A stretch of DNA of 34,523 nt from positions 1 through 34,523 of the forward strand of contig JAQBYJ010000062.1 in NCBI GenBank assembly GCA_027622555.1, read 5' to 3'. Source of the DNA: Verrucomicrobiota bacterium. GTDB lineage: Bacteria; Verrucomicrobiota; Verrucomicrobiia; Opitutales; UBA2995. Both the position numbers and the translations under genes were made by a program. The notes beneath the pieces are model-generated. The model saw only the letters and a list, made by a program, of their open reading frames with translations, made no database searches and had not been told where the DNA came from. Of the stretch, positions 1-34,523 are shown one piece after another. How positions within the stretch are numbered: the stretch's first letter is position 1; each line of letters starts with the position of its first letter.

Positions 1-51
1 TCGGGCTCCTTCCGCCAGGGCCATCAACCAGCATCTTTGTAGTGTAATCAA
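1..51 (-). CDS. Possible 5' end of a gene cut by the window edge
   Basis: Reading the minus strand past the stop of the small membrane protein, the same frame reopens with a TTG at 51-49 and runs to the window edge as 17 codons (about MITLQRCWLMALAEGAR), with an in-frame ATG inside it. The amino acid mix looks like coding sequence and it would sit about 9 bases behind the preceding stop codon, which suits a third gene of the response-regulator operon. The fragment is too short to name. It may equally be chance open frame. Confidence 0.3.
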   Translation of the reverse strand, partial: MITLQRCWLMALAEGAR

Positions 52-60
52 GTCTTCTTT

Positions 61-285
61 TTAGGACGCTAATTCAGAAACAAAGGGGAGTCTATGGCTT
101 TGCCGCGAAACCTGGACTAAGCCTAGGACCAATGCATAGAGGATAAGGACGACCTCCAAAGAGGAAACACTGATTCCTATAAGTTCAGTCGAAATAAAAC
201 CAAATCTCACCAATAATACAAAAACGAGGATCCCAAGTGAGTATCCCCACACAGGAAAGATTAGCCGCTTGAGTTTAATTTTCAT
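61..285 (-). CDS. Small two-helix membrane protein, unknown function
   Basis: A 74-residue protein with two clear hydrophobic stretches, at about residues 8-31 and 35-58. Both could span the inner membrane, with a basic N-terminus (MKIKLKR) likely to stay in the cytoplasm. I do not recognise the family. Its ATG overlaps the stop codon of the receiver gene by four bases (ATGA), so the two are very probably translated together and may act in one signalling pathway. Nothing catalytic is visible. It could be a membrane anchor or a partner of a kinase encoded further on, but that is inference from position only. Confidence 0.6.
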   Translation of the reverse strand: MKIKLKRLIFPVWGYSLGILVFVLLVRFGFISTELIGISVSSLEVVLILYALVLGLVQVSRQSHRLPFVSELAS

Positions 286-668
286 GTCAGAGACTTGGTG
301 ATGAGCCCATCAATAACATGGTACAGTTCTTCTTCCATAATGGGTTTGCAGAGATACCAATCAAAACCGGCTTGGATCAGACGACGTTTATCGTCAGCCA
401 TAGCATGAGCGGTAAGGGCTAAAACCGGGATATCTCTGTAAAGATAATCCCCACGTATTCGCTTCATGAGGCTCACCCCGTCCATGCCGGGCAAACTTAT
501 ATCAAGAACAAATAGATCAGGCAGACGTTGAACTCCAGCACCCAGATGAGTAAGCAGCTCTAATCCGGTTCTAAAACAAGTGATATTATATCGATCGGAT
601 AAAAATGCACAAAACAGGTCAGAATTATCCTGATTGTCTTCTACAAGGTAGATAGATTGGAAACTCAT
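282..668 (-). CDS. Stand-alone response-regulator receiver protein (CheY/DivK-like)
   Basis: A 128-residue single-domain receiver with the full set of phosphorylation residues: the acidic pair E10/D11, the phospho-acceptor D56 in FVLDISLPGMDG, T86 in ALTAHA, and K108 in CKPI. There is no output domain, so it should work by binding a partner protein or by passing phosphate along a relay, as CheY, Spo0F and DivK do. The stop overlaps the start of a 74-residue membrane protein, suggesting coupled expression. The gene diverges from upp, and the gap between them holds an inverted repeat at 703-730. No sensor kinase is seen inside the window. It may lie beyond the left edge. Confidence 0.88.
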   Translation of the reverse strand: MSFQSIYLVEDNQDNSDLFCAFLSDRYNITCFRTGLELLTHLGAGVQRLPDLFVLDISLPGMDGVSLMKRIRGDYLYRDIPVLALTAHAMADDKRRLIQAGFDWYLCKPIMEEELYHVIDGLITKSLT

Positions 669-702
669 TTAAGATTGATGCGAAATATTACTAGGATGCG
701 AG

Positions 703-730
703 TTGATCACGTCAGTTGAACAATGATCAA
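703..730. promoter_or_regulatory. Inverted repeat TTGATCA-N14-TGATCAA, possible operator
   Basis: Two perfect 7-base arms (703-709 and 724-730) are separated by 14 bases in the gap between the divergent receiver gene and upp. The size and placement would suit a dimeric regulator. The spacing of one arm to the next is 21 bases, two helical turns. No clear -35/-10 pair was found around it, so the function is inference. Confidence 0.3.
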
Positions 731-821
731 TACACCAAGAAAACTATTACCTGGAAATCGTTGACCTTTATCAGATATTTTACGGTCGTGCTTGGACGAG
801 AAAGCAACTTACATTACCAAA

Positions 822-1439
822 ATGCCACTTCACATTATCGACCACCCTTTAGCTCGAATACTCATCACTCAGTTAAGAAATAAAGAAACATCGAGCGATG
901 CATTCCGGACAGCCTGTAAAAGGATCACCCAGATGCTGGTGATCGAGGCTTCAAGATCTCTCAATACGGAATTAAAGACGGTATCTACCCCGATGGAAGA
1001 TACGGAAGGATGTAAATTGGCGGATAAGCTGACGATTGTCCCCATCATTCGAGCCGGCATATCCATGGTTGAGCCCACATTGGATATTTTGCCACAAGCC
1101 GTCGTTGGTTATATCGGTTTGGAAAGAGATGAAAAGACAGCGATCAGCCGCAGCTACTATCGCAACATCCCTTCATTAAAGGGACGAAAGGCATTTATCG
1201 TTGATCCGATGCTGGCTACCGGCGGTTCCACCTTAAAGGCAATCGATGTATGCATCGAAGAAGGCGCAGCGGAAATCACTGTAATTAGTATTATTTCTGC
1301 ACCTGAAGGGATAAAAGCAGTGGAGGGAAAGCATCCGGAAATAAACATACACACCGCTTCTTTGGATAGAGAATTGAGCAGTCAAAAATATATTCTGCCT
1401 GGTTTGGGAGATTTTGGTGATCGACTCTACAATACTTGA
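822..1439 (+). CDS. upp: Uracil phosphoribosyltransferase
   Basis: Catalyses uracil + PRPP to UMP + pyrophosphate, the pyrimidine salvage step, in the cytoplasm. The PRPP-binding loop is clear (VDPMLATGGST, residues about 127-137 from this start), as are the conserved VPIIRAGISM segment and the C-terminal uracil-binding region PGLGDFGDR. I chose the ATG at 822 because MPLHIIDHPL lines up with the usual N-terminus of the family and gives 205 residues, close to the normal 208. A TTG at 792 would add ten residues without homology support. Neither start has a strong ribosome site. The gene is separated by 44 bases from the downstream SIS-domain gene and may be transcribed with it. Confidence 0.95.
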   Translation: MPLHIIDHPLARILITQLRNKETSSDAFRTACKRITQMLVIEASRSLNTELKTVSTPMEDTEGCKLADKLTIVPIIRAGISMVEPTLDILPQAVVGYIGLERDEKTAISRSYYRNIPSLKGRKAFIVDPMLATGGSTLKAIDVCIEEGAAEITVISIISAPEGIKAVEGKHPEINIHTASLDRELSSQKYILPGLGDFGDRLYNT

Positions 1440-1483
1440 TCACTTTCAACCTATAAAAATCTCATATTCAGGAAAAGAGATTA

Positions 1484-3010
1484 ATGAGAAGCGAAGCTTG
1501 TGAAGCCTACCTCAACATAGCGGACCAATTTAAGCTAGGTTCTCTGGATACGGAGAAAACTCACCCTCTTACCCAAAAGCTTTCAAAAGAAGCCAAAGAA
1601 GACTTATCTTTAGCTATTGAAAATCTTAAGCGAGTGGACATCGAAGCACTTTCAAGGCTTGAGTCCTATTTGCCTGCAATTGCAAAACTGGGTGCAGATA
1701 TCAAGGAAACCTTGGTAGAGGGAGGCAAAATATATCTTTGCGGATGCGGAGCCACTGGAAGACTCTCGATCGCTCTCGAGATTTTTTGCCGGGAAGGACT
1801 AAGCTCGATTGATAATAAAAATCGGTTTATCGGATTTATGGCAGGCGGAGATGTTGCTTTAATCAAGTCGATAGAAAATTTCGAAGACCGACCCGAGTAC
1901 GGTAAGCGGCAATTGAAAGAGTTAGGGTTTAAAAACGGTGATCTGTTAATTGGCTCAACTGAAGGAGGAGAAACCCCGTTCGTAATTGGTGCAACAGAGG
2001 CCGCCAGTGAAATATCAGAGAGAAGACCGTGGTTCCTTTACTGCAATCCAGACACTCAGCTTAAGCGTTTTGTCGAACGCTCAAGACGCATACTGGAAGA
2101 CCCTAAGATCCAATCCCAATGCCTGGCAGTTGGCCCTATGGGATTGTCAGGCAGCACACGGATGCAAGCGAGCACCGTCCTTATGGCAAGTATCGGTTGG
2201 GCAATAGAAACCGGAGGAGACGCGGTTCTGCTTTCTAAACGGTACCGACGTTTTTATGATACCTGGAACGCCATCGATTTAGAAGGACTCGACAAAATAA
2301 CGGAAGCGGAAGCGGATACCTATAAAAAAGGGGATTACGTCATTTACCGTACCAGGGAGTACGGGGTTACCGTGTTAACCGATACAACTGAAAGATCTCC
2401 CACTTTCAGCTTACCTCCGTTTGAAAATGAACAACAAGCTGTAGACACAACCGGTTGGTGCTACCTTACCGTGCCAGATACTGGAAATGTTCAGCAAGCG
2501 TGGGAGCACGTTCTGAAGAGACCTCCCCGATGCCTTGAATGGGAAGGAATCAGTTCATTCACTGGCTACAATTACATTCTTGGTTTCTATATCGATGGTA
2601 GCTGTCTACAAAAACGATTGGAAAACAACAAAGGCTCGAATCAATATCTCTTTGATGTAGATGCTAACAAGGACCAGCTTGAACTAAGTTTCCGGGGCTA
2701 CAAATGGTCCGTAAATATAAAGCACCTTCCTTTTTTCGACCAAAATTTAATCCTTAAACAGGTGTTGAATATCCATTCGACTCTGATCATGGGTCGACTT
2801 GACCGCTTTGAAAGTAACCTGATGACTTACGTCAGAGCCTCAAATTTCAAACTCATAGATAGAACCATACGCTATGTACAACTCCTATCTGAATACCGCT
2901 CCAAACAGACCCCGACTTACGAAAAAGTCGCGGAAGTCCTGTTTGAATTAAAAGACAAGCTGCAGCAAGACGAGCCAGCGGTGTTGCGAATTCTCGATTC
3001 ATTAAAGTAA
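1484..3010 (+). CDS. Double-SIS sugar-phosphate protein, MurQ / glucokinase-regulator-like
   Basis: A 508-residue protein with an N-terminal SIS domain carrying MurQ/GKRP-family motifs: GCGATGRL (87-94), AGGDVAL (120-126) followed by the conserved E131 and ED134-135, STEGGETPF (158-166) and GPMGLSGSTRMQAST (217-231). Bacterial MurQ (N-acetylmuramate-6-phosphate etherase) is about 300 residues. Here about 200 further residues follow, including KKGDYVIYRTREYGVTVLTD, which resembles the start of the second SIS domain of animal glucokinase regulatory protein. In an ungapped alignment the first catalytic Glu of MurQ (in SGRLGVLDASE) falls on F101, so etherase activity is uncertain. A ribosome site (GGAAAAGAG, 1471-1479) supports the ATG at 1484. 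It may be a sugar-phosphate-binding regulator or a divergent etherase. No murein-recycling genes lie next to it. Confidence 0.72.
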   Translation: MRSEACEAYLNIADQFKLGSLDTEKTHPLTQKLSKEAKEDLSLAIENLKRVDIEALSRLESYLPAIAKLGADIKETLVEGGKIYLCGCGATGRLSIALEIFCREGLSSIDNKNRFIGFMAGGDVALIKSIENFEDRPEYGKRQLKELGFKNGDLLIGSTEGGETPFVIGATEAASEISERRPWFLYCNPDTQLKRFVERSRRILEDPKIQSQCLAVGPMGLSGSTRMQASTVLMASIGWAIETGGDAVLLSKRYRRFYDTWNAIDLEGLDKITEAEADTYKKGDYVIYRTREYGVTVLTDTTERSPTFSLPPFENEQQAVDTTGWCYLTVPDTGNVQQAWEHVLKRPPRCLEWEGISSFTGYNYILGFYIDGSCLQKRLENNKGSNQYLFDVDANKDQLELSFRGYKWSVNIKHLPFFDQNLILKQVLNIHSTLIMGRLDRFESNLMTYVRASNFKLIDRTIRYVQLLSEYRSKQTPTYEKVAEVLFELKDKLQQDEPAVLRILDSLK

Positions 3011-3150
3011 CATAAGGTCACAGACCACCCTTCAAAGGTAATTTACGAAGCGGAGAATAGCTCGAACTGGTCTGCAGGGCTTGTGTAAGAGGTTTGCTAA
3101 AAATGCGACTACTTCGTCGGTTAACTGGAGGCGAATAACTATTTAATGGG

Positions 3151-3909
3151 ATGCTTTCGATTCTTTCATCCGTAAACCCATTCATTTCGATGAACTCAGC
3201 AAAAATAACAACAATGATATTCGGCCTTACGCTGATACTTGGAAATATCCTGGTCTCAGCAGAAAACCTGGACATCAGCCCGCGCCCAATTAACACGCCC
3301 AGCCCGAGCTTTTTCGGTCATATCATTTCCTCCGATGCCTACGTTAGTGTGGTCATAGAAATTAACGCCAAAGGAGATGTTACCAATGCCATAGTCAAAC
3401 ACTCTTCTCATCCTGATCTTGAGAAACCGACGTTGAAAGCTGTTAGACAATGGGAATTCGAGCCTGCCTTTAGGAACGGAAAACCAGTGGCCAGTAAAAT
3501 TGTTCAACCGCTGACTTTTGGATCTTCCTTTTTAACACCCGTAGACGAAAAAGCCATCCCTCTTTATAGCCCAAAGCCCGAGCTTGCGAAAAAGCTACAG
3601 GATATTGAAGGCGAAGTTGGAGTAGCGGTTTCTGTTGATTCTGCAGGATTCGTCACCCGGGTTAAAATGCTTTACTCCAGTGACCAACGATTGAATTTGC
3701 CAGTTTTGAAAGCTATCCGAAATTGGAAATATGAGCCAGCCAAACGCAATGGCCGTTCAGTGAGTTCTAAACAGATCCAACCTTTTGTTTTTGGGAAAAA
3801 CACAAAATATAAGGATAACCAGGTCCAAAATGCGGCCGCTACTTCTATTTCGGTTAACCCTCAACGGGAGGATAATGCCGCCTTGGCTCAGCTGGATTCT
3901 GACGAATAA
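3151..3909 (+). CDS. Secreted protein with two TonB C-terminal domains
   Basis: Up to 252 residues. After a hydrophobic leader (MIFGLTLILGNILVSA, cleavage likely near VSA-EN) come two copies of the TonB_C fold, at about residues 60-125 and 150-215. Both show the family pattern of a glycine turn, an SS pair, a conserved LKA(V/I)R-W-(E/K)-(F/Y)EPA-(F/K)-RNG core and a closing P-(L/F)-x-FG. Classical TonB has one such domain behind a membrane anchor and a proline-rich spacer. This protein has neither the spacer nor an obvious permanent anchor, so it is probably a periplasmic variant. The start is unsure: 3151 gives the longest frame, but ATG 3190 or 3214 places the leader right at the N-terminus. 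A perfect-stem terminator lies about 75 bases downstream. Confidence 0.75.
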   Translation: MLSILSSVNPFISMNSAKITTMIFGLTLILGNILVSAENLDISPRPINTPSPSFFGHIISSDAYVSVVIEINAKGDVTNAIVKHSSHPDLEKPTLKAVRQWEFEPAFRNGKPVASKIVQPLTFGSSFLTPVDEKAIPLYSPKPELAKKLQDIEGEVGVAVSVDSAGFVTRVKMLYSSDQRLNLPVLKAIRNWKYEPAKRNGRSVSSKQIQPFVFGKNTKYKDNQVQNAAATSISVNPQREDNAALAQLDSDE

Positions 3910-3960
3910 ATATCCCATTTAAGCTAACAAACTTCCAATCCGACCATCCAGAGAGCGTTA

Positions 3961-3976
3961 TGCCCGAATTCGGGCA
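3961..3976. repeat. Perfect 16-bp palindrome TGCCCGAATTCGGGCA
   Basis: A self-complementary 16-mer without a spacer, sitting between the TonB-like gene and metA, seven bases before a strong terminator hairpin. With no loop it is a better candidate for a dimeric protein-binding site than for an RNA hairpin. The role is unknown. Confidence 0.5.
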
Positions 3977-3982
3977 AACCCA

Positions 3983-4018
3983 AACAAAAGGCAGACCCTT
4001 CAAGGTCTGCCTTTTGTT
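3983..4018 (+). terminator. Intrinsic terminator, 15-bp perfect stem
   Basis: Arms 3983-3997 and 4004-4018 (AACAAAAGGCAGACC and its exact complement) enclose a 6-base loop CTTCAA, with TTTTG ending the stem and more T after it. It should stop transcription from the TonB-like gene before metA. The A-rich 5' arm means it could also act on the other strand. The outer part of the stem (AACAAAAGG/CCTTTTGTT) is the same as in the terminator at 15607. Confidence 0.85.
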
Positions 4019-4097
4019 GTTTTATAGGTTAGCATACTAAAATATTGCTTCCGCACGGTCCGATCAATTCTTATACCAGAATCTTTTTAGTTTCCCG

Positions 4098-5015
4098 ATG
4101 CCCATAAAAATCCCAGACGACCTTCCAGCAAAGCAAAGACTGAAAGCTGAAAACATATTCGTGATGTCCGAACATAGAGCCATGAGCCAGGATATCCGTC
4201 CCCTTGAAGTTGTGGTATTGAACCTAATGCCCAATAAGATCGACACGGAAACTCAGCTCATGCGTCTGCTGGGGAATACTCCTATTCAGATTAACATTAC
4301 TCTCCTAACAACGGCGTCCTATACATCCAAGAATACCAGCAAAGAGCATTTGATCAATTTCTACAAAACCTGGGACGAAATAAAGCACCTAAAGTTCGAT
4401 GGCTTAATTGTAACAGGTGCGCCGATTGAGTTATTGCCTTGGGAAGAAGTTGCCTATTGGGATGAACTAAAACAAATCCTGGATTGGAGCCGCACCCATG
4501 TGTGGTCGTGTTTCTTCATTTGCTGGGGCGCACAGGCTGCATTGCATCACTTTTATGGAATAGAAAAACATGAATTACCGAGTAAAAAATTCGGTGTATT
4601 TACCCATAAAAAATTAAAATCTGATTCAATCCTTCTCAGGGGATTTGACGATGAATTCCTGGTTCCGGTGAGTCGTCATACGGAGGTGTTTAAGGAGGAC
4701 ATCGAAAAAGAAGAAAAACTTGAAATCCTCTCTGAATCCAAAGATTCGGGTCTTTATATTGTAAGGGATAAATCAACGCGTCGCTTATTCGTTTTCAACC
4801 ATTCGGAGTATGAGGCCGACTCTCTAAAGAATGAATACGACCGGGATGTTAACAAAAACCTGCCAATTGAGGTGCCCGAGAACTATTTCCCCGACAATGA
4901 TCCAAGTAAACAGCCGGTACTGAGTTGGCGTGCCCATTCATACCTGCTGTATAACAATTGGCTTAACTATTACGTGTATCAGTCCACACCTTTCGATTTC
5001 AACAAAATTGGTTGA
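4098..5015 (+). CDS. metA: Homoserine O-acyltransferase, predicted acetyl-CoA type
   Basis: Activates homoserine for methionine synthesis. The 305-residue protein aligns almost without gaps with E. coli MetA (309 aa) from [10 protein letters not shown] to the C-terminal WLNYYVYQ(S/I)TP. The catalytic residues of the MetA family are in place: C142 (ICWGAQAAL), H235 and E237 (FNHSEYEA). Position 111, which in studied members separates acetyl-CoA users (Glu) from succinyl-CoA users (Gly), is Glu here (GAPIELLPW), so O-acetylhomoserine is the predicted product. The gene stands alone behind a terminator and ends six bases before the stop of an opposing small gene. Homoserine itself would come from hom at 22.8-24.2 kb. 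No riboswitch was recognised upstream. Confidence 0.93.
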
Positions 5016-5021
5016 AACACC

Positions 5022-5297
5022 TCACAGCTTGTCACTGTGACCGAGGTTACGAGTGGGATCGATCCGATCTCTCACTAATTGCTTTAATTCTTTGGATTCC
5101 GGGAAACGGCCGACTTCTTTCCGATCAAAAATTGGTTCTCCGTTCAAACTCACGATAAATACACCTCCCAATCCAGGGACTAACGCGACCTCGCCCAAAT
5201 CTCGACCAAAGGTAAATAGTAACTCCTGGGCCAACCAGCCTGCGCGTAGCACAAACCTACATTCGCTGCAATATTCGATCCGTATTTGGTTTTTCAT
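5022..5297 (-). CDS. SelT/SelW/SelH (Rdx) family thioredoxin-fold protein
   Basis: A 91-residue protein with the family's N-terminal redox motif CxxC at C10-S-E-C13 (IEYCSECRF), followed by the typical LRAGWLAQELL helix, a GGVFIV strand and the FPESKELKQLVRDRI C-terminal helix. The family is named for animal selenoproteins. Bacterial members such as this one use two cysteines, and no in-frame TGA is involved. The molecular role is not settled; a thiol redox function is assumed. It converges on metA with a six-base gap, and on its upstream side it diverges from the uppS operon. Confidence 0.85.
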   Translation of the reverse strand: MKNQIRIEYCSECRFVLRAGWLAQELLFTFGRDLGEVALVPGLGGVFIVSLNGEPIFDRKEVGRFPESKELKQLVRDRIDPTRNLGHSDKL

Positions 5298-5477
5298 AAC
5301 ATGAGATATACTTTAACAAGGGAGCCACTTGAATCAAAAAACCCTTATCTCCAATCATTTTCGCTACTTTCCGCATTCCAGTTGATTTCAGTGCAAAGTT
5401 TGCCCATATACCGGTGATTTTCATTTACCTAAGCAGGATCACCGCCAAGGCTACAATCCTCTTCAAATCTATATTTT

Positions 5478-6254
5478 TTGATTTTGAATTCTTCTATCAA
5501 TAAGCACCCAACGATAAAACATGTGGCTATCATCATGGATGGCAATGGCAGGTGGGCAAATAAGCGGGGACTTCCTAGGAATGAAGGCCATAGCCAAGGT
5601 GTGCAAAATGTCGAAAAAATTGTAGAGAAGGCAGGCCAGTTAGGCATTCGTTACCTAACCCTGTACGCATTTTCTGCTGAAAATTGGCAACGACCCAAAA
5701 ACGAAGTAGATGCACTAATGAATCTCCTTGAGTCGTTTTTAATGAAGCAGAAAAAACAGCTGCTGGAACAACGAATTCGTCTGCACACCATAGGTCACGT
5801 AAACGATCTGCCAACCACCGTTCGTGAATTATTGAACGAGGTAAAAACAGACACCGCCCATTTTGACGAAAACCATCTAATCTTGGCCCTAAACTACGGG
5901 GCCCGAAATGAGGTAGTCGATGCGGTAAAGCGATACACCCAAGCTGTAAGGCTAGGAACTGAAGACGACAACGACTTAGACTGGAATACGTTTTCGAACT
6001 ACCTGGATACGGCTGAATTTCCGGATCCTGAACTTGTTATAAGGACTTCCGGGGAACATCGACTAAGTAATTTCCTCCTGATGCAAAGCGCCTATTCAGA
6101 ATACTACTTTACTCCAGTATGTTGGCCAGACTTCGGACCGGATCTGTTTGAGGAAGCACTGGTAAATTATCAGAATCGAGAACGTCGTTTTGGTAGGACT
6201 GGTGAACAAATTAGAGAAGAACAGTCCCAACCTTTAAATACCAACAACTCCTAA
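5478..6254 (+). CDS. uppS: Undecaprenyl diphosphate synthase (cis-prenyltransferase)
   Basis: Condenses isopentenyl diphosphate onto farnesyl diphosphate to make the C55 lipid carrier for peptidoglycan and other envelope polymers. Family marks are the catalytic D21 in IIMDGNGRWA, LTLYAFSAENWQRP, and the C-terminal PELVIRTSGEHRLSNFLL and SEYYFTPVCWPDF. At 258 residues it is the normal length. No ATG precedes the conserved core, so the start is a TTG, at 5478 or 5484. It opens a run of six genes (uppS-cdsA-dxr-rseP-ispG-rph), a common bacterial order, whose promoter should lie in 5298-5477. Confidence 0.95.
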   Translation: MILNSSINKHPTIKHVAIIMDGNGRWANKRGLPRNEGHSQGVQNVEKIVEKAGQLGIRYLTLYAFSAENWQRPKNEVDALMNLLESFLMKQKKQLLEQRIRLHTIGHVNDLPTTVRELLNEVKTDTAHFDENHLILALNYGARNEVVDAVKRYTQAVRLGTEDDNDLDWNTFSNYLDTAEFPDPELVIRTSGEHRLSNFLLMQSAYSEYYFTPVCWPDFGPDLFEEALVNYQNRERRFGRTGEQIREEQSQPLNTNNS

Positions 6255-6265
6255 ACTCCTAAGCA

Positions 6266-7111
6266 GTGGGAAAACGAATAATCAGTACCATCCTACTTTG
6301 GAGCCTGCTTTTAGGCATTATTTTTATCGGCCAATTAACTGCTGTGGTTTGGTTAATTTCAGCTCTTTCCATAATCGCTCAGAATGAAATTTACAACATG
6401 GCTAAAAAGCTGGGTTGGAAAGCATACCGAATTTATGGACTTGTGATCGGAGGATGCCTCCCCCTCGTAACTTACTATGAGGATCTTTTGCACGAATATA
6501 CCGGAGGAATTGTCGACGATGTGACCATTCTAGCCATTGGATTCACAGTATGCGCCCTAGTTGGAATACGAACCCGGGAAATTAGAGATAATTTTCAGCG
6601 GATTGGCGGAACCTTCATAGGCATTCTTCTGATACCATTTATGATGACGTTTTATATTCGGATAGCCCAGTTATTCCCAAACGAATCTGTTGGTATTGCA
6701 GTTGGATGCTGGGTGGTTTTGGTGGGGAAGTTCTCTGATGTGGGGGGATTACTTTTCGGCAGTTGGCTGGGAAAACATAAATTCGCTCCTAAAATCAGTC
6801 CCGGGAAAACGTGGGAAGGTTTTGCAGGCGGCGTATTCACTTCGACCGTTTTGGGTTTTTTGTCGGTGTATTTTCTTCCAGATTATTTTCCAGGAAACTT
6901 TCACCCTTGGGTGGCCGCACTTTGCGCGATTCCTATTGCGTCAATGGCAGCGTTTTCAGACTTGATTGAGTCCGTGATCAAGCGTCAAGCCGAAGTCAAG
7001 GACAGCGGTAAAAGTATACCCGGCATCGGCGGAGCATTCGATTTGATGGATAGTTTACTCTTGAGCGCGCCGGTCGCGTTCATACTTATGTCATTTTTTG
7101 CTCCCCTATGA
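6266..7111 (+). CDS. cdsA: Phosphatidate cytidylyltransferase
   Basis: Makes CDP-diacylglycerol from phosphatidic acid and CTP in the inner membrane, the branch point to all phospholipids. The 281-residue protein is rich in membrane helices and ends with the family signature region: SPGKTWEGFAGG, then SVIKRQAEVKDSGKSIPG and GGAFDLMDSLL. The usual PGHGG reads PGIGG here and DRxD is replaced by DLMD, a variation that is, from memory, also seen in some relatives outside Proteobacteria. It starts with GTG 11 bases after uppS, and its stop overlaps the dxr start (ATGA), so translation is coupled. Confidence 0.92.
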   Translation: MGKRIISTILLWSLLLGIIFIGQLTAVVWLISALSIIAQNEIYNMAKKLGWKAYRIYGLVIGGCLPLVTYYEDLLHEYTGGIVDDVTILAIGFTVCALVGIRTREIRDNFQRIGGTFIGILLIPFMMTFYIRIAQLFPNESVGIAVGCWVVLVGKFSDVGGLLFGSWLGKHKFAPKISPGKTWEGFAGGVFTSTVLGFLSVYFLPDYFPGNFHPWVAALCAIPIASMAAFSDLIESVIKRQAEVKDSGKSIPGIGGAFDLMDSLLLSAPVAFILMSFFAPL

Positions 7112-8280
7112 GCTTAACTCCCAAGAAGTTAGTCATCCTTGGAGCAACAGGTTCGATTGGAGATAATACTCTGGCGGTACTGAGGAAACATAAAGAGAAA
7201 TTCCAATTAGTAGGAGTAGCTTGCGATCGATCATCTAAAAAGTTGGCTGACATCTGCAACGAATTTGAAGTCCCCTATGCGGCAATTTACGATGAGAAAG
7301 TTCACTCAACAGCTTTAGCAAAAAACCTATTCCCTAGCACACAGCTAGAAATGGGAATGGAAGGCCTGATAAAATTGGCCAGCCTGGATGAAGCCGATAT
7401 CGTTCTGGTAGCTGTAGTTGGCACATTGGGATTGAAGCCAGCCCTGGCAGCCGTTGAAAAAGGAAAGGACCTAGCCCTAGCAAGCAAAGAGATCCTTGTG
7501 ATGGCTGGAAAGTTTTTCACAGAGGCCGTAAAAAAAGCCAAAGTAAAATTGTTACCGATAGACAGCGAACATAACGCCATATTTCAGTGCCTGAACGGTG
7601 AATCCCACCAATCAATCAAGAACATTATTTTAACGGCTTCAGGTGGAATTTTCAGAGATAGACCACTAGATACATTTGATTCAATAACCCCTGAGGAGGC
7701 TACACGTCACCCCAATTGGTCCATGGGAAGAAAGATTACTGTAGATTCGGCGACTATGGCAAATAAAGGCCTCGAGATTATTGAAGCCCATTGGCTGTTT
7801 GGAACGCCCGCAGAAAACATTAAAGTCGTGATTCACCCAACGAGTATTATTCACTCTCTGGTGGAATTTATAGACGGCTCCATACTCGCACAATTAAGCC
7901 CTCCATCCATGACATTTGCGATCCAACATGCTTTGCTCTACCCAGAAAGATTTGAAAAAACGGAACCAAGTCTAAATTTTTCGGAAGCAATAAACCTCGA
8001 TCTATCGCCCCCAGATATGATGCGATACCCATGCCTTCGCCTTGCCTACGAAGCACTCAAAGTAGGCGGAGTCGGACCGGCTATTTACAATGCAGCAAAT
8101 GAAATAAGCGTAGAGGCATTTTTGAAAAATCAGATTGGATTTATCCAAATTCCGGTAATTATAGAAAAAACTCTCGAAATAACACAATTTAGAGAACCTC
8201 ATTCATTGGAGGAGGTCCTAGAAATCGATCTTCAAGCACGCCAAAACGCCTCACAACTTATAAAATCCCTTTCTAACTAA
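7108..8280 (+). CDS. dxr: 1-deoxy-D-xylulose 5-phosphate reductoisomerase
   Basis: Second step of the MEP isoprenoid pathway: rearranges and reduces DXP to MEP with NADPH and a divalent metal. The 390-residue protein has the N-terminal nucleotide-binding loop GATGSIG (12-18), LASKEILVMAG, the metal-binding D152 and E154 in IDSEHNAIFQ, the flexible-loop region HPNWSMGRKITVDSATMANKGLE, and the C-terminal helical domain. It overlaps cdsA by four bases and its TAA overlaps the rseP ATG by one base. Its product feeds the same route as ispG two genes on. Confidence 0.96.
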   Translation: MSLTPKKLVILGATGSIGDNTLAVLRKHKEKFQLVGVACDRSSKKLADICNEFEVPYAAIYDEKVHSTALAKNLFPSTQLEMGMEGLIKLASLDEADIVLVAVVGTLGLKPALAAVEKGKDLALASKEILVMAGKFFTEAVKKAKVKLLPIDSEHNAIFQCLNGESHQSIKNIILTASGGIFRDRPLDTFDSITPEEATRHPNWSMGRKITVDSATMANKGLEIIEAHWLFGTPAENIKVVIHPTSIIHSLVEFIDGSILAQLSPPSMTFAIQHALLYPERFEKTEPSLNFSEAINLDLSPPDMMRYPCLRLAYEALKVGGVGPAIYNAANEISVEAFLKNQIGFIQIPVIIEKTLEITQFREPHSLEEVLEIDLQARQNASQLIKSLSN

Positions 8281-9746
8281 TGGAAATTTTTTCCAACTTT
8301 AAAGCCATCGTCCTGGTTATTTTTTTCTTCGGTGCATCAATATTCGTTCACGAATTGGGACACTTTCTTACAGCAAGATGGCGTGGACTCAAAGTAACAC
8401 GGTTTTCGATAGGATTTGGACCAAAGTTGTTTTCATGGACGAGAGGTGGCGTGGAATACATCGTAGCAGCATTGCCCATTGGGGGATATGTCGCCCTACC
8501 CCAGCTTGGACACATGGAAATTATTGAAGGTGAAGCAGAACCTAGCGAGGCAAAGGAAGTTTCATGGACATCGAAAGTAATTGTTCTCACAGCAGGGGCA
8601 ATTTGCAACGTGATTTTCGCACTATTCCTGGGCTCAGTTCTCTATTTTATGGGAGGAAGACCTGTTTCCATGTACAACAATATAACGGAACTTGGGGCAA
8701 TTCCTGAAACACTGGCAATTTCGGAAGATACTATCGTCCCGAGCCCAGCATTCCAAGCCGGATTGAAAAAAGGAGATATAGTAAGGGCAATCGACGGTAA
8801 ATCAGTTTCAAAATGGGAAACCATCGAAAAACGTATCATCATGGGTTCCAAAAGAACTTCAGATGATAAACCACTCTCACTATTTTCAATCGAACGGAAC
8901 GGCAAATTGCTAGAGTTCAAGGTTCTCCCGATCATTGCGGGGCAAGAACAAATAAGAACTGTAGGAATTTCCCCTAAATTCCCAGATATTCCTGCCATTG
9001 TTGGATTTGTCAAAGAAGGGTTTCCGGCCGAAGACGCTGGTCTTTTAGCTGGTGATCAGCTGATGCTAATGGATGGTCAGACCATTCATTCAACAGAACA
9101 AGTAGCTCAATACATAAAGCAAAGTCCTGGCAAAGAAATCACATTTATCATATCCAGAGGTAAGGAGAAACTTACCAAAATCATTGAACCGAAGATCGCT
9201 ATTATTAATGAAGCTGGGGATAAATCGCCTCTCATCGGCGTTGAGTGGTATATGGGGAAAAAATACCTAAAAGAACCGCCATTGGTTCTGTTCAAATCGG
9301 TGGTTGTTGAAACTTTTGAAACTTTAGAAAAGTTGGTGAATCCAAAATCTGATCTAGGCATTCGACATCTAAGTGGCCCAGTCGGAATGGGCAGAATCAT
9401 ATATCAATCGGCCAAATGGGACATAAGAATGGTTTTTTGGGTAGTAGTAATAATTAATATCAATCTGGCGATTTTGAATCTTCTTCCGATCCCTGTTCTT
9501 GACGGAGGACATATTGTTTTTGCAACTATTGAAAAAATCCGTGGCCGGGCATTACCTCAAAATTTAATGATGAGTATGCAAGGCGCATTTATGATAGTTC
9601 TTCTTTCATTAATGCTCTATGTCACGTTCTTCGATGGAAAAAGAATTCTCCTAGAAAATAGCCAGGATAAGGCGGCTGAAGTGGACCAATTTCAACCAAC
9701 TCTGGAATCAACAAATCCAAGCGAAGATTCTAAGATAGAACCATGA
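8280..9746 (+). CDS. rseP: Site-2 intramembrane metalloprotease RseP
   Basis: Cuts membrane-bound substrates, classically anti-sigma factors and leftover signal peptides. The zinc site is visible as HELGH at residues 24-28 in the first helix and as LDG at about 407-409 (LNLLPIPVLDGGH). Two PDZ domains lie between them, at about 130-215 and 220-310, each with an A-G-L core (FQAGLKKGDIV and AEDAGLLAGDQL). The 488 residues are slightly more than the 450 of E. coli, with an acidic C-terminal tail of about 30 residues. The gene shares single- and four-base overlaps with dxr and ispG. No sigma or anti-sigma gene lies nearby. Confidence 0.94.
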   Translation: MEIFSNFKAIVLVIFFFGASIFVHELGHFLTARWRGLKVTRFSIGFGPKLFSWTRGGVEYIVAALPIGGYVALPQLGHMEIIEGEAEPSEAKEVSWTSKVIVLTAGAICNVIFALFLGSVLYFMGGRPVSMYNNITELGAIPETLAISEDTIVPSPAFQAGLKKGDIVRAIDGKSVSKWETIEKRIIMGSKRTSDDKPLSLFSIERNGKLLEFKVLPIIAGQEQIRTVGISPKFPDIPAIVGFVKEGFPAEDAGLLAGDQLMLMDGQTIHSTEQVAQYIKQSPGKEITFIISRGKEKLTKIIEPKIAIINEAGDKSPLIGVEWYMGKKYLKEPPLVLFKSVVVETFETLEKLVNPKSDLGIRHLSGPVGMGRIIYQSAKWDIRMVFWVVVIININLAILNLLPIPVLDGGHIVFATIEKIRGRALPQNLMMSMQGAFMIVLLSLMLYVTFFDGKRILLENSQDKAAEVDQFQPTLESTNPSEDSKIEP

Positions 9747-11794
9747 AGGCATATTGCGCCTCCAGACTAGTCTCCAAAAGGAGAATCACCCGAGAGGTCA
9801 AAGTAGGAAATGTTGGAGTTGGTGATTTAAATCCAATCCGTATCCAGTCAATGACGACCACATTGACTACGGATATAGAGGCTACCGTTAGGCAAACACG
9901 AGCACTTGTTGAAGCTGGGTGCGAAATCGTTCGAATAACCGCACCCAATGTAAATGCAGCGAAGGCATTGGCGGTAATTTCAAAGCGGCTTAAAAATGAC
10001 AAGATCGACGTCCCCTTAGTTGCAGATATCCATTTCTTGCCTTCAGCTGCAATGGAGGCCGTTGAACATGTCGAAAAAGTTCGGGTCAATCCAGGCAACT
10101 ATGCAGATAAGAAAAAATTCCAAATTATCGAGTATTCTGATGATGAATACAGACAGGAACTCGAACGACTCCATGAATCTTTTTCCCCTCTCGTTAAGCG
10201 ATGTAAGATACTAGGAAGATCCATTCGAATTGGAACAAATCATGGGTCGCTCTCAGATAGAATAATGAATCGATTTGGGGATTCTCCGCTTGGCATGGTT
10301 GAATCGGCATTGGAATTTATAAGAATCGCTGAGGCACATAACTTTTACGATATCATACTTTCAATGAAGGCCAGTAACCCCAAGGTAATGATTCAAGCAT
10401 ACCGACTTGCGGTTGCAAAAATGGCCGAAGAAAACATGCAATACCCTCTACACCTTGGAGTAACGGAAGCAGGAGATGGTGAAGATGGGAGAATAAAAAG
10501 CGCAATTGGAATAGGCAGTCTACTGATTGACGGACTAGGAGACACCATAAGAGTCTCTCTAACAGAAGATCCTGTTTACGAGATCCCGGTTGCGCAAGCA
10601 TTAGCCAAGAAAGCCACATATTTGTGGAGTCAAAAAAGCTCAGCTGAGTTACAAATGGACGAGACCGTAGACCCTTTTACATTCACAAGAAGAGAGGTAG
10701 AGAAAATCGATCTAAATCAAAGAATAAAAATATCATCCACTCTCCCGCCAATAGTATTCTTGAAGAACAGGGCGCAAACGGACATTATAAGTTCTGTCGA
10801 TCAGCTCTCTTCATTGACCTCAAATCCATCTAAAATCGACACACCCGTCGAAGGTTGGGTAATTGAGCTCAATGGGATTCAGGATATTGATGAGCTTACA
10901 AGTGCTTATAAAAATTTCGATTCGCAAAAAATACCACTAATTGCCGAATTAGGTAACAACTTAAGTGAAGATCCACGTCCCTTTAACAAATTGATAAATT
11001 TGTTTAAATCTGTGATCTTTGCTATCGAATGGCCACTAATCGGGACAACTGGACTACAAAGATGGGTATCATGGGCCATAGAAAAAAATGCTTCTTTGGC
11101 TATTGGCATATCCGCCGAAGATTTAGCCAAAAACGCGTCATCGTTTATAGAAAAGGAGCTCCCACCCATTATTCTTTTCACTCAATCAAAAAATACAAAC
11201 TCTCATCCGATCGGCGATTACAGACTTTTAATTTCGATACAAAATTCCTTGGGACTAAAATTCCCTGTCTGGCTGCGAGTTAATAAGAAATCCTATATTC
11301 AACAAACCCCAGGATTTTTAAATGACCTTCTAGAAGCTTCGTTGCTTGCCGGAAGCCTCCTTTCTGATGGTTTTGGTGATATACTGAGCATTGAGTGCGT
11401 TGAAAACCAAGAGAATGCCTTATCCTTAGCCTACAATGTCTTGCAAGGAGCAGGTGCAAGAATATCAAAAACTGAGTACGTAGCTTGCCCTAGTTGCGGA
11501 CGGACTCTATTTGATTTACAGAAAACAACTCAAACTATTAGAAAAGCAACAGAGCATTTAAAAGGTGTTAAAATTGCTGTAATGGGGTGCATTGTTAACG
11601 GTCCTGGCGAGATGGCAGATGCCGATTTTGGTTACGTTGGAGGAGCACCAGGAAAAGTGAATCTTTACGTAGGGAAAGATTGCGTTGAATATCACGTCAA
11701 AGAATCGGAAGCAGTGAGCCGCCTAATTGATTTGATCAAAAAAGAAGGTAAGTGGGCTATACCAAAAGAGCCTATGGTTCGAACCAAAGCTTAA
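9743..11794 (+). CDS. ispG: HMB-PP synthase, long three-domain form
   Basis: Converts MEcPP to HMBPP, the penultimate MEP-pathway step, using a [4Fe-4S] cluster. The cluster ligands are C582 and C585 (ACPSCGRTL), C616 and E623 (VMGCIVNGPGE). The N-terminal TIM barrel is clear (IRIQSMTTTLTTD, VRVNPGNYAD, IRIGTNHGSL). At 683 residues it is the long form known from plants, Chlamydiae and Bacteroidetes, with an extra middle domain (about 300-570) absent from the 370-residue E. coli enzyme. The middle part is poorly conserved to my eye, as expected. The start overlaps rseP by four bases. Confidence 0.95.
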   Translation: MKAYCASRLVSKRRITREVKVGNVGVGDLNPIRIQSMTTTLTTDIEATVRQTRALVEAGCEIVRITAPNVNAAKALAVISKRLKNDKIDVPLVADIHFLPSAAMEAVEHVEKVRVNPGNYADKKKFQIIEYSDDEYRQELERLHESFSPLVKRCKILGRSIRIGTNHGSLSDRIMNRFGDSPLGMVESALEFIRIAEAHNFYDIILSMKASNPKVMIQAYRLAVAKMAEENMQYPLHLGVTEAGDGEDGRIKSAIGIGSLLIDGLGDTIRVSLTEDPVYEIPVAQALAKKATYLWSQKSSAELQMDETVDPFTFTRREVEKIDLNQRIKISSTLPPIVFLKNRAQTDIISSVDQLSSLTSNPSKIDTPVEGWVIELNGIQDIDELTSAYKNFDSQKIPLIAELGNNLSEDPRPFNKLINLFKSVIFAIEWPLIGTTGLQRWVSWAIEKNASLAIGISAEDLAKNASSFIEKELPPIILFTQSKNTNSHPIGDYRLLISIQNSLGLKFPVWLRVNKKSYIQQTPGFLNDLLEASLLAGSLLSDGFGDILSIECVENQENALSLAYNVLQGAGARISKTEYVACPSCGRTLFDLQKTTQTIRKATEHLKGVKIAVMGCIVNGPGEMADADFGYVGGAPGKVNLYVGKDCVEYHVKESEAVSRLIDLIKKEGKWAIPKEPMVRTKA

Positions 11795-11840
11795 CCATTA
11801 ATTTCTCGCTTCTTTCTAAATCAAACCATTCCTTATAGAA

Positions 11841-12581
11841 ATGGAGAGAAACGATACATTCGAAAGGCCGGACGGTCGCAAAATCGACGAATTAAGGGAA
11901 ATAACTTTTATTAAAAATTTTGCCCCTCACGCAACAGGGTCTGTTTTATGTTCTTTTGGAAATACAAAAGTAATTTGTGCTGCAACCATTGAGGAAGGAA
12001 TTCCAAGATGGATGAAATCTCAAGGCGTAAAAGGAGGTTGGACCACAGCAGAATATTCGATGCTTCCCTACTCGACTCTGGACAGGAAATCACGTGATAT
12101 TTCTAGAGGCAAACAAGATGGTCGAACCGTAGAAATACAGAGATTGATCGGTAGGTCGCTGAGGGCCGTTATAGATTTACAGAAATTAGGGGAAAGAACT
12201 TTATGGATTGATTGCGATGTTTTACAAGCAGATGGTGGAACAAGAACGGCCTCGATTACAGGAGCTTACGTCGCTAGCAAACTTGCATTTGCAAAACTAA
12301 TTGATCAGGGACTGATTACCGAGGACCCATTTACAGATTCAATCGCAGCAATTTCTGTCGGAATCTATAAAGATAAGGAAATATTGGATTTAAATTACCC
12401 TGAAGACAAAGATGCGTCCGTAGATTTTAACGTGGTCATCACGGGAAGTGGAAACTTTGTCGAAGTACAAGGAACAGGTGAAGAAGCGGTATTTACTCGA
12501 TCACAACTCGATAGCATGTTGGAGCTAGCAGGATTGGGATGTGTGAAAATTTCTAAGATTCAAGATAAAGCTCTGATTTAA
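11841..12581 (+). CDS. rph: Ribonuclease PH
   Basis: A phosphorolytic 3'-5' exoribonuclease that trims tRNA 3' ends. The 246-residue protein shows the full family pattern: RPDGRKIDELR at the N-terminus, GSVLCSFGNTKVICAATIE, the phosphate-site region QRLIGRSLRAV, DVLQADGGTRTASITGAY, and near the end VEVQGTGEEAVFTR. It follows ispG by 46 bases and is the last gene of the plus-strand run. No plus-strand terminator with a T-tract is seen after it: the hairpin at 12633-12668 has its T-run on the minus strand. Confidence 0.95.
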   Translation: MERNDTFERPDGRKIDELREITFIKNFAPHATGSVLCSFGNTKVICAATIEEGIPRWMKSQGVKGGWTTAEYSMLPYSTLDRKSRDISRGKQDGRTVEIQRLIGRSLRAVIDLQKLGERTLWIDCDVLQADGGTRTASITGAYVASKLAFAKLIDQGLITEDPFTDSIAAISVGIYKDKEILDLNYPEDKDASVDFNVVITGSGNFVEVQGTGEEAVFTRSQLDSMLELAGLGCVKISKIQDKALI

Positions 12582-12624
12582 GAGATTTTGTTGCACACGG
12601 AGATCAAACGTCGATATCTACGTA

Positions 12625-12668
12625 CAAAAAAAGGCGGGAAAGAACCCCCTCATGATTCCTTACCCGCC
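12625..12668 (-). terminator. Minus-strand intrinsic terminator in an otherwise gene-free spacer
   Basis: Read on the minus strand, GGCGGG (12668-12663) pairs with CCCGCC (12638-12633). The inner arms continue the stem (AAG with CTT, then AATC with GGTT, one bulged G and one T-T mismatch), and seven or more T follow at once (12632 downward). This is a textbook Rho-independent terminator, but no annotated minus-strand gene feeds it. The next minus-strand gene upstream has its own terminator at 15607. Confidence 0.75.
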
Positions 12669-12719
12669 ATCTCTGAGCCATGCAGTCAGCTTGGGTCGAG
12701 AAAACATTTCTGTTTTCAT
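12660..12719 (-). CDS. Candidate 19-residue small ORF ahead of the minus-strand terminator
   Basis: On the minus strand an ATG at 12719-12717 opens a 19-codon frame, MKTEMFSRPKLTAWLRDGG, whose stop codon lies inside the left arm of the terminator stem. The peptide is basic with an aromatic C-terminal half and is not repetitive. No strong ribosome-binding site precedes it (the sequence ahead is ACGAACGAAGC then an AT stretch), so the unit could instead be a non-coding small RNA. I know of no family for it. Whether it is translated is open. Confidence 0.35.
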   Translation of the reverse strand: MKTEMFSRPKLTAWLRDGG

Positions 12720-12823
12720 ATTTTAATTAGCTTCGTTCGTGCCAATAATATCTGCCTAGCCGTAAAGAACTTGTTAACAATAAGATATAAAAGATAAAAA
12801 AATGAGAATTACATAATGCTAAT

Positions 12824-12889
12824 TAAGTGCATTATTATTGCTTTTTTGATACTTTAAACCATATTTTTATCTTATTTAAGATGCACTTA
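12824..12889. repeat. Inverted repeat TAAGTGCAT / ATGCACTTA
   Basis: Two perfect 9-base arms (12824-12832 and 12881-12889) flank 48 very AT-rich bases. It lies upstream of the minus-strand small transcript candidate and 250 bases before the acyltransferase. It could be a pair of regulator half-sites, a weak stem, or the ends of a tiny miniature element. Nothing else supports one over another. Confidence 0.4.
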
Positions 12890-13059
12890 CATCGCATAAC
12901 CGTAATTGAACTGAGAATTTAATGAGAAAACAAGAATAAGCAAACTTTCAACATATACATATCAATTTGATTTTTTTTTGGATCTACAAATTGCCAAAAT
13001 CACGAAATTGTAACTCAAATAACCCACTAAACTCCTTTAATCTCATAAAAGCTTCAAGG

Positions 13060-13065
13060 TATAAT
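13060..13065 (+). promoter_or_regulatory. Candidate -10 box TATAAT for the acyltransferase gene
   Basis: A perfect TATAAT lies 81 bases before the ATG at 13147, in an AT-rich leader. The -35 area at the right distance (TTTAAT/TTAATC, near 13036-13042) is poor. A transcript would start near 13072 and carry a leader of about 75 bases. Confidence 0.35.
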
Positions 13066-13146
13066 CAATTAAGACGATGGAAATAGAAATTGTAGGTTGA
13101 TTTGAATTTCACCCTATTCGATTCTGGGTAATCAGAAAAAAATACT

Positions 13147-13959
13147 ATGCGCTTCCAATTAGATTACCCACCAATTTACGATAACTATCAAACTAGAAAC
13201 GAACATCTAACTTGGTTTAGTAGGACTTTCCCTTCTTTAGCATTTTACAAAAGGATGTCAGCAGTTGTCATGCGAGGCGCTGAATTGGCCAAAAAAGACA
13301 TGTATTCTGATAAAGAATGGTGCACAAGCAGTTTTAATATTTTGCGAGCCATTGAATCAATCGGGACAAAGGTAACAATCGAAAACTTAAAACTTACCCT
13401 GGATCTAAAGGAACCATCAGTGATCGTAGGCAATCACATGAGCACCCTAGAGACTTTCTTGCTTCCGTACATGCTAAGCCCTCATATGAAAGTCACATTC
13501 GTAATAAAAGAGGCTCTCGTTTCATACCCTATTTTCAAACACATCATGATTTCCAGGAATCCGATTATTGTTGGACGAGAAAGTCCAAAAAAAGACTTCA
13601 TTAAAGTTTTAAGTGAAGGAGTTAATCGAATAAAGGAAGGATATACTGTAATTGTTTTTCCACAAACAACTCGGATGAAAGTATTTGAGAAATCCAAATT
13701 TAACTCGATAGGAATTAAATTGGCAAAAAGAGCAAACGTACCAGTTATCCCTCTAGCACTTAAAACGGATTGCTGGAGAAACGGAAAAATTATAAAAGAT
13801 TTCGGAAAAATTGATCCAAGAAAATCTGTCCATTTTAAATTCGGAACACCTCTCAAAATTGAAGATAATGGGAAGAATCAACAAGAATCAGTGATTAAAC
13901 ATATTGAAGATTGCTTATCCCAATGGACTGATAGAATACCTGCCTTAGAAGAAAAATAA
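13147..13959 (+). CDS. PlsC-like acyltransferase with altered catalytic motifs
   Basis: A 270-residue member of the lysophospholipid acyltransferase family. The family's HX4D motif reads H97-MSTL-E102 (VGNHMSTLET), Glu in place of Asp, and the substrate-binding FPEGTR block reads FPQTTR (171-176). Further family features are the PIIVGRESPKKD stretch and VPVIPLALKTD after the second motif. The changed residues suggest an altered acceptor or rate, not necessarily loss of function, since the fold motifs are well kept. No transmembrane segment is obvious. It stands apart from the rph operon behind an AT-rich spacer with its own -10 box, and is followed after 75 bases by a membrane protein on the same strand. 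Acylation of a lyso-lipid or lipid A-like acceptor is the likely role. Confidence 0.75.
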   Translation: MRFQLDYPPIYDNYQTRNEHLTWFSRTFPSLAFYKRMSAVVMRGAELAKKDMYSDKEWCTSSFNILRAIESIGTKVTIENLKLTLDLKEPSVIVGNHMSTLETFLLPYMLSPHMKVTFVIKEALVSYPIFKHIMISRNPIIVGRESPKKDFIKVLSEGVNRIKEGYTVIVFPQTTRMKVFEKSKFNSIGIKLAKRANVPVIPLALKTDCWRNGKIIKDFGKIDPRKSVHFKFGTPLKIEDNGKNQQESVIKHIEDCLSQWTDRIPALEEK

Positions 13960-14034
13960 AGATCTAATCAGACAATTCCAGCATTTGTTTTTGCTTAAGA
14001 AGCCTTTTCCAATTAGATTTAAACCCAAAATATC

Positions 14035-15192
14035 ATGCCAGAAAACCCGAATATTAAGCTACCAAAATGGCCCTTTCTAGGCGGCGACATAGTCCTAATA
14101 ATACTCGCATGCTTTATAGTAATCGCATCACCAAAGCCCATGTCAGCAATAGGAATATTTGCATGTGCTTTAAGCGTAATTCTGGGAATGCTAGTCTACC
14201 TCACCCCATTTATCGTTGATCATCTAACACAGCAGCAGCGAATTAGGCTCAAACAGGTAAAAGCAGAAGAGACACTATTAAGAGCCGTTGAGCTAGCATC
14301 AGATTTGCTGAATCGAACAGAAACGATACACTCTGAGTTAATGAAGGGAGTTCTTACCGTTAAACAAGTGCCAGCCAAACTGGATGAGAAGGCCGCAGAA
14401 TTCATGGAGATATTCAACACAGGCAAACTCTCAACAGCCGTCACGGAATTAAGGAATTTACTCGAAAGAGTGGAAACATATCAGTCCACAACAACTAGTG
14501 ATTCTGAAAAATCGATTTATCTATCTTCAATCAAAAAAGTATTTGAATCTCAAAGTTCAAAATTAGAGATCCAGATCAAATCTCTTCATAAGGCAGTCGA
14601 TTCAGAATTCGCCGAATTAAGACATGAAATTCTAGAACATCAAAACAAAGTGGAATACAAACAACCCTCACGGAAGGACAAGCCATTTAAAGAAGAGCCA
14701 TCAGACGAACTGAAACCTGATGTTTATTCAACCCATCTAAAGACTGTAAAAAAACAAAGCGCTGAGTCATTAGAAAAATCACTCCCAGATCAGGAAGAAA
14801 AAGAGGAATCAATTTTCGCAATTACGGAGGATCAAATTGATGAGATTAATGTGGAGGAACTGAATCAAAAGTTGGATGACATCGAGAAAAACTCAAGCCC
14901 ATCGACTTCAATCAGTTCCTCTAGGCAAAATATTGACGGTGCCACCAGGCTCTTAGTTGGCGCTTTTATTGGAATTTCTAATAAACTCTACATTCGCGGT
15001 GAAGGACCTGGCCTTGATTGGGACAAAGGAGTTCCAATGGAACTAGTAGGAATCGGAAAGTGGGAATGGAAGGCCTATGATGCAAACACAGCAGTCAGAT
15101 GCAAAATACTTATAAATGACGAACAATGGACCGATTCTGAAGACATTGTCATAGAAGCGAATACAACAGTTGAAACGACGGCTTCTTTTTAA
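14035..15192 (+). CDS. Membrane-anchored coiled-coil protein with C-terminal beta domain, unknown function
   Basis: I do not recognise a named family. Four parts are visible in the 385 residues. Two hydrophobic helices (about 17-33 and 37-63) anchor it. A long charged helical region (about 65-205, with heptad-like leucines) looks like coiled coil. A very acidic and lysine-rich linker (about 205-295) is probably disordered. A compact C-terminal domain (about 300-385) contains RLLVGAFIGISNKLYIRGEG, a PMELVGIGKWEWKAY segment and a final strand-rich part, resembling carbohydrate-binding or AMPK-like beta modules. The last domain may bind a ligand on the cytoplasmic side if both helices form a hairpin. 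It follows the acyltransferase and may be cotranscribed. A remnant transposase lies just behind it. Confidence 0.6.
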   Translation: MPENPNIKLPKWPFLGGDIVLIILACFIVIASPKPMSAIGIFACALSVILGMLVYLTPFIVDHLTQQQRIRLKQVKAEETLLRAVELASDLLNRTETIHSELMKGVLTVKQVPAKLDEKAAEFMEIFNTGKLSTAVTELRNLLERVETYQSTTTSDSEKSIYLSSIKKVFESQSSKLEIQIKSLHKAVDSEFAELRHEILEHQNKVEYKQPSRKDKPFKEEPSDELKPDVYSTHLKTVKKQSAESLEKSLPDQEEKEESIFAITEDQIDEINVEELNQKLDDIEKNSSPSTSISSSRQNIDGATRLLVGAFIGISNKLYIRGEGPGLDWDKGVPMELVGIGKWEWKAYDANTAVRCKILINDEQWTDSEDIVIEANTTVETTASF

Positions 15193-15220
15193 TTTCGTTC
15201 AATTTATATTCGTGGTATAG

Positions 15221-15499
15221 AATGGAGAGAGGTTCCATCCCAAAGACAGTAGCCATGAAAACATACCCGGAGGCATCCATGTCCTGAGACTTCCTCCATA
15301 CAGTCCGGACCTCAATCCCATTGAAAAACTCTGAGACATGACCCAGGATCATACCTCCAACAAACTCTGGCCATCCATCAAACGTCTCGATCAAGTCATA
15401 ACCCTGTTGCTCAAAGACTGGTGGGAAGATCCCAGAAAAGTAATCCGATTGTTGGAAACAACTGGCACCGCGTTTCTGCAAACCAAAAATTTATCATAA
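15221..15499 (+). pseudogene. Decayed IS630-family transposase, C-terminal fragment
   Basis: A plus-strand frame in phase with position 15290 reads ...IPGGIHVLRLPPYSPDLNPIEKL, then a TGA at 15332, then DMTQDHTSNKLWPSIKRLDQ and on to a TAA at 15497-15499. LPPYSPDLNPIE(K/R)LW is the hallmark of the IS630/Tc1-mariner DDE transposase C-terminus, containing the last catalytic acidic residue, and the TGA stands exactly where Trp (TGG) is expected. The downstream part (LWPSIKRLDQ, LLLKDWWEDPRKVIRLL) also fits the family tail. The N-terminal two thirds are missing: the frame closes upstream at a TAG (15218). The element is therefore dead and old. Confidence 0.8.
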
Positions 15500-15606
15500 C
15501 TAATCTAAAATGGTATAGATGCCAGATAATCTACATCATTTTCCGGTCCAAATCCAGGTGGCAGATTTTGGGACGTTAACGAAGAAATTCAAGAAAACTT
15601 CAATAA

Positions 15607-15642
15607 AACAAAAGGCTCCAAAGTATCATGGAGCCTTTTGTT
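15607..15642. terminator. Bidirectional intrinsic terminator
   Basis: Arms 15607-15620 (AACAAAAGGCTCCA) and 15629-15642 (its exact complement) enclose an 8-base loop. The arms begin with A-rich and end with T-rich sequence, so the hairpin works on either strand. It stands between the membrane-protein gene (+) with its transposase remnant and the secreted repeat protein (-), whose stop is 24 bases away. The same AACAAAAGG/CCTTTTGTT outer stem occurs at 3983-4018. Confidence 0.85.
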
Positions 15643-15665
15643 CAGTGTAAAAGTTGAATCGAGAA

Positions 15666-16475
15666 TTATGGAGCTCCAGCAAAGTCGAAAAGCTCAACAA
15701 CAGCGAAACCAGTAGTGTCATTAACTCCTCTAACAACGACCGAGTAGGATTCATTTTGGGTAAGTCTTACAACCATTGCAGGATCAACCTCAAATTTCGG
15801 AATAAAACCACCGGGGACAGTCCCAACAATTTCTGACTCGTCGTCCTTCCAATCGTTGTTGGTCTTAATTGCAATAAGATCTCCTATTTTAAATAGTTGA
15901 GCCGTTGGATCTGCAAGAAAGTTAGGAATACCAGATGCTTCCAAATCTGGTCCGGCAATTCTTGAGTATATCCCCTGGGAAGCGTCCCCAGCAACTCGAA
16001 ATGAAGCTATGAGAATCTCATCTACTGTCCCTACTAATGCTCTTACCGAAATATTGGTCAATTTGCCAGAATTTGGTTCAGCGGGATCCTTAAATTCATA
16101 GAGTTCTACATTAGCAAAACCAATGGTATCGCCAACTCCTCGAACAATTACAGAGTAGTTACCCGGGTCTGGAAGATTTACCACCATTGCAGGATCAACA
16201 TCAAATTTTGGAACTAGACCGCCGGGAACAACACCTTCAACCTCAAACTGCGTGGTCTTCCAATCGTCATTTGATTTAATTAGCACATTACCATCAACTT
16301 TTCTAAGCTCCATCGTTGGATTCGCAAGAAAGTTTGATATTCCGGCGGCTTCCAAATCTGGTCCACCGACTCTTAAGTATATTCTCAATGGGCCACCATC
16401 TACTCTAAAAGAGGCGATCAGTATCTCATCACCCGTTCCAACAAGTGCACGCGTGGATAGGTTGTTAAATCTTCC
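15666..16475 (-). repeat. Tandem duplication inside a secreted-protein gene, about 411-bp unit
   Basis: The two C-terminal domain copies are still alike in DNA: CCAAATCTGGTCC recurs at 15941 and 16352, GTTGGAT/GTTGGATT at 15904 and 16315, and ACCATTGCAGGATCAAC at 15772 and 16183, each 411 bases apart. One single-codon indel (FRVDGGPLR against FRVAGDASQG) shifts the boundary to 408. The copies fill about 15666-16067 and 16077-16475. Confidence 0.8.
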
Positions 16476-17330
16476 ACTACCGGTAGCAGATGTTGTGGCA
16501 GTAGCAGTTGTATTGTAAGCAGACTGAGAAGGAGGTCTCAAAGCGATAACCCGATATAGGTATGCAGTATTCGAAGCAACAGTACTATCTACAAAAAGAG
16601 TAACTCCAGGAGCTAAAGTATCAAGAATAGTCCAAATTCCAGATCCATTCAGTGATCTTTCAATCCGGTAACCCGTTTCATCAGATGCATTATCAGTCCA
16701 TGTTACATTAAGGGTCAATCCATTAACAGCTGCAGCAATTCCAGTTGGAGCGGCAGGCGGTGTACCCGTGGTGACTCCGTCTGCTAACCCATCGGCTGCA
16801 GGTGTCGTTCCTGTACCTAGTGCAGTCGCATCTGTGGTAATAACTTTTAAATTAATTGCCAATGTTCCATCCGGAGGAGTGACCCACAAATCAGTACCAT
16901 CGAGGTTGGCCGCTGTCACTCGAAACATTCCGTAAGGAACCGCAGCCGCTGATGCGGGTGGATTTGTCAGAGTAAGAGTTGGAAAGAAATAGAGAGCAAG
17001 ATCATCACCTTCAGCCCAATCTCCAGAAAAGCTAATACTTCCTGTTGATCCCAGAAACGCACCAGGGACGTTACCTCCACTAGAAGCAATATTCCAAGCA
17101 GCGACGAGGAAGTCATCTCCTTCAAGAGCCGTACCGGAAGGACCCGAGAAACCAGGCGTCCCTATGTCAGCAACTAAGGCAACCACTCCGGTAGTGGCCA
17201 TATCGAACCCTCCAGGATCTTTGAGCTTCTCGGCTGTTACATTTATTGTTATCGCAGCTGAAAGTTGACTAACTAAGATTGTCACGCTTAGAAGAGAGAA
17301 CAAGCTTAACTTTAGTGTTTTGTGGCTCAT
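15666..17330 (-). CDS. Secreted protein: fibronectin III domain plus two tandem verrucomicrobial repeats
   Basis: A 554-residue exported protein. A signal peptide (KLSLFSLLSVTILVSQLSAA) is followed by a beta-rich N-terminal domain (about 25-185), a fibronectin type III domain (about 190-282, with NVTWTDNASDETGYRIERS), and two copies of a 133-134-residue domain at about 286-418 and 422-554. Each copy holds RALVGTxDEILIASFRV, GPDLEA(A/S)GI-NFLA(N/D)PT and SYSV(I/V)VRGV-DT-GFA-VELF. This domain type is widespread in secreted verrucomicrobial proteins, and its function is not established. The start is supported by the signal peptide. No C-terminal sorting tail is visible. It is followed by a strong terminator and lies 62 bases after another secreted gene, so the two may be expressed together. 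Confidence 0.82.
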   Translation of the reverse strand: MSHKTLKLSLFSLLSVTILVSQLSAAITINVTAEKLKDPGGFDMATTGVVALVADIGTPGFSGPSGTALEGDDFLVAAWNIASSGGNVPGAFLGSTGSISFSGDWAEGDDLALYFFPTLTLTNPPASAAAVPYGMFRVTAANLDGTDLWVTPPDGTLAINLKVITTDATALGTGTTPAADGLADGVTTGTPPAAPTGIAAAVNGLTLNVTWTDNASDETGYRIERSLNGSGIWTILDTLAPGVTLFVDSTVASNTAYLYRVIALRPPSQSAYNTTATATTSATGSGRFNNLSTRALVGTGDEILIASFRVDGGPLRIYLRVGGPDLEAAGISNFLANPTMELRKVDGNVLIKSNDDWKTTQFEVEGVVPGGLVPKFDVDPAMVVNLPDPGNYSVIVRGVGDTIGFANVELYEFKDPAEPNSGKLTNISVRALVGTVDEILIASFRVAGDASQGIYSRIAGPDLEASGIPNFLADPTAQLFKIGDLIAIKTNNDWKDDESEIVGTVPGGFIPKFEVDPAMVVRLTQNESYSVVVRGVNDTTGFAVVELFDFAGAP

Positions 17331-17392
17331 AAAATGGTTACTTTGATAAGGGTGATGATCGTAAGAGGTTTGATAAATGCAAAAAGCTAAGA

Positions 17393-18427
17393 TTAATTAC
17401 CGTAGTTTGGAAGGTTTGACCAATCGATTTCGGCTAGTCCCCCGCCTGCTTTTTTCCGGACAATAAATCCAAGGCCGGGCGTAAATACGGCATCGTTACC
17501 AACGTCTACGTTGACACCATCTTTAATCCATTTGGCACCATCCCAAGTATAAACAGTTGCATCACCAGCGAGTCGATTCTGCTTAGCAGCCGAATTATCC
17601 CAAATCAACAATTCATCTCCTGCTTCAAACGAATCAGATAGTCCAGATTCGATTAGAGTCATTTCAATCGGGCGCTGGAGACCGATAGGGTTATCTTGCT
17701 GTAACGTATCTCCTATTACAACCGGGAGAGATAACCCACCCATAACAACCTCACCCGTAAAAGTAACTGTGGTGTTACCTGCCACATCATTTCTGAGGAT
17801 GAAATAAGAGTCGGGATAAAGAATAGTATCTCCAAATTCAGCATCAAGCAGTGCACCTACTTTACGCCACTTTACACCTAGGTAGTAATAAGTGGCATCC
17901 GCCGCATTATTGATTCCCTCTGCAACGGCTGGGATAAAAATTTCACTAGACCTAGATCCAGCAGATGGTGATGCGTGAACACCTGCACCATCAGGGAAAA
18001 GCGAATCCAAAGTCCAGAACCGGTGAATTGATACACTATCATTAACCGCCGGGCCGTCAACCAGAAGAGTACCATCGAGACCTACGTCTAATTTAAGCGT
18101 GTCGGCAGTGTTTGAAACGATTGATGCATACGCGCCTTCAACATCACCACTTCTAACAAAACCATAATAGGCACCTGCCCATTCGTCAGGATCCCATCCA
18201 GGCGAACCTTGGACTGTTAGTGTGTCGGTTGTAAGACCGCCGATCACACCATTAAAGACTGCGGGTTGTTTTAATGGCATGGAAATTAAGGTGTCTGAGT
18301 TTCCTAATGCGGTAATTTGGATAACTCCAACAGGGTTGGTGACGGCTTCAATCCCGAAGGCTTGAACGGAAAAGAACCCTACCAAGATTGTAAGGAGGGG
18401 CAGGTGGGACAATTTTGCTAATCTCAT
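17393..18427 (-). CDS. Secreted TIGR02597-type protein
   Basis: From the ATG at 18427 the protein has 344 residues. The frame is open for 20 codons further up, but that extension would bury the signal peptide (MRLAKLSHLPLLTILVGFFSVQAFG). The mature part starts AVTNPVGVIQITALGNSDTLISMPL and continues as a beta-rich protein with ADATYYYLGVKWRKVG, SYFILRNDVAGN and a C-terminal GLGFIVRKK...IDWSNLPNY. This pattern matches what I remember of the TIGR02597 family, found in Verrucomicrobia and relatives and of unknown function. I am fairly but not fully sure of that name. It precedes the repeat-domain secreted protein by 62 bases and may be an outer-surface or envelope component. Confidence 0.72.
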   Translation of the reverse strand: MRLAKLSHLPLLTILVGFFSVQAFGIEAVTNPVGVIQITALGNSDTLISMPLKQPAVFNGVIGGLTTDTLTVQGSPGWDPDEWAGAYYGFVRSGDVEGAYASIVSNTADTLKLDVGLDGTLLVDGPAVNDSVSIHRFWTLDSLFPDGAGVHASPSAGSRSSEIFIPAVAEGINNAADATYYYLGVKWRKVGALLDAEFGDTILYPDSYFILRNDVAGNTTVTFTGEVVMGGLSLPVVIGDTLQQDNPIGLQRPIEMTLIESGLSDSFEAGDELLIWDNSAAKQNRLAGDATVYTWDGAKWIKDGVNVDVGNDAVFTPGLGFIVRKKAGGGLAEIDWSNLPNYGN

Positions 18428-18529
18428 GATGTAAAAATATGCAGAGTTACTATGGTTACGTTGCAACAATTTATAAGGTCTGGGCAATTTTTTTTTTGAA
18501 AAACTATCATTTAGTTTATTTGGGAAAAT

Positions 18530-18551
18530 CCGGGGAATTAAATTTCTCCGG
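18530..18551 (-). terminator. Candidate terminator hairpin behind the cimA operon
   Basis: On the minus strand CCGGAGAAATTTAATTCCCCGG folds with a CCGG/CCGG base and a GAA/TTC continuation, one mismatch and one bulge, and is followed by ATTTT. A second weaker hairpin (TCAAGAAA/TTTCTTGA, 18604-18627) lies eight bases after the cimA stop. Together they probably end the amino-acid operon before the secreted-protein genes. Confidence 0.4.
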
Positions 18552-18635
18552 TCTAAAAATGTAAGACGTGATTAATTGTCAAAAAATTCCTCGATACGAA
18601 TTCTCAAGAAAATCGATAATTTCTTGACTAAAAAT

Positions 18636-20228
18636 TTACTTAATTCCTGCCAGCTCATCCTTAAGGAGTTTATATTCTACGGCATCCAATAATGCCTGAA
18701 GGCTTGCTGCAACGATATTATCACTGGCTCCAACCGTGCCCCAAATATTTTCCCCATCACTAGACTCAATAAATACACGGGTTTGGGCATCAACTCCGTT
18801 TTCAGACTCCAGGATTCGGACTTTAAAATCTCGAAGCTCAACATCGTTTATAACGGGATAATCTGAGGCGAGGGCCTCTTTTATAGCGCGATACAGTGCA
18901 CTAACTGGACCGGTCGACTCAGCCACACAATGATGAACAACACCTTTAACCTCAACTTTTACTGTGGCTTCTGCGACTACAGATTGAAGATCATTACGGC
19001 GACCCTCAATAACACGATACCCTTGTAGTGTGAAAAATGGGGTATGGTGTTTTAGGAATTTCGAAAGAAGTAATTTGAACGATGCATCTGCGGCCTCGTA
19101 TTCAAACCCCCGATGCTCCATTTCTTTGAGTTGATCCAAAAACGCTTTCATTTCTGGCGACTTTTCGTCAACTTCCATACCTAATTCTCTGGCTTTCATC
19201 ATTAAGCTACTTCTCCCAGACATATCGGAAATAAGTATCCTCTGACGATTTCCAACTTCCTCGGGTCGTATATGCTCATAGCTTCGGGCAACTTTAAGTG
19301 CGGCATTGGCATGCACACCTCCTTTGTGGGCAAAAGAAGAGGCTCCAACAAAAGGCGCTCGTATGTCTGACCGTACATTTGCGAGGTCATCAATGTAGAG
19401 CGACAGTTCCCTCAATTCTTTCATCTCACTTCTACAATTCATATTCTTATCCATTTTAAGAACAAGATTTGGAATTATAGTTGTTAGGTTTGCATTCCCA
19501 TTTCGCTCTCCATAGCCGTTCATGGTGCCTTGGACCATAGTTGCACCTACCGATACTCCTGCAAGGCTCACTGCGACACCAACGCCAGAATCGTTGTGAC
19601 AATGAACACCAACCTTAATATTGGGGAAATGGTTAACTACTATTCCAGTGATTGATTCAATCTCAGGAACCAATTTTCCTCCATTCGTATCGCATAAAAC
19701 CAAATAGTCTGTTCCGCCAGCAACAGCTGCTTCCAGCGTTCTGAGTGCATATTCAGGATTTTCAATGTAACCATCGTAGAAATGTTCGGCATCGTAAATA
19801 ACCTCCCGCCCCGCGTTTTTTAGAAATTGAACAGAATCCGAGATCATCTCCAAATTTTCTTCAGCAGTTGTCCGAAGCACTTCCGTAACATGTAATATCC
19901 AGGACTTACCAAAAATAGTCACAACCTCGGTTCCGGCATCTAGCAGGAGCTTTAGTTGAGCATCTTCATCTGCTTTAAGATTGGCCCGACGCGTTGATCC
20001 AAAAGCGGCAACTTTAGCATGCTTCAACTTGATACCTTTTATATCCTCAAAGAATGCCATGTCCCTGGGATTAGATCCCGGCCACCCGCCCTCAATATAA
20101 TCAATACCAAACTGATCCAACTTTTGGGTTATGAGAATCTTATCCGTTGACGAAAATGAGATACCTTCTCCTTGAGTTCCGTCTCTAAGAGTAGTGTCGT
20201 AAATTAAAATGGAGTCGTCTTGTTTCAT
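18636..20228 (-). CDS. cimA: (R)-citramalate synthase
   Basis: Condenses pyruvate and acetyl-CoA to citramalate, the threonine-independent entry to isoleucine. The 530 residues begin MKQDDSILIYDTTLRDGTQG, with R15/D16 of the catalytic TLRDG motif, and have the metal-binding HCH motif (VGVHCHNDSGVGVA) and the NGYGERNGNANL loop. A C-terminal LeuA-type regulatory domain follows (about 390-520), where isoleucine feedback acts in relatives. I place the start at 20228. The frame stays open 43 codons further, but only as overlap with thrC. The length and the missing FDGVH-type elements of leucine-specific enzymes favour CimA over 2-isopropylmalate synthase. It follows thrC by 19 bases and closes the operon. 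Confidence 0.88.
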   Translation of the reverse strand: MKQDDSILIYDTTLRDGTQGEGISFSSTDKILITQKLDQFGIDYIEGGWPGSNPRDMAFFEDIKGIKLKHAKVAAFGSTRRANLKADEDAQLKLLLDAGTEVVTIFGKSWILHVTEVLRTTAEENLEMISDSVQFLKNAGREVIYDAEHFYDGYIENPEYALRTLEAAVAGGTDYLVLCDTNGGKLVPEIESITGIVVNHFPNIKVGVHCHNDSGVGVAVSLAGVSVGATMVQGTMNGYGERNGNANLTTIIPNLVLKMDKNMNCRSEMKELRELSLYIDDLANVRSDIRAPFVGASSFAHKGGVHANAALKVARSYEHIRPEEVGNRQRILISDMSGRSSLMMKARELGMEVDEKSPEMKAFLDQLKEMEHRGFEYEAADASFKLLLSKFLKHHTPFFTLQGYRVIEGRRNDLQSVVAEATVKVEVKGVVHHCVAESTGPVSALYRAIKEALASDYPVINDVELRDFKVRILESENGVDAQTRVFIESSDGENIWGTVGASDNIVAASLQALLDAVEYKLLKDELAGIK

Positions 20229-20247
20229 GAAAGCTAGCTTTGGTGGG

Positions 20248-21609
20248 CTAAATATGCTTAAGAATGAAGGATTCAACGGCTTCTGCCGTTGACGCAACCT
20301 TATGTTTAAAAATCTCCCTTGATTCCAATTTTTCCAACGAAGGATGCTTCGAAGCAACCCCTATACATTCTTCAATGGTTTCAGGGAATTTTGCAGGATG
20401 AGCAGTCGCCAATACGACTTGTGGTTTCCGGACACCCTTTAGCACATCAACCATTCCGCATGCAGTATGTGGATCCACAACATAACTGAATTCCTCATAT
20501 ACTTTGGCGATGATTTTTTTAATTTCTTCGTCATCGGTTCTACTGCTGGAAAAGGAGCGAGGATCCAAATCAGAAAAATCGTAATTCCCCGATTCTTTGA
20601 AAGTTGTCATTATCTCCCTCACACGGGCCGGATCGGAACTTTCGGCATAGTAAAGAAATCGTTCGAAATTGGAGGCCACCTGAATATCCATGGAAGGAGC
20701 CAAGCTGGACTGAACTGAGTGAACTTGATACTTACCGGTAGTAAACAAACGGTGTAAAATATCGTTTTGATTGGTGGCGACTCGAAAGGATTGTATGGGT
20801 AACCCCATTTGCTGAGCCATCCAACCAGCAAGGACATTTCCAAAGTTCCCCGTTGGAACAATAAATTCAACTTTTCCACGGATTTTCTGAGGCAATTGCC
20901 AAAACGCATATATATAGTACACGCATTGAGCTAAGACTCGGGCCAGGTTGATTGAATTTACCGCCGATAAATTTACGCGTTTTCGAAATTCCTGATTTGA
21001 AAAAACCTCCTTCAATACTCTTTGCGTATCATCAAAGCTCCCTTCGATTGCCAAAGGGTAAACATTGTTCGCCTCAGTGCAGGCCATCTGCCTTTCTTGC
21101 AGTGGCGCTACACGGCCATCGGGATACAAAATAAAAATATTAACACCGGACTTCCCTATCAACCCATGGATGGCTGCAGCGCCAGTATCACCAGAAGTCG
21201 CACCTAGTACATTGATCGGTTGACCACTTTTCTTTATCTGAAGCTCATAAAGATTACCCAAGAGTTGAAGCGCAAAATCTTTAAAGGCCAGTGTCGGACC
21301 ATGGAACAACTCCAGCACCCAGAGATCGTCACTCAGTTTTTTAAGTGGTGCACGTTCTTCGCAGTCAAATTTTTCGTATGATTTTTTAATCAGATCCCAT
21401 AACACCGTTGAATCAATATCCGTGGCAAAGTGCTTGAAGAATGCGAAAGCCATTTCTTCAAATGAGTAATCGCCCCATTCAGCAAACTCCCTTGAAAGGT
21501 CGGGCAATTCCTCCGGGACATAAAGACCGCCATCCGGAGCCAATCCAATAGCTACTGCTTCGGAAAATGATACGGCCTCAGTTTGCCCACGTGTGCTTAC
21601 AAAATTCAT
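20248..21609 (-). CDS. thrC: Threonine synthase
   Basis: The PLP enzyme that turns O-phosphohomoserine into threonine. The protein is 453 residues long. The N-terminal MNFVSTRG and LAPDGGLYVPE are typical of the fungal/gamma-proteobacterial class. The PLP lysine is K110 in GPTLAFKDFALQ, and the phosphate-binding loops TSGDTGAAAIHG and PTGNFGNVLAGW are intact. Its ATG overlaps the lysC stop by four bases. No thrB (homoserine kinase) is in the window, so it must be encoded elsewhere or replaced. Confidence 0.95.
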   Translation of the reverse strand: MNFVSTRGQTEAVSFSEAVAIGLAPDGGLYVPEELPDLSREFAEWGDYSFEEMAFAFFKHFATDIDSTVLWDLIKKSYEKFDCEERAPLKKLSDDLWVLELFHGPTLAFKDFALQLLGNLYELQIKKSGQPINVLGATSGDTGAAAIHGLIGKSGVNIFILYPDGRVAPLQERQMACTEANNVYPLAIEGSFDDTQRVLKEVFSNQEFRKRVNLSAVNSINLARVLAQCVYYIYAFWQLPQKIRGKVEFIVPTGNFGNVLAGWMAQQMGLPIQSFRVATNQNDILHRLFTTGKYQVHSVQSSLAPSMDIQVASNFERFLYYAESSDPARVREIMTTFKESGNYDFSDLDPRSFSSSRTDDEEIKKIIAKVYEEFSYVVDPHTACGMVDVLKGVRKPQVVLATAHPAKFPETIEECIGVASKHPSLEKLESREIFKHKVASTAEAVESFILKHI

Positions 21610-22826
21610 CCAACGGCATTTTCCAAACCAAAGGCCTTATGAACCAAATTCACCCCTAGGTCCGCATGCTGAAGATCAATCGCAACTGAGATCTTGATTT
21701 CGGAAGTTCCGATCAACTGGATATTGATACCGCCTTCTGATAAAGTCCTAAACAATGATGCTGCTACGCCTGAGTGACTACGCATCCCAACACCCACCAC
21801 AGAAAGTTTGGCAATGTCGGTTGTGCTCGTGAGACTCCCGCCTATTTTTTGAAATACTCGATTCACAACACTCTCAGCTAAAAAGGTATCCTCCCTAGGT
21901 ATCGTAAAGGTCATATTAGCCTTACCTTTGCGGCCGATATTTTGAACAATCATATCAACCATTACGTTAGATTCCGCTAGAGCGGAAAACAACGTTGCGG
22001 CCGTTCCAGGTTCGTCGGGTAAATCACTCACCACAATCAAGGTTTGGCTTTTGTCTATCGCTACTCCTCTCACGAGGACATCTTCCATGGAGGCTACTTC
22101 TTCTTTCACAATCGTACCTGGTTTATTGTTAAAACTTGAGCGCACTTCAAAAGTGACATTGTATTTTTTTGCAAATTCAACTGCTCGAGCCTGCATAACT
22201 TTGCTGCCCATGCTAGCCAGCTCAAGCATTTCTTCATAACTCACTTCTTCGAGTTTCACTGCATCCTTTACGATTCGTGGATCAGCAGTATACACGCCTT
22301 CTACATCGGTGAAAATTTGACACAAATCAGACTTCAAGCCTGCAGCCATTGCAATGGCGCTCAAATCAGAACCGCCACGACCCAGAGTACTTATATCCCC
22401 TGAAGGATTTATCCCCTGAAAGCCAGCAACAATCACCACCGTTCCCTTGGAAAGAAGATCGGGGATATCTCCCCCTTCAACTCGAAGTATACGCGCTTGT
22501 GTGTGTGAATCATTAGTAATCACACCAGCCTGAGCACCGGTCCGAGATTCTGCAGGAACGCCCAATGCGTGCAACGCCATTGCCACTAAGGCAATCGTCT
22601 CCTGTTCACCAACCGCAAGGAGCATATCCATTTCCCTTTCATTTGGATTTGGGTTTATGCTTTTGGCTCTTGCGACTAACTCATTGGTTACTCCAGATCT
22701 GGCAGAGACTACTACCACAACCTCGTTACCTGCATCATACGTTTCTTTGATCCGATGCGCAACCGCTTGAATTCTTTCAACAGTTCCGACGGAAGTTCCA
22801 CCGTATTTTTGTACGATTCTAGCCAT
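21606..22826 (-). CDS. lysC: Aspartate kinase
   Basis: Phosphorylates aspartate, the first step to lysine, threonine, methionine and isoleucine. The 406-residue monofunctional enzyme starts MARIVQKYGGTSVGTVERI (kinase core KYGGTSV), with SARSGVTNELV and GRGGSDLSAIAMA. Two C-terminal ACT domains (about 265-330 and 340-400) carry the feedback sites expected for lysine and/or threonine (VDMIVQNIG and INIQLIGTSEIKISVAID). The architecture is that of the Bacillus/Corynebacterium enzyme, where an internal start also makes a separate ACT-only subunit. An equivalent Met (M247, codon 22088-22086) exists here. The gene lies between hom (4 bases) and thrC (4-base overlap). Confidence 0.95.
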   Translation of the reverse strand: MARIVQKYGGTSVGTVERIQAVAHRIKETYDAGNEVVVVVSARSGVTNELVARAKSINPNPNEREMDMLLAVGEQETIALVAMALHALGVPAESRTGAQAGVITNDSHTQARILRVEGGDIPDLLSKGTVVIVAGFQGINPSGDISTLGRGGSDLSAIAMAAGLKSDLCQIFTDVEGVYTADPRIVKDAVKLEEVSYEEMLELASMGSKVMQARAVEFAKKYNVTFEVRSSFNNKPGTIVKEEVASMEDVLVRGVAIDKSQTLIVVSDLPDEPGTAATLFSALAESNVMVDMIVQNIGRKGKANMTFTIPREDTFLAESVVNRVFQKIGGSLTSTTDIAKLSVVGVGMRSHSGVAASLFRTLSEGGINIQLIGTSEIKISVAIDLQHADLGVNLVHKAFGLENAVG

Positions 22827-22830
22827 TTAA

Positions 22831-24180
22831 TTAGTCTTTGAATTCTACTATTCTCAACAGAAAGGGTTTAGATAGTACAGGTCCCATTCGCTTGAGAGCC
22901 CGAACCGCATTCGCGATGGCGGATTCAGAACATTCGTGAGTTGTAAGTATTAAGGTCGCAGACCCCCTCTTTTCTTTTGATCCGAATTCTGGATCCAGTT
23001 CCTGAGAGACACGTGCAATACTTATTTTTTCTTTAGCCATTACAGCTGTCAATTTCGATAGAACGCCAGGTTGATCTACCACAGTCAGCCGGAGATAAAA
23101 GCAAGAAGAGACCTCTTCCAATTTAGCAATTTGCAAAGGCTCGACACTGGATGCCAGCGGGTCGTTCTGATCATCTATGAGATTCATGAATTTAGTTCCT
23201 TGATTAGCAAATACTGCATCTGCGATATCACCAATCACAGCACTCGCGGTTGCGTCTTCACCTGCTCCTCGACCAATGTGAACTGTCGTCCCAACAACAT
23301 CTCCACTCACGCAAACTGCATTATAAACATCATCAACCCTGCCAAGGATATGAGACTTGGAAACCAAGGCAGGATAAGCCCCGACAAATAATCGGTTTTT
23401 CTTTGAATCACATTCGATTGAAGCAAGATGCTTGATGCGATAACCCATAGCATCCGCCACGACCATATCACCTGTAGTTACTTCACGTATTCCCTCGATT
23501 AGCATTTGTTTCATCGGGATCCATTTTCCGTGGGCAAGGTAAGCTAGAATTCCTGCTTTGTGCGCCGCATCGATTCCATCGACATCAAGACTTTCGTCTG
23601 CTTCGGCATACCCAAGAGATTTTGCTTCTGCGAGGATCTCACCGAAGGATTTTCCTTCGGCTTGCATACGAGTGAGAATGTAATTGCACGTCCCGTTAAG
23701 TATGCCTCGAATCTGAGGGAATCGATTGGCTACCAATCCTTCACGAATGGATTTAATTATCGGTATTCCGCCAGCGACACTAGCTTCGAAAAATAAGTGA
23801 CCTTTAGAGCTTTTGGCAGCGCGGATGATTTGATTTCCATACTCACAAAGAAGCGCCTTATTTGCCGTAACCACACTTTTGCCATTTTTGAGTGCTTGAA
23901 GCGTTAGCTCCTTGGCGATTTTAGTGCCACCAATTAACTCACACACAATTTGGATCGAAGGATCGTTGACCACTTCAAATCCATCCTCAGTTAAAATCAG
24001 TGGATCAACTTTGATTCCGCGCTTAAGCTGCTTATTACGTACCGCTATTTTTGAAATATTGAGTCTCACACCTAATCGAGACTCCAGAAGTTTTCGGTTT
24101 CGATTTAAATGCTTGAGAACGCCTTGGCCCACAACACCGAGACCAAGAATTCCAATATTTACGATAGGTTTATCCGCCAT
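22831..24180 (-). CDS. hom: Homoserine dehydrogenase
   Basis: Reduces aspartate semialdehyde to homoserine with NAD(P)H. The 449 residues begin with a Rossmann fold (IGILGLGVVGQGV, residues 9-21). Then come TANKALL, FEASVAGGIPIIKSIREGL, LNGTCNYILTRM and GYAEADESLDVDGIDAAHKAGILA, all standard for the enzyme. A C-terminal ACT domain (about 365-440, LRLTVVDQPGVLSKLTAVM) marks the long, feedback-regulated form, usually threonine-sensitive. It is packed between plsY (2 bases) and lysC (4 bases). The asd gene that links LysC to Hom is not in the window. Confidence 0.96.
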   Translation of the reverse strand: MADKPIVNIGILGLGVVGQGVLKHLNRNRKLLESRLGVRLNISKIAVRNKQLKRGIKVDPLILTEDGFEVVNDPSIQIVCELIGGTKIAKELTLQALKNGKSVVTANKALLCEYGNQIIRAAKSSKGHLFFEASVAGGIPIIKSIREGLVANRFPQIRGILNGTCNYILTRMQAEGKSFGEILAEAKSLGYAEADESLDVDGIDAAHKAGILAYLAHGKWIPMKQMLIEGIREVTTGDMVVADAMGYRIKHLASIECDSKKNRLFVGAYPALVSKSHILGRVDDVYNAVCVSGDVVGTTVHIGRGAGEDATASAVIGDIADAVFANQGTKFMNLIDDQNDPLASSVEPLQIAKLEEVSSCFYLRLTVVDQPGVLSKLTAVMAKEKISIARVSQELDPEFGSKEKRGSATLILTTHECSESAIANAVRALKRMGPVLSKPFLLRIVEFKD

Positions 24181-24182
24181 GG

Positions 24183-24803
24183 TTAATTTGCCTGATCAGG
24201 CTTTCTGGAAAATCGATTTTCAGTGCCGTTCATTAAGCGTTGGATATTCGACTTGTGACGAACGATGAGCAAGGCGGCAATTAGACCACAAAACCCAATA
24301 ACCCACGGTGATTCCTTTAGAAAAAAAGCGGATATCGGCAGGCTAACTCCAAACAGAATGGAGGCGAGAGATACATAGCGAAGCGTGTAATAAAACACTA
24401 CCCAAACAAACACACCAATAAGCAATACAAAGGGTGCTAACGCCAGGAAACCTCCCATGGTAGTTGCGACACCCTTCCCCCCCCGAAAACGAAGAAATAT
24501 TGAAAAACTGTGTCCGGTGATTGCAGAGATAATGGCCACAATCGCTAACAGTTCCCGGCTTTCTTGAACAGCAATTAAAAGTGGCAACAAGGCAGCAATA
24601 AATCCTTTGAGAAAATCCAAAATAAAAACCGTGTTACCTGCGGTTTTTCCCAGAATTCGTTTCACATTAGTAGCACCCGGATTGCAGCTGCCTTCCTTGA
24701 AGATATCAATGCCCCTCCTTTTACAAATAATAGTAGCAAACGAAATCGATCCCAACAAATACCCTGCGGTACATGCCAGAATGATCTGCAGTGATAAATG
24801 CAT
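24183..24803 (-). CDS. plsY: Glycerol-3-phosphate acyltransferase PlsY
   Basis: Acylates glycerol 3-phosphate using acyl-phosphate, the first step of phosphatidic acid synthesis, in the inner membrane. The 206 residues include several membrane helices and the conserved loops: GSISFATI, then EGSCNPGATNVKR (the SxNxGATN motif 1), GHSFSIFLRFRGGKGVATTMG (motif 2), and a closing LIVRHKSNIQRLMNGTENR. The gene is inserted in an amino-acid operon, 2 bases before hom and 25 bases after serA, which is a positional rather than a pathway link. Its partner plsX is not seen here. CdsA at 6.3 kb acts further along the same lipid route. Confidence 0.94.
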   Translation of the reverse strand: MHLSLQIILACTAGYLLGSISFATIICKRRGIDIFKEGSCNPGATNVKRILGKTAGNTVFILDFLKGFIAALLPLLIAVQESRELLAIVAIISAITGHSFSIFLRFRGGKGVATTMGGFLALAPFVLLIGVFVWVVFYYTLRYVSLASILFGVSLPISAFFLKESPWVIGFCGLIAALLIVRHKSNIQRLMNGTENRFSRKPDQAN

Positions 24804-24828
24804 AATTCGAAATTACAACAAACTATGG

Positions 24829-26418
24829 CTAAAGAGAAACAACCAAAACGGATTTAATGTTTTCATTGGAGGAGATTTCCTGAAAAGCAGATTCGCTAGG
24901 CGCTGTATCTAGATTAATTACATTGAGTGCGAGGCCGCCGACATGATTTCTACTTAGAGACATGGAAGCAATGTTCACTCCATTTTTTCCTAATATGGTT
25001 CCTAGCGTTCCTACAATCCCGGGTACATCCTGATTCTCCAACACAAGCATTATACCTTCCGGGGAAGCTTCAACATCGCGACCATTAATGTGCACGATTC
25101 GCGGCATACACGCTTTGCCGATTAAGGTGCCTTGTACCGAGTAAGTTTCACCGTTTGCGCCGGTGGCTTCCAAAACAATCAATTCGTTGTAGTCGCGTTC
25201 TTTACTGGATTTGACCACTTCATTCTCGATACCCAACTGCTTCATCAAGGTTGGCGCATTAACTGAATTCACATTATCACCACTGATTACCTTGAGGTAA
25301 CCTTGTAAAATACTCCGAGTTAAAGGATTGGCATCAAACTCAACAATTTTTCCAAAATAGGTGATTTTGATTTTGGTAACCTGATCAGGGGTGATTTGTT
25401 TTAGAAAGCTTCCGAGGAGTTCACCCAGGTGAAGATAAGGAGCAAGCGCCTCCAGCGTTTTCCCATCAACGGACGGCATATTTATCGCATTTTGAATTAC
25501 TCCACCTTGAACGGCAAGGACGACCGCTTCAGCGATTTCAACTCCAACACTCTCCTGAGCCTCGATGGTTGAAGCTCCCAGATGCGGAGTAAGAACAAGA
25601 TTGTGAAGACTTCTCATCTGGCTATCTTCTGCCAGTGGTTCGTTTTCGTAGACATCCAGTCCCGCGTAAGCCACCTTGCCTGACTCGATAGCATCTACCA
25701 AATCATCTTGATTAATTATTCCACCTCGAGCGCAGTTGAATAATCGGACGCCATCTTTCATTTTTGCGATGGAATCTTTGTTGACCATATTCCGGGTAGC
25801 ATCGGTCAAAGGCATGTGAACCGTAATAAAATCTGCTACCTCAAATACGCCTTCCAGCGTCATCGCTTCTACTCCCATTTGTTTGGCACGGCTCTCTACC
25901 AGGTACGGATCGTATGCGACCACACGCATTCCAAAAGCCTGGGCACGCGATGCGAGTTCGGCACCAATCCTTCCAAGACCTAGAATCCCGAGCGTCTTTC
26001 GAAAGACTTCTACTCCACCATAAATTTTTCGATCCCAGCGTCCAGCCGTCATAGAGGCATTGGCTTGGGCAACTTGGCGAGCGCCACAAAGGATATGCGT
26101 AAAAGTAAGTTCGGCAGTTGCAATAGTGTTACCTCCAGGAGTGTTCATCACCACGACTCCATGTTCGGTAGCTGCATCGATATCTATATTGTCTACCCCA
26201 ACACCGGCACGTCCAACAACTTTCAGGTTTGGTGCAACCTCGAAAACCTCCTTCGTTATCTTTGTTTCACTCCGAACGATTATTCCTGACACGTCTTTGG
26301 CGAGTTCCAGAATCGTTTCGGGTGAAGATCCGTAAGCTTCTATAACTTCAAGACCTTCCTGGTTTCTTAGGAATTCGACGCCACTCGCGGCGATTTTGTC
26401 TGCGACAAGTATTTTCAT
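24829..26418 (-). CDS. serA: D-3-phosphoglycerate dehydrogenase
   Basis: Oxidises 3-phosphoglycerate to start serine synthesis. From the ATG at 26418 the protein has 529 residues (the frame is open 18 codons further, without homology). It shows VGRAGVGVDNID, the NAD loop LGILGLGRIGAELA (GLGRIG, 147-152), the substrate Arg in NCARGGIINQDDL, and the catalytic His in LTPHLGAST. The length is that of the type with an intervening allosteric (ASB) domain (about 320-450) and a C-terminal ACT domain (EGIMLVLENQDVPGIVGTLG), which binds serine in relatives. It is 93 bases after hisS and 25 before plsY. Confidence 0.95.
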   Translation of the reverse strand: MKILVADKIAASGVEFLRNQEGLEVIEAYGSSPETILELAKDVSGIIVRSETKITKEVFEVAPNLKVVGRAGVGVDNIDIDAATEHGVVVMNTPGGNTIATAELTFTHILCGARQVAQANASMTAGRWDRKIYGGVEVFRKTLGILGLGRIGAELASRAQAFGMRVVAYDPYLVESRAKQMGVEAMTLEGVFEVADFITVHMPLTDATRNMVNKDSIAKMKDGVRLFNCARGGIINQDDLVDAIESGKVAYAGLDVYENEPLAEDSQMRSLHNLVLTPHLGASTIEAQESVGVEIAEAVVLAVQGGVIQNAINMPSVDGKTLEALAPYLHLGELLGSFLKQITPDQVTKIKITYFGKIVEFDANPLTRSILQGYLKVISGDNVNSVNAPTLMKQLGIENEVVKSSKERDYNELIVLEATGANGETYSVQGTLIGKACMPRIVHINGRDVEASPEGIMLVLENQDVPGIVGTLGTILGKNGVNIASMSLSRNHVGGLALNVINLDTAPSESAFQEISSNENIKSVLVVSL

Positions 26419-26511
26419 CAGATGTAGGACAGAAAAGCGGATGAATACAAGAACCCGGATATCGAATTGCAACGACGAAATCAGGCAAGTTAGTCCATAC
26501 CCGTCCGGAAT

Positions 26512-27834
26512 CTAACTTTGATCCAGATCAATAAAGCTTTCACTCAATCTGACCAGTGGAACTTCAAGCTCATCTCCTGTGCCCAGATTTTTTATTTTAG
26601 CCACACCTCGGGCAACTTCATCTTCACCAAAAATTGCAGCCCAACGCGCACCACTTTCGTTTGCAGCTTTGAACTGTTTCCCAAATCCAACATTTCGGAT
26701 GGGGTATTCCACTGAAAAGCCAGCTTCTCGCAGTAACTGAATTTGCCCAAGCGCAGCAGAAAGAGTTTCATCACTGCTAATGATGGCGTAAACATCTGGT
26801 GATTGAATGTAATTCGGCAATAACCCTTTCTCCTCCAGAAAGTCCTTAATAACAACATCCCCCATGGCGAACCCGACAGCTGGAAGGTCCGGGCCTCCCA
26901 ACCTTTTAACAAGGTGGTCGTAGCGACCCCCACCTGCAATTGCTCGATGGTCGCCTTGAATGTCAAAAGCCTCAAAAACAAACCCGGTATAATAAGCAAG
27001 CCCCCGAACGATTCCCAAATCAATTCTAATAAAAGAAGCCATTCCCATCGCTTTAAGTCGATTCACCAGAGAATCCCAACCTTCTAATCGTTCACTCAGC
27101 TCGGAAGCCAGACTGGCATCTTGAACATGGGCAGTGAAGAACTTCTTCAAATCATCAAGTTCCCGTATTTTGGTAAGCGTATCAACTTTTGCCAAAAAAT
27201 CTTCGGTAGCTTCATTAAAAAACGGCCGAAGTTTTTCCTCCATCGTCTCCCTAGGTAGCCGTTCGAGCTTGTCGATTAGTCCCAGAACCGCGAAAACTGA
27301 TTCTTCATCGAGTCCCAGACTCTTTAAATAAAGAACCCATAGGTGACGGTCACTGATTCGAATTACAAAATCTTCCGCCCCCAGCCCCATAACAGTCAGG
27401 CTTTGAATCAGGGTAGCAATAATTTCGGCATCAGCTCCCACTCCTGGTTCACCAAAAATATCAGCATTAAATTGATAGAATGAGCGCAGCCTCCCCTTTT
27501 GCATTCGCTCGTAACGAAAATTCTCTTCGATACAAAACCATTTGATGGGTCGTTTGAGCGCATTGGCTCGTGCGGCAATCATGCGAGCAAGGCTCGGTGT
27601 CATCTCTGGCCTTAAGGCAACCGAGCGGCCACCTTTATCTTCGAAGGCAAATAGTTGATCTACAATTTCGTCTCCCGACTTCTGTTTAAAAAGATCCAAT
27701 GACTCCAGTATGGGTCCATCGTACTCTTTGAAGTTATAAGACTGTGCCGTTTTTCTCCAACTTCGAAACAGGTGATTCCGGACTGCGCAGTCCTCAGGAT
27801 AAAAGTCCCGGAATCCTGGAAGCGTTTTAAACAT
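26512..27834 (-). CDS. hisS: Histidyl-tRNA synthetase
   Basis: A class II synthetase charging tRNA-His. The 440 residues carry motif 1 around LFKQKSGDEIVDQLFAF, motif 2 as ENFRYERMQKGRLRSFYQFN, the HisA loop VRGLAYYTGFVFEAF, GGGRYDHLVKRLGG, and motif 3 as PAVGFAMGDVV. A C-terminal anticodon-binding domain follows. In the usual HisA motif RGLDYYTG the Asp is Ala here (RGLAYYTG), which occurs in some lineages. HisZ was considered, but the C-terminal domain and intact motifs favour the true synthetase. The start is 36 bases after the HU stop. Confidence 0.93.
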   Translation of the reverse strand: MFKTLPGFRDFYPEDCAVRNHLFRSWRKTAQSYNFKEYDGPILESLDLFKQKSGDEIVDQLFAFEDKGGRSVALRPEMTPSLARMIAARANALKRPIKWFCIEENFRYERMQKGRLRSFYQFNADIFGEPGVGADAEIIATLIQSLTVMGLGAEDFVIRISDRHLWVLYLKSLGLDEESVFAVLGLIDKLERLPRETMEEKLRPFFNEATEDFLAKVDTLTKIRELDDLKKFFTAHVQDASLASELSERLEGWDSLVNRLKAMGMASFIRIDLGIVRGLAYYTGFVFEAFDIQGDHRAIAGGGRYDHLVKRLGGPDLPAVGFAMGDVVIKDFLEEKGLLPNYIQSPDVYAIISSDETLSAALGQIQLLREAGFSVEYPIRNVGFGKQFKAANESGARWAAIFGEDEVARGVAKIKNLGTGDELEVPLVRLSESFIDLDQS

Positions 27835-27854
27835 CTAGTGCGGCAGGAGTGAAG

Positions 27855-27869
27855 CGCGCTACCAGCGCG
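27855..27869 (-). repeat. GC-rich hairpin between HU and hisS
   Basis: CGCGCT (27855-27860) and AGCGCG (27864-27869) form a perfect 6-bp GC-rich stem with a 3-base loop, two bases after the HU stop. No T-tract follows on the minus strand. It may therefore slow or protect the HU message from 3' decay, allowing more HU than HisS, instead of ending transcription. That is inference. Confidence 0.4.
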
Positions 27870-27870
27870 G

Positions 27871-28185
27871 TCAAGAATTAAGAGAACCCAACTCCAGGTC
27901 CTTGAGATTTGCCTTCAGCTCTTTTCCCGCTTTGAACTTCACAACCGCACGTGTTGGTATAACGACATCCTTTTCAGGTTTATTGGGATTACGACCTATA
28001 CGGGATTTGCGAACTTGAATTTCAAAAACACCGAAGTTTCTCAACTCGACATTCTGACCTCTACTTAAAGCGTTGGCAATTGCATCCAACGTCAGTTGAA
28101 CAACCTCCTTGACTTCTTTTTGAGGATAATTGGTTTTCTGGTATATATCCAGAACGATATCTCGCTTAGTTAAATTATCTGACAT
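27871..28185 (-). CDS. HU/IHF-family DNA-binding protein
   Basis: A 104-residue nucleoid protein that bends DNA as a dimer. The fold is plain: N-terminal helices (TKRDIVLDIYQKTNYPQKEV), GQNVELRNFGVFEIQ, the DNA-binding arm RIGRNPNKPEKDVVIPTRAV with the conserved RNP, and VKFKAGKELK. A tail of about ten residues extends beyond normal HU (90 aa). Whether it is HU-like or IHF-like cannot be decided from one subunit. It diverges from the ClpX-like gene across 105 bases and heads the long minus-strand run. Confidence 0.93.
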   Translation of the reverse strand: MSDNLTKRDIVLDIYQKTNYPQKEVKEVVQLTLDAIANALSRGQNVELRNFGVFEIQVRKSRIGRNPNKPEKDVVIPTRAVVKFKAGKELKANLKDLELGSLNS

Positions 28186-28290
28186 AGGGACTTTAGCTCC
28201 GATTGATGCTTAAAATTGACCACTACCAAAAAATCCGAATTTCCATACGTCAATGGCAAAGAAATATTTGCTGTATAAATTTCCAAGTTC

Positions 28291-29913
28291 ATGAGTGACA
28301 AAGATACAAAAAATCCATTCGAAGAAATCCAGAAACAACTTCAGGAGCTCCTAAAAACCAGTAACCCAAATGTGACCATAAGCCCGTTTGTTCCTGCTCA
28401 ACAAACTCCTCCTCCTTCTTATGGATCAGCAGAAGAAAGTGCCGAGCAAGATGAAGTATTGAAACGAATTCGCGCATTCAATAGAAAGCCAAAAGAAATC
28501 CGTGATTACCTCGACCGTTACGTGATTCGTCAGGATGAGGCCAAAAAAGTCTTATCTGTAGCCATTTGTGATCACTACAATCACGTCCGCCAATGCATAG
28601 AAGAACCTCGTTTGTCTGAAAAAGAGTACAGCAAACAAAACATTCTTCTTCTTGGACCCACCGGTGTTGGGAAGACTTACTTGATGAGGAACATAGCCAA
28701 ACTCATCGGCGTTCCCTTTGTCAAAGCTGACGCCACAAAATTCAGTGAGACCGGTTATGTGGGCAACGATGTGGAAGACTTGGTTCGAGATCTTTACAAA
28801 GTAGCAAACAACAATGCCGATCTGGCACAATACGGCATTATTTATATAGATGAGATCGACAAGATTGCCGGCAACGCATCCAACGGCGGTAAAGATGTAT
28901 CTGGCCGAGGGGTGCAAATCAATTTATTGAAATTGATGGAAGAAGCCGACGTGAACCTGTTTAGCCCGAACGATATGATGAGCCAGATGCAGGCCATGAT
29001 GAGTATGGGTCGCGATTCCAAGAAACAAAAACGCACATTGAGCACAAAGAACATTTTGTTTATCGTTTCCGGTGCATTCGACAAATTGGCAGAAAACGTT
29101 CGCAAACGATTGGATCAAGGACAGATCGGATTCTCCTCCAAACGAAAGGAAGAAGAAATCAATGACTCTCATTTTTTAAACCTAACCGAAACTCGGGATT
29201 TCATAGATTATGGTTTCGAGCCTGAATTCATAGGTCGACTCCCCGTTCGCGTGGCATGTGAGTCTCTATCAGCCGACGACCTTGGACAGATTCTCAAAAA
29301 TTCAGAAGGCAGTATACTCGACCAATACCATCGCGACTTCAAAGGCTATAACATAGATTTTTCGATCACGGATGGAGCGATTAATGAAATTGCAGACCGA
29401 GCCGCGCGGGAAAAAACGGGTGCCCGAGGTCTAATGACAGTCCTGGAAAAAACCTTTCGCGATTTCAAGTTCGAGCTGTCTTCAACGCTCATTAACAATT
29501 TTGATGTCGATGCCGAGACAATCAAAGATCCTAGAAAAGCATTAACCGAGCTCCTAAATGACAATGAGGGATCACAAAATGAGTTTCTATTAAAACGAGT
29601 TGAAGAGTTTAAGACTCACTTTCAAGACATGCACGGATTGGAACTTACATTTACGGAAGAGGCTTGTTCCAAGATAGTCGACCTTGCCATCGAGGCGGAC
29701 CGTTCAACCAATTCCATTTGCGAACAGCTTTTCAAAGACTACGAACACGGGCTGAAAATCGTTAACAGAAATTCCGCCCAATCGACTTTTCTCATAACAG
29801 CGGAAGCAGTTGAAGATCCAGACGGGGAACTTTCCAAATGGGTTGTGGAAAGTATAAAAGGAAAAGATGAGCCTGAACCGGAGTCGAAAGAAGGTGGTGA
29901 AAATAAGAACTAA
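28291..29913 (+). CDS. clpX: ClpX-like AAA+ unfoldase lacking the zinc-binding domain
   Basis: An ATP-driven unfoldase of the Clp/Hsp100 type. In 540 residues one sees Walker A GPTGVGKT (122-129), the pore loop GYVG (155-158), Walker B IIYIDEID (183-190), DVSGRGVQINLLKLME, sensor-1 region FIVSGAFDKL, and sensor-2 GARGL. An IGF tripeptide (279-281) matches the ClpX loop that docks on ClpP. The N-terminal C4 zinc domain of ordinary ClpX (about 60 residues, CxxC pairs) is absent. The first 60 residues are polar and proline-rich instead. An extra Met-rich stretch (about 222-250, DMMSQMQAMMSMG) precedes sensor 1, and about 100 residues extend the C-terminus. No clpP is next to it. It starts right behind a TATAAA (28274-28279), and ubiE follows after two bases. 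Confidence 0.85.
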   Translation: MSDKDTKNPFEEIQKQLQELLKTSNPNVTISPFVPAQQTPPPSYGSAEESAEQDEVLKRIRAFNRKPKEIRDYLDRYVIRQDEAKKVLSVAICDHYNHVRQCIEEPRLSEKEYSKQNILLLGPTGVGKTYLMRNIAKLIGVPFVKADATKFSETGYVGNDVEDLVRDLYKVANNNADLAQYGIIYIDEIDKIAGNASNGGKDVSGRGVQINLLKLMEEADVNLFSPNDMMSQMQAMMSMGRDSKKQKRTLSTKNILFIVSGAFDKLAENVRKRLDQGQIGFSSKRKEEEINDSHFLNLTETRDFIDYGFEPEFIGRLPVRVACESLSADDLGQILKNSEGSILDQYHRDFKGYNIDFSITDGAINEIADRAAREKTGARGLMTVLEKTFRDFKFELSSTLINNFDVDAETIKDPRKALTELLNDNEGSQNEFLLKRVEEFKTHFQDMHGLELTFTEEACSKIVDLAIEADRSTNSICEQLFKDYEHGLKIVNRNSAQSTFLITAEAVEDPDGELSKWVVESIKGKDEPEPESKEGGENKN

Positions 29914-29915
29914 TC

Positions 29916-30611
29916 ATGCCAGAAGCTGACGCGGTAAGAAGTATGTTTGGCGACATAGCCAAACGCTATGATTTTGCCAATCACCTGTTAAGCGCTGGAA
30001 TGGATTATTGGTGGCGAAGTGTTTTAGTCAGAATGGTGAAACAATCCAATCCATCCGATGTAGCTGATCTAGCTACTGGAAGCGGTGACGTAGCATTTGC
30101 GATTAAGAAAAAACTTGGCAATGCAGTGACCGTTCAGGGATTAGATTTTTGCCAACCGATGTTAGATGAGGCTGAAAAGAAGCGGCTGGTTCGGCAACCA
30201 TCCCCAGACATACATTTTGCCTTAGGCGATATTCAGAATCTGTCACTAGCTACTGATTCAGTTGATGTGGCCACGGTTGCTTTCGGAGTACGCAATTTGG
30301 AAAATCGGCATAAGGGACTTAAGGATATTCGTCGCGCTCTCCGCCCGGGCGGTAAACTATTCATTCTAGAATTTTCCCAACCTTATCGCTGGTTTCAGCC
30401 TATCTATTATAGTTACCTCAAATATATCCTGCCGACAATTGCGGGATGGATCACTAAAAAACCTGAAGCTTATGATTATCTGGGAAATTCGATTGAAGCA
30501 TTTCCAGCCAGGCAATCTCTCATCAAAGAATTGGAACAGGCAGGGTTTTCAGAAGTGTCCGCTCATCGTATGACGCTTGGGATAGTGGCCATTCACCAGG
30601 GAACGGCCTAA
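29916..30611 (+). CDS. ubiE: Demethylmenaquinone / ubiquinone methyltransferase
   Basis: SAM-dependent C-methylation of the quinone ring, the last step of menaquinone synthesis (and one of ubiquinone). The 231 residues carry the UbiE/MenG patterns MFGDIAKRYDFANHLLSAGMDYWWR at the start, the SAM loop DLATGSGDVA, LDFCQPMLDEA, the VAFGVRNLENR block, and the LEFSQP...Y-Y-ILP-I-GW-T end region. Which quinone is used cannot be told from sequence; menaquinone is likelier for this phylum. It begins two bases after the ClpX-like gene, so both share a message. Confidence 0.93.
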   Translation: MPEADAVRSMFGDIAKRYDFANHLLSAGMDYWWRSVLVRMVKQSNPSDVADLATGSGDVAFAIKKKLGNAVTVQGLDFCQPMLDEAEKKRLVRQPSPDIHFALGDIQNLSLATDSVDVATVAFGVRNLENRHKGLKDIRRALRPGGKLFILEFSQPYRWFQPIYYSYLKYILPTIAGWITKKPEAYDYLGNSIEAFPARQSLIKELEQAGFSEVSAHRMTLGIVAIHQGTA

Positions 30612-30742
30612 AAAAGAGTATAACAAAAATTTTCTGGGCTTAATAAGTGCTGTGAAACATGATGTGATTTTACGTTTCTAAACTCTGGTAACCTGACATC
30701 TAAAAGACCAATAATTCAAAATGATTAAAACCAAAGCTTGAA

Positions 30743-30791
30743 AGGTGGTAAATTTTTGGTTTTCTAAAATCTCCAGCGACGCCTACCACCT
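30743..30791 (+). repeat. Inverted repeat AGGTGGTA / TACCACCT in a 5' leader
   Basis: Perfect 8-base arms (30743-30750 and 30784-30791) with a 33-base loop, ending nine bases before the ATG of the small secreted protein at 30801. In RNA it would bring a stem right up to the start codon and may affect translation. It is weaker than a terminator and has no T-tract. Confidence 0.3.
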
Positions 30792-30800
30792 GAATTAATC

Positions 30801-31499
30801 ATGAATTCTAAATTCCTAGTCCTGCTTTTTCCATTAATCCTTCAACCCACTTTTGGACAGACCGAGCAACCTGTGAATCCAGAAGGCTTCAAAGAAGCTA
30901 CGATTTCAGACTTCCTGTCATCCAAATATAAATGGGAAGAAGCTAAGGAGAACCCAGCTCCTAAAGTGCTAATTGAGAATAAAACGCCCTTCAAACCAAT
31001 CGATCAAAAGCTTTCAGAAATAGAAGCCACAATCGAGGCCCGGCTTGTGCCCACATTGGATATCGATGACCCGAACGAAGATATCCCAGAAGATGAATTG
31101 GGTTTAGATACTGTGGATCTTCGAGAATATCAGATCAGCGAATTGTATTCGCCGCTCATGAGGATGTCGGAGCTTAAGGACCTAGATACACTCGATCCCA
31201 GTTCAGGAGCGATTTATTTAACCGAAAAATATTTTTCGGAGATCGAAAATAAATACCTGAATCGTTGGCATATTCCGTTAATCGGCAAATCCCAAGAGCA
31301 GCTGGCAAAAGAACGCTACCAACAAGAGCAGTACCAAACATTCCTGGGTGAAACATCTTCAACCATTTCAGGCCTCGAAAGCTTAAATCCGGCATTGTCC
31401 AAAGAGCTGAGTAAAGAGTTCAAAAATACTCAGTATCAATACAACACCAATAAACAATCCGACGATCTGCGATTTAACGGTCCGGATGCAAAATTTTAA
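30801..31499 (+). CDS. Small secreted protein, unknown function
   Basis: 232 residues with a clear signal peptide (MNSKFLVLLFPLILQPTFGQ, cut near FGQ-TE). The mature protein is acidic and helical in its predicted character, with no cysteines and no motif I recognise. Segments such as DIDDPNEDIPEDELGLDTVDL are very acidic, and the C-terminus is rich in Q, N and S. It stands alone: it is separated from ubiE by 189 bases and converges on the cadherin-repeat gene 55 bases away. An exported structural or binding role is only a guess. Confidence 0.6.
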   Translation: MNSKFLVLLFPLILQPTFGQTEQPVNPEGFKEATISDFLSSKYKWEEAKENPAPKVLIENKTPFKPIDQKLSEIEATIEARLVPTLDIDDPNEDIPEDELGLDTVDLREYQISELYSPLMRMSELKDLDTLDPSSGAIYLTEKYFSEIENKYLNRWHIPLIGKSQEQLAKERYQQEQYQTFLGETSSTISGLESLNPALSKELSKEFKNTQYQYNTNKQSDDLRFNGPDAKF

Positions 31500-31554
31500 G
31501 CTTCTAAAATTGATTGTTTATAGATCAGGCCGGATCATTTAAATCCAAAATTAC

Positions 31555-34392
31555 TTACAGAGAAACCTTAAGGGTATTGATAAACAATATCAGGTTTTCC
31601 AAAGATCCGGTAGATGGAGGAACAACAAAACAACCCATCATAGGATCTCCGTCAAACGGCTGTGCACTGATATTCAGGGAAGTCGATTCGTCATTATTTG
31701 GACCCTCAAACGCACTCATCAAAGTATATTCGTTTAGATCGGGAAAGTATGGGAAAAAGACGATTTTGAATCCTTGAACTGGATCATAGCCAACCATGGA
31801 TCGAAAATAGTCGTCTGCATCATTGGGATTAGTACCAGCGGCAAATTCCTCCCCGTTGGTTTGACCATCACCATCAAAATCGAAATCAATAGCTTTTTGT
31901 TGAGCTGAAGCATTTGAAGGAAATGGGCCGCCAGCTTCGTTGGCGTAAGCTTCATATTCATTTTCATCCACCACAATTTTGATAACTCTCACTGTGATCG
32001 CTTGGCTATCCATAAGCACAGGATCGCCATTATCAACAACGCCTATAGTTACTTCGTAATCGTTGTCACCATTTGCGTCTGCGGGCGAGGCAAAAGCTTG
32101 GGCGGACTTAAAGCTCAATACTTTGCTCGTAGAATTCAAATTGAAGAGGTCGGCATCGGCTCCCCCTGTAATAGAGAATGTCATGGTATCACCCGAGTCT
32201 TGATCGGTTGCCATCAATGTTGTTAAAACAACTGTCCCTTCTTCAACAATGATAGTAGCTGTATCTCCGCCACCATTGCTAACAATCACCGGCGGATCAT
32301 TTACATCTAACTCCAGCACATTTACCGTGATGGTCTGCGTATCCAAACCGCCGTTTTGGTCTGAAACTTGAACAATTACCTCATAGGAATTATCAGCTCC
32401 AAAAACAGGCACCGATTTAAAAGTCAATACACCGGTATTTGGATCGATATCAAACAGCGAATCATCTGCACCTCCTTCGATTGAAAATACCAACTTGTCA
32501 GCTGGAAAATCAGTATCCGACGCTGTAACGGTTGTGACTCCCGTTTGATTCTGGGTCGTCTCAATCGAAGCAGTCTCCCCACCTCCATCACTGGTAATTG
32601 CCGGATCTTCGTTCCCTGCTGTTCCGATTTGAACGATATGAAATGGGAGTGGGTAGGCAGTATAGTTGAAATTACAGATACTGGAATCGTATGTCCGAAA
32701 ATTTTGAGCACAATCCGTTAGGCTCAAACGAAAGGATAGGAAGTCTCCCCCGAATTCATCGCCGTCCAGCGGAATTTCAAATTTGTAAGTTACGTCGTTG
32801 ATAGTGCTTCCTTGAGTGGCTCGCTCATCAACAGCTGGATCATCCAGATCATCAGAAAATATCGATTGCCTGGATCCGAAATCGCCGGGCAAGCCATTCA
32901 GTAATTCCAGGTTTGCGAACTGTAGGCCAGTGCCAACGTCCGTGATACGCAGGCATACATTCAATGTGGCAGCATTTCCCACTAATAATTTCCCCGGAGT
33001 AACCGTAAGTTCAACAGGTATGGGAGGGGTACAATCCGCTGGACCGGAATTGAGGATCGTACAGGATCCTGGGAACTCGACCGGAAACGGAATTTCTTCT
33101 GGACCAAAACCGAAGGTGCTGGACAGGCCACATTTGTTGGTTAATCGGATGCGCCAACAATATTCCCCGGGACTCACACCCTTCGGTAAGGGTACCATAA
33201 CCCTAAAAATTGGATTAAAATCTGGATCAAGTGACTCAAAATCAAGGTTCTCAATAGTAACTGGAACTATCTGATCTGCCATGCCCTTGGGGCTCAACAG
33301 TTCAACGGAATTAGGAAACCGGCCGAATCCAAAACTGCTTCCAAATCCAAGGTCCATGCCGCTTTCAGGATCGCTGGCCTGAAAAGTCAAAGTGACATAG
33401 CCGTTCGCTTCGACAAAATCAAAACTGCAATCGACACTACCATTGACCAACACAGGAGGAGTTAAGTCTTCGATTTTCGGAATTTGACTGGTCACGGCTA
33501 CTTTGAGTGTAGATCCTTCGGGAAACAGAAGCCGTTCTTCAAAAAAGAAACTTCCCGAAAATGCTGCACCATAAATTGCGCGGTTTTGCACCCGATCGGT
33601 AATTTCGAGGCGAGGAGCGTATTGCCCAATTGTAGTTCCAAATGGGACACTAATCTGCCCCTTCCAGATACCAGAATTTGCGTCACCACTATCAAGGGAT
33701 AGAAATCCGAAAAGCGATTGAGCTGAAGGATCATCACAGTGAATCAGGCTTATACTGGGAAAGCTTATACCACATCCTTCATCCTGTAATTCCACCGTAA
33801 CATTCAAAACTACAGGCTGGCTGGTAATATCTGCCGTTGCTGGTTCGAATAAGAGCGGACTAGCAACAATCGGTGCCAAAATGTCAGATCGATCATTAAT
33901 AATCTCAACCTTTGTTTGTATCGATCCGTCCGTAGTTTCTAGCCATTTATTCAATTCAACTTCATTGTCGAAGGAACAGGTATTTCCTGCCTTATCTCTA
34001 ATCCATACACGTGACAGGCAATAAATGCCTTCTGCGATACACCGATTTATAGATGTGGTTCCGGAAAACCTGCCACTGTTATGGGTGCCCTCTACCAGGT
34101 CTCTCGAACTTAAAAAGGCTGATAAGCTACTCGTACCTGTCTGAGCTCTGTAAGTTAGGGAAATGGAATCGATTCCTTTACCTACATCCGATGCCCATAA
34201 ATCTACACTCGTTTCTGGAAAAGATTCTTCGGTGCCACGCAAGTCGACTGGGTCCCCATTATTTATTAGCACATTCCACAGTCCGTCAGGCTTGATACAG
34301 TCCACCTCAACCTCGGTTTCCCCGTACAGACAAATGTCTCCAATATCATAAAAGACTTCCTGCCCAAATATGTCGCAAACCATTAATCTCAA
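31555..34392 (-). CDS. Large extracellular-type protein with cadherin-like repeats, probably 5'-truncated
   Basis: 945 residues from a TTG start. The N-terminal 600 residues are beta-rich, cysteine-containing and probably several Ig-like domains (recurring DxA-GI/LSLT-R patterns such as SDVGKGIDSISLTYRA, DEGCGISFPSISLI and DVGTGLQFANLELL). Two cadherin-like domains follow (about 620-720 and 722-830, FSI(E/T)GGADxxLFxx). Next comes a calcium-loop stretch typical of thrombospondin type 3 repeats (DFDFDGDGQTNGEEFAAGTNP), then a C-terminal beta module. Such proteins are normally exported, yet no signal peptide is present. The frame reads sensibly for some 24 codons above the TTG (NDINWKHWVEGTTLDL) to a TAG at about 34460, with no ATG. 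Upstream DNA is AT-rich and full of stops, so the 5' end looks lost or frameshifted. Confidence 0.65.
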   Translation of the reverse strand: MRLMVCDIFGQEVFYDIGDICLYGETEVEVDCIKPDGLWNVLINNGDPVDLRGTEESFPETSVDLWASDVGKGIDSISLTYRAQTGTSSLSAFLSSRDLVEGTHNSGRFSGTTSINRCIAEGIYCLSRVWIRDKAGNTCSFDNEVELNKWLETTDGSIQTKVEIINDRSDILAPIVASPLLFEPATADITSQPVVLNVTVELQDEGCGISFPSISLIHCDDPSAQSLFGFLSLDSGDANSGIWKGQISVPFGTTIGQYAPRLEITDRVQNRAIYGAAFSGSFFFEERLLFPEGSTLKVAVTSQIPKIEDLTPPVLVNGSVDCSFDFVEANGYVTLTFQASDPESGMDLGFGSSFGFGRFPNSVELLSPKGMADQIVPVTIENLDFESLDPDFNPIFRVMVPLPKGVSPGEYCWRIRLTNKCGLSSTFGFGPEEIPFPVEFPGSCTILNSGPADCTPPIPVELTVTPGKLLVGNAATLNVCLRITDVGTGLQFANLELLNGLPGDFGSRQSIFSDDLDDPAVDERATQGSTINDVTYKFEIPLDGDEFGGDFLSFRLSLTDCAQNFRTYDSSICNFNYTAYPLPFHIVQIGTAGNEDPAITSDGGGETASIETTQNQTGVTTVTASDTDFPADKLVFSIEGGADDSLFDIDPNTGVLTFKSVPVFGADNSYEVIVQVSDQNGGLDTQTITVNVLELDVNDPPVIVSNGGGDTATIIVEEGTVVLTTLMATDQDSGDTMTFSITGGADADLFNLNSTSKVLSFKSAQAFASPADANGDNDYEVTIGVVDNGDPVLMDSQAITVRVIKIVVDENEYEAYANEAGGPFPSNASAQQKAIDFDFDGDGQTNGEEFAAGTNPNDADDYFRSMVGYDPVQGFKIVFFPYFPDLNEYTLMSAFEGPNNDESTSLNISAQPFDGDPMMGCFVVPPSTGSLENLILFINTLKVSL

Positions 34393-34523
34393 ATCAAGCG
34401 TTGTTCCCTCAACCCAATGCTTCCAATTGATGTCATTATATAAATAAATATTTGGTAACTACTCAGGTGGATTAGAAGGTAAAACTAGAGAGTAAAAATT
34501 CAAAATAAAAAATATTAAAAAAG
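34393..34523. other. Right-end spacer, AT-rich, no gene recognised
   Basis: The first 65 or so bases continue the reading frame of the cadherin-repeat gene without a start codon. The remaining bases are very AT-rich with stops in every minus-strand frame. On the minus strand there is a TATTTATTTATATAAT stretch that could serve as a promoter element. Nothing firmer can be said. Confidence 0.4.

Follow-up and report, generated by a model that had tools for sequence, protein, structure and literature searches.

On the minus strand of the window, the 34,523-nt stretch of DNA analysed here, which stems from an uncultured Opitutales bacterium, positions 12626-12717 probably constitute a single-copy, self-transcribed sRNA gene of approximately 92 nt, composed of hairpins and an intrinsic terminator and specifying an RNA that most likely acts in trans, a reading to which, judging from sequence, we assign a probability of about two in three. 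The gene lies between its convergent neighbor rph, which encodes RNase PH (11841-12581, plus strand; Pfam PF01138 and PF03725), and an acyltransferase gene on the other flank (13147-13959, plus strand; Pfam PF01553). Its extent was derived from a conserved block and the fold; the 3' end is given by a T tract, and the 5' end would lie at about 12717. The earlier note had proposed that a short independent RNA, either a regulatory RNA or that of a small-protein gene, is made opposite the end of rph. The existence of such an independent RNA appears strongly supported by genus-wide conservation, the sharp edges of the conserved block, synteny and a strand-specific terminator, and of the two alternatives, the regulatory RNA is favored and the small protein disfavored. 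Computation established the conservation, synteny and fold of the locus and the absence of a conserved 19-codon gene.

Inspection of the sequence revealed a GC-rich hairpin (GGCGGG...CCCGCC) at 12668-12633 of the minus strand, with 12 positions per arm and 98.3% of cells paired, and behind it a T7 tract at 12632-12626, both as previously described. In all five genomes carrying the RNA, the hairpin is combined with a T tract on the minus strand only, and the tail contains at least four T; since the plus strand of the hairpin lacks a T tract, the terminator serves the minus strand. A strict terminator scan reported the hairpin at 12633-12668 merely as partial, with 5 pairs. Over positions 10000-17000, the terminator scan placed 12 of 12 hits on the minus strand, with 5.9 expected in total, and the genes up to 15.2 kb are mostly located on the plus strand, opposite to all 12 terminator-like hits; this one-sided distribution is probably an effect of base composition. 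The claim that no minus-strand gene feeds the terminator up to ~15.6 kb also held: only two ORFs of at least 80 aa exist on this strand between 12.7 and 15.66 kb, neither of which feeds it, one (13482-13856) being antisense to the acyltransferase gene and the other (15149-15481) sitting, by eye, within a transposase-like remnant. The plus strand at 15149-15510 resembles, again by eye, a decayed transposase fragment (IS630-like).

These data raise the question of how widely the locus is distributed. A homology search with positions 12560-12900 against 53 genomes matched the block 12622-12750, whole or mostly, in four of the five other genomes of the genus (E 1e-24 to 1e-36), and outside the genus it gave no match better than E 0.002. 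A covariance model (R1) detected the RNA in five of the six genus genomes at E below 1e-21, with a single copy in each; the RNA-bearing records include the Opitutales/Verrucomicrobia MAGs KW1-S08_24, UBA2995 and S4_Bin_Bin_94_1. The only genus genome without the RNA, G004, is an 88% complete assembly with no Rph match either, so that the assembly does not contain the locus. In the five others (G000, G001, G002, G003 and G005), the RNA gene is located downstream of rph and oriented towards it. No credible paralogue was found within the source genome, and phage and plasmid collections returned merely short matches (E about 0.1).

No credible copy was detected outside the genus in an order sample of 372 genomes, a class sample of 384 genomes or the GTDB contigs. 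A pattern scan of the GTDB contigs yielded 41 stretches, and the covariance model was then applied to all 42 stretches, including a viral one; three were strongly confirmed, all of them genus genomes already known, and two further stretches scored 18.4 and 16.1 bits. In the order sample, 12 of the 372 genomes matched, including seven outside the genus that carried nine matches; eight of these nine loci, inspected as alignments, fit mainly the terminator stem, and we regard the matches as chance or look-alike terminators. The sole non-self match in the class sample (G410) falls within an ORF of 482 aa on the opposite strand and was judged to be due to chance. In another family of the order (f19), terminator-like hairpins GGCGGGCGAG..GGGGTTCTCGCCCGCC occur at several loci (L027, L028, L030, L033 and L035), their 3' arm being nearly identical to that of the RNA and the rest of the RNA being absent. 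In two genomes of the sister genus, the acyltransferase gene directly follows rph and leaves no room for the RNA, which was therefore either gained in the present genus or lost there.

To place the conservation on a scale, the RNA can be compared with its neighbor. Over all ten genome pairs, 64-72 of the 73 nt of the core are identical (88-99%), and fourfold-degenerate sites of rph are only 25-34% identical in nine of the ten pairs, in which they are thus saturated; the Rph proteins of the same nine pairs share 72-79% identity. The closest pair, G001 and G005, shows 64% identity at the fourfold sites and 97% in Rph. Identity collapses on both sides just outside 12622-12750. The conservation of the RNA is well above the neutral level, and coding does not account for it. 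Moreover, the stems are constant letter for letter at such divergence, which folding alone does not explain. One conceivable alternative is a sigma-54-dependent sRNA frozen in sequence over its whole length, the loop and stem arms of which would pair with several conserved targets or bind a dedicated protein, and in which the UCAUGA palindrome of the loop could also allow kissing of two RNA copies; we consider this version rather unlikely.

The sRNA preferred here would usually form three hairpins, with the transcript ended by the intrinsic terminator. Folding of 12626-12717 gave -35.5 kcal/mol (z -3.46; one of 200 shuffles as good), the z values of the 92-nt folds ranged from -2.76 to -3.59 across the five sequences, and the alifold energy was -30.2 versus a column-shuffled mean of -18.7 (sd 3.0), with none of 200 shuffles as low. 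The 5' hairpin (12717-12700, GAAAAC...GTTTTC), whose helix is 80% paired, forms in four of the five sequences and is absent in G003. The central hairpin (12697-12675, GACCCA-A-GC-UGACU-GC-A-UGGCUC) belongs to the MFE structure of four sequences and forms partly in the fifth; its helix is 90% paired, and a C.C mismatch became A-U in G003 with both sides changed. In the terminator helix, one G-C to A-U double change is seen and ten of the twelve pairs never vary; the loop is an invariant 12-nt sequence, AUCAUGAGGGGG (12645-12656). These paired changes agree with the terminator and central helices. The covariation score, obtained from five sequences with one double change among standard pairs, was equalled by 94 of 500 shuffles, and covariation alone is therefore no proof of the fold.

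Another important question is whether the block encodes a small protein, as the earlier note considered. The 19-codon ATG frame upstream of the terminator is present (12719-12660, minus strand), encoding MKTEMFSRPKLTAWLRDGG, and its stop (TAA, 12662-12660) is located in the 5' arm of the hairpin, as had been stated. Its start codon is ATG in two of the five genomes (G000 and G001) and TTG in G005; the frame is shifted upstream in G002 and out of frame there, and G003 has no counterpart. The frame was thus judged incidental, and a small-protein gene of 19 codons is disfavored: the hairpin is conserved in the close relatives, whereas this ORF is not. A 15-codon frame, MFSRPKLTAWLRDGG, with an ATG or TTG start, remains open together with its stop (TAA or TGA) in all five genomes, but it is very improbable that this peptide is made and underlies the conservation. 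Its first, second and third codon positions carry 3, 2 and 5 changes, respectively, four residues are altered, and two of the replacements, P-to-T and L-to-F in G003, represent the two sides of the new A-U pair. Beyond the stop, the loop and the 3' arm stay conserved, a ribosome-binding site is not visible by eye in four of the five genomes, and the longer 19-codon start is itself not conserved.

The surroundings of the RNA gene differ among the genomes. The same-strand gene upstream is OppA-like in G001 and G005 (identified by Pfam as SBP_bac_5 in the former and by sequence likeness in the latter) and encodes a transposase with an rve domain in G002, and none was seen in G000 and G003. In these two genomes, the OppA-like gene separates the RNA from the acyltransferase gene (L013:10403-12122 and L016:1690-3081, both on the minus strand); record L016 ends inside it, the frame in G001 is split in two, and the gene is absent at this position of the window. 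Retention of the RNA without any upstream gene in G000 and G003 argues for an independent unit. The presence of the OppA-like gene in G001 and G005, as well as the lack of any gene and of the RNA in the rph-acyltransferase spacer of the sister genus, would fit the 3' end of an upstream oppA-type transcript, which would make the RNA a 3'-UTR-derived sRNA or a mere terminator. We consider this origin improbable, because G000 and G003 lack such a gene upstream, G002 has a transposase instead, and a plain terminator would not hold the loop and the preceding nucleotides at 88-99%. Likewise, the RNA gene and rph are convergent in all five genomes and the position opposite the end of rph is correct, but there is very little to suggest an antisense RNA acting on the rph messenger: the rph coding sequence is not overlapped, the distance between the block and the rph stop is 41 nt here and 154-222 nt in the other four genomes, and the DNA between rph and the block is not conserved.

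As regards transcription of an independent sRNA gene, the only conserved sequence upstream of the 5' hairpin is the element TTGGCACGAACGAAGCT (12745-12729, minus strand; four of the five genomes). In the form TTGGCACGA-NNN-WAGCT, it carries a correctly spaced -24 GG and -12 GC in these four genomes and could be a sigma-54-like -24/-12 promoter of the RNA gene, an interpretation that is tentative and that we treat as a lead only; the element may alternatively represent an operator or a short 5' stem. Under the promoter reading, transcription would begin at ~12718, where the 5' hairpin has its first base, and such a start would explain why the stretch between the element and the hairpin varies. 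G003 lacks both the promoter-like element and the 5' hairpin, yet it has rpoN. The pattern YTGGCACGNNNNWWGCW, which was fitted after the fact, matches once in the window, with a mean of 0.02 in shuffles. The -14 base of the element is A, not T, so that AGC stands in place of TGC at -12 in all four genomes. A sigma-54 PSSM derived from 29 Salmonella sites (minimum known score 16.1) gave scores of 11.4 (G000), 14.9 (G001), 5.9 (G002) and 4.0 (G005), all below the Salmonella minimum; of 314,800 background positions, 10, 1 (the site itself), 80 and 144, respectively, scored as high. The genome contains 10 copies of the strict site TGGCACGNNNNNNGCW versus 19 of its reversed control, and the nine copies elsewhere in the genome lie inside ORFs; the lack of genome-wide enrichment counts against leaning on the motif. 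The genome encodes one RpoN, and seven of the ten listed sigma-54 activator-domain matches are at E below 1e-20.

A precedent exists in GlmY/GlmZ of Salmonella, sRNA genes preceded by sigma-54 promoters according to PMC3844500. Should the element be a promoter, the likeness would consist of the -24 GG and -12 GC of sigma-54 driving an sRNA gene, whereas the gene context is unrelated, the -12 TGC has A for T in four of four genomes here, and the PSSM scores of 4.0-14.9 contrast with the minimum of 16.1 for the 29 Salmonella sites. For sigma-70, the best promoter match was no better than in base-shuffled sequence in any of the five genomes. This result bears on a possible longer RNA of ~115-120 nt, initiated near 12740 by a sigma-70-type promoter, in which TTGGC-N9-GCTAA would form a 5' stem-loop. 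AT-rich hexamers do occur immediately upstream, and the outer stem bases co-vary in G002 (GTGGC...GCTAC), but the stem is complete in only two of four genomes, the sigma-70 matches do not rise above the shuffles and no conservation exists upstream of the element; we thus hold the longer RNA to be unlikely.

The ~92-nt RNA was also compared with known RNAs. The whole window contains no Rfam match at the gathering threshold and nothing credible at a permissive one; the only sub-threshold match on the minus strand, to the Salmonella sRNA STnc361 (RF02062; 19.7 bits versus a gathering score of 80, E 2.1), was attributed to chance. A search of open-licence papers for sRNAs and structured RNAs of Opitutales and Verrucomicrobia brought up nothing on this RNA. 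Like trans-encoded intergenic bacterial sRNAs, it is intergenic and single-copy, has its own terminator, compact hairpins and a lineage-specific distribution, and contains no conserved ORF; it differs from them in lacking an Rfam match and in the unusually strict conservation of its stem sequence. We infer trans action from this kind of RNA, not from a direct result. It would involve base pairing with mRNAs via segments that are both conserved and unpaired, chiefly the loop AUCAUGAGGGGG and the AGAGAU linker, and with the loop as a seed, target sites would be complementary to AUGAGGGGG.

Exact-seed searches with two seeds in the six genus genomes, controlled by reversed sequences, and an oppA pairing-energy search established no target. 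The 11-nt loop complement CCCCCTCATGA gave eight hits in the six genomes, five of which are the RNA locus itself, the three others facing three control hits; the second seed, TGARCCATGCAG, gave four non-self hits in unrelated places versus one control hit. In G001 and G005, two of the CCCCCTCATGA hits coincide in part with the start codon of the same lipoprotein-like gene. The start region of this gene in G005 (L104:1501-1520, CACCCCCCTCATGAAG) contains the exact 11-nt loop complement, and the G001 gene is decayed. This candidate was rejected, because G000 and G001 have only a fragment of the gene and no copy was found in G002, G003 or G004. For these two exact seeds, no gene is common to the hits in the six genomes beyond the two sister genomes. 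Pairing with oppA was likewise dismissed, since its energy equals the background, with 42.5% of 630 windows as good.

The best reading of these results is that of an undescribed, genus-restricted regulatory sRNA that forms a new family of an established type. A table in PMC9029176 lists 8 sRNA families on record for the Planctomycetes-Verrucomicrobia-Chlamydiae group versus 345 for Proteobacteria. Comparison alone here yields a well-bounded RNA gene, the size, strand and 3' end of which are predicted and can be tested in metatranscriptomes. The constraint on this RNA gene is far stronger than that on the neighboring protein gene, and the strictness of its stem sequence and its possible sigma-54 control are the points that specialists would want explained.
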